64,000 nt of DNA from Gemmatimonadota bacterium (GTDB taxonomy: Bacteria; Gemmatimonadota; Gemmatimonadetes; Gemmatimonadales; GWC2-71-9). The translations under genes and the position numbers were made by a program. Location: assembly GCA_003169895.1 (NCBI GenBank), contig PNAE01000007.1, forward strand, positions 1,593,978 through 1,657,977, read 5' to 3'. The notes below the pieces were generated by a model that did no database searches, had not been told where the DNA came from, and was given only the letters and a program-made list of their open reading frames with translations. Of the stretch, positions 1 through 64,000 are shown in pieces (the stretch's first letter is position 1; every line of letters starts with the position of its first letter).

Positions 1-38
1 AAAACCGGGGGTTGCAGGTTCGATTCCTGCCGGGCCTG
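1..38 (+). tRNA. tRNA-Trp, 3' part only (cut by window edge)
   Basis: Only the 3' part of a tRNA is inside the window. The T arm is GCAGG (14-18) with CCTGC (26-30) around a TTCGATT loop, followed by the acceptor strand 31-37 and discriminator G38. The first bases fit position 36 (A), then AA and the anticodon-stem strand ACCGG, so the anticodon ends in A. Together with discriminator G this is typical of tRNA-Trp(CCA). The anticodon itself is outside the window, so identity is inferred. CCA is not encoded. Confidence 0.7.
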
Positions 39-104
39 TTGGGAGAAGACCAGGGGTTGATCGCGGTGTCATCCCGAGCCACGCTATATTGCCCGCCGGT
101 ACGC

Positions 105-177
105 GGCGCTATCGTCTAGGGGCCCAGGACACAGCCCTCTCAAGGCTGGAACACGGGTTCGAATCCCGTTAGCGCTA
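105..177 (+). tRNA. tRNA-Glu(CTC)
   Basis: Full cloverleaf. The acceptor stem 105-111 pairs with 170-176 (one G-U pair at the end). The D stem is GTCT (114-117) with GGAC (127-130). The anticodon stem CAGCC/GGCTG encloses a loop with anticodon CTC (139-141), reading GAG. The T stem ACGGG/CCCGT is perfect and the discriminator is A177. CCA is not encoded. A TATATT hexamer at 85-90 is placed like a -10 box, but no good -35 lies 17 bp upstream of it. Confidence 0.95.
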
Positions 178-204
178 TGCAGCCGGGAATCCGCGGGACG
201 AGTC

Positions 205-276
205 GGCCCCATCGTCTATCGGTTAGGACGTGACCCTTTCAAGGTCAAGAGACGGGTTCGACTCCCGTTGGGGCTA
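205..276 (+). tRNA. tRNA-Glu(TTC)
   Basis: Full cloverleaf. The acceptor stem 205-211 pairs with 269-275. The anticodon stem TGACC (231-235) pairs with GGTCA (243-247) around a loop with anticodon TTC (238-240), reading GAA/GAG. The T stem ACGGG/CCCGT is intact and the discriminator is A276. It lies 27 bp after tRNA-Glu(CTC), so the two isoacceptors are probably co-transcribed. Confidence 0.95.
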
Positions 277-287
277 TGACCAGCAGC

Positions 288-360
288 GCCTCGATAGCTC
301 AATTGGTAGAGCACGTGACTCTTAATCACTAGGTTGGAGGTTCGAGTCCTCCTCGGGGCA
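288..360 (+). tRNA. tRNA-Lys(CTT)
   Basis: Full cloverleaf. The acceptor stem 288-294 pairs with 353-359, and the T stem GGAGG (336-340) with CCTCC (348-352). The anticodon loop holds CTT (321-323), reading AAG. The discriminator is A360. It is 11 bp after tRNA-Glu(TTC) and ends the tRNA cluster. Its 3' half reappears in decayed form at 14156-14202, which suggests this tRNA served as an integration site. Confidence 0.95.
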
Positions 361-409
361 TGATGTAGGACAATGACTTACGCGATTTCTGGCTCTTCGC
401 TGGAATCCA

Positions 410-432
410 ATGTTCGGGGAGATGTTCGGGGA
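410..432. repeat. Two copies of ATGTTCGGGGA
   Basis: ATGTTCGGGGA occurs at 410-420 and again at 422-432, 50 bp downstream of tRNA-Lys. A third copy lies at 10544-10554, followed by the 32-bp repeat at 10608. On the minus strand the copies read as a repeated Ser-Pro-Asn, which might be the end of a vanished integrase; that is speculation. They mark sequence shared between the tRNA-Lys flank and an internal island junction. Confidence 0.6.
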
Positions 433-478
433 CTCGTGTTGGACTTCTTTGTCTAGATTGACCTGCAAACGGACCTTT

Positions 479-506
479 CGGCCCCGGCGAGCGAACGCCG
501 GGGCCG
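479..506. terminator. Strong hairpin downstream of the tRNA cluster
   Basis: CGGCCCCGGCG (479-489) pairs perfectly with 496-506 over 11 bp around the loop AGCGAA. It is followed on the plus strand by GCTTCGTTTC, a weak T-rich tail, so it could end transcription of the tRNA cluster. It also lies beyond the leftward lpxR gene and IS remnant and could act in both directions. The poor T-tract makes intrinsic termination uncertain. Confidence 0.55.
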
Positions 507-570
507 GCTTCGTTTCGGCCGGAATGACTGGCGTAACCCCGCTCTCGGGGAGAGGTAGCGTCTTGGGATT

Positions 571-678
571 TCACGCTGCCTCGAACATCGTACGCTCATA
601 GGCCATCGGCGACCGGTTGCCGAGCGCGGAATGCCGCCGGTGCGGATTGTAGCGGCCTTTGATGTACTGTAACTCCAT
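571..678 (-). pseudogene. Remnant of IS3-family transposase (OrfB C-terminus)
   Basis: Read on the minus strand, the last ~35 codons before the TGA at 571-573 contain KGRYNPHRRHSALG, then SPMAYER. This is the conserved C-terminus of IS3-group transposases (integrase-core end, typically YNxxRRHSALGxxSP). No start, no DDE catalytic region and no terminal inverted repeat remain. The fragment directly follows the lpxR stop, so the insertion or a later deletion removed the rest of the element. It supports past mobile-element activity in the tRNA-Lys-linked region. Confidence 0.7.
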
Positions 679-714
679 CGAGATTGTCACGATGCGGGTG
701 CGCGACCGGAAGGC

Positions 715-1881
715 TCACTGTACTGTGACGCTCAGCGTCGAGAAGAGATGTGGCTCCGGTTGCGTCTCGAAAGTGAGGCTCTGGTCGTGTGCCTGCCACT
801 CCAGGATCACGCGCCCTATGCGAACACCGAGACCTGCGCTGGCTACGCCCACGAAGGTCTTCTTCTGCACGTGCGGGCTGGCGCTGAACGTACTTCCGTC
901 GAGGAATTCGTCGCGCAGGACCACCATCCCCACGACACTCGCGCGAACGAACACGCCGAATGGGTGACGACGGTCCCACCGGGGTGTCGACCAGGGCGGT
1001 GGTGGTCGCAGGCCAACAACAACATCTCCGCCAATGTCGGCGTTGGTTGTGATGTTGCCAAGCCGGATATTCCAGCGCGGCACGACGCGAATGCCGAGAC
1101 CATCCGTGCCCGTAGCGAGGACTTGGCGGGCGCCTTCGTAGCCGACGACCACTCCGGGTTCGAACGGCAGCTGGGCACTCCACCCATCGAGCGTGCGAAA
1201 CCCGAACAGCTCGTGCCAAGCATTCTGGGCTGCTCCGGCAAGCGAGGGCGGGCCGGTCACCCCGACGGTCACGCTGAAGGCATCCAACCGCCCGTCGTTC
1301 TCCTGCCGCGCTTCGCCGCGCAGGTAGAGCCAGCCGGCGTATGGATGATCTGCGACGCCTGGGGGCGGCACATCATACCACGGCGTATAAATGTCTTGAC
1401 CGACGCCAAGGCTCAGGCGTGAGCAGCTTTCGGAACGGGGCGTTGCATCGCCGCACGCCTTGCCATGGCCCAGCCGGTGCAACATGTGCGGAGTCGACGC
1501 CGACCAGGTAAGCGCAATCTGCAGCCCCTGGGTGTAGTCCACGTCAGGCCGGGACGCGATCGGCTCCCAGAAATTGAAGAAATCGTTGTCATCGTAGATA
1601 TGAACGGCAGTCTGGGCGAGCGCAGCATGCGTGCTCAGGCTCAGCAACAGCGCGACCGCACGAGACACGCGCGACAGCGCGAGCGGCGATTTGTGCTCAG
1701 CTTTCAGTTCCGGCCTCCGGCGAGAACCCGATCGCGCCGTTCCAACGCCAAATAGAGGAGGACGCCTATCAGGACGGCAAAAATTACGAGAACCTCGACG
1801 GCCAACCACCATTCTCGACTTAGGATAGTGATGGTTACCACTCCCGACCAACCGGTAAAGTATGGATCTGTCCAAAAACAT
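715..1881 (-). CDS. Lipid A deacylase LpxR family outer-membrane protein (DUF2219)
   Basis: Outer-membrane beta-barrel of the LpxR family, which removes the 3'-acyloxyacyl chain of lipid A. In the longest reading frame the N-terminal motif DDNDFF is near residues 97-102 and DYTQG near 115-119, matching the N-D and Thr active-site strands of LpxR; GQDIYTP and HPYAGWLYLRGE follow. The first ~60 residues look non-coding. A signal peptide (LLLSLSTHAALAQ) starts near residue 70, so the true start is probably internal: a CTG at 1707 sits 6 nt after GGAGG and would give ~330 residues, but CTG starts are rare. It is the last gene of the leftward copper operon, 50 bp after copB. Why a lipid A enzyme travels with copper efflux is unclear. 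Confidence 0.8.
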   Translation of the reverse strand: MFLDRSILYRLVGSGNHHYPKSRMVVGRRGSRNFCRPDRRPPLFGVGTARSGSRRRPELKAEHKSPLALSRVSRAVALLLSLSTHAALAQTAVHIYDDNDFFNFWEPIASRPDVDYTQGLQIALTWSASTPHMLHRLGHGKACGDATPRSESCSRLSLGVGQDIYTPWYDVPPPGVADHPYAGWLYLRGEARQENDGRLDAFSVTVGVTGPPSLAGAAQNAWHELFGFRTLDGWSAQLPFEPGVVVGYEGARQVLATGTDGLGIRVVPRWNIRLGNITTNADIGGDVVVGLRPPPPWSTPRWDRRHPFGVFVRASVVGMVVLRDEFLDGSTFSASPHVQKKTFVGVASAGLGVRIGRVILEWQAHDQSLTFETQPEPHLFSTLSVTVQ

Positions 1882-1931
1882 TCAGGAGGGATTCCCGGCG
1901 AGGCAGGTTCGTGCAGTGGGGTCCGCCCATG

Positions 1932-4004
1932 CTAGATCACGGTGCGGCGCAGAAGCTGGGCATTCAACGCGACGACGACGGTGCTCAGGCTCATCAGAAC
2001 GGCGCCCACTGCTGGACTCAGGATGATTCCCCGCGACGCGAGGACTCCGGCGGCCAATGGAATCGCGACGATATTGTAGCCACACGCGAGCCAGAGATTC
2101 TGCACCATCTTCCGATAGCTGGCGCGGCTGAGTCGGACGATGCGCGCGATGTCGCGTGGGTCGCTGCGGACGAGCACAATATCCCCGGCCTCGACCGCCA
2201 CATCGGTCCCTGCACCGATGGCGATTCCGACATCGGCGGTGAGCAGCGCGGGGGCATCGTTGACGCCGTCACCCACCATGGCGACGTGCTTGCCGCTCTT
2301 CTTGAGTTCTTCGATCTTCGCGGCCTTCTGCTCCGGCAATACTCCTGCGAACACCCGGTCGATCTTGAGTTCGGCCGCGACGGCCTCAGCAACCACCTTG
2401 GCATCCCCGGTCATCATGACGACCTGAAGCCCCAAGTCATGGAGCCGCTTGACCGCATCGGCGGATTCCGGCCGAATGAGGTCGGCCACCACAAAGAGAG
2501 CCTGCGGTCCGGTGTCGTCGGCCAGGTAAACGACTGCTTGCCCACGTTGGTTCGCCGCGTCCACAATCGATTGAAGCGCAGCCGTCAGCGTCCAGTTGTG
2601 TTCGTGAAGCAACGCCGGGCCGCCGACTGTCCATTTCTTGCCGTCCACAACCGCTTGAACCCCTTTGCCAGGAATTGCCGTGAAGTCGGTTGCGGACAAT
2701 TTCGGCGCCTTATGTTCTTGGGCGCCTTTCAGGATGCCTTGAGCGATGGGATGTTCCGAGTCGGCTTCCACAGCGGCCGCGATCGAGAGCGCTTGACCGT
2801 CGGTCAATCCCTGAACCACGTCGACCTGCACCACGCCAAATTCACCGCGGGTCAGCGTTCCGGTCTTGTCCATCACGACGATGTCGAGGTTCCGCGCCTC
2901 TTCCAGTCCCCGTCGCTTTCGGACCAGGAGTCCATTGCGGGCACCCAACGTGGTGGAGATCGCGATTACCAGGGGCATGGCAAGGCCGAGGGCATGAGGG
3001 CACGCAATGACGAGCACGGTGACCATCCGCTCAATGGCGAAGGCCACGTCTCGGCGAATAATGAGCCACGCGACTAGGGTCGTGATGCCGACGGTGATCG
3101 CCACAATCGTCAGCGCGAACGCAGCCCGGTCGGCCAGGTCCTGCGCGCTGGAGCGGGACGACTGTGCCTCTGCGACCAGGCGCATGATGCCTGCCAGCGC
3201 GGTGCGGTCGCCAATCCCGACGACTTCGACCCGTAGCGAGCCGGTGCCGTTGACCGTGCCGGCGACGACCTTGTCGCCGACGCCCTTCCTCGATGGCACT
3301 GATTCACCAGTGAGCATCGACTCATTCACGGCACTCGCGCCAGCTCGGACGACGCCATCAGCAGGAATACCTGCGCCAGGGCGGATCAGAACCAGATCGC
3401 CTACCACCAGCGCATCAATCGCCACCTCTTCTGTCGCCTCGCCACGAATCCGGATCGCATGCGACGGCAGCAGCTTGGCGAGTTCCTTGAGCGCGCCCTG
3501 CGCTTGCGAGACTGAGCGCATCTCCATCCAGTGGCCCAGCAGCATGATGCTGACCAACGTCGCGAGTTCTTCCCACAACGGCATGCCGGGAAAGCCGAGC
3601 GTGACCGCTGCGCTGAAGAGAAAGGCGACGGAAATCGCCAGCGCGATCAGCGTCATCATCCCCGGCAGGCGGTCGCGCAGTTCGCGCACCGATCCTTGGA
3701 GGAATGGGCGTCCGCCGTAGAGGAACGTGAGGGCGCCGAAAAGAGGAGGAATCCACTGTGAGCCTGGAAACTGCGGAGCGTGGAGCCCCAGCGCGGATTC
3801 GAGCATGTGGCCCCAGATCAGCGTCGGGACCGTCAGCGCAAGTGATATCCAGAACCGGTCGCGGAACATCGCGACACTGTGGCTGGCGTGCTTGTCGTGG
3901 CCGACGTGCCCCGCGTCGTGCGGGCGTCCGGTCTCGTTCAATGGGGCGTCGGGCAACGGAGCCGCATTCGGCACCGCAGCGTGCCCGAGATGGTCATGTT
4001 CCAC
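1932..4004 (-). CDS. copB: Copper-translocating P-type ATPase, CopB type (CPH motif)
   Basis: P1B-type ATPase, 690 residues, exporting copper across the inner membrane using ATP. It has no HMA domain but a His-rich N-terminus (11 His among the first ~43 residues). Motifs: TGES (actuator, 232-235), CPH (335-337) in the transport helix instead of CPC, DKTGT phosphorylation site (379-383), and GDGVNDAP near the C-terminus. CPH is the signature of CopB-type pumps, associated with Cu/Ag export. The gene starts 6 nt after the stop of the 46-residue peptide gene, and the whole cus cluster reads into it, so the pump would act with CusCBA to clear cytoplasm and periplasm. Assignment to the CopB class is firm; the exact ion (Cu+, Cu2+ or Ag+) is inferred. 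Confidence 0.93.
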
Positions 4005-4010
4005 GACGGC

Positions 4011-4151
4011 CTATTTCTTCTGCACCATCTTGATGATGGCAACGACCAGGAAGATGACCACGAGTATGCACAGAATCGCCCATAGACCGTACCCACCTAA
4101 GAAGCCGTTGCCACCCATGAAACCGTTGCCGTCCATGTGTCCGGTCTGCAT
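4011..4151 (-). CDS. 46-residue Met/Gly-rich membrane peptide between cusA and copB
   Basis: Short protein with an N-terminal Met/His/Gly segment (MQTGHMDGNGFMGG) and one membrane helix (about residues 22-42) ending in a Lys-rich tail. The ATG at 4151 is chosen because GGGGAGG lies 5 nt upstream; the longer in-frame start at 4232 has no such site. The gene is 84 nt after cusA and 6 nt before copB, so its translation is probably coupled to the pump. Met and His residues in this order suit copper binding at the membrane face, by analogy with small copper peptides. I do not recognise a named family; function is inferred from position and composition. Confidence 0.75.
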   Translation of the reverse strand: MQTGHMDGNGFMGGNGFLGGYGLWAILCILVVIFLVVAIIKMVQKK

Positions 4152-4235
4152 TGCTGCCTCCCCATCTGTATAAGGAAGAGATTTGGTCCGCCGCCGTTCA
4201 CCCCAAAGGACGAAGCGCTTCCCGCATATCACACC

Positions 4236-7200
4236 TCAACTCGCGGATGCCCGCCGCTCCCGCCACACCGAGTAGATCGCCGGAATCACCAGCAATGTGA
4301 GCATGCTGCTGGTGATCATGCCGCCCACCATAGGTGCTGCGATCCGTTTCATCACGCTGGCGCCGGCACCGGTACTCCAGAGAATGGGCAGCAGACCAGC
4401 CATGATCGCCGTCACAGTCATGATCTTGGGGCGCACACGGCTCACCGCACCCTCGATCACGGCGTCGTACAGGTCCTGCGCCGTCGGCTTGTTGGTGCGC
4501 TTCAGGATGTCGGTCCACGCATGATCGAGATAGATCAGCATGATCACGCCGGTTTCGGCGGCCACGCCCGCCAGGGCGATGAAGCCGATCGCGATCGCGA
4601 CGGACCAGTTGTACTGGAGCAGCCAGGTCAGCCAGAGGCCGCCAACGAGGGCGAACGGCAGCGAGAGCATCACGATCAGCGCCTCGCCGGCGTTGCCAAA
4701 GTTGAAATACAGCAACAGAAAGATGATTGCGAGAGTCGCTGGGATGACCATCGCAAGTTTCTTGGACGCCTCCTGCATGTACTCGTATTGTCCGCTCCAG
4801 ACGACCGTATACCCCGTTGGCAGTTTGACCTGCCGCGCGACTTCGCGCTGGGCGCGCGCTACGTATCCACCGATGTCCGCGTCGGACACGTCGACATACA
4901 CCCACGCGGTCGGTACGGCACCCTCGGTTCGCACTACCATTGGGCCGTCGACTTCACGGATCGTTGCGACTTCACCCAACGGGACGTACCCGACCGGCGT
5001 CGTTGCGGCGGCGCCGCCCGGCATTCCCATCGCCGGGGTGCCGGCCGGTGCGCCTCCGAGCGAATGATTCATGGGAACGAGCACCGCGGCGAGGCGCTCA
5101 GGCGAGTCCCGCAACTCCTGCGGATAGCGCACCCGCACGCCGTAGCGCTCCCGTCCCTCGACGGTCTGCGTGACTGCCATGCCACCGACGGCTGCTGCAA
5201 TCACCTGTTGCACGTCGCCGACGTTGAGTCCGTGCCGTGCCGCTTCCTTCCGGTCGATCGTGATGTCGAGGTAGTATCCGGAAACGGCTCGCTCCGCAAA
5301 TGCGCTGCGCGTCCCAGGAACGGCTTGGACGGCCCGCTCAATGTCGCGCCCGATGCGCTCCAGGACCGCCAAGTCGGGTCCGAATACCTTGATCCCGACG
5401 GGTGTGCGTATCCCGGTGGCGAGCATGTCGATCCGCCCTTTGATCGGCTGCGCCCAGGCGTTGGTTACTCCCGGTATTTGCAAGGCGGAGTCCATCGCCG
5501 CGACGAGTCGGTCGTAGGTCATCCCCGGCCGCCAGTCGCGTTCAGGCTTGAGCGTGATCGTCGTCTCGGCCATGTCGAGCCCAGCCGGGTCGGTGGCGGT
5601 ATTGGCGCGTCCGGCCTTACCCCAGGCGTGGTCGACTTCGGGAAAGGTCTTGATGATGCCATCCTGAATGCGCAACAGCTCCCGCGCCCGAGCGATGCTG
5701 ATTCCAGGAAGCGTCGTCGGCATGAAGAGGATGGTGCCTTCTTGCAGCGGCGGCATGAACTCGCTTCCGAGGCGCTTCCACGGAATCCAGCTCAGTACGA
5801 CGATGAGCGCCGACCCGATGATGACCGGACCGCGGTGGCGCAGTACCGTCGTCACGATCGGTCGATAGCACCAGATCAGGACTCGATTGACCGGATTCGC
5901 CCGCTCACGGAAAAGGCGTCCCCGCACGAACAACGACATCGCCACCGGTACCACGGTCACCGCCAGGAGGCTCGCGGCAGCCATCGCCAACGTCTTGGTG
6001 AAAGCCAGCGGGCGGAAGAGTCGACCCTCCTGACCGACGAGAGAGAATACCGGCAGAAACGACACGGTGATGACGAGGAGCGAAAAGAAGAGGGCGGGGC
6101 CAACTTCTCGGGCTGCTGAAGCCACGGCTTCGGCTCGCTCGCCGCCTGTAAGCACGGCGGGATCGAAGCGCGCGCCCGACGTCACGTTGCCACTTGCATG
6201 CTCCTTATCGGTGACCGCGCGCTCAAGGTGTTTGTGCAGGTTTTCGATCATGACGATCGCGGCGTCGATCATGGCTCCGATGGCGATGGCGATGCCGCCG
6301 AGCGACATGATGTCCGCGTTCACGCCGATCCGGCGCATTGCAATGAACGCGATCAGGATGCCGATGGGGAGTGTGATGATGGCCACGAGGGCGGACCTGG
6401 CGTGCAACAGGAACACGATGCACACAAGCGCGACGATCACGCTTTCCTCTAACAACTTGTTGCGAAGATTGGCGATCGCCCGGTCGATCAGGTCGCTGCG
6501 GTCATATACCGGACGGATTACGACGCCTGTCGGGAGGCTGAGCCTGACGGCATCGAGTTTGGTTTTGACGCGCTCAATGGTCGTACGCGCATTCTCTCCG
6601 ACCCGCATGACAACGATGCCGCCAACGGCATCACCGCGTCCATCGAGTTCAGCGATGCCGCGCCGACCCGCTGGGCCGATGCTGACCCGCCCCAGCGAGC
6701 TGACCAGGACTGGTGTTCCGCCCGGCGTTGCGCTCACCACGACGTTTTCGATGTCCTCGACATTCTTGAGGTATCCGAGGCCCCGAACCATGTACTCGCG
6801 CTCATTCAATTCCAGGACCATCGCACCGACGTCGGCGTTGGCATTCTGAATTGCTGCCATCACTCGCTGAATCGAGACGCGATACGCTGCCAGCTTGGTC
6901 GGATCGAGATCGACCTGATACTGCTTCTCGAATCCACCGATGGAAGCGACCTCTGCGACGCCGGGTACGGCTGTGAGAGCCAACCGAAGATTCCAGTCCT
7001 GTATTGATCGCAATTCGGCCAGGGAGAGTCTGCCAGTGGTGTCTTCAAGGGCGTACTGATAGATCCAGCCGAGGCCGGTGGCATCGGGCCCGAGCGTCGG
7101 GGTCACTGCAGCCGGCAAGTTGGCTTTCAGGCCGTTGAGGTATTCAAGAACTCGCGAGCGTGCCCAGTAGAGGTCGGTGCCATCCTGGAAGATCACATAG

Positions 7201-7478
7201 ACGAATGAGACGCCGAAGAACGAATAGCCACGAACGGTCCGGGCGCCTGGCACCTTCAGCATTTCCGCGGCGATCGGGTAGGTGACCTGGTCTTCCACGA
7301 TCCGTGGCGCCTGCTCGCCGTAGTCGGCTTGGACGATGACCTGTACGTCACTCAGATCCGGCAGCGCTTCCAGCGGTGTGGATTTGAGCGCGATCACTCC
7401 GGCGACAACGGCGCCGACGGTGAAGAGCGCGATGATCAGCTGATGACTCAACGCCCACGTGATGATCTTCGCCATCAT
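4236..7478 (-). CDS. cusA: CusA/CzcA-type heavy-metal efflux RND permease
   Basis: Inner-membrane proton-driven RND pump, 1080 residues, the usual length for the HME-RND subfamily. It starts with MMAKIITWAL, typical of CusA. The large periplasmic loops contain EFMPPLQEGTILFMP and TGIRTPVGIKVFGPD, which place it nearer CusA (Cu/Ag) than CzcA. Twelve membrane helices are expected; the central helix carries GGIAIAIGAMIDA with the Asp of the proton relay region. The ATG overlaps the cusB stop by 4 nt (ATGA), so the two are coupled. With CusB and CusC it forms a tripartite pump across both membranes. Family is certain; substrate Cu/Ag is inferred from motifs and from copB downstream. Confidence 0.95.
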   Translation of the reverse strand: MMAKIITWALSHQLIIALFTVGAVVAGVIALKSTPLEALPDLSDVQVIVQADYGEQAPRIVEDQVTYPIAAEMLKVPGARTVRGYSFFGVSFVYVIFQDGTDLYWARSRVLEYLNGLKANLPAAVTPTLGPDATGLGWIYQYALEDTTGRLSLAELRSIQDWNLRLALTAVPGVAEVASIGGFEKQYQVDLDPTKLAAYRVSIQRVMAAIQNANADVGAMVLELNEREYMVRGLGYLKNVEDIENVVVSATPGGTPVLVSSLGRVSIGPAGRRGIAELDGRGDAVGGIVVMRVGENARTTIERVKTKLDAVRLSLPTGVVIRPVYDRSDLIDRAIANLRNKLLEESVIVALVCIVFLLHARSALVAIITLPIGILIAFIAMRRIGVNADIMSLGGIAIAIGAMIDAAIVMIENLHKHLERAVTDKEHASGNVTSGARFDPAVLTGGERAEAVASAAREVGPALFFSLLVITVSFLPVFSLVGQEGRLFRPLAFTKTLAMAAASLLAVTVVPVAMSLFVRGRLFRERANPVNRVLIWCYRPIVTTVLRHRGPVIIGSALIVVLSWIPWKRLGSEFMPPLQEGTILFMPTTLPGISIARARELLRIQDGIIKTFPEVDHAWGKAGRANTATDPAGLDMAETTITLKPERDWRPGMTYDRLVAAMDSALQIPGVTNAWAQPIKGRIDMLATGIRTPVGIKVFGPDLAVLERIGRDIERAVQAVPGTRSAFAERAVSGYYLDITIDRKEAARHGLNVGDVQQVIAAAVGGMAVTQTVEGRERYGVRVRYPQELRDSPERLAAVLVPMNHSLGGAPAGTPAMGMPGGAAATTPVGYVPLGEVATIREVDGPMVVRTEGAVPTAWVYVDVSDADIGGYVARAQREVARQVKLPTGYTVVWSGQYEYMQEASKKLAMVIPATLAIIFLLLYFNFGNAGEALIVMLSLPFALVGGLWLTWLLQYNWSVAIAIGFIALAGVAAETGVIMLIYLDHAWTDILKRTNKPTAQDLYDAVIEGAVSRVRPKIMTVTAIMAGLLPILWSTGAGASVMKRIAAPMVGGMITSSMLTLLVIPAIYSVWRERRASAS

Positions 7479-8707
7479 GGCTTCCTCTGCGACGGCGCTG
7501 CTTTCACGTCCATTCCGGGCATGTTCCCCATCCCGCCGAGCGCCTTGTCAAGGTTCGATTCGGCGTCCACGAGGAAGGTGCCGGACGCAACCACGACTTC
7601 ACCCGCCTTGAGGCCGTGCAGGATCTCCATCCGTTCATCCGTTGCTTCGCCCGTCACCACATCGCGAGCGACAAAGCGGCCGTCGGTATCGCGAACGAAG
7701 ACGAGGCTTCGTTCGCCCGTCGTCAGGACGGCAGACCGAGGCACGGTCAGCGTCGCTTTGCCGGTGGATACGAACCGGATCGTGGCATACATACCGGGCT
7801 TGAGCACCAATCCCGGATTTGCCAGTTCGACCCTTACGTGCGCCGTGCGCGTCTCAGCGTCGAAAGTGGGATAGATGAACGAGATTCGCCCTTGGCGCGA
7901 TGTACCCGGTAGTGCTGGAAACTCTGCGGTCACCTCCTGCCCGACATGGACGGCTGCAATGTCCGCTCCGAAGACCTCACCATCCAGCCAGACGCGGTCC
8001 AGATCGGCGATGCGGTAGAGCGTCTCACCGGCCATGATCCGCTGCCCTTGCACGATGTTCTTCTCGATGACCACTCCGGCGACCTGGGCGAGCATCGGCA
8101 CCGTGCGATGCGAAGCGCCATCCCGGAGGATGCCGTCGATCTCCGATTGCGGCACATCCCATTGCTGGATGCGCCGGTACGCCGCTGCGTACAGGGCGTC
8201 GGCATTGGCCCGCGTACTCGCTGTGCCGTCGGCGGCATCGGACACAAGCCGCTTGGCGAGTAGCAGTTCCTGCTGCGCGGTCACCAGCATCGGCGAATAG
8301 AGCAAGAAAAGCCGGTCCCCTTTGTGCACCGCTTCCCCGGGAGCACTTACGTCGAGTCGTTCCACCCATCCGTCGACCTTGAGCGCGATCGCGGTTACCC
8401 GCGTTTCGTCATAGACCACCTGCGCAACCGTGCGAATCTCCCGTTGCAACGGCAGAATCTGAGCCGTCGCGAACGTCACACCGATGCGCTCCTGGTCGCC
8501 GTTGGAGAGGTGCACCGAGCGGGCAACCTGCGGGCCTGTGTCCATCCGCGTCGTGTTCGGCATAGCGGCAGCGTTGCCAGCGGAGGGTCGCCGCGTGAAG
8601 TACGACACAGTGCCGACGGTCAATACCACAGCGACTATGGCTGCTCCGATCCACATGACGCGAGCGCCGGCCGTGGCCGGCCGTTGTCCGAATGGCATGG
8701 TGTTCAT
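7475..8707 (-). CDS. cusB: CusB-type periplasmic adaptor (membrane fusion protein)
   Basis: Efflux RND periplasmic adaptor, 410 residues, bridging CusA and CusC. An N-terminal membrane anchor (about residues 17-37) is followed by a segment with the barrel-sandwich phrase KVDGWVERLDV, a helical hairpin (LLYSPMLVTAQQELLLAKR), and the adaptor beta-barrel (GEVFGADIAAVHVGQEV). The C-terminus ends Met/Lys-rich (MGNMPGMDVKAAPSQRK), plausible for metal binding. It overlaps cusC upstream and cusA downstream by 4 nt each. The long CusB N-terminal metal domain is not present as a separate YHS-like unit. Confidence 0.93.
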   Translation of the reverse strand: MNTMPFGQRPATAGARVMWIGAAIVAVVLTVGTVSYFTRRPSAGNAAAMPNTTRMDTGPQVARSVHLSNGDQERIGVTFATAQILPLQREIRTVAQVVYDETRVTAIALKVDGWVERLDVSAPGEAVHKGDRLFLLYSPMLVTAQQELLLAKRLVSDAADGTASTRANADALYAAAYRRIQQWDVPQSEIDGILRDGASHRTVPMLAQVAGVVIEKNIVQGQRIMAGETLYRIADLDRVWLDGEVFGADIAAVHVGQEVTAEFPALPGTSRQGRISFIYPTFDAETRTAHVRVELANPGLVLKPGMYATIRFVSTGKATLTVPRSAVLTTGERSLVFVRDTDGRFVARDVVTGEATDERMEILHGLKAGEVVVASGTFLVDAESNLDKALGGMGNMPGMDVKAAPSQRKP

Positions 8708-10020
8708 TGGCTGCCTCCCTTCGCGAATTGATTCACGGGCGGATTCCCAGGGATGAGCGGAGTGCCCGTCAGCATTTCCAGTTCGGCGTATGCGCCGCCA
8801 GCCTGGGCATCGAGCGATTGCAGCTTCTCCCGGTAACCGTTCACGACCATGAGGGCGTCGAGCATTGTCATGAAGTCCACGGTCCCGGTCTGATAGGCGT
8901 CACGCGCAGACTGTGCTGTCGCTTCGGCTTGGGGAAGGATTGATCCCGTGTAAAGCGATCTAAGTCGGGAAATACCGGTGATCTGCGCCACTAATTCCGC
9001 GATCTTCCCGCGAGTCTCTGCGCGTACAACGGCCAGATCGGCGTCGGCCATCTCACGCATCGCGGTGGCTTCATCCCGCATTTGGAGCTGACGACTCTTG
9101 GCCCAGATCGGCACGGTGGCACCGAGCATCAGGCTTACCATGCGATCGGTATTGCCGTCGGGCATCCCGCGTTGCCCGTATGAGATTCCGACCTCCAGGT
9201 CAGGCCAGATCTCGCGCCGCGCGAGGCGTTCGGACGCCGCTGCGGCTTGCACGTCTGCGGCCGCGGAACGGAGCATCCCGCGTGAGGCTAAGGCTCGATT
9301 GACTAGCGTATCGACGGAGGGCGGATGATCGGGTAGGTCCGGCAGCGTGGTCGCACCGACGGAGTCGGTCACGCTGCGGTCGAGCAACGCATTGAGCCGG
9401 GCCGCCATCGCTGCCCGCATCCGGGTCATTTCCTCGGCTTCCCCGGTCATCCGATTCGTCTCGAGCTGGGCGCGGAGGACGTCGGACTGTCGAGCGTTGC
9501 CGACCGCGTACATCTGCGTGACCGATGCGCTGATTTCCTGAAGGAGTCGCAGCGTTTCACCAGTGATGGCGAGTGTGGCATCAAGCCGATGCAATTCGAA
9601 GAATGCCATTGCGGCGTTTGCCCGTCGCGACCAGATGACTTCACTCACGGCCGCCTGCGCAGAGTTCGCCCGCGCTTCGGCCGCCTGACCGGCGACGCCG
9701 AGTTTGCCTGCCAGGGGAATCATCTGGGTCAATTGCAGCTGATTCATCCCCAACGGGTCGTTGAGGCCAAGCCCGGGGAGATTGCGGTTCATCAACTGGA
9801 GCTGCAATGCCGGGTCCGGGAGGCGACTCGCGCCAGGTACCCGAGCCCGGGCGGCACGGGCCGCTGCATTTGCCGACCAGATTGACGGACTCGCGCTGTC
9901 TATGGCGCGGTAGATCATGTCGAGCGTTATCAGCGGCGACGGCTGTTGCGCCGACATCGCACCGACGGGCGACGCCACCACGGCGGCGGCCGCAGCCGCC
10001 TGTAAGAACCGAATCCACAT
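8704..10020 (-). CDS. cusC: CusC-type outer-membrane efflux protein (TolC family)
   Basis: Outer-membrane channel of the TolC family, 438 residues. A signal peptide (first ~25 residues, ending near GAMSAQ) precedes two long alpha-helical repeats rich in Ala, Arg and Glu. The motif DPALQLQLMNRNLPG and the QMIPLAGK turn are common in CusC-type proteins. It completes the CusCBA system and its stop overlaps the cusB start by 4 nt. The ATG at 10020 sits 92 nt after the stop of the small Cys/His-rich gene, so it may belong to the same transcript. Confidence 0.9.
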   Translation of the reverse strand: MWIRFLQAAAAAAVVASPVGAMSAQQPSPLITLDMIYRAIDSASPSIWSANAAARAARARVPGASRLPDPALQLQLMNRNLPGLGLNDPLGMNQLQLTQMIPLAGKLGVAGQAAEARANSAQAAVSEVIWSRRANAAMAFFELHRLDATLAITGETLRLLQEISASVTQMYAVGNARQSDVLRAQLETNRMTGEAEEMTRMRAAMAARLNALLDRSVTDSVGATTLPDLPDHPPSVDTLVNRALASRGMLRSAAADVQAAAASERLARREIWPDLEVGISYGQRGMPDGNTDRMVSLMLGATVPIWAKSRQLQMRDEATAMREMADADLAVVRAETRGKIAELVAQITGISRLRSLYTGSILPQAEATAQSARDAYQTGTVDFMTMLDALMVVNGYREKLQSLDAQAGGAYAELEMLTGTPLIPGNPPVNQFAKGGSQ

Positions 10021-10112
10021 ATTTCGACCTCGTCACGACGGACGAACTGTCCGCCAGCCAACGTTCAGCCCCGGCGCTTGCGCGTCAGGTCAGGAACACC
10101 ATTGTGATGAGG

Positions 10113-10466
10113 TCAGGCGTTTGGTGGAGGTACCGGCGGTGCGGTGGGGTCGGACGTGTGCAACGAGGCGGACGTGATGGCGATAGGCGCCAGGGTGGCT
10201 CCACCCGATGCCGTCGTCCGAATGAGAGACGGGAGCGACAGTCCTGTATTCACTGCGCAAACCGGGGCGCTCTGACACTCGCACCCTGGAGCTGAGGGGT
10301 TGCCCGGCTCTTCGTGGTGTGATCTGTCGCTATGGCCCGGCGCACCGGGCGAGTGGCTGGTCATCTCGCAGGGCTCGTGAGCGGGCGCCTGCATTGCGCA
10401 CGCTGCCGCTACGGCCACTGGCCGGAGCTGTACTAGCAGGAGCAATGTCGCGAGAAACCGGACCAT
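10113..10466 (-). CDS. Small secreted Cys/His-rich protein heading the cus operon
   Basis: Protein of 117 residues with a signal peptide (about 1-20, VRFLATLLLLVQLRPVAVA). The mature part has scattered Cys (CAM, CEM, CECQ, CAV) and a His-rich stretch (HSDRSHHEEPG), followed by a low-complexity Ser/Thr/Pro tail ending PPVPPPNA. It resembles small DUF2946- or CopL-like periplasmic metal proteins found ahead of copper efflux genes, but I cannot assign it firmly. As the first gene of the leftward operon it may buffer or sense periplasmic copper. The ATG at 10466 is the only sensible start before the signal sequence. Confidence 0.65.
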   Translation of the reverse strand: MVRFLATLLLLVQLRPVAVAAACAMQAPAHEPCEMTSHSPGAPGHSDRSHHEEPGNPSAPGCECQSAPVCAVNTGLSLPSLIRTTASGGATLAPIAITSASLHTSDPTAPPVPPPNA

Positions 10467-10505
10467 GCTCTAACGCTACCCCGGGACATCACGCGTTGCA
10501 ACGGC

Positions 10506-10532
10506 GTGAAGACAGGTTCACGAATTCTTCAC
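10506..10532 (-). promoter_or_regulatory. TTCAC repeats upstream of the cus operon
   Basis: TTCAC occurs at 10517-10521 and 10528-10532, exactly 11 bp apart, and an inverted copy GTGAA lies at 10506-10510. Direct pentamers with an 11-bp period are the usual layout of OmpR/PhoB-family response-regulator sites (established for the family). The element lies 40-67 bp upstream of the first gene of the copper operon. No two-component genes are in the window, so the regulator is unknown. Confidence 0.35.
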
Positions 10533-10607
10533 GGTAGCGCGAAATGTTCGGGGACTTGCTCGGGGACCCCGAGGTCGCATCTTGTCCTTTTCAGGCGTCA
10601 TGGTCAC

Positions 10608-10639
10608 CGCAAACCCGCATTCTGACGCGGTCCGGCAGG
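10608..10639 (+). repeat. 32-bp direct repeat, copy 1
   Basis: Starts CGCAAACCCG and ends GGTCCGGCAGG. It is identical over 32 bp to 14105-14136. The two copies have the same orientation and flank the first PadR/ADOP module (10872-13866). The second copy is followed within 20 bp by the decayed tRNA-Lys end, so the pair may mark one integrated unit of the island. Confidence 0.85.
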
Positions 10640-10820
10640 TCTGGGCCGCCCTCTCAGCGCAGGCCTGGCGGCCGTATTCCTGCCTTGGGGACTTTAAGAA
10701 GAAACGCGGGACGATTCCAACGGCCATCGTACGTACACCGGAGCCATGTCGGGGAGGCTCAGTGCACTTGGCCTCAGTAGAGGTCGCGACTTAATCGCCA
10801 ACTTCCCGACCCAGATCTCA

Positions 10821-10840
10821 CCTCCCGCGACGGCGGGAGG
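10821..10840 (-). terminator. Hairpin after the first ADOP gene
   Basis: CCTCCCGC pairs with GCGGGAGG over 8 bp around the tetraloop GACG, about 30 bp past the TAG of the leftward ADOP gene. There is no T-run on the minus strand after it, so it is at best a weak or factor-assisted terminator. Confidence 0.4.
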
Positions 10841-10871
10841 CGAGCCGAAGCGATAAAGGGCGCGGGACGCG

Positions 10872-13529
10872 CTACTCGCTACGCAGGGCTTCCACCGGAT
10901 TGATCTTGGTGGCCGCCCGCGCCGGTATGGCACAGGCGCCCGCGCATACAGCCAACGCGACAATCGCTGCCGTGACATACGTCGACGGGTCCGTAGGCGC
11001 AACTCCAAATAACATTCCGCTGAGGACGTGTGACAGCGCGTACGCACCGGCCACACCGACCAGCACGCCGGCGACCGCCATGTGCGCGCCCTGACGCAGG
11101 ATCATCGCGACGATACGGGTCTCTCGTGCGCCCAGCGCCACACGCACGCCGATCTCACGCGTTCGTTCCATGACCGAGTACGCCACGACGCTGTACAGGC
11201 CCACGGCCGATAACAGCCCGGCGATCACGGCAAGCACACCGAGCAATCGGCCGAAAAGGCGCTCGGGGGCTATCGACCGGTTCACGCTTTGGGTGAGCGA
11301 CTCCATGGGCGAAACTGGCAATGATGGGTCGAATTGGCCGAGTTCCTCACTCACGAGACGCTGGACCTGCGCCGGCGCGAGCGACGACCGCACGACGAGC
11401 GTCGTACCGAACTTATTCGATTCCGTCCAGGGCATGTAGGCCGTCACTTTGGCGCCGCCCCGCAGCGATGTCGCACGGGTGTCCGACACGACGCCGACGA
11501 CGGTCAATGGGACGGTTCCGCGGTAAATCCGTCGTTCGATCCGGGCCCCGATCGGGTTGGCTGGTCCGAACAGTGTCCGTGCCGCACTCTGGCTCAGGAC
11601 TACGGCGTCCGACGTCGAATCGTCGAATTCCGCCGCCGCGAAAGTGCGACCTGCCAGCACGGCGATCCCCATGGCCTTGAAGTAGTCCGGGGACACGCCG
11701 TTCGCGATAACCGTCACCGGCCAGTTCTTGCCGGTGCTGCCGAGTGTGCGGAGATCTACCAACTCGTACGAGTTGCCAAACGGGATCGCGGAGGCGGACG
11801 CGGCAGCGACTATTCCGCGCTGATGAGCCATCCAGCCAATCGCTTCGACGCGCAACGGGTGCAAGCGAGCCGCGGAATAGCCCTGCGGGTCGGTGTAGAT
11901 GTTGAACGTGGTCACGCCGGCCGCATCGAAGCCGAGCGGGACGCGGTGCAGGCGTCCGACACTACGGGCGAGCAGAACCGCCCCGATCACCAGCGTTACC
12001 GACGCGCCAACCTGCAGCGCGGTGAGGGCCGATCGTACGCGCGGGGCGGCGCGGTACCCGCCGCGTCCGGCAGTGCGGAGGTGCGTCAAGCCGTCACGAC
12101 GCAACGCCATGAGTCCAGGGGCAAGACTGTACATCAATCCAGTCGTTAGTGTGAGCGTCGCGGCGAACCCGATGACACGCCAGTCGAGGGGAATCCGGTC
12201 GAACTGTGGCAGGCCGTACCCCGTAATTCCTGCGAAGAGGTGCCCGAGGAGCACGCTCAGTCCGATCCCGGCACATCCGCCGAGCGCGGCGAGGAGAACA
12301 CCTTCGACCAGGTGCTGCTGGAGCACGCGCCCCGCTGAGGCACCCAAGGCCCGCCGCACGGCGAATTCGCCGCGACGGCGCACCGACCGGAGGAGCAGGA
12401 GGTTGGCCGTGTTTCCACAGGCAATCAGCAGCACCAGTCCGACGATGCCGAACATCAACCGCACGTTCTCTACTTTCCTGTCATATCCGCGCGTCGGGGT
12501 GCCAAGCACGCCGTTGATGGTCGGAGGATTCTCGACGTACCCCTCACCGCCTTCCGGGATGGGAAGCGCGCCCATTGCCCGCCGCAGCGCAGCCAGTGCG
12601 GCGGCCGCGCCGTCGCGGCCCCCTACGCGCACGATAATTTCGTCCAGCAGGCGAACCTTGGGATCCGCGGCGCTGAGACCCGGACTGTGCCGGAGCACGG
12701 CGTACGCAGAGACCGGTAGCCAGACGTCAACGGGGCGGATCCGGTCGGTGCCTCGAAAGGCGGGCGAAGCCACGCCAATCACGGTGAACGTGGCCGCGTT
12801 GATCACCACGCGGCGTCCAACGATGTCGGCGGTGGCGCCGAAGTGCGATCGCCACAACGCGTCGCTAATGATGACGACGCGTGCGTCGACGTCGGATTGC
12901 GTTTCCGTGGGAGCGAAGAAGCGACCTCTCGTCGGTGTAACGCCCAAGACGCCGAAGTAATTCCCCGCAACGACGTCGCCGGACAACGACCGCGCTGGTG
13001 CGTCGGCCCGCCCGATCTGGATTGGCCAATCGGCGTGTGCGATCATGTTGCGCAGAATCGGAGCGGATCGCTGCACGGTAACGAAGTCCGGGAATGAGAC
13101 CCCGAGATCCGACACGAACGGCACCAGGTCCGCCGGTGCGGTGATTCCTGGCACCGGCCGCAGGAGGAGCCAGTTCGCCCAGCTGAAAACGGCCGTCGTC
13201 GCACCGATTCCGATCGCGAGGGTCGCGATCACACCGCCAGAAAATGCCGGTCGACGACGCAGGCTGCGGATCGCAACGCGGACGTCCATTGACGTGTCGT
13301 CGAGAAATCGCAGCCCGCGTTCATCCCGCACCGATTCCTTGTGCCGCTCCACTCCGCCGAACGCGATGCGGGCTTGGCGGCGCGCCTCGTCGGCCGGCAT
13401 CCCCGCATCCTCAAGTCGTTGCTGTTCCATGGCGAGATGCACGGCGAATTCGCGCTGCATCTCCCGTTCCCCATCCGAAGGCCTGACCAGGGCGCGGAAC
13501 CACATTGCGGTACGAGACCCGAGTGACAT
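10872..13529 (-). CDS. ADOP-type ABC permease (MacB/FtsX duplicated permease)
   Basis: Large ABC-transporter permease of 885 residues of the ADOP class (duplicated permease without its own ATPase). After an ~80-residue soluble N-terminal helix region come two MacB-like periplasmic domains alternating with FtsX domains: helix RRRPAFSGGVIATLAIGIG near 90, FtsX signature LLIACGNTANLLLLRS with RRALGAS near 360-400, and the second FtsX near 760-880 with GVRVALGARETRIV. The ATG at 13529 is preferred over the GTG at 13535 because TGAGGTGG lies just before it. It follows padR by a few bases on the same strand. It probably moves a hydrophobic substrate or exerts MacB-type mechanotransmission; the substrate is unknown. 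Confidence 0.88.
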   Translation of the reverse strand: MSLGSRTAMWFRALVRPSDGEREMQREFAVHLAMEQQRLEDAGMPADEARRQARIAFGGVERHKESVRDERGLRFLDDTSMDVRVAIRSLRRRPAFSGGVIATLAIGIGATTAVFSWANWLLLRPVPGITAPADLVPFVSDLGVSFPDFVTVQRSAPILRNMIAHADWPIQIGRADAPARSLSGDVVAGNYFGVLGVTPTRGRFFAPTETQSDVDARVVIISDALWRSHFGATADIVGRRVVINAATFTVIGVASPAFRGTDRIRPVDVWLPVSAYAVLRHSPGLSAADPKVRLLDEIIVRVGGRDGAAAALAALRRAMGALPIPEGGEGYVENPPTINGVLGTPTRGYDRKVENVRLMFGIVGLVLLIACGNTANLLLLRSVRRRGEFAVRRALGASAGRVLQQHLVEGVLLAALGGCAGIGLSVLLGHLFAGITGYGLPQFDRIPLDWRVIGFAATLTLTTGLMYSLAPGLMALRRDGLTHLRTAGRGGYRAAPRVRSALTALQVGASVTLVIGAVLLARSVGRLHRVPLGFDAAGVTTFNIYTDPQGYSAARLHPLRVEAIGWMAHQRGIVAAASASAIPFGNSYELVDLRTLGSTGKNWPVTVIANGVSPDYFKAMGIAVLAGRTFAAAEFDDSTSDAVVLSQSAARTLFGPANPIGARIERRIYRGTVPLTVVGVVSDTRATSLRGGAKVTAYMPWTESNKFGTTLVVRSSLAPAQVQRLVSEELGQFDPSLPVSPMESLTQSVNRSIAPERLFGRLLGVLAVIAGLLSAVGLYSVVAYSVMERTREIGVRVALGARETRIVAMILRQGAHMAVAGVLVGVAGAYALSHVLSGMLFGVAPTDPSTYVTAAIVALAVCAGACAIPARAATKINPVEALRSE

Positions 13530-13536
13530 GACCACC

Positions 13537-13866
13537 TCAGCCGTAGGCGTTGATGATCAGTTCGACCGCCGTCGCAAAGCGTCGCCAGTCATCAACTTCG
13601 GCACCGAGCGCCCGCGTGCCGGCGGCCGTCAGGGCATAGTATTTCGCTTCGCGATTGTGCTCGGTGGTGCGCCATCCGCCCTTGATGAGCCCCTTCTTTT
13701 CGAGGCGGTAGAGGGCAGGGTAGAGCGAACCCTGACCGATCTGCAGGGCGTCGGCCGAGAGCTGCCGGATCCGCTGGCTGATGCCCCAGCCGTGCATCGG
13801 TTCCAGCGAAAGGGACTTGAGAACAAGCAGGTCGAGCGTGCCTTGCAGTACGTCGGATCCCGCCAT
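13537..13866 (-). CDS. PadR-family transcriptional regulator
   Basis: Protein of 109 residues, the usual size of the short PadR class. It begins LQGTLDLLVLKSL and continues HGWGISQRI and GQGSLYPALYRLEKKGLI, the winged-helix of PadR, followed by the REAKYYALTAAG wing. The ATG at 13866 is chosen because AGGAG lies 7 nt upstream and homology starts there. A TATACT on the minus strand (13894-13899) is well placed as a -10 box. It forms a two-gene operon with the ADOP permease, and PadR regulators usually repress such operons and themselves. Confidence 0.92.
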   Translation of the reverse strand: MAGSDVLQGTLDLLVLKSLSLEPMHGWGISQRIRQLSADALQIGQGSLYPALYRLEKKGLIKGGWRTTEHNREAKYYALTAAGTRALGAEVDDWRRFATAVELIINAYG

Positions 13867-14104
13867 TCTCTGCTCCTGTCGAATGAAATAGGGAGTATAC
13901 GGCGGTTTCTGTCGATCGGGAAGGGGAGCGACGGAGTGGCAGATGCTCAATGTGCGCGCCAACAAGAATGCGGCCCGACCTCACGCCGCAGTGACGTGGC
14001 TCGACTTCACTACCGGGCCCACCAGCGGTCCGGCGTCTGGCGATTGACTGTCTGCGTAACGGGGAGGGCTACGCCTTCTTGGCTTTTTCGGACAGCGTGA
14101 TCGG

Positions 14105-14136
14105 CGCAAACCCGCATTCTGACGCGGTCCGGCAGG
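14105..14136 (+). repeat. 32-bp direct repeat, copy 2
   Basis: Identical to 10608-10639 in the same orientation. It lies 20 bp before the tRNA-Lys fragment. On the minus strand both copies encode the same short peptide (CRTASECGFA) before diverging, consistent with a duplicated gene end or element end rather than a terminal inverted repeat of an IS. Confidence 0.85.
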
Positions 14137-14155
14137 GTAGGCCCCCCCACCCGAC

Positions 14156-14202
14156 TGACTCTTGGTCACCAGGTTGTAGGTCCGAGTCCTGGTCGGGGCA
14201 TG
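14156..14202 (+). repeat. Decayed tRNA-Lys 3' end (att-like fragment)
   Basis: Forty of 47 positions match tRNA-Lys 316-362, from the anticodon loop through CGGGGCA and the next TG, in the same orientation. The 5' half is absent and the T stem is broken (GTAGG against CCTGG), so it is not a working tRNA. A 3' tRNA fragment at the distal end of a segment that begins at the intact tRNA is the classic trace of tyrosine-recombinase integration. The divergence implies an old event. Confidence 0.65.
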
Positions 14203-14245
14203 CACACATGATCCCGACGTCACGCGAGTGGCGGTGGGATTCGTG

Positions 14246-16951
14246 TTATTCCGCCCGGAGCGCGCTATTCGGATCAACGCGCGCGGCCCGGAGCGCCGGG
14301 CCGGCGCTTGCCGCCGCAGCGATCATCAGCATCAGCACTGAACACCCCACCAACGTGGCCGGATCGCGCGGCGAGACACCGAATAGCAGCGGCTCGATCC
14401 ACCGCGCGGCGATGAGCGCCGTCGCGATGCCGATCGCGACGGCCACGAGAACGGTCCGGAGCGCTTGGCCAAGGACCAGTCGGAGGACATCCCCTCCTCC
14501 GGCACCGAGCGCCATCCGGACGCCCATTTCGTGTCGGCGCTGGGCAACGCCATAGGCGATCACGCTGTAGAGCCCCACCGCCGCCACCAGCAACGCGAGC
14601 CCGCCGAATACGGTGAACATCGTGGCACCCAGCCGCCACGACCGCGTCTGGTGGTCGATGATGCTCGCAAACGGCGTCACCCGCACGAACGCCTCGCCGG
14701 GTGCCGTGCGCTGCAGGGCGCGACGAATCGCCTCGGCACGAAGCACCGCATCACCGCGCGTCCGGATGAACACGCCGCCATCGCTGCCAGCGAGACCGAC
14801 CGGCAGGTAGTACATCAGGCCGGGGTCATGGATCAGGGAACTCGTCTTGATGTCTTCGGCGACGCCAATGACCCATGTGCACGGCACCGTGTCGGCCCGG
14901 ATCCGGACGCACTGGCCGATCGGATCAGCGTGCGGCCAGAGTGCACGCGCCATCGACTGGCTCACCACCATCACTCGACTCGAGTCCGTCGACTGCGCAT
15001 CGGTGATCGGCATCCCTCGCACGATCGCGGTGCCCATCGTCCGGAAGTAATCGCCCGACACATACTGCGCGTCGAACGATCCCAACTTGGTTACCGAGTC
15101 GATTCCGCTCACGAAGAGACGTTCTTCGAGACTGAGCTGGAACGGCACGCTCACGATCCGGGCCGCGGCTTCCACATCGGGGCGTTCGCGGGCCAGGGTC
15201 ATCATGCGCCACATCAACTGTTGCAGGGCGCTATCGGAGAGCGCGGTTCCTCGCATCCCAACCCCCACCAAGAGCACGCGACTGGCGTCGTAGCCGAGGT
15301 GAGTCGCTTCGGCGCGCTGCAAGCTGCGCACGAAGAGGCCGGCGCCCACGAGCAGCACGAGGGTGAGCGATCCCTGCACGATCAGGAGCACCGTGCGGAC
15401 GCGTGACCGCGCGTAGCCACCTTCCTGGGCGCCCGCCTTGAGTGCCGTGGTGATATCGGCTCGCGTCGTCTGGATCGCGGGAACGATTCCCGCGACCGCT
15501 CCAGCAACCAGCACAGCGAGCACGGTAAAGCTCACAACCCGGAGGTCGGTCCACGTCGATACGGCAGCGGCATCTGGAAGAAAGGAACGACGGATGATGG
15601 TGCCGCCCCAATCGGCGATCGCCAGGCCGAGGATGCCGCCGAGGGTCGCGAGCAAGAGGCTCTCGATCAGTAGCTGGCCCGCGAGTCGAGAGCGGCTGAT
15701 GCCAAGCGCGAGCCGCACGGCCACTTCACGACGCCGGCTCAGTGCACGAGCGAGCAGGAGATTGCCGACATTTGCGCACGCGATGATCAGGACGATCGCG
15801 GCCACTGCAATCAGCCAGAGAGCAACCTTGGAGTCCGAACTCTGATTCGGCCCACGCTGCGCAAGGAGTGGAGCGGCGAGCGCGCGCAGGTGCTCGACGT
15901 CGGCACGTGGCGCCCCGAACTGCAAGATCTGTTGCACCGTATTGCTGCGCAGATAGGCGTTGGTCAGATCGGTTGTTGCCTGCGCCGCGGTGACACCCGG
16001 CTTGCGGCGGATCACCATCGACATCCAGATCCGGCCGTAGCCTTGGGCGTACTGATCACCGCCGCCATATTCCGCCGCTGCCGCCGCCGTGATTGGCAGA
16101 AATGCCGCCGGCGCTTCGGTGTCCATCCCCATGAAGCCGCGCGGTGCAACGCCGATGACGGTGTACGACTGCCGGCCGATGCGGAGTTGGGTTCCGATCA
16201 CGCTGGTCGAGCCACCGAGGGTCGTGTGCCAGTAGTCATACCCGAGCACCGCCACGGCGGTGCCGGTGGGCGCGCGGTCTTCGTCAGGAAGGAAGAATCG
16301 GCCGAGGACCGGGCGCGCCGCAAAGAACGACCAGAACGATGCGCTTACTTCTTCGACGGGAAGCTGCTGCACCAGTTCGCCGGTGCCGAAGGCGAGGTGG
16401 TTGTCGAAGACCGCCGCGCTGTGGGCCACGGTCGCCGTCCACTTCGACAGATCCTGGTAGCGCGGATAGGCGAGCGCCGCCATCGCGCGCTCCCTGCCCT
16501 CGATAGTGCGCATCAGGTAGACGCGGTTCACTTCCGCGGGGCGGGTGAGGTAGGCCGGCGGCCGGAAGAGGAGGCGATCGACGACGCCGAACATCGTCAC
16601 GTTCGCGCCGATCCCGAGACCGAGCGTGACGACCACCGCCGCAGCGAACCAGGGCCGCATCCGCAGGCCGCGAAGTGCCCAGCGGAGGTCCTGCGCGGCG
16701 TTGCCGAACCGCTCGCGCCGTTGTTCGCCGCGCTCGCGGGACCGGTCGATGGTCGTCAGCTGGTCACGCGTGCCTGTGACGTCACCAAAGCAGCGCTCCG
16801 CCTCGGCGCGTGCGGCGACGGAACTCAGGCCACGTCGCAAGAGCTCCTCCACCTTCATCTGAAAGTGGAATTGCAGTTCCTCGTCGACGCCTCGCTGCAC
16901 CTCGCCGCGATCGAGGCGGAAGATCCGCCGAATGCCGGGCCAGTGGTTCAT
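14246..16951 (-). CDS. ADOP-type ABC permease, second copy
   Basis: Protein of 901 residues with the same plan as the gene at 10872: an N-terminal soluble segment with QFHFQMKVEELLRRG near residue 30, MacB-like domain beginning LRMRPWFAAAVVVTLG, FtsX motif LIIACANVGNLLLARAL and RRREVAVRLALG near 400, then a second MacB/FtsX half ending GVRMALGAGGGDVLRLVL. GAGGTG lies 6 nt before the ATG. Sequence similarity to the first copy is clear but well below identity, so this is an old paralogue and not a recent duplication. It forms an operon with the PadR gene 9 nt upstream. Its substrate is unknown. Confidence 0.88.
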   Translation of the reverse strand: MNHWPGIRRIFRLDRGEVQRGVDEELQFHFQMKVEELLRRGLSSVAARAEAERCFGDVTGTRDQLTTIDRSRERGEQRRERFGNAAQDLRWALRGLRMRPWFAAAVVVTLGLGIGANVTMFGVVDRLLFRPPAYLTRPAEVNRVYLMRTIEGRERAMAALAYPRYQDLSKWTATVAHSAAVFDNHLAFGTGELVQQLPVEEVSASFWSFFAARPVLGRFFLPDEDRAPTGTAVAVLGYDYWHTTLGGSTSVIGTQLRIGRQSYTVIGVAPRGFMGMDTEAPAAFLPITAAAAAEYGGGDQYAQGYGRIWMSMVIRRKPGVTAAQATTDLTNAYLRSNTVQQILQFGAPRADVEHLRALAAPLLAQRGPNQSSDSKVALWLIAVAAIVLIIACANVGNLLLARALSRRREVAVRLALGISRSRLAGQLLIESLLLATLGGILGLAIADWGGTIIRRSFLPDAAAVSTWTDLRVVSFTVLAVLVAGAVAGIVPAIQTTRADITTALKAGAQEGGYARSRVRTVLLIVQGSLTLVLLVGAGLFVRSLQRAEATHLGYDASRVLLVGVGMRGTALSDSALQQLMWRMMTLARERPDVEAAARIVSVPFQLSLEERLFVSGIDSVTKLGSFDAQYVSGDYFRTMGTAIVRGMPITDAQSTDSSRVMVVSQSMARALWPHADPIGQCVRIRADTVPCTWVIGVAEDIKTSSLIHDPGLMYYLPVGLAGSDGGVFIRTRGDAVLRAEAIRRALQRTAPGEAFVRVTPFASIIDHQTRSWRLGATMFTVFGGLALLVAAVGLYSVIAYGVAQRRHEMGVRMALGAGGGDVLRLVLGQALRTVLVAVAIGIATALIAARWIEPLLFGVSPRDPATLVGCSVLMLMIAAAASAGPALRAARVDPNSALRAE

Positions 16952-16960
16952 CCGGTCACC

Positions 16961-17287
16961 TCACGCCGTCTGCAGGACCCTGGCGATGGCGCGCGCGTAG
17001 CGCGACCACCGCTCACTCTCGCGGCGCAGCTGTCGCCGCCCAGCCGGAGTGAGCTGGTAGAACTTCGCCTTGCGATTGTTGTCGGAGAGTCCCCATCGCG
17101 AGACCAGCCAGCCGCGCTTCTCCATGCGGTGCAGGGAGGTGTAGAGGGCACCTTCCTGGATCTGGAGGTCGTCTTCGGTGGTCTCGCTCACCCAGCGCAC
17201 CACGGCGTAGCCATGCTGCGGCCCCCACGTCAGCGCCTTAAGCACCAGCAGGTCAAGCGTGCCTTGCAGCAGGTCCAGGTCGGCCAT
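16961..17287 (-). CDS. PadR-family transcriptional regulator, second copy
   Basis: Protein of 108 residues starting MADLDLLQGTLDLLVLKAL, with HGYAVVRWV, QEGALYTSLHRMEKRGWL and a wing NRKAKFYQLTPAGRRQL. The ATG at 17287 is supported by the family start and by GGGAAG upstream. A good promoter (TTGACC-N17-TACCTT, 17318-17346) and a perfect inverted repeat (17296-17320) lie directly upstream, so autorepression is likely. It is co-transcribed with the second ADOP permease. Confidence 0.93.
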   Translation of the reverse strand: MADLDLLQGTLDLLVLKALTWGPQHGYAVVRWVSETTEDDLQIQEGALYTSLHRMEKRGWLVSRWGLSDNNRKAKFYQLTPAGRRQLRRESERWSRYARAIARVLQTA

Positions 17288-17295
17288 CGTCGGCA

Positions 17296-17320
17296 CTTCC
17301 CATGAAATGTTGATGGGAAG
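17296..17320 (-). promoter_or_regulatory. Perfect inverted repeat, probable PadR operator
   Basis: CTTCCCAT (17296-17303) and ATGGGAAG (17313-17320) form a perfect 8-bp inverted repeat with a 9-bp spacer. It overlaps the -10 box and the ribosome-binding site of padR, an ideal place for repression. Arm length and spacing suit a winged-helix dimer. That PadR itself binds here is inferred. Confidence 0.55.
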
Positions 17321-17346
17321 GTACGCCACCGAATCGTATCGGTCAA
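17318..17346 (-). promoter_or_regulatory. Promoter of the second padR/ADOP operon
   Basis: On the minus strand TTGACC (17341-17346) and TACCTT (17318-17323) are separated by exactly 17 bp. The -10 box is 31 nt from the ATG at 17287 and overlaps the outer end of the inverted repeat. Confidence 0.55.
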
Positions 17347-17380
17347 CCCGACGGGCACGCCCGGGCCCGAGTGCGGGCGA

Positions 17381-17512
17381 CTAAGGCGCTGCCGCTCTCA
17401 ATGCGCCATCTGAATCCGCTAGGTAAACTCCTCCACCAGCTTCCCACTCCAGCCTACCGTCGTAAACGCGACACGCCCGCGTCGTCATTTCGCCCGGCGG
17501 CTCCCACCACAT
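17381..17512 (-). CDS. Possible small protein downstream of mscL
   Basis: A 43-residue frame starting MWWEPPGEMTTRACR and ending GALRAAAP follows mscL on the same strand. Its composition (Trp, Glu, Tyr, Gly) is more protein-like than neighbouring shadow frames, and the frame stays open into the mscL 3' end. There is no clear ribosome-binding site and I recognise no family. It may equally be untranslated sequence. Confidence 0.25.
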   Translation of the reverse strand: MWWEPPGEMTTRACRVYDGRLEWEAGGGVYLADSDGALRAAAP

Positions 17513-17547
17513 TGGCAGCTCGTGTGCGCCCGCCGTGAACGCGCCGC

Positions 17548-17991
17548 CTACAGTTGCGACGTGCAGTTGGGGCACCGCTTGGCAGCCACCGGAATCTGCG
17601 TGGCACAGAACGGGCATGCCTTGGTGGTCGGCGCGGCGACCGGGGGCGGGCTCTGCAGGCGGGCGAGCATCCGGATAAACAGGAAGATGCACGCGGCAAT
17701 GATCAGGAACGTCACGACCTGACTCACGAAAAGACCATAATTCAATGTGACGGCGCCGGCTGCCTTCGCGTCAGCCAGCGACGCATACGGCCCGACCGCT
17801 TTGGCCCCTTCCTTCAGCACGACGAACTTGTTGGCGAAGTCGATCCCTCCGGTTGCGAGCCCGATCGGCGGCATGAGCACGTCATCAACGAGCGACTTGA
17901 CGATCCCGCCGAACGCCGCGCCGATGATGACGCCGATGGCCAGCTCGACGACGCTGCCGCGCATGATGAACGCCTTGAAATCCTTGAGCAT
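17548..17991 (-). CDS. mscL: Large-conductance mechanosensitive channel with C-terminal zinc ribbon
   Basis: MscL, the homopentameric channel that opens under membrane tension to release solutes. The N-terminus FKAFIMRGSVVELAIGVIIG and the pore helix GAAFGGIVKSLVDDVLMPP are canonical; the second helix is near residues 85-105. The protein has 147 residues, and after a Pro-rich linker it ends in a rubredoxin-like zinc ribbon with Cys at 126, 129, 140 and 143 (CPFC, CPNC) in place of the usual cytoplasmic helix bundle. The ATG at 17991 is preferred over 17997 because AGAGAGG lies 6 nt before it. The gene stands alone. Confidence 0.93.
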   Translation of the reverse strand: MLKDFKAFIMRGSVVELAIGVIIGAAFGGIVKSLVDDVLMPPIGLATGGIDFANKFVVLKEGAKAVGPYASLADAKAAGAVTLNYGLFVSQVVTFLIIAACIFLFIRMLARLQSPPPVAAPTTKACPFCATQIPVAAKRCPNCTSQL

Positions 17992-18303
17992 TGGCATCCT
18001 CTCTGGAGGGAGGACCTACACTATCCCCGAACAGGAGGACGCGCCAGCCGGGAGTGGACCAGTTTGCGAGTCCGAGCAAGGTACGCACGCCGGACCAGAG
18101 CGAGCCGACTACTCACCCACGGTGATGGAACGCCGGGCTAGTACAGGCGAGCGGTTGGACTGGTGTGCGACCGAGCGAGGCGACAGACCAGGAATGGCAG
18201 CGGAACGATTGGTGGTGAGTGAGCCGACACGCTGGCTGCGGATCGGATAACTTGATGGTCGGCCATTTCCCGGCCGCCCCAAGGTTCTCGCCAAGGAGTC
18301 GCC
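17992..18303. other. Divergent intergenic region between mscL and the hydroxyproline operon
   Basis: About 310 bp carrying both upstream regions. I see the ribosome-binding site AAGGAG at its right end for the gene at 18304 and AGAGAGG at its left end for mscL. No convincing promoter hexamers, operators or RNA structures stand out by eye. Confidence 0.5.
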
Positions 18304-18996
18304 GTGCTGCGCCCGCTTGCTTCCCTCGCCCTGGTCATCGCGATCGTTCCCGCGCTCACCGCGCAGGAGAAGCCCACGCCGGCCGCTCAGAAGGCCATTG
18401 CCGGAACCTGGCATTTCGACCAGTCCCGCAGTGACACGCTGGGATCCGATCCGCTTTCGGGAATCGGAGACGGCCCGCGCAGCATCGGCGGGGGCGGTGG
18501 CAGGGACAGCGGCGGCGCGCCTGGCGGCGGCGGCGGCGTGCCCGGCGGAGGCGGCGGTGGGCGACGCGGTGGTGGCGGGGGAGGGGCGCGCACTCCGATC
18601 CCTCCGCCTGACAGCAGTGGCGTGCGGCCGGCGCCATCGACCGGCCGCGAGCGCGACCCGCACGTTGCGCTCGTGACTAGCGACATGAACCCGGGTGCCA
18701 AGCTGATCATCGCGGTCAACGACTCCGCCGTCAGCATGGCCGCGTCAACCGGCCAGCTGAGCAGCTTCCGGACCGACGGCCGCAAGCGACAGGCCGCCCA
18801 GATGGACGGCAGCATCATCGAGAATCAGGCGCTATGGAAGAATGGCGTCCTGCAGGTCATCACCGGAGTCGCCAACATCGCTTCATTGAAGCGCGAGTTC
18901 AGGCCGTCGAAGGATGGCAACATGCTCGAACTGAAGGAGACGCTGGACGTGGACGGGCGGAAAGTGGACAAGAAACTCGTCTTTGCGCGTGAATAG
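18304..18996 (+). CDS. Secreted protein with Gly-rich linker, unknown function
   Basis: Protein of 230 residues with a signal peptide (about 1-20, LALVIAIVPALTAQ). Residues 33-55 include GTWHFDQSRSDTLG, a phrase common in secreted proteins of this group. A Gly/Arg-rich low-complexity linker (about 62-95) follows, then a C-terminal domain (about 118-230) with alternating beta-strand pattern ending LDVDGRKVDKKLVFARE. The GTG start has AAGGAG 6 nt upstream. Its last codons overlap the start of the dehydrogenase gene, so it may be the first gene of that operon, but a role in hydroxyproline use is not evident. No family recognised. Confidence 0.75.
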   Translation: MLRPLASLALVIAIVPALTAQEKPTPAAQKAIAGTWHFDQSRSDTLGSDPLSGIGDGPRSIGGGGGRDSGGAPGGGGGVPGGGGGGRRGGGGGGARTPIPPPDSSGVRPAPSTGRERDPHVALVTSDMNPGAKLIIAVNDSAVSMAASTGQLSSFRTDGRKRQAAQMDGSIIENQALWKNGVLQVITGVANIASLKREFRPSKDGNMLELKETLDVDGRKVDKKLVFARE

Positions 18997-20446
18997 ACCC
19001 GCCACGACGGCGGACATCCTGCCGCACTTCATCGGCGGCAGCCTCAGGCCGGCTTCCGCCGACGGAGCACGCGATCGCCGAAATCCATCCGATCCGGCCG
19101 ACATCGTCGCGCGCGCACCGGTGGGCACTGCCGCGGACGTCGACGCCGCAGTGGCCGCGGCGACCGTGGCGTTCGGCGCCTGGCGGGCGCAGAGCGGTCC
19201 GGCGCGCGCGGACGCGCTGCATCGCTGGGGAGACGCGATCGCCGCGCGCGCCGACGAGTTGGCGCGGACAATGGCGCGCGAGGTCGGCAAGCCCATCAGC
19301 GAAGCTCGTGGCGAAGTGGTGCGTGCGACGGTGATCTGCCGGTATTACGCCGGCGAAGCGGTGCGCGAGATCGGCGAGGTGATCCCGTCCCAGGCCGCGG
19401 ACGCGTTGCAGTTCACGCTGCGCGATCCGCTCGGCCCCGTCGCCCTGATCACACCGTGGAACTTTCCGCTCGCCATTCCGCTCTGGAAGGCGGCCCCCGC
19501 GCTCGCCTTCGGCAACACGATCGTGCTGAAGCCGTCCGAGCACTCGCCGCGCATGGCGCACCTGCTCGCCGAGACGGCTATCGCATCCGGGCTGCCGGCC
19601 GGCGTGTTCAATGTCATTCACGGTGACGGATCGACTGGCGCCGCGCTCGTCGCGCATGAGCAGGTACGGGCGGTATCGTTCACGGGCTCGCAGGGAGTGG
19701 GTGCGCGCGTCGCCGTCGTCGCCGCCGAGCGCAACGTCCGCGTGCAGACGGAGATGGGCGGCAAGAATGTCGTGATCGTGGCGCGTGACGCGGACCTCGA
19801 TCGCGCGGCGGCGCTGACCGCGGCCGGCGCGATGCGCTACGCCGGCCAGAAGTGCACCGCGACCAGCCGCGTCATTGTCGAACGCCCGGTTGAAGCGGCG
19901 TTCCTGGCGCGCCTCGAAGCCGCCATGGCCGCGCTGCCGCTCGGCCCGGTGGACGATCCGGCGTGCGCCATCGGTCCGTTGATCACCACGGAATCGAAGG
20001 CGCGCATCGAGCACGTCCTGGGCGCAAACCAGGCGGAGACACTGTTCGGCGGCAAGCTGCCGGACGACGCCCGGTATCGCGTGGGAAACTGGTTCGCGCC
20101 GCGCGTGATCCGGTTCGGTGGCGCGGGCGAGCCGCTCGCATTGACCGAGTTGTTCGGTCCGGTGCTGGGTGTCCTGGTGGCCGACGACCTCGATCACGCA
20201 TTGGCGATGGCCAACGCGACCCCGTTCGGGCTGTCGGCGTCGCTGTTCACGCGTGACCTCCGTGCCGCACTTGGTTACGTTCGGCGCATCGAGGCGGGGC
20301 TGGTGCGGGTCAACGGGGATACGACCGGCGTGGATCCGCACGCCCCGTTCGGCGGCACCAAGGGCTCGTCATCGGGCAGCCGCGAACAGGGCCGCGCGGC
20401 GCGGGACTTCTATACCGAAATCCGAACCGTCCAGATCCACCCGTAA
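18989..20446 (+). CDS. Aldehyde dehydrogenase, probable alpha-ketoglutarate semialdehyde dehydrogenase
   Basis: NAD(P)-dependent aldehyde dehydrogenase of about 485 residues. It has TPWNFPLA with the catalytic Asn near 158, the KPSEHSP cofactor motif, FTGSQGVG, the general base Glu in TEMGGKN near 255 and the nucleophile Cys in GQKCTATSR near 289. In this operon the expected reaction is oxidation of 2,5-dioxopentanoate (alpha-ketoglutarate semialdehyde) to 2-oxoglutarate, the last step of hydroxyproline breakdown. The GTG at 18989 overlaps the stop of the upstream gene; a TTG at 18983 is the alternative. Family is certain, substrate is from context. Confidence 0.88.
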   Translation: MNRPATTADILPHFIGGSLRPASADGARDRRNPSDPADIVARAPVGTAADVDAAVAAATVAFGAWRAQSGPARADALHRWGDAIAARADELARTMAREVGKPISEARGEVVRATVICRYYAGEAVREIGEVIPSQAADALQFTLRDPLGPVALITPWNFPLAIPLWKAAPALAFGNTIVLKPSEHSPRMAHLLAETAIASGLPAGVFNVIHGDGSTGAALVAHEQVRAVSFTGSQGVGARVAVVAAERNVRVQTEMGGKNVVIVARDADLDRAAALTAAGAMRYAGQKCTATSRVIVERPVEAAFLARLEAAMAALPLGPVDDPACAIGPLITTESKARIEHVLGANQAETLFGGKLPDDARYRVGNWFAPRVIRFGGAGEPLALTELFGPVLGVLVADDLDHALAMANATPFGLSASLFTRDLRAALGYVRRIEAGLVRVNGDTTGVDPHAPFGGTKGSSSGSREQGRAARDFYTEIRTVQIHP

Positions 20447-20455
20447 GGGGCCCGC

Positions 20456-21370
20456 ATGCCGTCGATGACACCCGAGCAGTGGTATGGAGTCTTTCCGGCG
20501 ATTACCACGCCGTTCGCGCCGGAAGGGGACGTAGATCACGCGTTCCTCGCTGGGCACGCCCGTCGCCTGCTCGCGTCGGGGTGCCGCGGGTTGGTGCCAC
20601 TCGGTTCGTTGGGCGAAGGCGCCACTCTCACGGCGGCGGAAAAGCTGGCGGTGCTGCGCACCTGCGTGCAGGCGGTCGGTGACCGGATTCCAGTCGTTGC
20701 CGGGATCTCCGCACTCTCGACGGACGAAGCGGTCGCATTGGCCCGGGCCGCCGCGGATGCCGGTTGCGCCGGCCTCATGGTCCTGCCGCCGTACGTGTAT
20801 CCCGGCGACTGGCACGAAACGCGGGCTCACATAAGTGCGGTCATCGAAGCGACCCCGTTGTCGTGTCTGCTGTACAACAACCCTATTGCGTACGGCACGG
20901 ACTTTCTCCCCGAGCACGTACGCTCGCTGTGCGAGTACCCGAACCTGCACGCGGTCAAGGAATCGAGCGGCGACATTCGCCGATTCACCGCGCTCCGTGC
21001 GCTGCTGCACGACCGACTGGCGATGTTCGTCGGCCTGGATGACGCATTGCTCGAAGGGATCGCCATGGGCGCCCGCGGCTGGATTGCCGGGTTGGTCAAT
21101 GCGCTCCCGGATGAATCGGTGCTGCTGTTCGAGCACGCAATGGCGGGACGGACCACGGAGGCGCGCGAGCTGTACGATTGGTTCCTGCCGCTGCTTCGCC
21201 TCGATACGGTGCCGAAGTTCGTGCAGCTGATCAAGCTGGTGCAGGAGGAGGTGGGGCTGGGAAGCGAACGGGTGCGCGCTCCCCGCCATGTGCTCGCCGG
21301 GCCCGAGCGGGAAATGGCGCTGGCGGTCATCCGGGAGCGGCTCGCGTCGAAGCCGGCCAGGTCGGCGTGA
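20456..21370 (+). CDS. DapA-family lyase, probable 1-pyrroline-4-hydroxy-2-carboxylate deaminase
   Basis: Class I aldolase of the DHDPS/NAL superfamily, 304 residues, a single TIM barrel. The Schiff-base Lys is in HAVKESSGD (K168) and the catalytic Tyr in LLYNNP (Y140). The substrate-binding loop reads PLGSLGEGATL where true DapA has GTTGE, so lysine biosynthesis is unlikely. Between hydroxyproline epimerase and the semialdehyde dehydrogenase it should be the cyclic-imine deaminase giving alpha-ketoglutarate semialdehyde and ammonia. It starts 9 nt after the upstream stop, with AAGGGG ahead of the ATG. Confidence 0.85.
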   Translation: MPSMTPEQWYGVFPAITTPFAPEGDVDHAFLAGHARRLLASGCRGLVPLGSLGEGATLTAAEKLAVLRTCVQAVGDRIPVVAGISALSTDEAVALARAAADAGCAGLMVLPPYVYPGDWHETRAHISAVIEATPLSCLLYNNPIAYGTDFLPEHVRSLCEYPNLHAVKESSGDIRRFTALRALLHDRLAMFVGLDDALLEGIAMGARGWIAGLVNALPDESVLLFEHAMAGRTTEARELYDWFLPLLRLDTVPKFVQLIKLVQEEVGLGSERVRAPRHVLAGPEREMALAVIRERLASKPARSA

Positions 21371-21384
21371 ACGGCGTGCCCACC

Positions 21385-22311
21385 ATGGACGTAATCGACT
21401 CCCACACCGAAGGCGAACCGACCCGCGTCGTGCTGACTGGCTGGCCGGAACCGCCGGGACACACGATCGCGGAACGCCGCACGTTCATGGAGCGGGAGCA
21501 GGACGCGCTCCGCCGTGGCGTCGTGCGGGAGCCGCGCGGACACGATGCAGTCGTCGGTGCGCTGCTCACGCCACCCGAGCGCCCGACGGCGGCCGCCGGC
21601 GTAGTGTTCTTCAACGACGTTGGCTATCTCGGCATGTGCGGCCATGGGCTGATCGGTGTGGTTCGCACGCTGCAGCACGTGGGCCGCGTGGCGCCGGGCC
21701 ACATCGAGCTGGATACGCCAGTCGGCCCGGTGAGCGCCGAACTTTCCGACGACGGGGTGGTGACGATCCGCAACGTTCCGGCGCGGGTTCACCGCACCGA
21801 CGTCACGGTGACCGTGCCGGGTCTTGGCGAGGTGACCGGCGACATCGCGTGGGGGGGCAACTGGTTCTTTCTCACCGAGCTTGCCGGCGTGCCGCTCACG
21901 CTGGATCACCGTGGCGAGTTGTTGCGCCTGACGACCGCGATCCGCGACACCCTTATCCGCGCCGGCATCACCGGAAGCGCTGGAGCGCTGATCGATCACG
22001 TCGAGCTGTTCACGGCGCCCAGTCGTCCCGACGCCGACGCCCGCAACTTCGTCCTCTGCCCAGGCAGCGCGTATGATCGGTCGCCGTGCGGCACTGGTAC
22101 GTCGGCGAAGATGGCGGTGTTGCATGCGAAGGGCCGCCTCCGCCTGGGACAACGCTGGCGGCAGGAGGGCATCGTCGGATCGATGTTCACCGGCTGGCTG
22201 GAGGCCGACGGTGACGCGCTAGTGCCGCACATCCAGGGTCGCGCCTTCGTGACGGCGCGCGCCACCCTCCTGTTCGATCCCCAGGATCCATTCCGGCACG
22301 GACTCGCCTGA
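21385..22311 (+). CDS. 4-hydroxyproline 2-epimerase (proline racemase family)
   Basis: Cofactor-free epimerase of the proline racemase superfamily, 308 residues, turning trans-4-hydroxy-L-proline into cis-4-hydroxy-D-proline. Both catalytic Cys are present: C85 in GMCGHG and C235 in DRSPCGTGTSAK, which distinguishes it from the Thr-containing trans-3-hydroxyproline dehydratases. DSHTEGEPTRVV at the N-terminus is also typical. The ATG at 21385 gives the normal family start; a GTG at 21367 overlapping the previous stop is possible. It is followed 2 nt later by the dehydrogenase genes that use its product. Confidence 0.92.
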   Translation: MDVIDSHTEGEPTRVVLTGWPEPPGHTIAERRTFMEREQDALRRGVVREPRGHDAVVGALLTPPERPTAAAGVVFFNDVGYLGMCGHGLIGVVRTLQHVGRVAPGHIELDTPVGPVSAELSDDGVVTIRNVPARVHRTDVTVTVPGLGEVTGDIAWGGNWFFLTELAGVPLTLDHRGELLRLTTAIRDTLIRAGITGSAGALIDHVELFTAPSRPDADARNFVLCPGSAYDRSPCGTGTSAKMAVLHAKGRLRLGQRWRQEGIVGSMFTGWLEADGDALVPHIQGRAFVTARATLLFDPQDPFRHGLA

Positions 22312-22313
22312 GC

Positions 22314-23444
22314 GTGTCGCGCACGCCCGACGTGATCGTGATCGGCGCCGGCATGGTCGGCACGATGACGGCGCTTGGACTGGCGGAAGCGGGCGCACGC
22401 GTCACGTTGATCGAAGGCGAGTTCCCGGGTGGAGGAAGCACCGGTGCTGCGATGGGGCACATCGTGGTGATGGACGATTCGCCGGAACAACTCGCACTCT
22501 GCGCGCACTCGCGCGATCGCTGGCACCAACTGGCCGCTTCGCTGCCCGCCAGTGGCGAACACGATCGCTGTGGCACACTGTGGATTGCCGCGGATGATGC
22601 GGAGTTCGCCGCCGGTCGGCAACGGATCGCGAGCTACGCGGCACACGGTGTCGACGCCGAGCTGGTCGACCAGCGCGGGCTGTACCAGCTCGAGCCGCAC
22701 CTCCGGCCCGGCTTGGCCGGCGGACTGCTCGTGCCCGGGGATGCAGTGTGCTATCCGCCCGCGATCGCGCGGGCGTTGACGGAGCGTGCGGCGTCGCAGA
22801 ATGTCACCATCAAGCTTCGCACGCACGTCGACTCGCTGACGCCGCACGGCGTCCGGCTGAGCGAGGGCGGCACCATGGCCGCCGGCGGAGTCGTCGTCGC
22901 CGCCGGAGTGGCGTCACCCCGATTGGTGCCCGGTCTGCCGATCGTCCCCCGCAAGGGGCACCTGGTCATCAGTGATCGGCGACCAGGACTGGTGCGGCAT
23001 CAGCTGGTGGAACTCGGTTACCTGCATAGCGCGCACACGTTCGGCGCGGCGTCGGTGGCGTTCAACCTCCAGCCGCGTCGCACCGGGCAGGTGCTGATCG
23101 GCTCGTCCCGCGAACTGGTGGGATTCGACCAAGAGATCAACCACGCATTGCTCGGCGCGATGCTCGCGCGCGCGACCGGATTCCTGCCTGCGCTGCATCA
23201 GGTGCGCGTGCTGCGCAGCTGGTTCGGTTTTCGCCCCGCCACGGCCGACAAGCTGCCGCTGATCGGGCCGTGGCCGGCGCTGGGAAACGTCTGGATCGCA
23301 GCTGGCCACGAAGGCCTGGGCATCACGTTGGCGACCGGCACCGCCGACATCATCGTCGCGGGGATTCTCGGCACCACACCGCCAGTCAATCCCGAGCCGT
23401 TCCGCCCGGACCGGCCAATGCCGGCGATGGCACGCGCCGCATGA
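22314..23444 (+). CDS. FAD-dependent D-amino acid dehydrogenase (D-hydroxyproline dehydrogenase, beta-like subunit)
   Basis: DAO-family flavoprotein of 376 residues. It opens with the dinucleotide-binding motif VIGAGMVGTMTALGLAEAGA and has the FAD-binding C-terminal GHEGLGITLATGTA. It corresponds to the beta subunit (HcnC- or LhpB-like) that holds the substrate site of heteromeric D-hydroxyproline dehydrogenase. The product is 1-pyrroline-4-hydroxy-2-carboxylate. The GTG start follows the epimerase stop by 2 nt, and the gene overlaps the ferredoxin-like gene by 4 nt. Multi-subunit assignment comes from the gene order. Confidence 0.87.
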   Translation: MSRTPDVIVIGAGMVGTMTALGLAEAGARVTLIEGEFPGGGSTGAAMGHIVVMDDSPEQLALCAHSRDRWHQLAASLPASGEHDRCGTLWIAADDAEFAAGRQRIASYAAHGVDAELVDQRGLYQLEPHLRPGLAGGLLVPGDAVCYPPAIARALTERAASQNVTIKLRTHVDSLTPHGVRLSEGGTMAAGGVVVAAGVASPRLVPGLPIVPRKGHLVISDRRPGLVRHQLVELGYLHSAHTFGAASVAFNLQPRRTGQVLIGSSRELVGFDQEINHALLGAMLARATGFLPALHQVRVLRSWFGFRPATADKLPLIGPWPALGNVWIAAGHEGLGITLATGTADIIVAGILGTTPPVNPEPFRPDRPMPAMARAA

Positions 23445-23689
23445 CCCCGGACGTCCGCATCGTCGTCGACGGTGTGCCGCACCATGTTCCCCCAGACATC
23501 ACGCTGGCAGCGGCACTCCTGAATCTCGGCGTGACGGCGTTCCGGCGAGACGTCCGCCAGGAGGCGCGCGCACCGTTGTGCGGCATGGGCACCTGCTTCG
23601 AATGCCGCGTCACCGTCGACGGCGTGCACAACACGCGCGCGTGTCTCGAGCCGGTGCGCGAGGGCATGTCGGTGGAGTGCGGCCGATGA
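23441..23689 (+). CDS. [2Fe-2S] ferredoxin-like subunit of D-hydroxyproline dehydrogenase
   Basis: Protein of 82 residues with Cys at 47, 52, 55 and 68 in the spacing of plant-type [2Fe-2S] clusters (CGMGTCFEC then C). It is too short to carry more than the cluster fold. Its ATG overlaps the upstream stop and its TGA overlaps the downstream ATG (ATGA both times), so all three subunits should be made in equal amounts. In known three-part amine dehydrogenases this subunit passes electrons between flavins. Confidence 0.88.
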   Translation: MTPDVRIVVDGVPHHVPPDITLAAALLNLGVTAFRRDVRQEARAPLCGMGTCFECRVTVDGVHNTRACLEPVREGMSVECGR

Positions 23690-24981
23690 TCGGTACGCGC
23701 GGCGCGCCGGTCGATGTACTCGTGGTGGGGGCAGGGCCCGCCGGGCTGAGCAGCGCGGTTGCGGCCGCGGACCGCGGCAAGCAAGTGCTAGTGCTCGACC
23801 TGGGGCTTCGGGCTGGCGGCCAGATCTGGCGGCATCGCGACGAAGCCGCATTGCCCCGCGTGGCGCGCCAGTGGCTGCAACGCGTCAGGGCCGCTGGGGT
23901 GACCATTGCATCGAGCGCGCGGGTGCTGGACGCACTTTCTCCGGACGAGCTGGTCGTCGATTTTGGTGGTCGCATCGATCGCCAGCGTACTCGCGCGCTG
24001 ATCCTCGCGACCGGTGCCAAGGAACGCTTACTGCCGTTTCCGGGATGGACCTTGCCCGGTGTGGTCGGAATCGGCGGCCTGCAGGCCCTGATCAAGAGTG
24101 GGCTCACGCTCAATGGATCACGCGTTGTCATCGCCGGTACGGGTCCACTGCTGTTTCCAGTCGCCGCCGCGGCGGTTGCTGCGGGTGCGGACCTCGTGCG
24201 GGTTGCCGAGCAGGTGCCGTTGCGAACTGCCGCCGCGTTTGCGATGGGATTGCTCGCGAAACCATCCGCGATTCGTCAGGCCATCGGTTACCGTTGGGCG
24301 TTTCGCAACACGGCGTACCGCACCGACAGCTGGGTAACCGCCGCTGAGGGTGATGGTCGTGTGCGCCGAGTGCTCCTGCGCGACCGCGGTCGAAGCACGG
24401 CGATCGATTGCGACTGGCTCGCCGCGAGCTGCGGCCTGTGCCCCAACACCGAACTGGCAGAACTACTGGGTTGCGCCATCGACGGCGATGCGATTCGGGT
24501 GGATACATCGCAAGCGACGACGGTCGCCGGCGTCTGGGCTGCGGGCGAATGCACCGGCGTCAAGGGTGACATTGCGGCGCTGGCCGAAGGAGAGATCGCT
24601 GGCCGCGCAGCGGCAGGCGACGCACCGGGATCGCGCCGGTCCTCGCTGCAACGCCGCCGCGAATCCGGCCGGGAATTCGCACGCCGCCTGGCCATCGACT
24701 TCGCGCCGCGGACGGAGTTGCTGCACCTCGCCGGCGCTGACACGATCATCTGTCGCTGCGAGGACGTGCGCCGTGGCGACATTGACCCCCGCTGGACCCA
24801 GCGGCAGGCCAAGCTCTGGACGCGCATCGGCATGGGTGAGTGTCAGGGCGCGGTGTGCGGACCAGCGTGTGCGGCGCTGTTCGGCTGGCAAGCGAACGTT
24901 CCGCGGCCGCCGCTTGGAGCGCCGTTATGCGGGGATTGGGCGGGAGCGTTGGTCGACGAAGACGTAAGCGGTGAGAGGTAA
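23686..24981 (+). CDS. NAD(P)/FAD oxidoreductase with C-terminal [2Fe-2S] domain (D-hydroxyproline dehydrogenase alpha subunit)
   Basis: Protein of 431 residues with an N-terminal FAD motif VVGAGPAGLSSAVAAADRG, a second nucleotide motif near residue 145 (VVIAGTGPLLFPVA) and a BFD-like C-terminal cluster domain with CRCED and CQGAVCGPAC. This is the HcnB-like alpha subunit of heteromeric D-amino-acid dehydrogenases. It overlaps the small subunit by 4 nt and ends the operon. Its last codons and TAA (24964-24981) are made of the heptamer repeat that starts the hairpin element. Confidence 0.9.
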   Translation: MIGTRGAPVDVLVVGAGPAGLSSAVAAADRGKQVLVLDLGLRAGGQIWRHRDEAALPRVARQWLQRVRAAGVTIASSARVLDALSPDELVVDFGGRIDRQRTRALILATGAKERLLPFPGWTLPGVVGIGGLQALIKSGLTLNGSRVVIAGTGPLLFPVAAAAVAAGADLVRVAEQVPLRTAAAFAMGLLAKPSAIRQAIGYRWAFRNTAYRTDSWVTAAEGDGRVRRVLLRDRGRSTAIDCDWLAASCGLCPNTELAELLGCAIDGDAIRVDTSQATTVAGVWAAGECTGVKGDIAALAEGEIAGRAAAGDAPGSRRSSLQRRRESGREFARRLAIDFAPRTELLHLAGADTIICRCEDVRRGDIDPRWTQRQAKLWTRIGMGECQGAVCGPACAALFGWQANVPRPPLGAPLCGDWAGALVDEDVSGER

Positions 24982-25067
24982 GAGGTGAAACGGGGGCTCC
25001 ACTTCGTGCAGAGCCCCCGTTTCACCTCCTACCTCTCACCTCGCACCTCGCACCTTTCACCTCTGAC
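24964..25067. repeat. Heptamer-armed stem-loop, cluster R1
   Basis: Four 7-nt units in register at 24964-24991 (GTGAGAG-like) and seven inverted units at 25019-25067 (CTCTCAC-like) flank a GC-rich stem. The core 24982-24999 pairs perfectly with 25011-25028 (18 bp, loop 25000-25010), and after one mismatch 24970-24980 pairs with 25030-25040. The element lies between two convergent genes and supplies the last codons and stops of both (TAA 24979-24981, TGA at 25057-25059 on the minus strand). It is likely a bidirectional terminator. Confidence 0.9.
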
Positions 25068-25491
25068 CCCTTCCCGCCGTCAGCGCCAGTATTGCCGCCG
25101 CCGCCAGTCGTTGAAGCCTCGCGGCATCGGTGTCTCCCAGCGCGCCGATCACGAGCTCATCCAACGAGGTCCACGCCCGCCGCACCGTGCTCTCCAGCAG
25201 TCGTGAGCGCGGCGTAGGATAGACGAGCACGACCCGTCCGTCATGCGGATCGACGCGACGTTCGATCATCCCACCGCGTTCCAGGCGTTGCACCATTCGC
25301 GTGACCGTGGGCGGCTCGACACCCAGTTGCTCCGCAAGCGCGGCCTGTCGCAAACCGGGCGCATCCCAGACCGCCAGCAACAGCAAGTCCTGCCCGGCGT
25401 GCAGGCCGTGCGGGGCGAGCAGTGCGCCGAGACGCGCGCGGTGGGCGCGCGCCAGCGCATGCAACGTTGGGCCAAGCGTATCTGGAGTCAT
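25057..25491 (-). CDS. MarR-family transcriptional regulator
   Basis: Protein of 144 residues with the MarR winged helix: GLRQAALAEQLGVEPPTVTRM as helix-turn-helix near residues 46-66, then LERGGMIERRVDPHDGRVVLVYPT as wing. It follows copD on the same strand with a 39-nt gap. It may control the neighbouring Fur/CopD genes or respond to a phenolic ligand; the ligand is not predictable. Its final GQR and stop codon are encoded by the heptamer array. Confidence 0.9.
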   Translation of the reverse strand: MTPDTLGPTLHALARAHRARLGALLAPHGLHAGQDLLLLAVWDAPGLRQAALAEQLGVEPPTVTRMVQRLERGGMIERRVDPHDGRVVLVYPTPRSRLLESTVRRAWTSLDELVIGALGDTDAARLQRLAAAAILALTAGRGQR

Positions 25492-25530
25492 GGGCGGTGC
25501 GGGGAAGCTAAGCCCGACCGCGGATTGCCA

Positions 25531-26451
25531 TCAGCCTTCGCCCGGAAGCGATGAGACTACGAGCATCGTGGTGATCGCGAGCATCACCAGGCCGAGAGCG
25601 AGTTCCACCCGGATCGCGCGGCGCAACGTGCCAGGTGAGCTGACCTGGCGTCCTTCAAGAGCCGGTGTAACGACGCGCCAGTTGTACCAGCCGAGCGCCA
25701 GGACGCCCAGCATGCCAACGAGCTTGAGCAACAACAGGCGGCCCCAAGTCGATGCCGGGATGATGGTGAGCGAGCCACCGGAATAGACCAGGGCCGCCGT
25801 GGTGCCCGAGATTACCGCCAGCACCGCGCCCACTCGGGCATAGACCGAGAAGGTTCGCACCACACCCGCAAGCGTCGGCAGCCGTGATTCGGCGTGCAGC
25901 AGCGGCAGCCCCACGAGCAGCACCACGGCCAGTGTGCCGAGCCAGATTCCGACGCCCGCGAGATGCGCCAGATCGAGGAGCCGGCCGAGCGGTCCGTGCC
26001 AGTTGTCGCCGGCGGCGTGACCCATGCCGGTCTGTCCCCAGAGAATGATTGCCACGAGGATCATGGCCAGCGGGTTCAGCGTCGTCATGGTGTCACGGCG
26101 TCGGGTAACCAGGGCGAGGCCCACTGCGGTGGCGGCGATTTGCAAAGCCCAAGCGTGGCCCCAGCTTCCGCTGAGCAGGCCGCTCTGCACCAGGCGGAAG
26201 GTGATGACATCGCCAGGGTCCAGAAAGGAAACGAGCTGCAGCACCCCGCGGGCCATCATCGCAACGAGGAGTGGGGCGAGGAGCCAGCTCGAGAATCGCG
26301 TCAGCCGACGGCGCAGCAGGTCGGCGAGTTCGGCGTCATGCACCTGCCGTGCGAACAGAGCGCCCGCGGCCCGACTGCCGACGAGCAGCAGCAGCCCGAC
26401 ATAGATCAATCCCCGCACCACCGCGTAGAGTACGAGGAGTCCCGAGCTCAT
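25531..26451 (-). CDS. copD: CopD-family membrane protein
   Basis: Inner-membrane protein of 306 residues with about eight helices. The CopD-domain motifs are visible: HLAGVGIWLGTLAVVLL near residue 168 and FSVYARVGAVLAVISGTTAALV near 206. CopD proteins take part in copper uptake or periplasmic copper handling. It starts a few nt after the Fur-family gene. No periplasmic CopC partner is adjacent, so the exact role is open. Confidence 0.85.
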   Translation of the reverse strand: MSSGLLVLYAVVRGLIYVGLLLLVGSRAAGALFARQVHDAELADLLRRRLTRFSSWLLAPLLVAMMARGVLQLVSFLDPGDVITFRLVQSGLLSGSWGHAWALQIAATAVGLALVTRRRDTMTTLNPLAMILVAIILWGQTGMGHAAGDNWHGPLGRLLDLAHLAGVGIWLGTLAVVLLVGLPLLHAESRLPTLAGVVRTFSVYARVGAVLAVISGTTAALVYSGGSLTIIPASTWGRLLLLKLVGMLGVLALGWYNWRVVTPALEGRQVSSPGTLRRAIRVELALGLVMLAITTMLVVSSLPGEG

Positions 26452-26455
26452 TGTG

Positions 26456-26833
26456 CTATGGTGATGCGGAGCAGTCGGCGCAGAGGCCGTAGAGGACGAG
26501 CTCGTGACTCTCGAGCGAGAAGCCCGGCGGGACGATCTCGCTCAGCGATCCGACGCAACCGGGAACCTCGTACACGCGATCGCACTGGCGACAGCGGAAA
26601 TGGTGGTGGTGACCCTTGCCGCGCACTTCGTAGCGCGGCACCTCGCCGGGGAGCTCAACGACATCGAGCCAGCCCTCGTTGGCCAGGGTCCGAATGTTCC
26701 GGTACACTGTGGCAATTCCCAATCCCCCGACCTCGCCCCGTGCAAGTTCAAGGACTTCGCCCGTTCCGAGCGGGCGATCCGCGCGCTGGAACGCCCGACG
26801 GATCGCCCCACGCTGCCTGGTGTTACGTTCCAT
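26456..26833 (-). CDS. Fur-family metalloregulator
   Basis: Short Fur-family repressor of 125 residues. The winged helix has TVYRNIRTLANEGW. The regulatory site carries GKGHHHHFRCRQC, and the structural zinc site has CRQC plus a second pair in GLCADC. The HHHH motif is shared by Zur, Fur and PerR types, so the metal cannot be fixed by eye. AAGGAG precedes the ATG. It is the first gene of a leftward set with copD and marR and is divergent from the phosphatase gene, so it may control both. Confidence 0.9.
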   Translation of the reverse strand: MERNTRQRGAIRRAFQRADRPLGTGEVLELARGEVGGLGIATVYRNIRTLANEGWLDVVELPGEVPRYEVRGKGHHHHFRCRQCDRVYEVPGCVGSLSEIVPPGFSLESHELVLYGLCADCSASP

Positions 26834-26880
26834 CCAGCGGCTCCTTGGTTCCGGCGCGACCGCTGCGCCAGAATTCTAAT

Positions 26881-28485
26881 GTCGTCAGGGCCCCGAACCC
26901 CAACGGTGTTGCCATCCCCACGCGCCTGATCGCACTGTGCATCCTCACCTTGGCCTTGGCAGTTCGTCTGCCCGCTCAGCGACCAGCGGCGAGCCCGCCT
27001 CGACTCGTGGTTGCGATCGCCATTGACCAGTTCCGCCCGGACTACCTCGACCGCTGGCGCACCCAGTTCACTGGCGGCCTGGCTTTTCTGCTGCATGAAG
27101 GCGTCTTCTTCCCGCACGGCGAGCAGGACCACGCCATTACCGAAACCGCCCCCGGACACTCCACGATGATGTCCGGCCGGTCGCCCGCCAGCACCGGAAT
27201 CGTGACCAACGACCTGGGTGTCACCGATTCCACTGCCCCCGTCATCGGTTCCTCGGCCACCGGGGCATCTCCCCGCCGTTTCATTGGTACGACGCTTTTG
27301 GACTGGATGCTCGCACGCGATCCCAATACCAAGTCGCTTTCGGTGTCCCGGAAGGATCGGGGGGCTATCCTCCAGATGGGCCGGGTAAAGGCACCGGTAT
27401 TCTGGTATTCCCAGGGCCGATTCTCTACCAGCCGCTACTACGCCGACACCCTCCCGGCATGGGTGACCGAGTGGAATCGGCGCGATCCGATCGACCGGCT
27501 GAAGGGCACCGCGTGGACGCTGTCCCATGATCCAACGTTCTATCCGGAACCGGACGACCGGGCCTTCGAGGGAGGCGGCGTCGATCGCGTGTTCCCCCAC
27601 GTGATTCCCGCCGATTCGGCACGGGCAGCCAGCCAGATCATCGACTTTTCCGTGATGGATTCCCTGACGCTCGATTTTGCCATCGATGGCATCGTGGCGC
27701 TCAAGCTGGGACAGCGAGACGGCGCGGATTTCGTCTCGATCTCGCTATCGACCACGGACGAAGTGGGTCACAAGTGGGGACCCGGGTCACGCGAGATGCA
27801 CGACCACGTGTTGAATGTCGATCGCTGGCTGGGCCAGTTCCTCGATTCGCTGGGTCGGCTGGTCCCATTGCAGCGGGTGGTCTTCACGCTGACGTCGGAT
27901 CACGGCGTCACGGAGTTTCCGGAGGCCGGCGCCGGTGGCCGGCTTGACCTGGCACCGCGGGTTCGCGCGCTCAACGCCTGGGCTCGCGCGCACGGCGACA
28001 GCGGGCTGCGGGCGGGCGCCGAGGCAGGCCTCATTTTCGGTGACTTCGCCGCGGCCGCGACGCGGTACCACCTCAACGTCGATTCGCTCGCATCTGGCGT
28101 CGCGACCGAGATCGCGGCGATACGCGGTGTGCGGCGCGTCTACACGCCCGCGATACTCGCGGCGGCGCAGGCGAGCGACCTTGACGCGATGCGGTGGCGG
28201 CGGGAGATCCCGCCGGGATTCTCGTGGCTTGTCGCGGTGTCCGTCGAGCCGCACTGGGTTCTCGCGGGCGGCCACAGTAGTACGTCGCACGGCACGACCA
28301 ACCCGGACGATGTTCTCGTGCCGATGCTGTTCCGCGTGCCGGGCACGCCGTCGGCCCGGGTCGAGCGCACGGTCCGCACGGTTGATATTGCACCGACGCT
28401 CGCCGCCATCCTCGGGATCAGGCCGACGGAGCCGGTGGAAGGCGTAGTCCTTCCCGAAGTTGTCCGTCACGCACCCAAGAGGTAG
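26881..28485 (+). CDS. PafA-like alkaline phosphatase / type I phosphodiesterase
   Basis: Secreted metallo-phosphatase of the alkaline phosphatase superfamily, about 520-535 residues. A signal sequence (ALCILTLALAVRLPAQ) precedes AIDQFRPDYL with the first metal Asp, TAPGHSTMMSG with the nucleophile Thr, TDEVGHKWGPGS, SDHGVTEFPE, and a late metal His in GGHSSTSHG. The pattern matches PafA (Thr nucleophile), a phosphate-irrepressible phosphomonoesterase. No ATG, GTG or TTG with a ribosome-binding site lies at the expected start; candidates are a TTG at 26845 or a rare ATC/CTG just before the signal peptide, so the 5' limit here is approximate. Fur-family gene is divergent. Confidence 0.85.
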   Translation, partial: VVRAPNPNGVAIPTRLIALCILTLALAVRLPAQRPAASPPRLVVAIAIDQFRPDYLDRWRTQFTGGLAFLLHEGVFFPHGEQDHAITETAPGHSTMMSGRSPASTGIVTNDLGVTDSTAPVIGSSATGASPRRFIGTTLLDWMLARDPNTKSLSVSRKDRGAILQMGRVKAPVFWYSQGRFSTSRYYADTLPAWVTEWNRRDPIDRLKGTAWTLSHDPTFYPEPDDRAFEGGGVDRVFPHVIPADSARAASQIIDFSVMDSLTLDFAIDGIVALKLGQRDGADFVSISLSTTDEVGHKWGPGSREMHDHVLNVDRWLGQFLDSLGRLVPLQRVVFTLTSDHGVTEFPEAGAGGRLDLAPRVRALNAWARAHGDSGLRAGAEAGLIFGDFAAAATRYHLNVDSLASGVATEIAAIRGVRRVYTPAILAAAQASDLDAMRWRREIPPGFSWLVAVSVEPHWVLAGGHSSTSHGTTNPDDVLVPMLFRVPGTPSARVERTVRTVDIAPTLAAILGIRPTEPVEGVVLPEVVRHAPKR

Positions 28486-28490
28486 TCCAG

Positions 28491-29493
28491 ATGCGCATCG
28501 CATTCTCCCTGCTCGTCCTCATTCCGGCCGTTCTGGTCGGTCTACATCCCGGGCGAGGACTCGGCCAAGCAGTATGGCTATGCCAAGATGCAGCTGGAGC
28601 AGATCGAGATCGCGCGCCGGATGATCGCCGCGTACCCCGACGAGCTGCAGCTGTGCCTCACGGCGGATGACGTGGTGGCGGCGCGCAAGGCTGGGAAGGT
28701 CGCTTCGATTCTCGGCATGGAGGGCGGTCATGCGATCGAGAACTCCCTCGCCCTGTTGCGGATGTACTATGCGCTCGGTGCCCGGTACATGACGCTGACC
28801 CACAATGTCACGCTCGACTGGGCTGACGCGGCGCTCGATAGCCGGACGCCGCCGCACCATGGCCTGACGGACTTCGGGCGCGACGTGGTCCGCGAGATGA
28901 ACCGCCTCGGGATGATCGTCGACCTGAGCCACGTGGCGCCGGCGACCATGAGCAATGCACTCGACGTGAGCGTGGCGCCGGTGATGCTCTCGCACTCTTC
29001 AGCGCGAGCGTTGATGGACACGCCGCGCGACGTGCCGGATTCGATTCTTGCCCGCCTGCCAAGGAACGGCGGTGTGGTGATGGTGACGTTCGTGAGCGGC
29101 TTCCTGCGCGACATCACTCCGACGCCGGAGTGGCGCCAGATGATGCGGGACTCACTGGGTCCGCAGCCGGACTCGGCGACTCGCGCCGCGTTCATCGTCC
29201 GGCATCCGGGCCCCAACGCCACGGTCAAGGATGTGGCCGATCACGTCGAGCACATTCGCGGAATCGCCGGCATCGACCATATCGGGCTTGGCGGCGATTA
29301 CGACGGAACGTCGGAGCTGCCCGACGGGATGACCGATGTGTCTGGCTATCCGCTCCTGTTCGCCGAGCTGATCCGTCGCGGGTGGACCGACGCCGACCTG
29401 CGGAAGCTCGCGGGCGAGAACATCCTCAGGGTGCTGCGGGACGTCGAGGCCGTGCGCGACCGTCTCGCCAGAGCATCAGGCCCCCGAACGTGA
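28491..29493 (+). pseudogene. Frameshifted M19 membrane dipeptidase
   Basis: The ATG at 28491, with AGAGG 7 nt upstream, opens a signal peptide (MRIAFSLLVLIPAVL). The enzyme body lies in a different frame, beginning FWSVYIPGEDSAKQYGY near 28530. Typical renal-type dipeptidases have about 60-70 residues between these parts, including the first metal site (HxD in DGHNDLP); here they are missing. The remaining ligands survive: GMEGGH, DLSHVA, LSHSSAR and GGDYDGTSELP. One deletion removed the HxD region and shifted the frame, so the product cannot be a normal dipeptidase. A shortened protein from the ATG at 28588 would lack the signal and half the metal site. Confidence 0.8.
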
Positions 29494-30157
29494 GCGCGCC
29501 GAGCGCGATTCCGAACCATTGAATGGCGTAGCTGAGATGTGGCCCGTTATTGAGTTCGGGCGGCGGGACAACGGGTAGTCGCCCTGGTCCAACGGCATCA
29601 CCAGCCAGCAGCAGGTAGACGTCGAGCGAACCCGGTCTCCGGCGCGCCAGAACGGTGCGATCGAGCCGCAACCACGTCGTCACGCCGTTGTGCAGCAACG
29701 GCTTTCCGGTGTCGCCCGTGACCGGCGTCGCGAAGACCAGTCCGTCGATTGTGACCTCGCCCGACGCCGGTGCGGGGATGCTGTCGGGCGGTGTCACCGC
29801 ATCGGGTGAGGGCACGAACCCGCGCACCACCCAGAGCACCGCGACACCGCTGTCGAGCACGAACGGCGTGACGACCTGCAGTCCGGGAGCCTCATCCTGG
29901 GCGCGGCCGCGCAGGATCAGTTGATCCCGCGGATCAAACCGGCCGTGCGCCACCACCCGGCGACCGGAATCGATCGGCGTGCCGGCGCGCAGGTCGGCGG
30001 GAAGCTCGAGGGGAGGTCGCGCCCTCGCGGCGAGCAATACCGCGTTGCTCGCGCGCCGTGCGGCGAGCCGCCGCAGCTGCCACCGGCCCAGGGTAACCGC
30101 GGCCCCGGCAACGCAGACCACGGCACCGATGAAGAGGACTCGTCTGGCTGGGGACAC
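29426..30157 (-). CDS. SURF1-family cytochrome oxidase assembly protein
   Basis: Membrane protein of 243 residues from the GTG at 30157, which has GAGGG 6 nt upstream; longer frames upstream look non-coding. An N-terminal helix (RRVLFIGAVVCVAGAAVTLGRWQLRR region) and a C-terminal helix with HLSYAIQWFGIALGAL bracket a periplasmic domain, the SURF1 layout. SURF1 helps heme insertion into cytochrome c oxidase. Its 3' end overlaps the dipeptidase remnant by 68 nt. No oxidase genes are in the window. Confidence 0.87.
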   Translation of the reverse strand: MSPARRVLFIGAVVCVAGAAVTLGRWQLRRLAARRASNAVLLAARARPPLELPADLRAGTPIDSGRRVVAHGRFDPRDQLILRGRAQDEAPGLQVVTPFVLDSGVAVLWVVRGFVPSPDAVTPPDSIPAPASGEVTIDGLVFATPVTGDTGKPLLHNGVTTWLRLDRTVLARRRPGSLDVYLLLAGDAVGPGRLPVVPPPELNNGPHLSYAIQWFGIALGALTFGGLMLWRDGRARPRRPAAP

Positions 30158-30350
30158 CGTTGACCCTCGACAAGGACATGAGCCGTTGCAACTTGCGCCG
30201 GGCAAAGACGCTAACACATTGCCACGGCGCAACATACTGTGGTGGCACGTCACCTGCTTTGGTGGGGTTGCCGGACACTCGCGCGTCATTCAGAACAGCA
30301 GCCCGGAGGCCTGGGCCATGAGGCCTGCACATCCTGCAAGGAGTACCGCC

Positions 30351-31037
30351 ATGCCTCGTCACTCTGCGTTCCTCGCACTGGTAACGCTCGTCGCCAGCGC
30401 CGCACCGCCGCTCCATGCCCAAGGACGCGACCGTGGCTTGGTCGAAATGCCGCCACGCGCCGTGCGAAGTGGCCTCTATTTCGTTGGGGCGCTGGGTGCG
30501 GGGAGTGAGCAGTGCAAGCTTGGGGCATCCAGTGAGTTCCCGGCATCCGAATGTGGGACGTTGAATGCCGCCGGGAACCCGCTACCTGACAATGGCAAGA
30601 CTTGGCGCGATCCGATTACCTCGCCAGCGTTCGCGCTTCGCCTCGGCGGGACGCCGTCGTCCAATGTCCGCTTGGGGGCCGAACTGATGGGATGGAGCGG
30701 AGACAACGGGCCGACTACGGAGCGTACCATCGGCCTGCTCGCCACTGGGCAGTTCTATCCGTCGAAGCGAGCCGGTTTCTATCTCAAGGGCGGCTTGGGT
30801 TATGGTTGGAGTTCCGTCGATTTCAACGACGGCAGCAGATCGCCTACCGAGACCGGATTTCTGTTCAACGTTGGCGCGGGTTACGAATTCGCATTGACGC
30901 CGCACGTCGCGATCGCGCCGCTGGTGGACTTCTACCAAGGCGTGTACCCTCGCGCCGGCGATCAAACGATCACCGAGCGCATCGCCTTCTTCGGCGTCTC
31001 GCTGACGGTGCAATCTGGCGACCGCCGCTGGCGTTGA
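30351..31037 (+). CDS. Outer-membrane beta-barrel protein
   Basis: Protein of 228 residues with a signal peptide (MPRHSAFLALVTLVASAAPPLHAQ). The mature part alternates Gly/aromatic strands (SGLYFVGALGAG, RAGFYLKGGLGYGWSS, FLFNVGAGYEFAL) and ends on a hydrophobic strand (IAFFGVSLTVQ), like OmpA-type or OprF-type porin domains. AAGGAG lies 8 nt before the ATG. The -35 box of the next tRNA operon overlaps its stop codon. Function unknown beyond the fold. Confidence 0.85.
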   Translation: MPRHSAFLALVTLVASAAPPLHAQGRDRGLVEMPPRAVRSGLYFVGALGAGSEQCKLGASSEFPASECGTLNAAGNPLPDNGKTWRDPITSPAFALRLGGTPSSNVRLGAELMGWSGDNGPTTERTIGLLATGQFYPSKRAGFYLKGGLGYGWSSVDFNDGSRSPTETGFLFNVGAGYEFALTPHVAIAPLVDFYQGVYPRAGDQTITERIAFFGVSLTVQSGDRRWR

Positions 31038-31062
31038 CCCGACCGCGGGCGCGCGCTATACT
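31034..31062 (+). promoter_or_regulatory. Sigma-70 promoter of the tRNA-Leu/tRNA-Thr operon
   Basis: TTGACC (31034-31039) and TATACT (31057-31062) with a 17-bp spacer, 12 bp before the first base of tRNA-Leu. The -35 hexamer contains the stop codon of the preceding gene. This is the cleanest promoter in the window. Confidence 0.85.
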
Positions 31063-31073
31063 GCCCGCGCCAC

Positions 31074-31155
31074 GCCCTGGTGGTGAAATTGGTAGACACG
31101 CTATCTTGAGGGGGTAGTGCCGAAAGGCATCGCGGTTCGAGTCCGCGCCAGGGCA
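31074..31155 (+). tRNA. tRNA-Leu(GAG)
   Basis: Class II tRNA with a long variable arm. The acceptor stem 31074-31080 pairs with 31148-31154. The anticodon stem CTATC pairs with GGTAG, and the loop carries GAG (31108-31110), reading CTC/CTT. The T stem CGCGG/CCGCG is perfect and the discriminator is A31155. It is the first gene after a strong promoter. Confidence 0.95.
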
Positions 31156-31168
31156 TCGCGCAGCGCTT

Positions 31169-31240
31169 GCCACTGTAGCTCAGGGGTAGAGCACTCGATT
31201 CGTAATCGAGCGGTCGTCAGTTCAAATCTGACCAGTGGCT
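31169..31240 (+). tRNA. tRNA-Thr(CGT)
   Basis: The acceptor stem 31169-31175 pairs with 31233-31239. The anticodon stem CTCGA pairs with TCGAG around a loop with CGT (31201-31203), reading ACG. The T stem GTCAG/CTGAC is perfect and the discriminator is T31240. It lies 13 bp after tRNA-Leu in the same transcript. Confidence 0.95.
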
Positions 31241-31247
31241 CTTAACT

Positions 31248-31301
31248 GCAGCCCAGAGGCCTGAGCCCAGTGCAAAGCCAAGAGCCAAGAGCCCAAAGCC
31301 C
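31248..31301. repeat. Heptamer repeat cluster R5 (AGAGCC type)
   Basis: Three 7-nt units at 31248-31268 (GCAGCCC, AGAGGCC, TGAGCCC) and four in exact register at 31274-31301 (AAAGCCA and AGAGCCA type). There is no inverted arm of comparable length. It fills the space between tRNA-Thr and the convergent esterase gene and may be part of the 3' end of the tRNA transcript. Confidence 0.75.
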
Positions 31302-31336
31302 CAAGGCTGCGATATCGATAATCGGCGGCGTCTCGA

Positions 31337-32011
31337 TCACGAGGCGCCGTTGTTGTTTCCAGTCGGCAGCAGGGTGTCGATCCAGCTCGAGGCGTCGACC
31401 AGCTCCGCCTCACTGATCGTGTGCGACATGCCGGAATAGCTGTGCGCTTCGAGCGTCGCGTCCGCCGCGCGCAGCGCCGCCCATCCTGCTTCCGCGGCGA
31501 CGAACGGCACTGCGGGATCGGCGGTGCCGTGACCCCAGAAGATCGGCGTGCCGCGCACTCGCTCGCTGGACACGGCGACCGACGGGTGGTCGGCGAGAAA
31601 GCCGGAGAAGACCAGCACACCGCGAACCCGTCCGGGGTTCCGCATCAGGAACGCGAGCGCCGACGTACCCCCCTGCGAGAATCCTCCGAGAATCAATGGC
31701 GGGTCGGTGCGGCCAAGGCGCGCCGGCAACCCGGCGATGAACGCTGCGAGGGCATCCTGGCCCTGGAGAAACGACTCGGGCTCCGGTGTGGTCCCGCCGA
31801 GGAACCGATACCAGGCGAAGCCCGGGCCATAGCCCCAGGGTGCGGCCGGGAACGGTGCGCGCACCGACACTGTCGTTGCACCAGCGTGCAGCATCCGCCC
31901 GATGGGCAGGAGATCGCGCTCGTCGCTGCCGCGGCCGTGCAGCAGCACGAGGACTGGTCCGCGCGCGGAACCTTTGTCGATCAGCGCCTCGAGTACCGCT
32001 GGCTGGGTCAC
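31337..32011 (-). CDS. Phospholipase/carboxylesterase family alpha/beta hydrolase
   Basis: Alpha/beta hydrolase of 224 residues with VLVLLHGRGSDERDLLP (oxyanion region), nucleophile elbow GFSQGG, the acid in HGTADPAVP and the catalytic His in SGMSHTISEAEL. No signal peptide, so it is cytoplasmic. The family hydrolyses acyl esters of small alcohols or lysophospholipids; the substrate cannot be told from sequence. The gene is monocistronic between tRNAs. Confidence 0.9.
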   Translation of the reverse strand: MTQPAVLEALIDKGSARGPVLVLLHGRGSDERDLLPIGRMLHAGATTVSVRAPFPAAPWGYGPGFAWYRFLGGTTPEPESFLQGQDALAAFIAGLPARLGRTDPPLILGGFSQGGTSALAFLMRNPGRVRGVLVFSGFLADHPSVAVSSERVRGTPIFWGHGTADPAVPFVAAEAGWAALRAADATLEAHSYSGMSHTISEAELVDASSWIDTLLPTGNNNGAS

Positions 32012-32075
32012 GCACGCTCCCCTTACTCGGCCCCTCGGATTCGACTATCATTGCGGCGCCGGCGGGTCACTATAA

Positions 32076-32149
32076 CGGGACGTAGCGCAGTCCGGTAGCG
32101 CACTGCAATGGGGTTGCAGGGGTCGCGGGTTCAAATCCCGCCGTCCCGA
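32076..32149 (+). tRNA. tRNA-Pro(GGG)
   Basis: The acceptor stem 32076-32082 pairs with 32142-32148. The anticodon stem CTGCA pairs with TGCAG around a loop with GGG (32110-32112), reading CCC/CCT. The T stem GCGGG/CCCGC is perfect and the discriminator is A32149. It ends one base before the stop codon of the convergent kinase gene. A weak TATCAT at 32046-32051 may be its -10 box. Confidence 0.95.
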
Positions 32150-32150
32150 T

Positions 32151-34157
32151 TTACTTCTCTGTTCGCTTCTTCAGCTCCTTCATGGCGTCCGGTTGTTGCA
32201 GCGCGGCGGCCTTCTTGAGCCAGTCCATTCCCGCGTTCTCGTCCTTCGCGGTGCCGTGGCCCTTGAAATAGGCCTGCGCCGCCTGCCAGGCTGCGTCGCC
32301 GGATCCCTGATCAGCAGCCTTGCGGTACCAGTCGAGCGCTTCCGCTTCGTTCTTCGCGACGCCGTGGCCCTTGGCCAGCAGTTCGGCGAGCCTCTGCTGC
32401 GAAATCACGTCGCCGCGTTCCGCGGCGCGACGATACCATAACGCGGCCTCGGTTTCGTCCTTCTTGATGCCGCTGCCGTTCTCGAGCCGGTACGCCAAGG
32501 TCTGTTGCGCGCGCAGCCAGCCACTGGCAGCGGCTTCGCGCAGCAACACTATCGCCTCGGCGTCGCTTCGCGCGGTGCCGCGTCCAATCTCGAGCATGTG
32601 GGACAACAGGAACTTCGCTTCGATATCACTGGTTGCAGCACGCCGGTACCAGGTCACCGCCTCGGCCGGATTTTCCGGCACGCCGGCACCCTTGTCGTAC
32701 ATCACGCCGAGCAGTCGCTGGGCCACGGGGTTGCCACCCTCGGCTTCCTTGGTGCAGGCAGGGGCCGCAGCCGTCCAGTTGGCGGCCGACGCGAGCTTGG
32801 CGCAACCGGTGCTGGACATTCCGACGAGCGGTGGCGCCAGGGCCGCCGATGCCGGTGTCCGCGACTTGGTCGTCGGCGACGGCTTTACCGGCGTCCGCGG
32901 ATTCGCCGACTTGCCGGTCGCAGGTGGCGGCGCAAGCGGAACGTTGGTAGCAGCTGGCGGCGGTTGAGCCGCTGGAGGCGGCACAGTTGCCACAACTGGC
33001 GGCGGTGTGACCTTGGCGGGAGTGGCTCGCGTCGCAAGCCACCAGGCCCCGCCGATCACCGCGACGGCTGCCGCAGCGACGATCGGGACGAGGCCCCGGC
33101 GCCGCGGCCTCGCCGTGGGCCTCGGCGCGGCCGGCACGGCGGCCGTGCCCGGCCCCTCGCTGTCGACCATCGCGGCGAATTCGAGCATGTTGGCGAAACG
33201 CTCCGCTGGTTCCTTGGACATCGCCCGCTGGATTGCGTTGGCGAGTCCGCTGGGCACCCCCGGTACGGTCGTCGCAATTGGTGGCGGCTCGGCGACGAGC
33301 TGCTGGTAGAGCATCGCGCGAGTTGATTCACCTTCGAATGGCAGCTTGCCGGCGAGCATGCGATAACCGACCACCGCGAGCGAATACTGGTCGGTACGCG
33401 CGTCAATACTCTTGTCGCCGCACGCCTGCTCGGGACTCATGTACTGCGGCGTGCCGATGATGATGCCGGTGGTGGTCAGCGTTGCACCGGGATCACCATC
33501 GGCTGCGGCGCCCACCGCCTTGGCGATGCCGAAGTCCATCACCAGGACGCGCTTGTCGCGTCCCTCGAGCATGATGTTTTCCGGCTTGATGTCGCGGTGA
33601 ACCACTCCGGCTTCGTGCGCCGCCGCCAAGCCCTGGGCGGCCTCACGCAGGATGCGACACACCTCGGCTGGCGGCATGGCGCCGTCACGGTCGAGCACGG
33701 CGCGGAGGCTTTCGCCGGCAATCATCGGCATGATGATGAAGGCCAGCCCTTCGGCCTCGCCGATGTCGTACACCGGGACGATGTGCGCGTTGCGCAGCGT
33801 CGCGATGGTTTCGGCTTCGCGACGAAATCGCTGCAGCAGGTCGGGTGACAGGCCGAGATCGGGGCGAAGCACCTTGACGGCGAGATCCCGCTTGAGGCGC
33901 AGGTCCCGGGCGTGAAAGACCTCGGCGAACCCGCCCGCGCCAATCCGATCGCGCAGCTCGTAGCCGGGGCCGAGCGCGCGCTGCAACTTCCGAATGAGGT
34001 CTGCCGGGCCGATGCCGGAGCTCATCGTCGTGGTGATCGCTTCACCGGTTTCGCGGTTCAGTCCGGCCGGCGTGGCGGTGCCGCAGACGTAGCAGAACGA
34101 CGCCATCCCGGGAAGGGGCGTATGACAGGTTGGACAGGCCCGGGTCGGCTGACTCAT
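32151..34157 (-). CDS. Membrane Ser/Thr protein kinase with N-terminal zinc ribbon and C-terminal Sel1 repeats
   Basis: Hanks-type kinase of 668 residues. An N-terminal zinc ribbon (CPTCHTPLPG then CYVCG, about 8-26) is followed by the kinase domain (about 66-335): GAGGFAEVF loop, VKVL Lys, HRDIKPENIM catalytic loop, DFGIAKA and SPEQA. A basic patch and one membrane helix (about 355-375) lead to a Pro/Ala/Thr linker and a periplasmic part with five or so Sel1-like repeats (LGVMYDKGAGVPENPAEA, LAYRLENGSGIKKDETEA and others). Sel1 repeats bind partner proteins, so an outside signal may be passed to the kinase. The stop nearly touches tRNA-Pro on the other strand. Confidence 0.92.
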   Translation of the reverse strand: MSQPTRACPTCHTPLPGMASFCYVCGTATPAGLNRETGEAITTTMSSGIGPADLIRKLQRALGPGYELRDRIGAGGFAEVFHARDLRLKRDLAVKVLRPDLGLSPDLLQRFRREAETIATLRNAHIVPVYDIGEAEGLAFIIMPMIAGESLRAVLDRDGAMPPAEVCRILREAAQGLAAAHEAGVVHRDIKPENIMLEGRDKRVLVMDFGIAKAVGAAADGDPGATLTTTGIIIGTPQYMSPEQACGDKSIDARTDQYSLAVVGYRMLAGKLPFEGESTRAMLYQQLVAEPPPIATTVPGVPSGLANAIQRAMSKEPAERFANMLEFAAMVDSEGPGTAAVPAAPRPTARPRRRGLVPIVAAAAVAVIGGAWWLATRATPAKVTPPPVVATVPPPAAQPPPAATNVPLAPPPATGKSANPRTPVKPSPTTKSRTPASAALAPPLVGMSSTGCAKLASAANWTAAAPACTKEAEGGNPVAQRLLGVMYDKGAGVPENPAEAVTWYRRAATSDIEAKFLLSHMLEIGRGTARSDAEAIVLLREAAASGWLRAQQTLAYRLENGSGIKKDETEAALWYRRAAERGDVISQQRLAELLAKGHGVAKNEAEALDWYRKAADQGSGDAAWQAAQAYFKGHGTAKDENAGMDWLKKAAALQQPDAMKELKKRTEK

Positions 34158-34239
34158 TCACCATCCGGTGGCAGGGGAAATCTCAGCATAGCCCAGCAAC
34201 CGGGAGAGTCAAGGGAGCCGCTCGCATGGTGACATAACA

Positions 34240-35583
34240 TCAGAGCAGCGGCACTTCGGTGGCTGCAGGCCCGGGTCGGGAAGGGAAAAAATCCGCGCGA
34301 GCGCTGCGACCGGGAAAGCGCGTCAGGTAGTCGTCCTTCCAGCGCGCGCGGAAGGGCTCGACGTCAGCATCGGGCACCAGCGCCCACACACTGCCGCCAA
34401 ATCCGGCACCAAATGCGGACGCCGCGGCAGCACCGAGTTCCGTGGCCCGGCGCGCCAGATAAGAGGTTTCCGGGACCTGATTGCGTAGCGCGCTCTCGGC
34501 GAGGGATTGCGACCGGGCGACTGGTTCCCGGAGGCCGACCACGTCACCGGCTGCAAGCCGTCTCATCACATCGGGAATGATGACGTCACTCTCGGCGTGA
34601 AACTGCTCGATGCGTGCTCGCAGGGTCGCGGCGGCGGGAGAATTGATGTTGGCGATCATGCTGGCGAGACGTTCGGCGGCATCCGGTGCGCTCTCGAGCG
34701 CGGCAAACAACGACCGGTCCGACCGCGCGGTGTGCTGTCGCCAGGTATTGAGCAGGGTCGTGACTTGATCCGCGAGGGCATTGTACCGGGCCTGCATCGC
34801 GGCTCCCTTGGCGGCGTGAACGCCGGACATGGCGATGACGAATTGCCACCCGGCGGGGAGCGCGACGGTCGCCTCATGCGTGACCGGGACGAAGTGATAC
34901 TGCAGCAACTGACCAGGGACCGAGCGGAGAATCGCCGTCTGGTCTTCGCTGCCGCCCTGGGTGCCAACACCGCGGTCCGCCGCGAGCACGCCGAAGGCGC
35001 GCCCGTTCTCCATCGCGCCCAGGTACTCGGCAAGCGCATCGCCGTCACGAATGGCGGCGGACCAGGTCGCAGTGGTGGCCAGTTCGTTGAATGCGGCCAG
35101 CGGAAGGAAGCAGGCGATCACCAGCGCGCTGGAAGACGACAGGCCCGATGCGGACGGCAGCGACGACTGGATCACAGTGTTCATGCCGCATTGTGCACCG
35201 GGGAAATCACGGGCGACGCGCCGCACCACGGTAATCGGATAGTCGGTCCAGTGTCCCGGCCGCGGCTCCACATCCGCCTTGAAGGGAATCGTTATCGACC
35301 CGCCGGTCGATGCGTCCACGATGCGAATGACGGGGTCATTGCGGCGGGAAGCGAGCACCTGGAAGCCCCGCTCCACGGCACACAGCAACGAACGGCCGCC
35401 ACCATAATCGGTGTGCTTGCCAAGCACCTCGATCCGCCCGGGAACCCACCAGGCACGCGCCTGCTCGGTGGACCCGAACACGGCCGCGTAACGCGTCGTG
35501 ACCTCGCTGAAGTGGCGAGTGGCGAGTGCGGCGGCGTCGCCGGAAAGCCCGATCGCACTCACCCGTTCGCTCCACGTCGTCAT
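34240..35583 (-). CDS. GHMP sugar kinase of the galactokinase family
   Basis: GHMP-superfamily kinase of 447 residues with PGRIEVLGKHTDYGGG (motif 1), the phosphate loop SLPSASGLSSSSALV (motif 2) and GAGFGGSVWALV (motif 3). In galactokinases motif 1 is GEHTDY; here the sugar-contacting Glu is Lys. The preceding gene overlaps it by 4 nt and encodes a nucleotidyltransferase. Together they could make an NDP-sugar from a free sugar (salvage), as in known kinase/pyrophosphorylase pairs. The sugar may not be galactose. Confidence 0.82.
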   Translation of the reverse strand: MTTWSERVSAIGLSGDAAALATRHFSEVTTRYAAVFGSTEQARAWWVPGRIEVLGKHTDYGGGRSLLCAVERGFQVLASRRNDPVIRIVDASTGGSITIPFKADVEPRPGHWTDYPITVVRRVARDFPGAQCGMNTVIQSSLPSASGLSSSSALVIACFLPLAAFNELATTATWSAAIRDGDALAEYLGAMENGRAFGVLAADRGVGTQGGSEDQTAILRSVPGQLLQYHFVPVTHEATVALPAGWQFVIAMSGVHAAKGAAMQARYNALADQVTTLLNTWRQHTARSDRSLFAALESAPDAAERLASMIANINSPAAATLRARIEQFHAESDVIIPDVMRRLAAGDVVGLREPVARSQSLAESALRNQVPETSYLARRATELGAAAASAFGAGFGGSVWALVPDADVEPFRARWKDDYLTRFPGRSARADFFPSRPGPAATEVPLL

Positions 35584-36416
35584 GGCTGGATGTCGCTGTC
35601 TCCGAGCCGCCGTGCGATACCGGCGATGTCGCCGCGATTGGAGAGGTCGAGGACACCGGCTGCCATCCTCACCGCGCGAAGGCGGACGCCGCGGCTCACG
35701 GCGAGCGCCACGGCGAGCGGTAATTCCAGTTCACCCCGTACGGACGGAGTTACCGCACGGCATGCGTCGAGAATCCGGGCGTCAAACCGCCAGAGATTCA
35801 TGCTGATCCACTCGACGAGCTGCGGCCCGGTGCCGGCGGGCGGGGTAGCGCCCGCGTATCCGGCCGGCTTTTCGACAATGCCGGCGAGGGTATCATCGGG
35901 CCGCAGTTCGACGATCGCGTAGGCGCCAATCCGGGACGCATCAATGTTGCTTTCGCGGACCAGTGCCTCGCGCTCGAACGCGACCAGTCCGGGCTCGCCC
36001 AAGTTGACCAGTGCGCGGATGGCGGCGACGGGATAGAGGTTGTCGGAGTTGAGCACCAGGAAATCGTTGGAGCCGATCCACGACTCGGCGGCGAGCAGGG
36101 CGTCAGCGGTGCCCCGGGGCGATTCCTGCACGGCGAATGCGAGCTTGACGCGGCGCGGTGCCTGCAGCGTGTAGTGATCGCGAATCGGATCGTGATCCCG
36201 GCCGATTACCAGGCAGACATCGCTGATGCCGCCATCGGCCAGCGCCGACAGCACGTGGTCGAGAAACGGCCGGCCGCGGCTGTCGGGGATCATCCCCTTG
36301 AGTCCACGTCCGGCTGCCGCGGCCTGGGCGGCGTCCAGCGGCGCACTGGAATCGTCCCGGCGCATCCGGCTGCCGAGTCCTGCGGCGAGCACGACCGCCC
36401 CGGTGCATTCCTTCAT
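35580..36416 (-). CDS. Sugar-phosphate nucleotidyltransferase
   Basis: GT-A type nucleotidyltransferase of 278 residues with the signature VVLAAGLGSRMRRDD, then GLKGMIPDSRGRPFLDHVL (the Lys usually followed by Pro is followed by Gly), the product motif NSDNLYP and SRIGAYAIVEL. It activates a sugar-1-phosphate with an NTP. It overlaps the kinase gene by 4 nt and starts 8 nt after the Vps10-like gene, so the three form a leftward operon. Substrate unknown. Confidence 0.85.
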   Translation of the reverse strand: MKECTGAVVLAAGLGSRMRRDDSSAPLDAAQAAAAGRGLKGMIPDSRGRPFLDHVLSALADGGISDVCLVIGRDHDPIRDHYTLQAPRRVKLAFAVQESPRGTADALLAAESWIGSNDFLVLNSDNLYPVAAIRALVNLGEPGLVAFEREALVRESNIDASRIGAYAIVELRPDDTLAGIVEKPAGYAGATPPAGTGPQLVEWISMNLWRFDARILDACRAVTPSVRGELELPLAVALAVSRGVRLRAVRMAAGVLDLSNRGDIAGIARRLGDSDIQP

Positions 36417-36424
36417 CGCGCGCT

Positions 36425-39400
36425 TCAGGGCCCGAGGTCGGGAATGCGGCCCGGTGTCGGCGGTGCGCCGAGTTTCTCGAGCTCCCGATCGAGCGCCGGG
36501 AGCTCCACCAGCAGAATCGGCTTGAGCTTGGCGTATTCCGGCGGGAACGCCGCCGCCGCGATGTCATACTGATCAACCTCGGTCCTGGTTGGCGGCGATG
36601 TGCTGCCGCTCGGCGACGCGTTGCGAATGTGGGCCTGAACGGACACTGGCACCTGTTCGCCGCGCGCTGCGTTCACGTCGTCACCACGAGCGGTGCGCAG
36701 GAACTCCCCGAGGCGCTGGGCAATGCTGCGAGCCTGCTCCTGCAGCGCTTTCGGCGCAGAGGACATCTCGTTCAGTACGCGAATGATCGCATCGGTCTTG
36801 GTCCTGGCGGTACTCGCCGCGTCGACCGCCTGAGTGATCTGCCGCGACAATTTCGCCTGCTTCTGGCGAAACTCGATGTTCGCCTGGCGATCGGCGGGTG
36901 TCACCACTATGGTCGGATCCGGCAGCACGGCGAACGTCACCGGCGTCGCAATGGCGCTGAACACTCCCCGCTCCCGCTTGCCGAGGGTCATGGTGTAATT
37001 CCCCGGCGGGACCGGAACACATCCGGTACAGGTACTGGGCGCCGGTCCCCGTTCACCCGCCGCCGCGCCAGCACCACCACCGCGGCCTCCTCCACCACCG
37101 CCGCGCCCGCCGGCCGTCGGTGCGCCGGGACCGGCATCGCCCGGCGTTTCATTGGAACCGCGGAGATCCCAGGCGACGCTGTGAACGCCCCGCGTTGCCG
37201 GGAGGGTCATTACGCGCCAGATGACACCCTTCTCATCAGCGATCGACGCGGCCAGCCCGACCGGTTCCTCGTCGGCTTCGGCGACGAAATCCTCGGGCGT
37301 CGGATACCTGATCGGCTTTCCCTGACGTTCCGCGTCGCGCTCGGCCTGGAGTCGCTTGTCGCGCAGCGTCTGGAACATGGCGGCCTTGAGCGAATAGCTG
37401 ATCGCGGTGCCGTTGGGCGGGTTGGGTGCGGTGAACAGCGCTTCACCCTGATTGCCCTTGCCATCGCCACCGCGGCGCACCAGCGAGACCGCGTCGGGGA
37501 TCGCGAAGACGGCGATCGCCTGATTGAGCGCATCGGGGGCGATGCTCCGCAGCACCGAGTAGTCATCCACGACATAGATGCTCCGGCCAAACGTGCCGAG
37601 CACCACGCTGTTGGTACGTCGCTGGATGGCGATGTCGCGCACCATGATGGTCGGCAGGCCCGGGATCTTGATCCAGTGGGCTCCGCCGTCCTTCGACACG
37701 TATGCGGCGAACTCGGTGCCGCTGAAGAGCAGGCGCGGATCGACGTGGTCCTGCGCGATGGCGTACACGCCGCCGCGCCGCGGGAGATCGCCGACGATCG
37801 ACGTCCAGGTCAGGCCGGCATCGGTGCTCTTGAGCAGATAGGGCGTGAAGTCGCCGTTCTGGTGATTGTCAAACGCGACGTATACCGTCCTCGCGTCCGT
37901 GGGTGAGGCGATGATCCGCTGCACGTAGGTGCTCGCGGGCACCCCGGCGAAGCTTTCGATCTTCCGCCAGTGCGTTCCGCCGTCTTCGCTCACCTGGAGC
38001 AGCCCATCGTCCGTGCCGACGTACAGCAGTCCATCCTGCTTGAACGACTCGGCGATGGCGCTGACGTTGCTATAGAACGCCGTGGACTGATGCTTGGCCA
38101 CCGCGTCGGGTCCCCACACCTTTCCCATGACCGGCAGCGAATTCCGGTCGATCCGGCGAGTCAGGTCATCGCTGACCGGGCGCCAGCTGTCCCCGCGGTC
38201 GTCACTGCGGTAGAGGCGCTGAGACGCGGTATACAGCCGGGTATGCGAATGGGGGGAGATGAGGATGGGCGTGTCCCAGTTCCAGCGTGACGGATCTTCT
38301 CCTCGTCCTTCCTGCGGCTGTATCGAGACCACCTCGCCGCTCTGCGCGTTGTAGCGCACCATGCCGCCGTTCTGGCTCTCGGCGTAGATCGTGTTGGGAT
38401 CCTGCGGATCGATTCGTGACACGAAGCCGTCACCGCCGGTCGTGACGAACCAGTCGGAGTTGAGGATCCCGTTGTTGCTGCGCGTCGCGCTCGGTCCGCA
38501 GACCGACGCGTTGTCCTGGGTGCCACCGCAGACATGGTAGAAGGGAATGGCATCGTCGACGTCGACGTCGTAGAACTGACCGAGCGGCAGGTTGGCGAAG
38601 AACGTCCAGGTCCCGCCGCCGTCCCAGCTCTGATACAACCCTCCGTCGTTGCCGTTCAGGTAGTGCTCAGGATTCTTCGGATCGATCCACAGCACGTGGT
38701 TGTCGCCGTGTTTGGATCGCTCGCCGAGTCCGCGCCAGGTCGCGCCACCGTCGTCGGAAACCTGCGTGGTGACGTCCATCGAATAGACGCGCTGCGGATT
38801 GAACGGGTCGGCGACCAGCGTGGCGTAGTACATCGGCTGCGCGGTGTAGCTGCTGCGGCGCTCCCAGCTCAGGCCGCCATCCATCGAACGGAAAATGCCG
38901 CCGCCCGCCGCGCCGCCGCCGGTGGTCTCGCCGGCGCTGCTTTCTGCTTCGATCGTCGCGTAAACGATATCGGGGTTAACCGGCGAGATGGCGAGCCCGA
39001 TGCGGCCAAGCTGTCCCGTGGGAATGCCACTCGTGATCCGATGCCACGTCTTTCCGCCGTCGGTGGAGCGCTGCATTCCGCTCTCGGGTCCTCCGTCGAT
39101 CAGCGTCCAGACGTGCCGTCGCCGCTGATAAGTGGCGGCGAGCAGGAGGTCAGGATTGCGCGGGTCGAGGACGACGTCGGTCACGCCGGTGCGCTCGCTC
39201 GTCGACAGGACCGCCGCCCACGTCTTGCCGCCATCGGTCGTCTTGTAAAGGCCGCGATCGCCGCCGTCTGACCAGAGGGGGCCCTGCGCCGCGACATATA
39301 CGACGTCGCTGTTCCGCGGGTCGACGACGATCTTGCCGATGTGCTCGGATTTCTCGAGTCCCATGCGGTGCCATGTCCGCCCGGCATCGTCCGATCGGTA

Positions 39401-39886
39401 GACACCGTCCCCGTACCCGACGCTGCGCTGCGAATTGTTCTCGCCGGTCCCGACCCAGACCACGGACGGGCTCCTCGGATCTAGGGTCACCGCACCGATC
39501 GAGTACGAACTCTGGCGATCGAATATCGGGGTCCACGTGGCGCCCGCGTTGTCGGTCTTCCACACGCCGCCCGATGCCGCCGCGGCGTAGATCACCGCAG
39601 GGTTCCTGGGATCGACCGCGACGCTCTCGATCCGGCCGCTGATCATCGCCGGGCCGATCAGGCGCGGCCGGAGCACGGCGGCAACGGCGCCGGTGAGGCC
39701 CCGCCCAGGCGTGGAGTCTCCCATCGCCCCGGTGCTATCGGCGCGTGTGGTATCGGGCTGCATGCCGCGCGGGGTGTCGGCGCCGCGCGCGGTGTCGCCG
39801 GGCGGGCGGCGCGGATTCTGCGCGGCCAACGGCAGAGCCGCACAGACAGTGACGAGCGTTACACACAGTATGCGAGCGACGCGCAC
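36425..39886 (-). CDS. Secreted Vps10/sortilin-like BNR-repeat protein
   Basis: Protein of 1153 residues with a signal peptide (about 1-22, VTLVTVCAALPLAAQ). Repeated Asp-box/BNR motifs of the S-D-G-G-x-T-W type (TDNAGATWTP, SDDAGRTWH, TTDGGKTWA, STDGGKTWH, SEDGGTHWR, STDAGLTWT) form two beta-propellers, as in Vps10/sortilin-like and exo-sialidase-like proteins. A Gly/Arg-rich insertion (APTAGGRGGGGGGRG) splits the C-terminal part. No glycosidase catalytic residues are evident, so binding or unknown hydrolase activity are both open. It heads the operon with the sugar nucleotidyltransferase and kinase. Confidence 0.85.
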   Translation of the reverse strand: MRVARILCVTLVTVCAALPLAAQNPRRPPGDTARGADTPRGMQPDTTRADSTGAMGDSTPGRGLTGAVAAVLRPRLIGPAMISGRIESVAVDPRNPAVIYAAAASGGVWKTDNAGATWTPIFDRQSSYSIGAVTLDPRSPSVVWVGTGENNSQRSVGYGDGVYRSDDAGRTWHRMGLEKSEHIGKIVVDPRNSDVVYVAAQGPLWSDGGDRGLYKTTDGGKTWAAVLSTSERTGVTDVVLDPRNPDLLLAATYQRRRHVWTLIDGGPESGMQRSTDGGKTWHRITSGIPTGQLGRIGLAISPVNPDIVYATIEAESSAGETTGGGAAGGGIFRSMDGGLSWERRSSYTAQPMYYATLVADPFNPQRVYSMDVTTQVSDDGGATWRGLGERSKHGDNHVLWIDPKNPEHYLNGNDGGLYQSWDGGGTWTFFANLPLGQFYDVDVDDAIPFYHVCGGTQDNASVCGPSATRSNNGILNSDWFVTTGGDGFVSRIDPQDPNTIYAESQNGGMVRYNAQSGEVVSIQPQEGRGEDPSRWNWDTPILISPHSHTRLYTASQRLYRSDDRGDSWRPVSDDLTRRIDRNSLPVMGKVWGPDAVAKHQSTAFYSNVSAIAESFKQDGLLYVGTDDGLLQVSEDGGTHWRKIESFAGVPASTYVQRIIASPTDARTVYVAFDNHQNGDFTPYLLKSTDAGLTWTSIVGDLPRRGGVYAIAQDHVDPRLLFSGTEFAAYVSKDGGAHWIKIPGLPTIMVRDIAIQRRTNSVVLGTFGRSIYVVDDYSVLRSIAPDALNQAIAVFAIPDAVSLVRRGGDGKGNQGEALFTAPNPPNGTAISYSLKAAMFQTLRDKRLQAERDAERQGKPIRYPTPEDFVAEADEEPVGLAASIADEKGVIWRVMTLPATRGVHSVAWDLRGSNETPGDAGPGAPTAGGRGGGGGGRGGGAGAAAGERGPAPSTCTGCVPVPPGNYTMTLGKRERGVFSAIATPVTFAVLPDPTIVVTPADRQANIEFRQKQAKLSRQITQAVDAASTARTKTDAIIRVLNEMSSAPKALQEQARSIAQRLGEFLRTARGDDVNAARGEQVPVSVQAHIRNASPSGSTSPPTRTEVDQYDIAAAAFPPEYAKLKPILLVELPALDRELEKLGAPPTPGRIPDLGP

Positions 39887-39982
39887 TGCGAACTCCGGAC
39901 GAGGGATTGGCGGGGCAGAAATCTAGCACTGGCATGGACGCTTCGGGGGAGTTTCACATCGACGTGAGCGTCCGTGGGCACG

Positions 39983-41746
39983 TCACGCCTGGCGCCACAG
40001 GCGCGGCCACAATTTCAGCAGGCCCGCCGTACCAGCGACCCCCACGACGATCCAGAACAGCGCCGTACCGGTCCGGCCGTACAGCAACGCACCGGTGCCG
40101 AAAAGTGCCCCGTATACCATGAAGATGCCGCACATCCAGGCGAGAAACGCCTGGGGCAATGAGTCGGGTGATGCACCAACGCCGGCCTCGGCGCGAACCG
40201 AACGCCAGCCTGGCCCCGCCGGGCGCACCTTGCGGTAGAATGCCAGCAGCGTGGCCCGATCGGTTTGCGGTGTGAGCACGGCTGCTGCCAGCCACACTGC
40301 GGTGGTCACGGCGATGGTGATGAGCAACGCCACGTGCGCCGGAATGTCGGCGCCGCGCTTGTTCGCGATGAAGAAGCCCAAGGCGACGACGAATGACGAC
40401 GCCATCGCCGCAACTTCGCACCAGGCATTGATCCGCCACCAGAACCAGCGGAGCAGGTAGATCAGCCCGGTTCCGGCACCGATCGAGAGGATCAGCTCGA
40501 ACGACTGCTTGGCATTGTCCAGCCAGAACGTGAGCAGGGCCGCAAGCAGCATCAGCATGCCGGTGCACACGCGGCCCATCAGGACGTAGTGGCGCTCGCT
40601 GGCTTCGGGCTTCAGGAAACGCCGGTAGAAGTCATGCACCAGGTATGACGATCCCCAGTTGAGGTGCGTCATGATGGTCGAACGGTAGGCTGCCTCCATG
40701 CCGGCGATCATCAGGCCGAGTATGCCGTGCGGCAGGAACTTGAGCATGGCCGGATACGCCATGTCGTGACCCAGCAGATGCGGATCGACATTGGGAAACG
40801 CGGTGCGGATCGATTCGACCGTCGGGAAGATGATGATGGACGCGAGCGCGACGACAATCCACGGCCACGAGCGCAGGGCGTAGTGCGCGACATTGAACAG
40901 CAGAGTGCCGCCGAGGGCGTCTTCCTCGGATCGAGCAGCGAGCATGCGCTGCGCGATATAGCTGCCGCCTCCCGGCTCCGCACCGGGATACCAGACCGAC
41001 CACCATTGCACCGTCAGTGGGATGATGAACAGCGTCAGCGTCATCCGCCAGTCGCTGAAGTCAGGCAGGAGGTTGAGCGTCCGGGCTGGCAGGTGCGCCA
41101 CCAGCCCGCTGAGGCCGCCGACCTCCGGCTGGGCCAGCGCGAAGTGCGCCGCCGCAAACGCGCCGCCCATGGCGAGGCCGAACTGGATGAAGTCGATGAC
41201 CAGTACGCCCCAGAGCCCCGAGATTCCAGCGAATACGGCGTTGAGCAGGGCACAGATGAGCAGCGTCTGCCACATCGGCCAGCCGAGCACGACATTGGCA
41301 ATCTTGGCGGCGGCCAGGTTCACCGTCGCCATGATGAAGATGTTGAAGATCAAGCCGAGATAAATGGCGCGGAAGCCTCGCACCCAGCGGGCAGCGCGCC
41401 CGCTGTAGCGCAGCTCGTAGAACTCGAGATCGGTCAGCACGCCGCTTCGCCGCCAGAGCCGGGCGAAGAAGAACACCGTCGCCATCCCGGTGAGCAAGAA
41501 CGCCCACCATTGCCAGTTGCTCGCGACGCCGCCAGTGCGGACGAAGTTGGTGACCAGATTCGGAGTGTCGGTGCTAAAGGTCGTGGCGACCATCGATACG
41601 CCGATCAGCCACCATGGTGCGGCCCGACCGGACGTGAAGAACTCGGCGGTGTTCGCGGTACCCTTGCGCAGGTAGAAGAGTGCGGGGAGCAGGCATACGA
41701 CGATCGACGTGCAGACGATGGCCCAGTCGAGAAACGTCGGATTCAT
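39983..41746 (-). CDS. Sodium:solute symporter (SSS family)
   Basis: Inner-membrane symporter of 587 residues with about 13-14 helices. The start MNPTFLDWAIVCTSIVVCLL and the early YLRKGTANTAEFFTSGRAAPWW are typical SSS; VIDFIQFGLAMGG and STIMTHLNWGSSYLVHDFYRR match the sodium/substrate helices. The ATG at 41746 overlaps the stop of the GH109 gene (ATGA), so the two are coupled, and the likely cargo is a sugar released by that enzyme (inference). Longer upstream frames run through the GH109 gene and are not real. Confidence 0.9.
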   Translation of the reverse strand: MNPTFLDWAIVCTSIVVCLLPALFYLRKGTANTAEFFTSGRAAPWWLIGVSMVATTFSTDTPNLVTNFVRTGGVASNWQWWAFLLTGMATVFFFARLWRRSGVLTDLEFYELRYSGRAARWVRGFRAIYLGLIFNIFIMATVNLAAAKIANVVLGWPMWQTLLICALLNAVFAGISGLWGVLVIDFIQFGLAMGGAFAAAHFALAQPEVGGLSGLVAHLPARTLNLLPDFSDWRMTLTLFIIPLTVQWWSVWYPGAEPGGGSYIAQRMLAARSEEDALGGTLLFNVAHYALRSWPWIVVALASIIIFPTVESIRTAFPNVDPHLLGHDMAYPAMLKFLPHGILGLMIAGMEAAYRSTIMTHLNWGSSYLVHDFYRRFLKPEASERHYVLMGRVCTGMLMLLAALLTFWLDNAKQSFELILSIGAGTGLIYLLRWFWWRINAWCEVAAMASSFVVALGFFIANKRGADIPAHVALLITIAVTTAVWLAAAVLTPQTDRATLLAFYRKVRPAGPGWRSVRAEAGVGASPDSLPQAFLAWMCGIFMVYGALFGTGALLYGRTGTALFWIVVGVAGTAGLLKLWPRLWRQA

Positions 41747-43104
41747 GCGCGCGACCGCGGTGCCTGCCATCCGCCGCGGGTGAAGTCGGGAAACTTGACG
41801 GGCATGCTGCCGTGCTTCAGCGAGGCTTCGCTCAACGGCCAGGGCGCACTCCATGCCGCGGCGTCGTAGACGTCGATGTCGGGTACCAGACCCTCCTTCA
41901 GGCATTGAGCGAGACGCCATGCCAGGATGTAGTCCATCCCGCCGTGACCGCGTCCCTCGGCGAGCTGGCCGAGACGCTGCCACAGCGGGTGCGTGTATTC
42001 GGCCTTGAAGTCGTCGATCGGCCTGAAGCTCTCGCCTCCCTGCTGGCCATCAAGGTAGAACCGGGCCGGGTAGTCCTTGAAGACCCCCTTCGTCCCGCGG
42101 ATCGAATTGAGGCGATCGTACGGTGTGGGCGTCGTGACCGCGTGCTCGAGCAGAATCGTCCTGCCCCTGGCGGTCTTGATCAGCGACGAGTTGATGTCAC
42201 CCTCGACATAGCTTTCGCGCCACTTGGGCGAGTCCTTCGGGACGTGGGTCTCACGCCACAGCGAGAGCCCGCGTTCCGGGGTAGACATCGAGACGAGATA
42301 GTCAAAGCGATCACCGCGATGAATATCGAGGTACCAGGCGACCGGTCCGAGTCCGTGGGTGGGATAGAAATTGCCCTGGCGATTGGTGTGCGGCAGCCGG
42401 CGCCAGAGGCCTTCGTCCCGGTCCTCGAACAGCAGCGACCGGAGGTCATGGATGTACGCCGCCTCGGCGTAGAGGAGCTCGCCGAACATGCCGCGCTTGA
42501 CCATCGTGTCGACCAGCATCTCGTTGAAGTCGTAGCAGCAATTCTCCATGATCAGGCAATGCCGCCGCGTGCTTTCGGACGTGTGCACCAGCGCCCAGCA
42601 TTCGTCGAGCGACGTGGCAGCGGGGACCTCGGTGCCGGCATGCTTGCCGGCCTTCATCGCGGCGATGCAGACCGGCGTGTGCCAGGGCCACGGCGTCGCG
42701 GTGTAGACGAAGTCGATGTCATCCCGGGTGACGAGGCGTTCAAAGTCATGTTCACCGGCGGTGTAGAGTGCCGGCGCCGGCTGCCCGGCGGCGGTGACCA
42801 TGGCGCCAGCCCGTCGGGCCTTCTCGGGCACGATGTCACATAGCGCCGTGATGAACACGCCGTCGAGCGAGAGAAACTCGGTGAGCATTGAACTGCCGCG
42901 CAGTCCGGTGCCCACGATGGCGATCCGAACGGTGTCGTGCCGCTCAAACGGGACGCCGATCATCGATGGGGCAGTGGTGTGAACCGGCGCCGCGGCCAGC
43001 GCCGGTTCAGTGTCGCCTGGCCAGATCATCGCGGCACCGGCGACACCGGCGCTCTTGATCAGGTCGCGGCGCGACAGCCGCGGATCAAATGGTCCGGATG
43101 GCAT
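41743..43104 (-). CDS. GH109-type NAD-dependent glycosidase (Gfo/Idh/MocA fold, Tat signal)
   Basis: Oxidoreductase-fold protein of 453 residues with a twin-arginine signal (SRRDLIKSAGVAGAAMIW), a Rossmann motif VRIAIVGTGLRGSSML, the EVPAATSLDECW strand, MENCCYDFNEM and HGLGPVAWYLDIHRGDRFD. These are characteristic of glycoside hydrolase family 109 (alpha-N-acetylgalactosaminidases using bound NAD+). It would cleave GalNAc-type sugars in the periplasm. The ATG at 43104 starts the Tat signal. It is coupled to the downstream symporter and divergent from the amino-acid permease. Confidence 0.87.
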   Translation of the reverse strand: MPSGPFDPRLSRRDLIKSAGVAGAAMIWPGDTEPALAAAPVHTTAPSMIGVPFERHDTVRIAIVGTGLRGSSMLTEFLSLDGVFITALCDIVPEKARRAGAMVTAAGQPAPALYTAGEHDFERLVTRDDIDFVYTATPWPWHTPVCIAAMKAGKHAGTEVPAATSLDECWALVHTSESTRRHCLIMENCCYDFNEMLVDTMVKRGMFGELLYAEAAYIHDLRSLLFEDRDEGLWRRLPHTNRQGNFYPTHGLGPVAWYLDIHRGDRFDYLVSMSTPERGLSLWRETHVPKDSPKWRESYVEGDINSSLIKTARGRTILLEHAVTTPTPYDRLNSIRGTKGVFKDYPARFYLDGQQGGESFRPIDDFKAEYTHPLWQRLGQLAEGRGHGGMDYILAWRLAQCLKEGLVPDIDVYDAAAWSAPWPLSEASLKHGSMPVKFPDFTRGGWQAPRSRA

Positions 43105-43166
43105 GGTTGATTCCGGGTTGAGATGGAGGCGGGCGAACGTCCGCTTAGCTTCATTATCGCCGTGAC

Positions 43167-44468
43167 ATGACCATGCCGCCATCCCGCCGCTCCCTCGGCT
43201 TCGCAGCCGCTCTCGCCGCCGTTGTGGCCAACATCGTTGGCACCGGCGTGTTCACTACGCTCGGCCTTCAGGTGCAGGAAACCACGGATGGATTTGCGCT
43301 CCTGGCGCTGTGGGCTGTCGGCGGGTTCATCGCGCTGGCCGGCGCGCTGACGTACGGCGAGCTCTCTGCGGCGATCCACGGTTCGGGCGGAGAGTACCGC
43401 TTCCTCGGCCGCATCTATCATCCTGCCCTCGGGGCGGTGGCGGGCTGGGTGTCGATCGGCGCCGGCTTTGCCGCGCCGGTTGCCCTCGCTGCAATGGCGC
43501 TTGGCCGCTACGCGGGCCCACTGATCGGCGTGTCACCGCAGACGCTCGGTATCGTGGCGATCCTGGCCGCAACGGGGGTACACCTGCTCGCGCCAGCCAT
43601 CGGCGGACGCGTGCAGGTGGTGGTGACCACGCTCAAGGTGCTGCTGATCGTGGCATTTATCGTGGTTGGCCTGGGCCACGGCCCGCGGACCACATTGTCG
43701 TTCGCGCCGCACGCGTCGTCATGGGGGGTGATCGCCAGCGGGCCATTCGCGCTGTCGTTGATCTTCGTCTCATACGCCTACTCCGGCTTCAACGCCGCGT
43801 CATACTTCCAGGCCGAGGTGGTCGATGCCGAACGCAACGTGCCGCGGGCACTGGTCACCGGCACGCTGATCGTCATTGTGCTCTATGTCGCGCTCAACTG
43901 GGTGTTCCTGCGCACCACGCCGATCGCCGATCTCGCCGGCCAGGTGGAGGTCGGCGCCATTGTTGCGGGACATGTGCTCGGCGATTCGGGTGGCAGGGTG
44001 ATGAGCGGGCTCATCGCGCTCCTGCTCGTGTCGACTATCAGCGCGATGACGCTCGCCGGCCCGCGGGTGATTGAGGCCATGGCGGAGGACATCCCACCGC
44101 TTCGCGCGCTGGCGCAGCGCACGCGGACCGGGAGTCCGAGCCGCGCCGTGCTGCTGCAGGGAGCGCTCGCGCTGGCGTTCGTCCTGACTGACTCCTTTGT
44201 CGGCGTGCTCACGTATGCGGGTTTCACGCTCACGCTGTCGACGGTGCTCGCCGTTGCGGGCGTGATCGTGTTGCGCCGGCGCGAGCCCGCTCTGCCACGA
44301 CCGTACCATGTGTGGGGCTATCCGTGGACACCGCTGTTCTTTGCGGGATTCTCCCTGTGGACCCTGCTCATCGTCATGCGTGACCGGCCGCTGGAGGCCA
44401 TGGGCGGAGCGGTGACACTGGGCGTTGCGGCGTTGCTGACGTGGTTGGTGGGGGAAAGCGAGCGGTGA
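43167..44468 (+). CDS. Amino acid/polyamine permease (APC family)
   Basis: Membrane transporter of 433 residues with about 12 helices. The helix-1 unwound motif NIVGTGVFTTLG near residue 22 and GGEYRFLGRIYHP near 78 are typical of APC superfamily amino-acid permeases. The C-terminus carries PYHVWGYPWTPLFF. It starts 62 bp from the divergent GH109 gene. Substrate unknown. Confidence 0.88.
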   Translation: MTMPPSRRSLGFAAALAAVVANIVGTGVFTTLGLQVQETTDGFALLALWAVGGFIALAGALTYGELSAAIHGSGGEYRFLGRIYHPALGAVAGWVSIGAGFAAPVALAAMALGRYAGPLIGVSPQTLGIVAILAATGVHLLAPAIGGRVQVVVTTLKVLLIVAFIVVGLGHGPRTTLSFAPHASSWGVIASGPFALSLIFVSYAYSGFNAASYFQAEVVDAERNVPRALVTGTLIVIVLYVALNWVFLRTTPIADLAGQVEVGAIVAGHVLGDSGGRVMSGLIALLLVSTISAMTLAGPRVIEAMAEDIPPLRALAQRTRTGSPSRAVLLQGALALAFVLTDSFVGVLTYAGFTLTLSTVLAVAGVIVLRRREPALPRPYHVWGYPWTPLFFAGFSLWTLLIVMRDRPLEAMGGAVTLGVAALLTWLVGESER

Positions 44469-44516
44469 TGCGAGAGCGGTACGGGGCGTGATGGATTGCT
44501 GTGGACGCTGGTGCGG

Positions 44517-45101
44517 TCAGGACGAAGAGTTGGTCCCCACTGTTGAGCTGTCGCTCGGAGCGATACCCGTCGAATCGTGCGTGAACAGCCGACGTACTGT
44601 CTTCCACCAGGTCGTGGCTGCCCGGCCAGTGGGAAGCGCTGCCTCAACAACTCCCTTGCGGCGGCTGGCAGCGGCGACGTACTTGCCATCGCCAACATAA
44701 ACGCCAACATGCGAAATCCGTTTGCCCCGGCCGAAGAAGAGCAGATCTCCCGGGAGCATCGCTGACGGATCCTTGGCGACTTCGATCCCCGCCTTGACCT
44801 GCTCGCGCGACGTACGCGGCAGATCCAGATCGAACCTTGCCATCAGCCACTGGATCAGGCCGCTGCAGTCGAACGCCTTACCGGGCGCCTCGGCACCCCA
44901 CTTGTACTTGAGGCCGACCGTCGAGCGGGCCAGATCCACCAGCGAGTCGCGCGCCGGCTGCCTCAGCAGCATTCGCGAGATCGTGGCGAACGGCTTTTCG
45001 CTGGACGAAAATGCCGGCTGCTGCCCACGCGCCGTTGCCGAATGCCCCGCGACGAGCATGGTCGCGAGCACAAACGGGCGTAGGCGGCGGAACAGGGTCA
45101 C
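44517..45101 (-). CDS. Secreted NlpC/P60 cysteine peptidase
   Basis: Cell-wall hydrolase of 194 residues cutting peptide stems of peptidoglycan. A signal sequence (FVLATMLVAGHSATARGQ) is followed by an NlpC/P60 domain: KWGAEAPGKAFDCSGLIQW with the catalytic Cys, GDLLFFGRGKRISHVGVYVGD with the His, and DGKYVAAASR. The GTG at 45101 is preferred, as it starts just before the signal peptide; upstream residues look non-coding. A short Ser-rich tail ends the protein. It is convergent with the permease gene. Confidence 0.88.
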   Translation of the reverse strand: MTLFRRLRPFVLATMLVAGHSATARGQQPAFSSSEKPFATISRMLLRQPARDSLVDLARSTVGLKYKWGAEAPGKAFDCSGLIQWLMARFDLDLPRTSREQVKAGIEVAKDPSAMLPGDLLFFGRGKRISHVGVYVGDGKYVAAASRRKGVVEAALPTGRAATTWWKTVRRLFTHDSTGIAPSDSSTVGTNSSS

Positions 45102-45267
45102 GTCGGCTCGTGGTAAGGGGTTGGGGGTTCTTTGGGGACGCCAAATTCTAGTATCGGAACGGGGATGAGGCCAGATCGGATCCAGTACCAATATGGAACG
45201 TTGACAAACAGCGGATGCCCTGCGTCCGATTTGCGCGCCGGTGGGTCAGGATCCGGCAGTCTAATGA

Positions 45268-46173
45268 CTAGAGAATGCGTTGGCCGAATGCACTCGCCAT
45301 CAGCCCCACCGCGAGCTCGGCCGTATGGTTCACTTCATCGAGCACCGGATTCACTTCGACCAGATCCATGGCGACGACGCGTCCGGTGTCCCACAGCGTT
45401 TCCATGGCAAGGTGGGCTTCACGGAAGGTCGCCCCGCCGCGGACTGGTGTGCCGACGCCTGGCGCTTCGCGCGGGTCGACGAAATCGAGATCGAGCGACA
45501 CATGCAGGCCGGCGGTGCCATCACTCACCCTGTCGATCGCCTCGCCGAGCACCGCGCGCAGTCCGCGCTCATCGACGTCACGCATGGTGTAGATCGTCAC
45601 GCCGAACTCGCGCGCGTTGGCACGCTCACCCTGATCGAGGTCACGGGCGCCGATGATCACGACATGTTCGGGTCGAATAGCCGGTGCTGGCTGAGCGAGG
45701 GATGCCATGTCGCGATCGCCGTGGCCGAGAAGGTGGGCGACCGGCATGCCGTGCACGTTGCCGCTACGCGTGCTTGTCGGCGTGTTCAGGTCGGCGTGCG
45801 CGTCGAGCCAGATCAGTCCCAGCCGCTGCTGTCGTTCGGCCAGCGCCGTCGCGACGCCCGCAACGGAGCCTGCAGCGAGTGAATGATCGCCGCCGAGGAC
45901 GAGTGGCAGCTGCCCATTGCGAACCAGCGCCGCGGTTCGCTGGGCGATATCGCGGCAGACACCGGTGATTGTCGGCAGGAAGTCGATGCCGCGTTCCAGG
46001 CGCAGTGTTTCGCGCGTTGGCACCGGAACATCGCCAGTGTCGACGACGGTGTGGCCAAGCTGTTCCAGTCGCGACGCGAGGCGCGCCAGCCGCACGGCGG
46101 ATGGGCCCATCTCGACGCCCCGGCGGGACGCGCCGAGATCGAGTGGAACGCCGAGTAACGCGATCGAAGCCAT
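45268..46173 (-). CDS. rocF: Arginase
   Basis: Manganese ureohydrolase of 301 residues splitting L-arginine into ornithine and urea. Metal ligands are in GGDHSLAAG, LDAHADLNTP and SLDLDFVDP; SGNVHGMPVAHLLG is the substrate loop typical of arginase rather than agmatinase. The start MASIALLGVPLDLGASRRG is canonical, so the ATG at 46173 is chosen although no good ribosome-binding site precedes it. It is monocistronic; aguA and aguB 16 kb away make putrescine from agmatine. Confidence 0.93.
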   Translation of the reverse strand: MASIALLGVPLDLGASRRGVEMGPSAVRLARLASRLEQLGHTVVDTGDVPVPTRETLRLERGIDFLPTITGVCRDIAQRTAALVRNGQLPLVLGGDHSLAAGSVAGVATALAERQQRLGLIWLDAHADLNTPTSTRSGNVHGMPVAHLLGHGDRDMASLAQPAPAIRPEHVVIIGARDLDQGERANAREFGVTIYTMRDVDERGLRAVLGEAIDRVSDGTAGLHVSLDLDFVDPREAPGVGTPVRGGATFREAHLAMETLWDTGRVVAMDLVEVNPVLDEVNHTAELAVGLMASAFGQRIL

Positions 46174-46325
46174 GGATGAAGATAGCGCCGGCGCGTGACC
46201 AGCCGTGTTCGTCGGGTGGCAATGGCGTTTCGACCGCTGAACAATGGGATTGGTCGGATCCGTGCTGCGAGGCGACGCGTCGCACGTCATCTATCATGCC
46301 CCCCGAACGGAGAGCGACCCCTGAC

Positions 46326-46895
46326 ATGAGACTACTCGTCGCGTTGATTGTGGCCACGCTGTTGACGGCCGTGGCGCCGGTATCGGCGCAAGTTGTGCCG
46401 GACGCGCCGCTGGCGCACGGGACGCTGGCATTCGACGGCAAGGGGACACTCGGCGGCTTCACGGGCGTGACCACGACGCTGACCGGGCAGTTGATCGGTG
46501 CCAACACGCTGAGCGGCGCGCGCGGATGGGTCGAGGTGCCCGCGAAGTCGCTGAGCACCAACAACGGTCACCGCGATAACGACATGGCGGGCTCACTTGA
46601 GCTAGCGAAGTACCCGGACATCCGATTCGACCTGGACAGTGTCGCGCCGGGCGAGCAACACGGCGACTCGACGACAGTGACGCTCTCGGGTTGGTTCACC
46701 ATTCACGGGCAGAAGCGCGCCGCACGAGTACCGGGCTGGGCGTGGCTGACGGCAACGAGCGTGCGCTTTCGCGGTGCACTCCCAATGAACGTCAAGGACT
46801 ATGGCGTCGGGGGTCTGAGCAAGATGTTCGGCGTGCTCAAGATGAACGAGATGATCACCGTACGCATCGATGTCGCGTTCGGAGGTGAGCGGTGA
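46326..46895 (+). CDS. YceI-like periplasmic protein
   Basis: Protein of 189 residues with a signal peptide (about 1-21, VALIVATLLTAVAPVSAQ) and a YceI-type lipocalin-like barrel: GGFTGVTTTLTGQL, HRDNDMAGSLELAKYPDIRF and MNVKDYGVGGLSKMFGVLKM. YceI proteins bind polyisoprenoid-type lipids. Its last codons GGER and the stop lie in the first units of heptamer cluster R2, which is followed by a T-run on the plus strand. Confidence 0.88.
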   Translation: MRLLVALIVATLLTAVAPVSAQVVPDAPLAHGTLAFDGKGTLGGFTGVTTTLTGQLIGANTLSGARGWVEVPAKSLSTNNGHRDNDMAGSLELAKYPDIRFDLDSVAPGEQHGDSTTVTLSGWFTIHGQKRAARVPGWAWLTATSVRFRGALPMNVKDYGVGGLSKMFGVLKMNEMITVRIDVAFGGER

Positions 46896-46992
46896 AAGGT
46901 GAGAGGTGAAACGTGAAACGTGAAACGTGAAAGGGGTGTCGCCCTGAGCGCGACAGCGCTACTCCCTCTCACGTCTCACCGCTGACTTTTTT
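46885..46992. repeat. Heptamer-armed stem-loop, cluster R2, with T-run
   Basis: Seven 7-nt units in register at 46885-46933, including three identical GTGAAAC, and three inverted units at 46966-46986. The arms 46885-46905 and 46966-46986 match at 18 of 21 positions. Between them TGTCGC and GCGACA form an inner stem. Six T follow (46987-46992), fitting an intrinsic terminator for the YceI gene. The YceI stop (46893-46895) lies inside, and the M14 peptidase gene ends within it on the other strand. Confidence 0.9.
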
Positions 46993-49706
46993 GCCTCTCC
47001 GTAAAGGGTATTCAGGATGAATTTGAACGTCCCCTCCGGCTGGGCGCGGAAGGTCATCTCCGGCGCATAGAAGTAGGCCGTGCCGAGGCCGACCTCTGCC
47101 GAGGCCATCTCGACTCCGTGCTTCAGGTAGCTCTGACCGATCGCCCATCCTGAGCGCAGCGGTTCTGCCGCGGCGAACCAGGCGATTTTCTTCACGCCCC
47201 TGGATGCTGCGTCCGGACCGAGCCGCAACACTGGCGAGTTGTCGAAGAAGATGTCCACCACGGGGCGCGCACCCGCCGCGGCCGGTTGAGTCGTGTCGAC
47301 CGCGACCCGCAGCACCGAGCCGGGGATGTAGTACTTGTCCTGTGAAATCCCGGCGACCTGATTGTCGATCGGCAAGTTCAGGTCCTGCGCGAGGTCGACG
47401 GCGGCACGACCGATGGCGATGATGCGGCCGCCCCGCTCAAGGAACGCCTTGAGCTGGGGCAGTGTCGTGTCCATGGTCGTGCGACCGACCTGCGAGCGAT
47501 ACTCCTCAGGAATTGTGCCCGGATCGGCGGCGCCCCGGCCGCCACCGCCGCCGCCGCGTCCGCCGGCCGTCGGGGCGGGGATCCCGCCGTAGAACAGCAG
47601 CACATCGAAGTCCTGCTTGAGGTCGCCGGCGTTCAGGCGCGGCGCGAAGACCCGTTGGAACGGCACTTCGTAGTGCTCGAGGATCCAGCGTCCCCAGCCA
47701 GCGGGTATCGACCCGCCGTACTGATCGTACAACCCGACCCGGAGTGGCTTGACCGGCATGCCATGTATCGGCGTGCGCGCCGGCGACGCCTGCAGTCCTC
47801 TATCGCGCGCGAGGTCGCCGAGGATCCGTGCGCTCGTCGGACTCGATGGAACGTAAAACTCGCCATCGGCCAACCGCTCGATGCGCTGATTCGCCTTGCC
47901 GATGCGGTTCACGGCGAGGAAGGCATCGTTCGACGCGGGCGACAGGACCCAGCCAGTGCTCCTAGCCGCGAAGGGAGCCGGATCGGGAACGATCTTCTCC
48001 TCCGTCACCGGCGCGAGGGGCGCGGTGAACGGATCGAGCAGGCGATCGAAGTTGAAGCCCATCTGAAAGGCGAGGGTGTAGCCGGCGTTGTCATACGGGC
48101 GCTTGGGCGGGCCGCCAGGGTACTGCAGGTCGAGCGGATGCCACTGCGGCTCGAACATGTCGAGCACGTGGGGCCGGAAGGCCTGATCGGCGCGGACGAC
48201 GAACGACCCCTTGGGGTAATTCACGCCCTTGATGCTGAAGTCGGCTGTCGCCTTCTGAATCTCGATGCCCGCGAACGAGAGGGCCTGGAGGAAATCGAGC
48301 GCCTGGGCGAACTCGCGCTGGTTGGCCGGGATCACGAAGGCCCGCGGGTCGCGACGGGCGGGATCGCGCAGCACGCCGGCACACACCGGCAGGTTGGCGC
48401 CGGCGCAACCACCCCGGCCGCCGCGTCCGCCGCCGCTGGCCGGAGTATCGGTGCTGGGACCCTGCGGCGTGGCGGTGCCACCAATCGCCTGCTGCGCTGC
48501 CGCAACCACCGGTGGTGTGGTGGTCCAGGAATCCTTCCCGCCGCGTTCGATGGAGTTGCGCCCCATGCGCCAGAAGTTGAAGAGCAGGTCCTCGCGGTAC
48601 TTCGACGCGAGGTCCAGGATCGCGCGATTGGCGGTCATCGAATAGTCGATCGACTGGCGGAAGTGCCACGGTCCCCACTGCACCGGGAAGATGCCGTCGC
48701 CGCTGGGCAATTGGCGTTCGAGCACGAGCGGAATGGTCTGCGGGGTGGGATTGCCGATCGCCTCGGTGAGGATGCCGATCATGTTGTGGAAGTAGCCGGC
48801 GGTGCGGAGGCCACCGTTCCACCAGGTCGAGTAACTCGTCGAATTCTTGTCGACGATGCCGGCCTTGCCCTCGGCGGCGAAGCGCCGCTGCATCGCCATC
48901 CCGACCCAGTCGATCGATGCCGGGATCATCGGGTCGAAGTAGTAATTGAACGGATCGCGGAACGGTGGCGTGAACATCACCGAGCCGGCGGGGCCGGTCT
49001 GGTGATGGTTGTAGATGATCTGCGGATACCAGCGGCGATACTGCACGCGTTCGCCGTTCTGCGTTTCCGGCAACGCGGCGCGGTACCAATCCCGGTTGTC
49101 GTCGTGGCCGGCATACTTCTCGTAGAGGCGTGGCAGGCCCCCGGTGCTGCGGCGCAACGAGTCGATAGTGCGCATGTACCAATCGGCGACCAGCTCCATC
49201 CCGTCGGGGTTCACCTGGACCGCAAGGATGATGTCGTCGTCGAGTATGCGCAGCGTTTCGGGGTCGTTCAGCGACACCATCTGCCAGACCAGTTCGAGCA
49301 GCTGGTTGGCGCCGAGGACTTCGTCCGCATGAAGGCCGCCGTCAATCCACACTACCGACTTGCCGGCCTGCGCCAGCCGTCGAGCCGTGGCCGAGTCGAT
49401 TCGTCCACGTGCGAGTGTCTCGCTGGTCATCCGGTACTCCTCCAGCCTCGCGAGGTTGGCCGGGCTGGAGAGGATAGCCATCAGTTGCGGGCGCCCCTCC
49501 GCCGTCCGGCCTATCGTGTCGAGCTTCATGCGCGGCGACTGGGTCGCGAGCTGCTCCCACCAGCGCTGCAATTGGGTGTACGTGGGCAGGATGTAATCGG
49601 CACCGATGACGTGGCCGACGGCTTCCTGCGGCGTCGTCAGGTGTTGTTGCGCGACCAGCGGCGGTGTGAAGAGCGCGAGGACCAGCAGCGAACGGAGTGA
49701 GCGCAT
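46959..49706 (-). CDS. Secreted M14-family zinc carboxypeptidase-like protein
   Basis: Protein of 915 residues with a signal peptide (MRSLRSLLVLALFTPPLVAQ). The M14 peptidase domain covers about 35-400: GGLHADEV with zinc ligands H126 and E129, DNRDWYRAALPETQ, the third ligand region YNHHQTG, and TEAIGNP for the catalytic Glu. A Gly/Arg-rich insertion (ASGGGRGGRGG) separates it from a C-terminal part of unknown fold that holds a second insertion (APTAGGRGGGGGGRG). The ATG at 49706 opens the signal peptide. The final eight residues are encoded by heptamer cluster R2. Confidence 0.88.
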   Translation of the reverse strand: MRSLRSLLVLALFTPPLVAQQHLTTPQEAVGHVIGADYILPTYTQLQRWWEQLATQSPRMKLDTIGRTAEGRPQLMAILSSPANLARLEEYRMTSETLARGRIDSATARRLAQAGKSVVWIDGGLHADEVLGANQLLELVWQMVSLNDPETLRILDDDIILAVQVNPDGMELVADWYMRTIDSLRRSTGGLPRLYEKYAGHDDNRDWYRAALPETQNGERVQYRRWYPQIIYNHHQTGPAGSVMFTPPFRDPFNYYFDPMIPASIDWVGMAMQRRFAAEGKAGIVDKNSTSYSTWWNGGLRTAGYFHNMIGILTEAIGNPTPQTIPLVLERQLPSGDGIFPVQWGPWHFRQSIDYSMTANRAILDLASKYREDLLFNFWRMGRNSIERGGKDSWTTTPPVVAAAQQAIGGTATPQGPSTDTPASGGGRGGRGGCAGANLPVCAGVLRDPARRDPRAFVIPANQREFAQALDFLQALSFAGIEIQKATADFSIKGVNYPKGSFVVRADQAFRPHVLDMFEPQWHPLDLQYPGGPPKRPYDNAGYTLAFQMGFNFDRLLDPFTAPLAPVTEEKIVPDPAPFAARSTGWVLSPASNDAFLAVNRIGKANQRIERLADGEFYVPSSPTSARILGDLARDRGLQASPARTPIHGMPVKPLRVGLYDQYGGSIPAGWGRWILEHYEVPFQRVFAPRLNAGDLKQDFDVLLFYGGIPAPTAGGRGGGGGGRGAADPGTIPEEYRSQVGRTTMDTTLPQLKAFLERGGRIIAIGRAAVDLAQDLNLPIDNQVAGISQDKYYIPGSVLRVAVDTTQPAAAGARPVVDIFFDNSPVLRLGPDAASRGVKKIAWFAAAEPLRSGWAIGQSYLKHGVEMASAEVGLGTAYFYAPEMTFRAQPEGTFKFILNTLYGEAKKSAVRRERE

Positions 49707-49737
49707 GTTTGAAGCCGGGTCGAGGTGGAGAAATAAG

Positions 49738-49841
49738 GAGAAACGAGAGACGAGAGAAGAGAGAAGTGACGTGCCCCTGACCGCGTTCGGGGCGACCAGG
49801 CAGTTCACGTCTCGCGTCCCTCGTCTCTCGTCTCTCGTGTT
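49738..49841. repeat. Heptamer-armed stem-loop, cluster R3 (GAGACGA type)
   Basis: Five 7-nt units in register at 49738-49772 (GAGAAAC, GAGAGAC and relatives) and five inverted units at 49807-49841 (TCGTCTC type) flank a CCCC...GGGG inner stem. It lies between two leftward genes, downstream of the flavoprotein gene and upstream of the M14 gene. The inverted array encodes the last 11 residues of the flavoprotein. Confidence 0.88.
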
Positions 49842-51097
49842 AGTGTAGCGGCGGCGCCGAGTCCAGCGAGCCTTCCCGTGCTCCACGCCCAGACGAAATT
49901 GTAGCCCCCGATCGGTCCGAAGGCATCCAGCAACTCGCCGGCGAGGAAGAGTCGCCGATGCAGGCGACTTTCGAGCGTCCGTGGGTCGACCTCGTCGAGG
50001 GCGACGCCCCCACCCGTGACCTCGGCCTTGCGGTACCCTTCGTCGCCGGTCCACGGGAGCGGAAAGCGCACCAGCAACTCGATGAGCCGGAGCCGCGCGG
50101 CGCGGGTGAGCTGTGCGAGCGCGGTGGCGCCGTCGACGCTGGCCATGGTAAGAAGGCGATCGGCGAGGCGGCCGGGAAGCGGCGGGCGCAGTGCCGAGAC
50201 GACGGTTTGTGCCGACGGGGCCAGCCGCTCCGTCCAGGCGGTTGCGTCGAGCGACGTCCATTGGACGCGCAGACGGGCCGGCTCGCCGCCCGCGAGGCGG
50301 CTGCGCACCGCGATGTCCGAAACATCGAGTACCGCGGGTCCGCTGTAGCCGTGATGGGTGAACAGGAATCCACCGCTCGTGGTGCGGTGCGCACCCGGCA
50401 TCGTCGCGGTCAGCACGACATCGAGGGAGACGCCGGCGAGGTCGGCGTACGCGGGCGGATCGAGCGTGATCGGCGTGAGAGCGGGGTAGGTGTCATGCAC
50501 CGTGTGGCCGAGCTCGGCGAGACGGCGCAGTCCGAAGCCGTCCGATCCTGTCGCCGGGACCGACAGCCCACCGGTCGTGATGATCACCGCGTCCGCCGTG
50601 AACTCCCGGCCATCCACCGCGGTCAGTTGCCAGCGCCGCGCAGTGGACTCGAGGCCGACGATCTCAGTCGCCCCGATCCACTCGACGCCCCGTTGGCGCG
50701 CCAGCGCGACGAGCGCATCCCGCACCACGCGCGCGCGATTGGCGACCGGGAACAGCTTCCCGGTTTCCGGCTCGAGCACCAGTGGCAATCCAACCGTCTG
50801 CTCGAAGAACTGACGCTGCTCGCGCAGTGGCCAGCTGCGGAGGATCTTGCGCATGATGTTGGGCGACGATGCGGTGACGAACCGGGCCTCGTCGAGCGTC
50901 CCGGGCAGGACGTTGCACCGCCCGCCGCCGGAGATGAGGATCTTGCGCCCGCCGTCGGTGGTTCGTTCCAGCAACACGACCCGGCGCGCGGGGCCGGCTG
51001 CGTGTATGGCAGCCATCAGGCCGGCGGCCCCGGCGCCGAGCACGGCGATGGTGGGGATCGAGGTTTCGGGGCTGGAACGCGGAATAAGCTCTTGCAT
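49805..51097 (-). CDS. HI0933-family flavoprotein (NAD(P)/FAD oxidoreductase)
   Basis: BaiN/HI0933-type flavoprotein of 430 residues. The FAD motif is AVLGAGAAGLMAAIHAAG, followed by GRKILISGGGRCNV, the family signature, then GGLSVPATGSDGFG, FTHHGYSGPAVLDVSD and the C-terminal GELLDAFGPIGGYNFVWAW. These proteins are RsmD-like in neither fold nor role; some reduce bile-acid enones, most are uncharacterised. The last 11 residues (TRETRDEGRET) are repeat-derived, past the normal family end. Confidence 0.9.
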   Translation of the reverse strand: MQELIPRSSPETSIPTIAVLGAGAAGLMAAIHAAGPARRVVLLERTTDGGRKILISGGGRCNVLPGTLDEARFVTASSPNIMRKILRSWPLREQRQFFEQTVGLPLVLEPETGKLFPVANRARVVRDALVALARQRGVEWIGATEIVGLESTARRWQLTAVDGREFTADAVIITTGGLSVPATGSDGFGLRRLAELGHTVHDTYPALTPITLDPPAYADLAGVSLDVVLTATMPGAHRTTSGGFLFTHHGYSGPAVLDVSDIAVRSRLAGGEPARLRVQWTSLDATAWTERLAPSAQTVVSALRPPLPGRLADRLLTMASVDGATALAQLTRAARLRLIELLVRFPLPWTGDEGYRKAEVTGGGVALDEVDPRTLESRLHRRLFLAGELLDAFGPIGGYNFVWAWSTGRLAGLGAAATLTRETRDEGRET

Positions 51098-51250
51098 GTT
51101 GGGGGGACGTGAGAGAGACGTTCCGCTTAGAATTGTAGCCGATTGGCTCGGGGCTGGAAGCTTGGGGTCAGGGGGCGCCTGAAGTCGACTGCGGCCCCAA
51201 TGATGAGCGCGGTCGCAACCCCGAGTCGCCAGCACTTCTTTCGAGGTGGA

Positions 51251-54200
51251 ATGCCCGATCAACGCAGTGCCGCACCAGTGTTCAGCGAGCCGACCGGGCG
51301 GCGCTGGCAGCGGGTGCGGGCCGGCGCGATCGTCGCAGGTGCCGGCAGCATCCTGGTGATCATCGGCTTGATCGCTGCCGCGCTGCTTCCCCCCGTGCTG
51401 CCCCAGAACCATGCGTTCGATCCGGCCGCCAAGCGCCCGACTCCGCTCGTGAGCGCCCGTGCCGCACGCCTGCACGACGCCGCACGCGGGCGGCTGTACC
51501 GCGCCTTGCGTCGCGCGGAGAAGATTCCAGCCGACGTTGCGGGGTCCGGACCCGAATCTCGCGACGGACCAGCGGCGCCCGATTCGATCACGGCCGCGTT
51601 CTTTGTCAACTGGGACGAGCATTCGTATGCGTCGTTGCGAGCGCACGTCGACCAGCTGGACTGGGTCATCGCCGAGTGGGCCTTCATCGCTCCCAAGGGC
51701 GATACGCTCAGCGTGGAGCGCGACACATTCAACATCCTCGGCCTGATCTCCAAGCTTCCCCAACGGGCGAGGCCGAAGGTGCTGCTGCTGGTCAGCAACG
51801 CCCTCAAGGACTCGCTGGGCCGGTTCGGCGGGGCCAGCACGACTCGACTGCTGGCCAGTCCCGAATTCCGCCGGCGCGCGGCGGAGCGCCTGGCCGTGGC
51901 GGTGCAGAGTCGCAAGCTGGCGGGCGTGACCGTGGACTTCGAGAACCTGCCTGATGCGGAATTGCCTCAGCTCGCGGCGTTCCTCGACGAGTTGCGCGCG
52001 GCGATGGGGCCCGGCTTGCTGCTGACGCAGACCCTGCAGGATTATCTGCCGCCGGCGTGGGTCAGCCGGTTCGCCGAAAAGTGCGACCGGGTCATCCTGA
52101 TGTTCTACGACGAACATTACGACAAGAATGATCCGGGACCGGTGGCGGCACGCGGGTGGTATCGCGAGATGACCGACAGCTTCGTTCCCCTGATTCCGCG
52201 TGGCAAGGCGATCATGGGCATGGGTGCGTACGGGTACGACTGGAACGACGCCGGCAACTCCGCCAACATCGTGCAGGAAACCGTCCCCGACATCTGGCAT
52301 ACATCGCGGGAGAACCACGTCCTGCCGATGTTCGACACCGACGTCAGCCAGCCATATCTCGCATGGACCACGGTTGATTCCGTCGATCACTTCATCTGGT
52401 ACCTCGACGCGACGACCGCCGTCGACGAAGTCCGGATCGGGCGCAAGCGCGGCGTGACGTCGATGGCATTGTGGCGGCTCGGCGCTGAGGACGCGTCGAT
52501 CTGGCGCGTACTGGGGCGCCACGGCCAGATGGAACCGATCGATTCACTCAACACCATCGACCCGGGCTATAACGTCAAGTTCGACTCAACCGGCGAGCTC
52601 CTGACGGTGCGCAGCCGCCCATACCCGGGCGCACGACACGTGGCGTATGACAGTAGCGGCAAGATTACGAGCGTGATCACCGACAGCGTGCCCGGCGAAT
52701 GGGTGGTCGCCCGCACCGGTCAGCAGGAACACGAGATAGCGTTGACGTTCGACGATGGCCCGGACTCACGCTGGACGCCCGCAATTCTCGACACGCTCAA
52801 GTCGCGACACGCGACCGCGACGTTCTTCCTGATCGGCCAGCAGGTGCTCGGCAATTACGGTCTGACACGGCGGATCCTGCGCGAAGGCCACGAAATTGGC
52901 AATCACACCTTCACGCACCCGGACCTTTCCCGGACGTCGCGGTGGTGGACGCGCCTCGAGTTCGACGCGACGGCCCGCCTGTTCGAGGCGATCCTCGGCC
53001 GGCGCACCATCCTGATGCGCACGCCGTACCTCGGCGACAACGATCCCAGCACGCCGGACGAGCTGATACCGGTCGCAATAGCGACTGACCTGGGGTACAT
53101 CACGGCGGGCCTGAGCGTCGACGCTGAGGACTGGCAGCGCGCGATGACTGAAGACGACATCGTGACCAACGTCCTCACCGGCCGGGAAGTGGGTCGCGCT
53201 CACGAGGCCGGCAACGTGGTGCTGCTCCACGACGGCGGCGGCGACCGGGCACGCACAGTCGCGGTGTTGGGGCGACTGATCGATTCGCTGCGCGCGCGGG
53301 GCGATACCATCGTTTCGCTGGGCCAGCTCGCGCACCTCGCCCCCGACGCCGTGATGCCGCCGGTCAAGGGGCGCAGTTCGTTCGCGCGGTTCGTGGAACT
53401 GGTGATCTTCGCTGGCGTGAGCATCCTCAAGGTCGGCTTCACGGACCTGTTCTACATCGCCATCATGCTGGCGATGAGCCGGCTGATCATCGTGCTGGTG
53501 CTGGCCGCGATGCAGCGGTTTCGCCGACGGCGCCTCATCGCGGACTACGCGCCCGCGGTCAGCGTGGTCATTCCGGCGTTCCGGGAAGAAGCGGTGATCG
53601 TGCCGACGGTGAAGTCGTTGCTTGCGCAGGACTACGCCGGCAGCATCGAGGTGGTGGTCGTCGACGACGGGTCGCCCGACGACACGTACGCCACGGCCCA
53701 GCGGGCGTTCGGCAGTCATCCTCGGGTCCGCATCCTCACCAAGCCGAACGGCGGCAAGGCGAGCGCGCTCAACTTCGGCATCCGGCACGCACAGGGCGAT
53801 GTCATCGTCGCCCTCGACGCCGACACTTTGTTCGACCCTGACGCGGTCCGCCACCTGGTCGCTCCGCTGGCCGATCCGCACGTTGGTGCCGTTGCCGGGA
53901 ATGCCAAGGTCGGCAATCGGATCAACCTGGTGACCCGATGGCAGGCGCTGGAGTACATCACGTCGCAGAATCTCGACCGGCGGGCATTTGCGCTGCTGGA
54001 CTGCATCATGGTTGTTCCCGGCGCCATCGGTGCGTGGCGCAAGTCGCTGGTGATCGAAGCCGGTGGCTTCTCGCACGACACCCTCGCCGAGGATCAGGAC
54101 CTCACGCTGTCGATCGCGCGGCGCAACTACCGCGTCGCGTACGCGGACCGCGCCGTGGCGTGGACCGAAGCACCGGACACCTTGAGCGGGCTTGCCAAGC

Positions 54201-54724
54201 AGCGGTTCCGGTGGTCGTTCGGCACGCTGCAGTGTGCGTGGAAGCACCGTGACCTGCTGTTCCGGCGTCGCGCCGGTACCCTGGGATTCGTCGCGCTGCC
54301 GAACGTCTGGGTGTTCCAGATCGGGTTCTCGATCATCGCGCCGGTGGCCGATCTGGTGTTCCTGTTCAGCCTCGCCGGGGTGTTCCTGACCTATCGCGAG
54401 CACAACACCACCTACGCGCTGGACTCGCTCAACCACATTGTCGCCTGGTACGCCGTGTTCATCGCGGTCGATTGGCTGGCGGCGACGCTCGCGTTCCTGA
54501 TGGAGCCCGGGGAAGATCGACGGCTGACCTGGCTCGTGTTCCTGCAGCGCTTCGCGTACCGCCAGGTCATGTACTTCGTCGTGCTGCGCTCACTTATCGC
54601 GGCGCTGCGCGGTGGCCTAGTCGGCTGGGGCAAGCTGGAGCGCAAGGCCACGGTGGACATCCTGGAACGGAGAGCGCGGCGGAGGCGATGGTGGCAGGTG
54701 TGGTGGCGGCGGCGCCCGGCATGA
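51251..54724 (+). CDS. GH18-like / NodB deacetylase / GT2 glycosyltransferase triple fusion
   Basis: Membrane protein of 1157 residues combining three enzyme folds. After an N-terminal helix (about 22-50) comes a GH18-like barrel (about 110-430) with GVTVDFENLP carrying the catalytic Glu near 228. A NodB polysaccharide deacetylase follows (about 490-680): LTFDDGPDSRWTP, GNHTFTHPDLSR and HDGGGDR. Two helices near 710-765 lead to a processive GT2 domain (about 765-1000): VVDDGSPDD, LDADT, EDQDLTLS and QRFRWS, with further helices to the end. The set suits synthesis, deacetylation and trimming of a poly-N-acetylglucosamine-type exopolysaccharide (inference). GAGGTGGA supports the ATG at 51251; 51203 is an alternative. 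Confidence 0.9.
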   Translation: MPDQRSAAPVFSEPTGRRWQRVRAGAIVAGAGSILVIIGLIAAALLPPVLPQNHAFDPAAKRPTPLVSARAARLHDAARGRLYRALRRAEKIPADVAGSGPESRDGPAAPDSITAAFFVNWDEHSYASLRAHVDQLDWVIAEWAFIAPKGDTLSVERDTFNILGLISKLPQRARPKVLLLVSNALKDSLGRFGGASTTRLLASPEFRRRAAERLAVAVQSRKLAGVTVDFENLPDAELPQLAAFLDELRAAMGPGLLLTQTLQDYLPPAWVSRFAEKCDRVILMFYDEHYDKNDPGPVAARGWYREMTDSFVPLIPRGKAIMGMGAYGYDWNDAGNSANIVQETVPDIWHTSRENHVLPMFDTDVSQPYLAWTTVDSVDHFIWYLDATTAVDEVRIGRKRGVTSMALWRLGAEDASIWRVLGRHGQMEPIDSLNTIDPGYNVKFDSTGELLTVRSRPYPGARHVAYDSSGKITSVITDSVPGEWVVARTGQQEHEIALTFDDGPDSRWTPAILDTLKSRHATATFFLIGQQVLGNYGLTRRILREGHEIGNHTFTHPDLSRTSRWWTRLEFDATARLFEAILGRRTILMRTPYLGDNDPSTPDELIPVAIATDLGYITAGLSVDAEDWQRAMTEDDIVTNVLTGREVGRAHEAGNVVLLHDGGGDRARTVAVLGRLIDSLRARGDTIVSLGQLAHLAPDAVMPPVKGRSSFARFVELVIFAGVSILKVGFTDLFYIAIMLAMSRLIIVLVLAAMQRFRRRRLIADYAPAVSVVIPAFREEAVIVPTVKSLLAQDYAGSIEVVVVDDGSPDDTYATAQRAFGSHPRVRILTKPNGGKASALNFGIRHAQGDVIVALDADTLFDPDAVRHLVAPLADPHVGAVAGNAKVGNRINLVTRWQALEYITSQNLDRRAFALLDCIMVVPGAIGAWRKSLVIEAGGFSHDTLAEDQDLTLSIARRNYRVAYADRAVAWTEAPDTLSGLAKQRFRWSFGTLQCAWKHRDLLFRRRAGTLGFVALPNVWVFQIGFSIIAPVADLVFLFSLAGVFLTYREHNTTYALDSLNHIVAWYAVFIAVDWLAATLAFLMEPGEDRRLTWLVFLQRFAYRQVMYFVVLRSLIAALRGGLVGWGKLERKATVDILERRARRRRWWQVWWRRRPA

Positions 54725-54791
54725 GCCCGACCGTCCCCGAACGAGCGCACCGCGCGCCCGCGCCGTTGACGGTCGCGGCGCCGATGGCGTC

Positions 54792-55493
54792 TTAGCCGAG
54801 GTTCCGCCTGAGGAACTCCAGGGTCAATGCCCACGACTCCGCTGCCGAGTCGGCGTGATACGACGGGCGCTGGTCGCAGAAGAATCCGTGACCGCCTTCG
54901 GACATCTCCACATTGACGTACGGTCGCTTTGCGGTCCGCAGCGCGTCGACAAGCGCCGCGCGATGCTCCGGCGTGATATGGGTATCCCGGCCGCCCCAGA
55001 AGAAGAGATGCGGCGCCTGCAGGTGCTTCGCCCGACCGAGCAGCGCCGGGGCAATGCCACCACCATAGTATGACACTGCCGCGCGGAGCGGCAGGACCGC
55101 GTTGGCGAGGAAGGCACAGCGGCCGCCCATGCAGTAGCCGATCGCGGCGATTCGCGCCGGATCCACGCCGGCGTCCCCGGTCAGAAATTCATGCGCCGCC
55201 CGTGCGTCGGCCTCAATTCCGTCCGGAGTGAGTGCCGACATGTGCGGCCGTACGCTATCGAAATCGTCATAGCCGGCCTCGAAGCCCGGGTCGGCGGTCC
55301 GGTGAAACATTTCGGGCGCGATCACCACGAAGCCTTCTCCGGCGAACCGTCCCGCCACATCGCGGATGTGGGCATTCACCCCGAAGGCTTCCTGAAAGAG
55401 GATGAGGCCCGGAGCACCACGCCGACCTTCGGCGCGCGCCACGAACGCGCGGGCACTGCTGCCATCGGAGACGCGCAAAGTGACATCGGACAT
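54792..55493 (-). CDS. Dienelactone hydrolase family protein
   Basis: Alpha/beta hydrolase of 233 residues with ILFQEAFGVNAHIRDVAGRF, the Cys nucleophile elbow GYCMGGRC, the acid in GGRDTHITPEH and the catalytic His in GGHGFFC. Cys in place of Ser defines the dienelactone hydrolase type, acting on enol lactones, though many members have other substrates. The ATG overlaps the SCP2 stop (TGATG), so the two are coupled. Confidence 0.92.
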   Translation of the reverse strand: MSDVTLRVSDGSSARAFVARAEGRRGAPGLILFQEAFGVNAHIRDVAGRFAGEGFVVIAPEMFHRTADPGFEAGYDDFDSVRPHMSALTPDGIEADARAAHEFLTGDAGVDPARIAAIGYCMGGRCAFLANAVLPLRAAVSYYGGGIAPALLGRAKHLQAPHLFFWGGRDTHITPEHRAALVDALRTAKRPYVNVEMSEGGHGFFCDQRPSYHADSAAESWALTLEFLRRNLG

Positions 55494-55888
55494 CAGGGCG
55501 GACCCTCCGCGGCGGCGGCGAGCAGCTCCGCCGCCGCCTTGGCGTGTGGAATCAGGGACATCACGTTCCCCTTGAGCAGCGTGAGCCGGCCGAGGAGCGC
55601 GGCTGTAGCCGGCGAATGGCGCGCGGTAATCAGGTCCAGCCAGGTGTCTGCCGACGCTGCCAGCACATAGTCGGCGGACAACTCGTCGGACGGCAGCCCA
55701 ATGCGGGCTTCCACACAGCGACCGTGTCCTACGACGACCCACGTGCTTCGACTGACACCGCTGGTGTTGTTCTCGACCAGGAGCAGCCGCCCCGTCCACG
55801 AACCTGCCGCCGCCGCGAAGGCAGGCGACCGGTTGAGGCGCTTCTGCCAAGCCGCGATACCGGAGGCGCTAAATAGATCTATGGACAT
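55493..55888 (-). CDS. SCP2 sterol-binding domain protein
   Basis: Protein of 131 residues with the SCP2/sterol-carrier fold: GRLLLVENNTSGVSR, WVVVGHGRCVEARIG, ADYVLAASADTWLDLITA and LLGRLTLLKGNVMSL, the hydrophobic helix pattern of the family. It binds lipids or CoA esters and may act as carrier for the coupled hydrolase. The ATG at 55888 follows the heptamer cluster R4 by 6 nt, with no ribosome-binding site visible in between. Confidence 0.85.
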   Translation of the reverse strand: MSIDLFSASGIAAWQKRLNRSPAFAAAAGSWTGRLLLVENNTSGVSRSTWVVVGHGRCVEARIGLPSDELSADYVLAASADTWLDLITARHSPATAALLGRLTLLKGNVMSLIPHAKAAAELLAAAAEGPP

Positions 55889-55894
55889 GCAGAA

Positions 55895-55972
55895 AAGTAA
55901 GAAGTCAGAGGTCAGAAGGAGACCGCCGCCTGCCATCTCGGGGGTCTCCTTCCGACTTCCGACTTCTCTCTT
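55895..55972. repeat. Heptamer-armed stem-loop, cluster R4 (AAGTCAG type)
   Basis: Three 7-nt units in register at 55895-55915 (AAGTAAG, AAGTCAG and AGGTCAG) and three inverted at 55952-55972 (CCGACTT type). The inner stem is GAAGGAGACC with GGTCTCCTTC around a loop from a GC-rich segment. It lies between two leftward genes, directly after the DUF4097 stop and just ahead of the SCP2 start. Confidence 0.85.
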
Positions 55973-55974
55973 GC

Positions 55975-56742
55975 CTACTTTCTTCGAAGCGTGATCCCCC
56001 CGTTCACCGTCTCGATATTGAGCCGCCGGCCGCCATTGCCGATGCGGCCTTCGAACGACTTTGGCCCAAAGCCCTTCTCGATGGTGATCGGGAAGACGCT
56101 GCTGATGCCGCCATTGACGGTCTCCCCGCGGATATCGGCGCTGAGGTCGGCCGGGAAAGTCAGATCGACGGAGCCATTGACGGTGCTGACGTGCAGGGTG
56201 CCCTCCCACGCGGCGCGGCTGAAGGTCCCGACGATCTTGCCGTTCACGGTTTCGAGCGACGAGGCGCCAATCCCGTCGAAGTTCACGTCGCCGTTCACGG
56301 TCTCGATCTTGGACTCGACATCCGCGCCGGTCACCGACACATCGCCGTTGACATTCGAGACGACGAGCCGGACGCCGGCCGGGACGTGCACCGTGTAGTG
56401 CATGTCGACGTCGACGTGGTCGCCATGCCGGGAATCGTTGTTGTTGTCGCCGTCGCAGGTGCGGCGGCTCGGGTCGCGGTTGAGGTACACGGTGCAGACG
56501 TGCAGGCCGTTGCTGGTTTCCTCCATGATGGCCTTCACCATGCTGCCGTCGCCGTGCTTGACGGTCTTGGCCACGGTGACCTCGGCGATGCGACCCACGG
56601 CGCGCGTGACATCAATCCGGCCGTTGATGTTCTCAACCTTGACCTGGCCGCCGGGCCCGATGTCCTTGGTGAAGTGATAGTCCTGGGCGACGAGCGGCGT
56701 CGCAAGGGCAATAATCGCGGCAGCGGCAAGCATCATGCGCAT
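55975..56742 (-). CDS. DUF4097 beta-helix protein, V-N-G type
   Basis: Exported protein of 255 residues with a signal peptide (MRMMLAAAAIIALATPLVAQ). The mature part repeats a strand-turn unit with V-N-G (ETVNGDVNF, ETVNGKIVG, STVNGSVDL, ETVNGGISS, ETVNGGITL), the right-handed beta-helix pattern of DUF4097 putative adhesins. AAAGGAC lies 9 nt upstream of the ATG. It shares VTVAKTVKHGDGSMVKAIMEET with its neighbour, so the two are paralogues. Function not known; presence next to an ECF module suggests envelope-stress response. Confidence 0.8.
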   Translation of the reverse strand: MRMMLAAAAIIALATPLVAQDYHFTKDIGPGGQVKVENINGRIDVTRAVGRIAEVTVAKTVKHGDGSMVKAIMEETSNGLHVCTVYLNRDPSRRTCDGDNNNDSRHGDHVDVDMHYTVHVPAGVRLVVSNVNGDVSVTGADVESKIETVNGDVNFDGIGASSLETVNGKIVGTFSRAAWEGTLHVSTVNGSVDLTFPADLSADIRGETVNGGISSVFPITIEKGFGPKSFEGRIGNGGRRLNIETVNGGITLRRK

Positions 56743-56810
56743 CGGAAACGTCCTTTCGTGGCGCTGAATACCGGTGATCGGTAGTGGGACACGGAACTTA
56801 TCCATCTGGT

Positions 56811-57656
56811 TCAGCTCCCCCGGTGGAGGCGGATCGAGCCGTCGACCGTGCGGATGCTCAACTCGCGCGAGCCGCCATCGCCCATCGTGGCGCGGAACGA
56901 TCGTGGCCCCCACTTGCCCGCCAAGGTCACCGGAAAGTCGGCATGCACGTCGCCGTCGACCGTCTGGCCGGTGATCGTGACGCTCATCGCGGCCGGCAGC
57001 GTTACATCGACGTCGCCGTCCACCGTTCGCAGCGTGACGTCATGGTCCCAGCGGCTGTTGGTGATGGTAGCCGTGATCTTGCCATCCACGGTGTTCAATT
57101 CGCCGGGTGCGACGCCATCGAACGTAATATCGCCGTCGACGCTGCGAATGCTGGCCGGCGCGTCGATGCCCCTCGCCTCCACGCTGCCGTCAACGGTGTG
57201 TATGCCAAGCTCGACGCCAGCCGGGATCCGGACCTCGAATCGCATTTCGACATCGAGAGGCTCCCGCCAGCCATCGTTTCCTCCGTGGCTGCGGCTGTCA
57301 CAGGTGTCGTTGTCGCCGCTCTGTTTGAGGTATACGACGCATACCCGCACGCGACCGGGCGTTTCTTCCATGACCGCCTTGACCAGATCACCGTTGCCGC
57401 GGCGAACGATCTTGTGAACGATGATCTCGGCGCTGGCATCGCGGCTCTGCGTGACGGTAATGCTGCCATCGATGTTGCTCAGGTCGAGGCGCTGACCGGC
57501 ATGGAGCGATGGGGTAAAGCGATAGTCGCCGGTGCTGCGGGCGGAGTCAGGGCTGGCGGACCGGTCGGTGCCGCTGCGTCGCCCGCGCTGGGCGGCGGCC
57601 GACGGGATGACTCCGACGACGAGGGCAGCCGCGAGGAGAAGGTGGGTCCGCATCAT
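56811..57656 (-). CDS. DUF4097 beta-helix protein, V-D-G type
   Basis: Paralogue of the next gene, 281 residues, with signal peptide (LLLAAALVVGVIPSAAAQ) and the same repeats but with D in place of N at every turn (HTVDGSVEA, RSVDGDITF, NTVDGKITA, RTVDGDVDV, QTVDGDVHA, RTVDGSIRL). Two Cys occur in VRVCVVYL and DTCDSR, as in the paralogue. It is leftward, 68 bp upstream of the other copy and divergent from the amidase gene. Function not known. Confidence 0.8.
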   Translation of the reverse strand: MMRTHLLLAAALVVGVIPSAAAQRGRRSGTDRSASPDSARSTGDYRFTPSLHAGQRLDLSNIDGSITVTQSRDASAEIIVHKIVRRGNGDLVKAVMEETPGRVRVCVVYLKQSGDNDTCDSRSHGGNDGWREPLDVEMRFEVRIPAGVELGIHTVDGSVEARGIDAPASIRSVDGDITFDGVAPGELNTVDGKITATITNSRWDHDVTLRTVDGDVDVTLPAAMSVTITGQTVDGDVHADFPVTLAGKWGPRSFRATMGDGGSRELSIRTVDGSIRLHRGS

Positions 57657-57759
57657 TGGTATCCTTGGCTGAACAGGTTGCTGGCGCGATCTTCCGACTG
57701 ATCAGACGTCTCGCGCAGCCCGGAGGGTTGCAGCGGACCCTGCCTAACCCGGAGCCAGC

Positions 57760-59493
57760 ATGTCCGTTGTCGTCGACCGCCGCGGCTTTGTTGCCGCCTG
57801 CGCTGCCATTGGCCTGCCGCTCGACTTCTCCCACCGGCTCTGGACAGAGGCCGCCCCGGGCAAGGCGGGTGCGAAGGCGGTGGCGTTGGATCCGATTACG
57901 ACGGAACAAATCGCTGCCGCCGAGCAGGTGCTCGGTCTATCGTGGCGGGACAAGGACCGGGAAATGATGCTGGCCGACCTCCAGCGGTCACTCGGCACCT
58001 ACGCCGCGCTGCACGCCATCCCGCTCCCGAACGCCGTCCCGCCGGCGTTTCATTTCGATCCGGTTCCCATCGGCAAGCTGCCGGCGCCCCAGCCAAGAAG
58101 CACCGCAAAACCGCGGCAGCCGGCGGCGGCAAAACGACCGGCGACCGAGGTGGATTGGGCGTTCGCCGGCGTCGCGACGCTGAGCGGCCTGATCCGCTCC
58201 GGCGAGGTTAGCTCGCGGCAGCTCGTCGAACGTTCGCTTGCGCGGATCGACCGGTACAACCCCGAGCTGCTTTGCGTGATCACGCCGACCAAGGAACGCG
58301 CGCTTGAGCAGGCTGATCGGATGGATGCCGAGGCGAAGCACAAGAAATTCCGCGGTCCGCTGCACGGTATCCCCTATGGTGTGAAGGACCTCTTCGCGGT
58401 GCCGAACTACCCCACCACCTGGGGTTCGCCGATTTACCGGGACCGGATGCTCGAGGTGACGGCTGCCGTGGTCGAGAAACTCGATGCGGCTGGCGCGGTA
58501 CTGGTCGCCAAGACGTCGCTGGGCGAGTTCGCGCAGGACGACACCTGGTTCGGCGGGCAGACCAAGAACCCCTGGAACACGGCTCGCGGCTCGAGCGGCT
58601 CATCCGCCGGGTCGGCGAGCGGTGTGTCGGCGGGACTGTATCCGTTCGCGATCGGCACGGAGACACAGGGATCAATCGTCTCGCCGTCGAGAGTCTGCGG
58701 TGTCAGCGGGCTCCGGCCGACGTATGGGCGCGTGTCGCGATATGGTGCGATGGCGCTCTCGTGGACCATGGACAAGGTGGGCCCCATCGCGCGCAGCGCC
58801 GAAGACCTGGCGCTGGTCTTCGCCGCCATGCACGGCGCCGATCCACGCGACCCGTCGACACGCTCGTTGCCATTCGAGTTCGATCCGGGCCTCCCCCTGT
58901 CGCGATTGCGGATTGGCGTGCAGACCTCGCTGACCCAGATGAACCCCCGGCCCAACGCGACACCCGAGCAGGTCGCCAACGCGCAAGCGACCATCGCGGC
59001 CAACCAGGCCGTGATCGACGCGCTTGGCAAGCAGGGCGCCAAGCTCGTTCCCGTCACGTGGCCGACGGATCCGTCCGGCAACACGCTGCAGTTCCTGCTC
59101 AGTGTCGAAGCGGCGGCGGCGTTCGACGCAATCACCCGTGACAACACGGTCGACCAGATGGTGATCCAGGATGCGTGGCCCAATACCTTCCGCTCGGCGC
59201 ATTTCGTGTCTGCGGTGGATTATGTCCAGGCGAACCGGGCGCGCACGTTGCTGATCCAGAAGCTGGACGACTTCTTCAAGGACATTGACGTCGTGATCGG
59301 CGGCGGCTCACTGGCGGCGACGAACCTGTCGGGGCATCCGCAGGTGGTCGTGCCGACATCGGTGTCGGAAACCGGGAACCTCGCGATTTCCTTCGTCGCG
59401 GCGCTCTATCGAGAGGATCTGGCGTTGCGGCTGGCGCACGCGTGGCAGGCGGCAAGCGACGTGCACCTGAAACGACCGCCGAAGTTCAGTTGA
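57760..59493 (+). CDS. Amidase-signature family amidase
   Basis: Amidase of 577 residues with an exported-type N-terminus and an Ala/Pro/Lys-rich linker (about 105-130) before the AS domain. The catalytic triad is visible: K209 in GVKDLF, the cis-Ser in SSGSSAGSASG (about 278-288) and the nucleophile S305 in GTETQGSI. It hydrolyses an amide of unknown identity. The N-terminus is longer than in typical GatA-like amidases, so a cytoplasmic tRNA role is unlikely. It is flanked by DUF4097 genes and is convergent with the third one 3 nt away. Confidence 0.9.
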   Translation: MSVVVDRRGFVAACAAIGLPLDFSHRLWTEAAPGKAGAKAVALDPITTEQIAAAEQVLGLSWRDKDREMMLADLQRSLGTYAALHAIPLPNAVPPAFHFDPVPIGKLPAPQPRSTAKPRQPAAAKRPATEVDWAFAGVATLSGLIRSGEVSSRQLVERSLARIDRYNPELLCVITPTKERALEQADRMDAEAKHKKFRGPLHGIPYGVKDLFAVPNYPTTWGSPIYRDRMLEVTAAVVEKLDAAGAVLVAKTSLGEFAQDDTWFGGQTKNPWNTARGSSGSSAGSASGVSAGLYPFAIGTETQGSIVSPSRVCGVSGLRPTYGRVSRYGAMALSWTMDKVGPIARSAEDLALVFAAMHGADPRDPSTRSLPFEFDPGLPLSRLRIGVQTSLTQMNPRPNATPEQVANAQATIAANQAVIDALGKQGAKLVPVTWPTDPSGNTLQFLLSVEAAAAFDAITRDNTVDQMVIQDAWPNTFRSAHFVSAVDYVQANRARTLLIQKLDDFFKDIDVVIGGGSLAATNLSGHPQVVVPTSVSETGNLAISFVAALYREDLALRLAHAWQAASDVHLKRPPKFS

Positions 59494-59496
59494 GCG

Positions 59497-60396
59497 CTAC
59501 TCCCGGCCGCTGCGCTTGACGATGATGTTGCCGTTGAATGCATCGATGGAGACGCGCGCCGCGCCCGAACCATAGACGACGGTGAAGCTGCGTTCGCCGT
59601 CGCTGTCGTCGTGGCCGTGTCCCTTGTCCTTGCCCCTGGCCTTCGCCGCCGCTGGCGCGGCGGATGGGGCCTGCATGCCATTGGTGGTCGCGGGGATCTC
59701 GGTTGTCAGTTCGCCGTTCATCGTCGAGATCCGCATGCGCGCGCTGACATCGCCGGGCAGCCAGAAGGTGACGTCCCCGTTCTGGCTGTTGAAGTCGTAG
59801 CTGCCGGACGGGGCGAAGGTTCCCTCGAACTGCATCACTCCGTTGATGGTGCTGGCCGAGACGGCGGTGGCGTGGATGCTTCGGAGGATCACGTCACCAT
59901 TGACGTTGTCCACTTCGAGGGTTCCCGTGGCATCCGTGACCGAGACATTGTCGCCCGTGGCGTCGATCGAGAGCCTGGTGCCATGAAAGCCGGTTACCAC
60001 GACGCCTCCGGCCACCGTCTCGAGTTCCACGCTACCCGACCCTCCGGTGACGTGGATAAAGCCGTTCACTGTCTCGGCATGCAACTGCGCCGGCGTGCCA
60101 GTGAGAGTGAGATTGCCGCCGATCGAACTGATTTCGACGCGGGCCCAGCTGGGGACGACTACCTCGATCGGACCGGTGCTGCGGTTGCGGCGATCATCCC
60201 CGCTGATCTGCAGCGTACCCCCGTCGAGTTCGGCCTGCGCGCCGCTGATGGCGACCACGTCGCTCGTGCCAATGCGTAGCCGGACATCACGCACGCGGGT
60301 GTCGATTTCCACCGCGCCATCGTGCGGCAGCCGCACGCTGGTGTCGGCATCGGCACCGGCCAGTGTGAGCGCGAGGAGCAACAGCGGGGTGGCCAT
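59497..60396 (-). CDS. DUF4097 beta-helix protein of the ECF operon
   Basis: Exported protein of about 299 residues with a signal peptide (LLLLALTLAGADA). Beta-helix turns (VNGFIH, VNGDVI, INGVMQ, QNGDVTF, MNGELT, FNGNII) and an Ala/Lys/Asp-rich insertion near residue 250. It follows the anti-sigma gene immediately and is the third gene of the sigma operon; the GTG at 60405 is an alternative start. As a target-operon gene it may be the sensor or effector of the ECF system. Confidence 0.8.
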   Translation of the reverse strand: MATPLLLLALTLAGADADTSVRLPHDGAVEIDTRVRDVRLRIGTSDVVAISGAQAELDGGTLQISGDDRRNRSTGPIEVVVPSWARVEISSIGGNLTLTGTPAQLHAETVNGFIHVTGGSGSVELETVAGGVVVTGFHGTRLSIDATGDNVSVTDATGTLEVDNVNGDVILRSIHATAVSASTINGVMQFEGTFAPSGSYDFNSQNGDVTFWLPGDVSARMRISTMNGELTTEIPATTNGMQAPSAAPAAAKARGKDKGHGHDDSDGERSFTVVYGSGAARVSIDAFNGNIIVKRSGRE

Positions 60397-60405
60397 CGAA
60401 TGCAC

Positions 60406-60954
60406 TCAGCTCTGCTGCTGCGACAATTGGGACACGGTGCGCAGCAGCTGCAGCTTCTTGCGCAAGGTGCTGGTCAGGTAGCGGGCCGCGCCGGGATCGC
60501 CGGGCGCCGCGCTCTGCCGCGATGCTGCCTGTGCGATCGCCGAATCGAGCAAGGCAAGACTCTGGTTCACGCTCGCGCGTGCGTCGGGATCGAGGTGGTC
60601 GACGGACCCTCGCACCGCCTGTTCGAGGTCGTCGATCGCGTGCGCGAGTGCGGCATCGCCCGGCGCAAAGCTCGCGGTGACCAGCGCCGACTCGGTCGCG
60701 GCTCCGGTCGTGGTAGCCACGGAATCCGCGCTGCGAGCACGATGTAGCAGGATGGCGGTGCTCGCCGATGTGGCGACGGCGATGAGGAGGCCCGCCGCGA
60801 GCGCGGTAGGCCAACGGATCAGCAGCGTGCCACGCGGGCGCCGCGGGGTCAGCTGCTGCGCGATCGCGGGCCACAGGTCGTCGGCGGGCTGCGTGTCGCG
60901 CAGCCGGCGGACGGCTTCCGCCAGGCTGCGATCGAGATCCTGTTCAGTGTCCAT
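60406..60954 (-). CDS. Putative anti-sigma factor
   Basis: Protein of 182 residues with an N-terminal helical part, one membrane helix (about 50-70, ALAAGLLIAVATSASTAILL) and a periplasmic helical tail rich in Ala, Gln and Asp (about 100-180). It overlaps the sigma gene by 11 nt. There is no zinc-binding HxxxCxxC, so it is not of the zinc anti-sigma type. Role as membrane anti-sigma is from gene order. Confidence 0.75.
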   Translation of the reverse strand: MDTEQDLDRSLAEAVRRLRDTQPADDLWPAIAQQLTPRRPRGTLLIRWPTALAAGLLIAVATSASTAILLHRARSADSVATTTGAATESALVTASFAPGDAALAHAIDDLEQAVRGSVDHLDPDARASVNQSLALLDSAIAQAASRQSAAPGDPGAARYLTSTLRKKLQLLRTVSQLSQQQS

Positions 60955-61504
60955 CGAGCATCCTCCTCAGCGCGGCTCGCGCGCGCGATAATTGCGATTT
61001 CGATGTCCCGGGCACGAGCCCCATTTGCTCGGCGATCTCCTCGTGCGTCCAGCCTTCGACATCGTGAAGAACGAACACCCTCCGGGCGCCGTCGGGGAGT
61101 CGTGCGATCGCGGCGTCGAGGTCCATGCGCGTCGCCGGGTGCGCCGTTGCACGGGCCGCCATCGCCAGCGCGACCTCGTCATCGACGATCCAGGTCCGCT
61201 CGTTCCGTTCGCTGCGGTGCCGGCTGAGCACCACGTTCACGGCGAGACGGTGCAGCCAGGTGCCGAAGGCACTGTCGCCGCGAAACGTTGCCAGCTTGTC
61301 CCACGCTCGCACGAAGATGTCCTGGGTCAGGTCATCGGCGGCGTCGGGGCCAGCCATGCGGCGCGCCAGGGTATGGATCCGTGCCACATGGCGGCGGTAG
61401 AGCCGCTCGAATGCCGCCTCGTCGCCGGTCGCTGCCCGGGTGGCGTCGAGCGACTCGACGTCAACAACCGTGGCGGTCTCCCGGCCTAGGGCGGGCAGGG
61501 TCAT
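60944..61504 (-). CDS. RNA polymerase ECF sigma factor
   Basis: ECF-type sigma factor of 186 residues from the ATG at 61504 (GTG at 61519 and TTG at 61564 are alternatives; none has a clear ribosome-binding site). Region 2 has DLTQDIFVRAWDKLATFRG and WLHRLAVNVVLSRHR, region 4 has RRVFVLHDVEGWTHEEIAEQ and SKSQLSRARAALR. It directs transcription of its own operon and perhaps other envelope genes. The operon continues with anti-sigma and DUF4097. Confidence 0.92.
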   Translation of the reverse strand: MTLPALGRETATVVDVESLDATRAATGDEAAFERLYRRHVARIHTLARRMAGPDAADDLTQDIFVRAWDKLATFRGDSAFGTWLHRLAVNVVLSRHRSERNERTWIVDDEVALAMAARATAHPATRMDLDAAIARLPDGARRVFVLHDVEGWTHEEIAEQMGLVPGTSKSQLSRARAALRRMLDGH

Positions 61505-61738
61505 GGAGAGGCTGGTCACATGCGATTCGACGTACCGAGGGGAGGAATGGTTGCATACGCGCAACGCGGACGTTTGATGTTGATAAGCCTGAATCTACCG
61601 TACAACGGTGAGCCATCCGGTTACGGTCGCCTGCGCGCGGGTCCGGACTCCGGGCACGGGAAGCCGGGATGCGCCCTGAAGATGGCGCTGGGGATGACAC
61701 GCCCAAAGGTGTGAGTGGTCGGCAGCAAGGGGGAACCG

Positions 61739-62791
61739 CTACATCGCCGGCCACTGCTGCGTCAGGCAGTGGAACGCCCCCAGTCCCCAGACGAGCGCCC
61801 GGCAATCGATCGTCACGACGCGTCGCGTCGGGAACAACGTCTGCAGGATCGAGCCGGCCAGGGTATCAGTGGCTGCGTCGTATCCCGGCAGGAGTACGAC
61901 CTCGTTCGCGATGTAGAAGTTGGCATAACTCGCCGGTAGCCGCTGGTCCTGGTACCAGAGCGCTGGCGGCATCGGCAACTCGATGATCCGCAGCAGTTGA
62001 CCGTCCTGGTCGGTCATCTCGGCCAGCCGCCGGAGATTCTCCCGGAGTGGCTGGTAATTCTCGTCGCCTGGATCGCCTTCGACCACCGTGACGACGGTAT
62101 GTTCGTCGACGAACCGCGCGAGGTCGTCGATATGGCCGTCCGTGTCGTCACCCGCGATTCCATCGCCCAGCCAGAGAATCTTCGTGACGCCGAGGTAGTT
62201 ACGCAGCCGCGCCTCGATCTGCTGGCGGGACAACTGCGGATTGCGATTGCGGTTGAGCAGGCATGCTTCGGTGGTGAGTAGCGTGCCCTGCCCGTTGACG
62301 TCGATCGAGCCACCCTCGAGGATCATCCCGGGATGCTCGACCGGGATCCCCAGCTCCGCGCCGATTCGCGACGGCACCACGTCGTCGTGATCGAATGGCG
62401 GGTACTTCCCGCCCCAGGCGTTGAAGCCCCAGTCAAGGATCAGCTGCTCCCGCACGCCGCTTGCGACGTGCTGCACGAAGACCGGTCCGTGGTCGCGGCA
62501 CCAGGCGTCGTCGGTCGGATGGTGATGAAAGAACACGTTGTGATCGGGGACGTGCGCGTCGGTCAGCACGAACCGGGCGTGCTGCTCCATGGCATCGCCC
62601 GCGACGTTGATGTGCACTTCCTCGCCCAGGGCGAGTTCGCGAATCATTTCCGCCACGATGCCCGGCACCGGCGCGAAGTTGCCCGGCCACGATGCTTCCT
62701 TGTGCGGCCAGGAGAGCCAGGTGCCGCGGTGCCGAGCCCATTCCGCAGGCATGCGAAACCCGCGTGCTGCGGGCGTTCGCCGGTCAGTCAA
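61739..62791 (-). CDS. aguA: Agmatine deiminase
   Basis: Agmatine deiminase of the PPAD-type/porphyromonas family, 350 residues, converting agmatine to N-carbamoylputrescine. Motifs: RHRGTWLSWPHKEASW, DDAWCRDHGPVFV, ILEGGSIDVNG, DTDGHIDDLARFVD and the nucleophile C342 in GAFHCLTQQ. The TTG at 62791 overlaps the aguB stop and gives the usual family N-terminus (PAARGFRMPAEW); an ATG at 62752 is the alternative. Coupled to aguB upstream. Confidence 0.92.
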   Translation of the reverse strand: MTDRRTPAARGFRMPAEWARHRGTWLSWPHKEASWPGNFAPVPGIVAEMIRELALGEEVHINVAGDAMEQHARFVLTDAHVPDHNVFFHHHPTDDAWCRDHGPVFVQHVASGVREQLILDWGFNAWGGKYPPFDHDDVVPSRIGAELGIPVEHPGMILEGGSIDVNGQGTLLTTEACLLNRNRNPQLSRQQIEARLRNYLGVTKILWLGDGIAGDDTDGHIDDLARFVDEHTVVTVVEGDPGDENYQPLRENLRRLAEMTDQDGQLLRIIELPMPPALWYQDQRLPASYANFYIANEVVLLPGYDAATDTLAGSILQTLFPTRRVVTIDCRALVWGLGAFHCLTQQWPAM

Positions 62792-63680
62792 GGTAGCGTT
62801 GCGTGAGACCGTCGTAGGCGTCAATGCGGCGGTCCCGCAGGAACGGCCAGTGGGTGCGCACGCTATCGACCTGCGCCAGGTCGCAGTCGGCTGTGAGGAT
62901 TGCTTCGTCGCGGCCGCCCTGCACCAGTATCTGGCCATGGGGATCGACGACGAACGATGCGCCCCAGAACTCGATGCCGGGGTGTTTCGCCTCGCTGCCG
63001 GGAAGCACCTCGTGCCCGACGCGGTTGACCGCCACGACGTAGCAGCCATTGGCGATCGCGTGGCTTCGCTGGATGGTCTCCCACGCCGCCTGCTGGCGCT
63101 CGCCATACTCGGCCTTCTCGGGCGGCAGCCAGCCGATCGCGGTGGGATAGACAAGGATTTCCGCGCCCTGCATGGCGGTGAGCCGGGCGGCTTCGGGATA
63201 CCATTGATCCCAGCACACCAGCACGCCGATGCGGCCGACCTTGGTGTCCCAGACGCGAAAGCCGAGATCGCCCGGCGTGAAATAGAATTTCTCGTAGTAT
63301 TGCGGGTCATCCGGAATGTGCATCTTCCGGTACTTGCCGAGATACTCGCCGTCGGCATCGATCACGGCTGCGGTGTTGTGATACAGGCCGCCGGCGCGCT
63401 TCTCGAACAGCGACGCGACGATCACGACGCCGAGTTCGCGGGCGACGTCGCGGAGCCGCGCCGTCGTCGGTCCCGGGACCGGTTCCGCGAGCTTGAAGAA
63501 GTCGTGATCTTCACGCTGGCAGAAGTAGTACCAGTTGGACAACTCCTGGAGGCACACCAACCGCGCGCCGCGCCGCGCCGCCTCGCGAATGCCGGCAACG
63601 GTGTGCTCGAGGTTGGCAGCCGGGTCGGGGCCAACTCGCTGCTGGACCAGACCGACTCGAACGACGCGCGAAGGATTCAT
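62784..63680 (-). CDS. aguB: N-carbamoylputrescine amidase
   Basis: Nitrilase-superfamily amidase of 298 residues making putrescine, CO2 and ammonia. The catalytic triad is E46 (CLQELSNWYYF), K119 (YRKMHIPDD) and C156 (VLVCWDQWYPEAARL). The ATG at 63680 is clear; longer frames are not real. It overlaps aguA by 8 nt. With arginase elsewhere in the window the organism has arginine and agmatine routes to ornithine and putrescine. Confidence 0.93.
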   Translation of the reverse strand: MNPSRVVRVGLVQQRVGPDPAANLEHTVAGIREAARRGARLVCLQELSNWYYFCQREDHDFFKLAEPVPGPTTARLRDVARELGVVIVASLFEKRAGGLYHNTAAVIDADGEYLGKYRKMHIPDDPQYYEKFYFTPGDLGFRVWDTKVGRIGVLVCWDQWYPEAARLTAMQGAEILVYPTAIGWLPPEKAEYGERQQAAWETIQRSHAIANGCYVVAVNRVGHEVLPGSEAKHPGIEFWGASFVVDPHGQILVQGGRDEAILTADCDLAQVDSVRTHWPFLRDRRIDAYDGLTQRYLD

Positions 63681-63701
63681 GGCGTGACTAAGATAGTTGC
63701 C

Positions 63702-64000
63702 GTGAGAGCCCAGAGCCCAGAGCCAGAAGTCACCCTCGAGTCCCGCGCGGGGCGGGGCCGCCTGCTGCTGAACGCGGCGTTCCTTGCGCTGGTCCTCACG
63801 ACACCGATGTCGGCACAACGCCTTGACTGGCGCACCAGTGCCGTGCTCTACGCCGATAACACCGAGTTCTTCACGCCCTATCGCGTGGGTGAGACAATTC
63901 TGGGCGGGCAAGTGACCTCCTGGCTCGCCGCGCGCATCGGGCCGCGCACCGAACTGCGCGTTGGGCTCTTTGCCGACCGGCGTTGGGGCTCGGACAATTT
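63702..64000 (+). CDS. Exported protein, partial (window end)
   Basis: Incomplete gene cut at the right edge, 99 codons seen. After a GTG start its first residues come from the heptamer cluster, then a basic stretch, a signal-like helix (LLLNAAFLALVLTTPMSAQ) and mature LDWRTSAVLYADNTEFF and LAARIGPRTELRVGLF. The alternating pattern suggests an outer-membrane beta-barrel. The repeat-derived start and missing ribosome-binding site make the true start uncertain. Confidence 0.6.
   Translation, partial: MRAQSPEPEVTLESRAGRGRLLLNAAFLALVLTTPMSAQRLDWRTSAVLYADNTEFFTPYRVGETILGGQVTSWLAARIGPRTELRVGLFADRRWGSDN
63704..63724. repeat. Heptamer repeat cluster R6 (CAGAGCC type)
   Basis: Three 7-nt units in exact register (GAGAGCC, CAGAGCC, CAGAGCC), followed by the related AGAAGTC. 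It lies between the aguB start and the gene starting at 63702 and forms the first codons of that gene if the GTG start is right. Confidence 0.7.

Follow-up and report, generated by a model that had tools for sequence, protein, structure and literature searches.

R1, the repeat between two convergent genes in the 64 000-nt stretch of DNA analysed here (the window), belongs to a dispersed class of palindromic 3′-end elements, with about a hundred members in its host genome (G000; Gemmatimonadota, 3.42 Mb), whose genes have relatives in Gemmatimonadota metagenome assemblies. The members share an architecture: two arms of tandem heptamers flank a central core, the purine-rich strand heads into that core, the arms lie at stop codons and match each other, and the heptamer itself turns over within and between genomes. 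We give roughly even chances to the reading that the element is a two-way, U-tract-poor 3′-end hairpin (a terminator and/or an mRNA stabiliser) whose arms grow by heptamer slippage and are retained for pairing.

Structure of R1

The first-pass annotation had described four forward and seven inverted heptamers around an 18-bp stem that is extended, after one mismatch, by 11 bp; re-reading of the units and pairs found this correct to the base (Table 1). On the minus strand, from outer to inner, the right-arm units are GTCAGAG, GTGAAAG, GTGCGAG, GTGCGAG, GTGAGAG, GTAGGAG and GTGAAAC. The 18 perfect pairs, the mismatch and the 11 further pairs make a near-perfect 30-bp hairpin. The mismatch is A·C in the plus transcript and a G·U wobble in the minus transcript, so that the MarR transcript folds as the more continuous stem. 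The two strands fold at −64.4 and −74.9 kcal/mol, with z-scores of −9.3 and −9.8 and 0/200 shuffles equal. The innermost heptamers are A/T-enriched, as expected for a bidirectional terminator, and there is no U-tract of at least 5 after the hairpin, the sequence beyond the core stem being GUUUCACC. Within the window, known RNA families matched only tRNAs.

Table 1. Coordinates of R1, its flanking genes and sibling elements in the window
Feature	Position	Strand	Remarks
Upstream gene, putative FAD/NAD(P)-dependent oxidoreductase-like (flavoprotein gene)	23686..24981	+	Named from the earlier annotation and sequence motifs
Left arm of R1	24964..24991	+	Four heptamers (GTAAGCG GTGAGAG GTAAGAG GTGAAAC); rich in purines on the flavoprotein sense strand
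TAA stop of the flavoprotein gene	24979..24981	+	Within the third heptamer, GTAAGAG
Core stem-loop of R1	24992..25018	.	GGGGGCTCCACTTCGTGCAGAGCCCCC; in phase with both arms
Right arm of R1	25019..25067	-	Seven heptamers, inverted; rich in purines on the MarR sense strand
TGA stop of the MarR-type gene	25057..25059	-	Within a GTGAAAG heptamer
Convergent gene, putative MarR-type regulator	25057..25491	-	Name from the earlier annotation; start at 25464 or 25491
Sibling element, convergent genes	46885..46979	.	Dialect GTGARAS; weak right arm of 2 units
Sibling element, tandem minus-strand genes	49738..49836	.	Dialect GAGAGAC; right arm translated as the C-terminus of the upstream gene
Sibling element, tandem minus-strand genes	55895..55966	.	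Different unit, AAGTCRG

Both stop codons were confirmed to lie inside the arrays and, as also claimed, R1 supplies the final codons and stops of both genes. The comparison of C-termini that the annotation had proposed was informative: the tails supplied by R1 are not conserved, orthologues terminate elsewhere, and in a relative (G166) the array in the corresponding gap is itself translated, as ETRDERRETR. For these reasons we conclude, on sequence comparison, that the R1 arrays make no functional C-terminus. It is plausible, as suggested, that R1 could end both transcripts. A quadruplex role for the R1 dialect was rejected since G3 runs are absent.

The GTGAGAG/GTGAAAG dialect (24971–24991 and the right arm) also reads GAGGTGA, a perfect Shine-Dalgarno sequence that other dialects lack. 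Its complement, TCACCTC, corresponds to the anti-Shine-Dalgarno end of 16S rRNA. The match is probably due to chance.

Abundance and orientation in the host genome

G000 was sampled as 40 stretches of 20 kb plus the window (864 kb), with further stretches taken for synteny; the counts rest on 864–924 kb in total, and four of the sampled stretches were picked for containing hits. In 320 kb selected irrespective of hits there were 16 period-7 arrays, and Markov shuffles gave 0; other periods, multiples of 7 excepted, yielded 0–5 arrays each in the same DNA. Using a weight matrix for the main unit family, G-W-R-A-R-R-S (GAGAGAC, GTGAGAC, GTGAGAG, GTAAGAG and others), we recovered 99 arms in the 864 kb and 4 in shuffles. 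Among neighbouring arms ≤200 nt apart in this sample, 35 cases were plus-then-minus, 2 were same-strand and 0 were minus-then-plus; the purine-rich strand thus heads into the core in 35/35 opposite-strand pairs. Outside the hit-picked stretches and the window there were 23 paired elements in 720 kb, which extrapolates to roughly 110 in the whole genome.

Heptamers of a second family, built on AGCC-type units (AGCCAAG, AGAGCCC, AGCCACT), occur in the window at 31273–31301 and 63703–63726, and in other stretches at L040 8566–8626, L043 3533–3566, L046 8029–8115 and L052 7536–7675. Some arrays of this family lie between divergent genes, and both of the pairs with reversed orientation belong to it, so that it may be a different class.

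Position relative to genes

To place the elements we used gene calls from our own ORF-scoring gene finder (746 genes and 90% coding). Of the 35 paired elements, convergent genes flank 16, tandem genes 17 and divergent genes 2, corresponding to 15%, 3.4% and 2% of the respective neighbour pairs (convergent versus tandem, p = 2.7e-5; convergent versus divergent, p = 9e-4). The majority of convergent gaps in G000 have no element. Where an arm faces a gene 3′ end it is closely anchored, with 48/49 such arms within −56 to +14 nt of the stop codon. In some tandem pairs only 5–45 nt separate the right arm from the next start; this is scant space for a promoter and makes complete termination at those sites unlikely.

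Stop-bearing units (GTGA, GTAA) often themselves provide the stop codon. The GAGAGAC unit contains no stop and is read through in places, the array then becoming a C-terminal tail; the idea that a 7-nt unit serves to place stop codons in all frames was rejected on these grounds. Overlaps of at least 18 nt between gene end and array occur in 13/49 cases. At L122 (window 49805–49841) and at L101 in G166, stop-less arrays add charged C-terminal tails.

Arms, cores and 3′-end structure

The two arms of an element carry a common unit (Spearman rho = 0.79 for position 2 and 0.68 for position 7), and arm identity is 75% within elements versus 67% when right arms are swapped between elements. The right arm of a tandem element matches its left arm even though it runs antisense to both neighbouring genes, which argues that pairing, and not the neighbouring gene, sets its sequence; a model in which each arm grows at the end of its own gene, coupled to transcription, was rejected for tandem elements on the same observation. 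The order of individual units is mirrored only weakly between the two arms (permutation p = 0.08). We therefore rejected exact hairpin-templated copying from arm to arm, the register not being clearly above permuted arms.

The cores are mostly unrelated among elements; many are GC-rich terminator-like stems and a few contain a REP-like palindrome. This palindrome, GTCATCCYGAGC...GCTCRGGATGAC, was noted at L054 6655–6800, at L048 10319–10456 and at loci L078, L080, L081 and L083 of the congener G043. It makes up the core in some elements and is also dispersed without main-family arrays, only 6 of its 49 half-sites in 864 kb being near such arms.

The unit next to the core is richer in A (41% versus 16% A at position 5, p = 7e-5), which would place extra U directly after the core in each transcript. 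Structure is strongest at gene 3′ ends that carry an element (z = −1.6, versus −0.4 for array-free ends and 0.0 upstream of starts). Terminators with a hairpin followed by a U run were seen at just 3 of ~700 gene 3′ ends in the 864 kb, which suggests that the G000 lineage ends its transcripts mostly by means other than U-tract terminators.

Turnover between genomes

Of 101 genomes of the phylum scanned for the array pattern, a minority had strong counts, each with its own unit; the dominant units were, for example, GAGAAGG in G043, GAAAAGG in G014 and GAGAAAG in G025. Within the genus, array-pattern matches were present in 9/10 genomes, including G000. The exception was G029, in which 155 kb (L057, L093–L096, L154–L156) contained 0 period-7 arrays of any sequence. 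The elements are thus dispensable, and G029 offers a natural control for tracing the responsible gene or lost process.

A unit-blind scan of 8 genomes gave 56 paired arrays, purine/G-rich first in all but two, both exceptions having AGCC-type units. Several units coexist within one genome: GAGAGAC and AAGTCRG in G000, and GAGAAGG, AGATGAC and TAGAGAC in G043. Orthologous gene ends gain and lose elements of differing unit sequence. Between the flavoprotein and MarR genes, G000 carries GTGAGAG units and G166 carries GAGAGAC; six congeners have no element there, the two genes abutting, overlapping or being separated by an array-free gap. At the 46885 site the units are GTGAAAC in G000, GCGAGAA in G168 and GAGAGAC in G164, and in the 55895-site gap the orthologues in G162, G164 and G168 have plain hairpins (read by eye). 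At L125 in G162, downstream of the orthologue of window 49805–51097, a single gap contains a chain of the dialects TCGTTGG, GGATGTT, CACCAAT and CCGTTCT.

What the elements might do

A constant geometry (seven bases, complementary arms, purine-first order, location at the stop) combined with a variable sequence points to RNA pairing rather than to a sequence-specific protein or a quadruplex. Each element consists of a purine-rich heptamer array that starts at the stop codon, followed by a short hairpin core and then by the reverse complement of the array. As we envisage it, the arms pair in phase over the core in RNA of either strand and give a very long hairpin, purine-rich on its 5′ side and pyrimidine-rich on its 3′ side. 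Most probably this hairpin would set where both convergent messages end, acting as a U-tract-poor two-way terminator and/or as a stem that blocks 3′ exonucleases. The purine-first order puts a strong hybrid before the core and a weak rPy:dPu hybrid after it, in both directions. We infer that this weak hybrid is tied to termination at these elements: the nascent purine arm might zip up with the pyrimidine arm that follows, whichever 7-nt register they adopt, and pull it off the hybrid. Arm length would change in both directions by 7-nt slippage, with pairing holding the two arms alike. The orientation rule, the stop-codon anchoring, the preference for convergent gaps, the matched arms, the U enrichment after the core, the scarcity of U-tract terminators, the strong structure of element-bearing ends and the plain hairpins at the 55895 orthologues favour this reading; the missing U-tract, the many element-free convergent gaps, the absence from G029, the tandem elements close to the next start and the weak mirror register count against it.

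The main rival is neutral growth. Here the arrays would be selfish heptamer satellites without function, enlarged by slippage and palindrome correction wherever they do least harm, i.e. after stops and off promoters. An excess of heptameric repeats is known in bacteria and has been attributed to polymerase slippage (PMC4692102), and such satellites would account for the rapid turnover of both presence and unit at orthologous gene ends and for the absence of arrays from G029; the mostly unrelated cores and the 13 of 49 arms that enter reading frames by at least 18 nt also fit. However, neutral growth does not explain the strict orientation. Purine-first and pyrimidine-first pairs should be equally frequent, whereas 54/56 are purine-first, and neither the A/T enrichment of the innermost unit nor the tight anchoring to stop codons is predicted. 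We regard it as possible rather than probable. A Rho-dependent two-way terminator, in which the C-rich, G-poor arm past the core acts as a rut site, appears unlikely to us: although G000 encodes a rho gene (C8:80124–81362), has almost no canonical intrinsic terminators, and in 54/56 pairs the sequence past the core is richer in C than in G on both strands, rut sites require unstructured RNA, and the C-rich arm would be sequestered by its complementary upstream arm (predicted fully paired); in addition, many arms are just 21–35 nt long.

Oriented tandem copies, with one dominant unit family per genome, could also be read as an array of sites for a sequence-specific protein that binds DNA or RNA, or as a recombination or uptake signal of the Chi or DUS type, but the coexistence of unrelated units with an identical architecture in a single genome (G000, G043) makes this very unlikely. 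Spread as a REP/REPIN-type mobile palindrome by a REP-associated transposase is the least credible. The elements are extragenic palindromes at gene 3′ ends, and a few cores do contain the dispersed REP-like palindrome; nevertheless, the Y1 transposase (PF01797) is absent from the array-rich G000 and the cores are mostly unrelated, so that the elements are not copies of one unit. A mobile REP/RAYT origin was accordingly rejected. Separately, G000 has a second Rho-like gene (C8:442822–443916), which scores 422 bits, under the family cut-off.

For the two-way 3′-end hairpin, we infer termination or stabilisation, slippage and selection for pairing from the architecture described above. If so, the elements are a candidate means of transcript ending for a genome with seemingly very few U-tract terminators, and the independence of the architecture from the unit makes the role testable with a two-way reporter. 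A more far-reaching version, which we offer as speculation and consider doubtful, is that these are a geometry-defined class of 3′ ends, in which purine-first heptamer pairs re-invent their unit in each lineage and act as register-free zipper terminators, produced by a dedicated 7-nt-stepping process common to distant phyla.

Comparison with known repeats and terminators

To our knowledge, bacterial heptameric repeats have been noticed since 2007 without gaining an accepted role, the quadruplex idea having come from one G-rich unit. Here the same architecture recurs across many units, including ones that are unable to form three-tier quadruplexes, so that what is conserved is pairing, period and orientation. 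The STRR repeats of cyanobacteria are species-specific heptanucleotides in intergenic DNA. In a limited literature search we found no reports of heptamer elements in Gemmatimonadota.

With a canonical intrinsic terminator R1 shares a GC-rich hairpin after the stop, without the directly following U run. Transcript ends at U-lacking hairpins have been reported in high-GC Streptomyces (PMC8269248), and the elements resemble these I-shaped ends, and bidirectional terminators, in having a strong GC hairpin after the stop, no U-tract and two convergent transcripts. They differ in that their arms are tandem heptamers and in that their role as transcript ends is predicted from sequence. Like REP, BIME and REPIN sequences, they are palindromes scattered outside genes, at 3′ ends in gaps of both the convergent and the tandem kind; unlike them, they have no common sequence, and G000 has no REP transposase.

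The TAACTGA repeats of Beggiatoaceae (MacGregor 2015, PMC4679880) are also intergenic heptamers with many copies per genome, but these are direct repeats of one fixed unit, mainly just upstream of starts, whereas the present elements are inverted. Of the known kinds, the convergent intergenic heptamer repeats of Xanthomonas (Rehm et al. 2015, PMC4692102) come closest. Those GGGAATC heptamers lie near or overlapping the upstream stop codon, with 70–75 convergent inverted pairs per genome and few between divergent genes, and no role was found for them. Together with the GGGGA(C/T)T repeats of Nostoc, they share with our elements the seven-base unit, the dispersed and mostly intergenic location, the position at or overlapping the stop of the 5′ gene, the frequent convergent inverted pairs, the rarity between divergent genes and lengths that vary between sister species. 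They are G-rich and quadruplex-forming, whereas GTGAGAG, GTAAGAG and GAGAGAC have no GGG run, although the units of some congeners (GAGAAGG, GAAAAGG) do create GGG at junctions. What sets the present elements apart from the Xanthomonas and Nostoc repeats is that their units vary both within and between genomes, that a hairpin core lies between the arms, and that the purine-first order is near-absolute.
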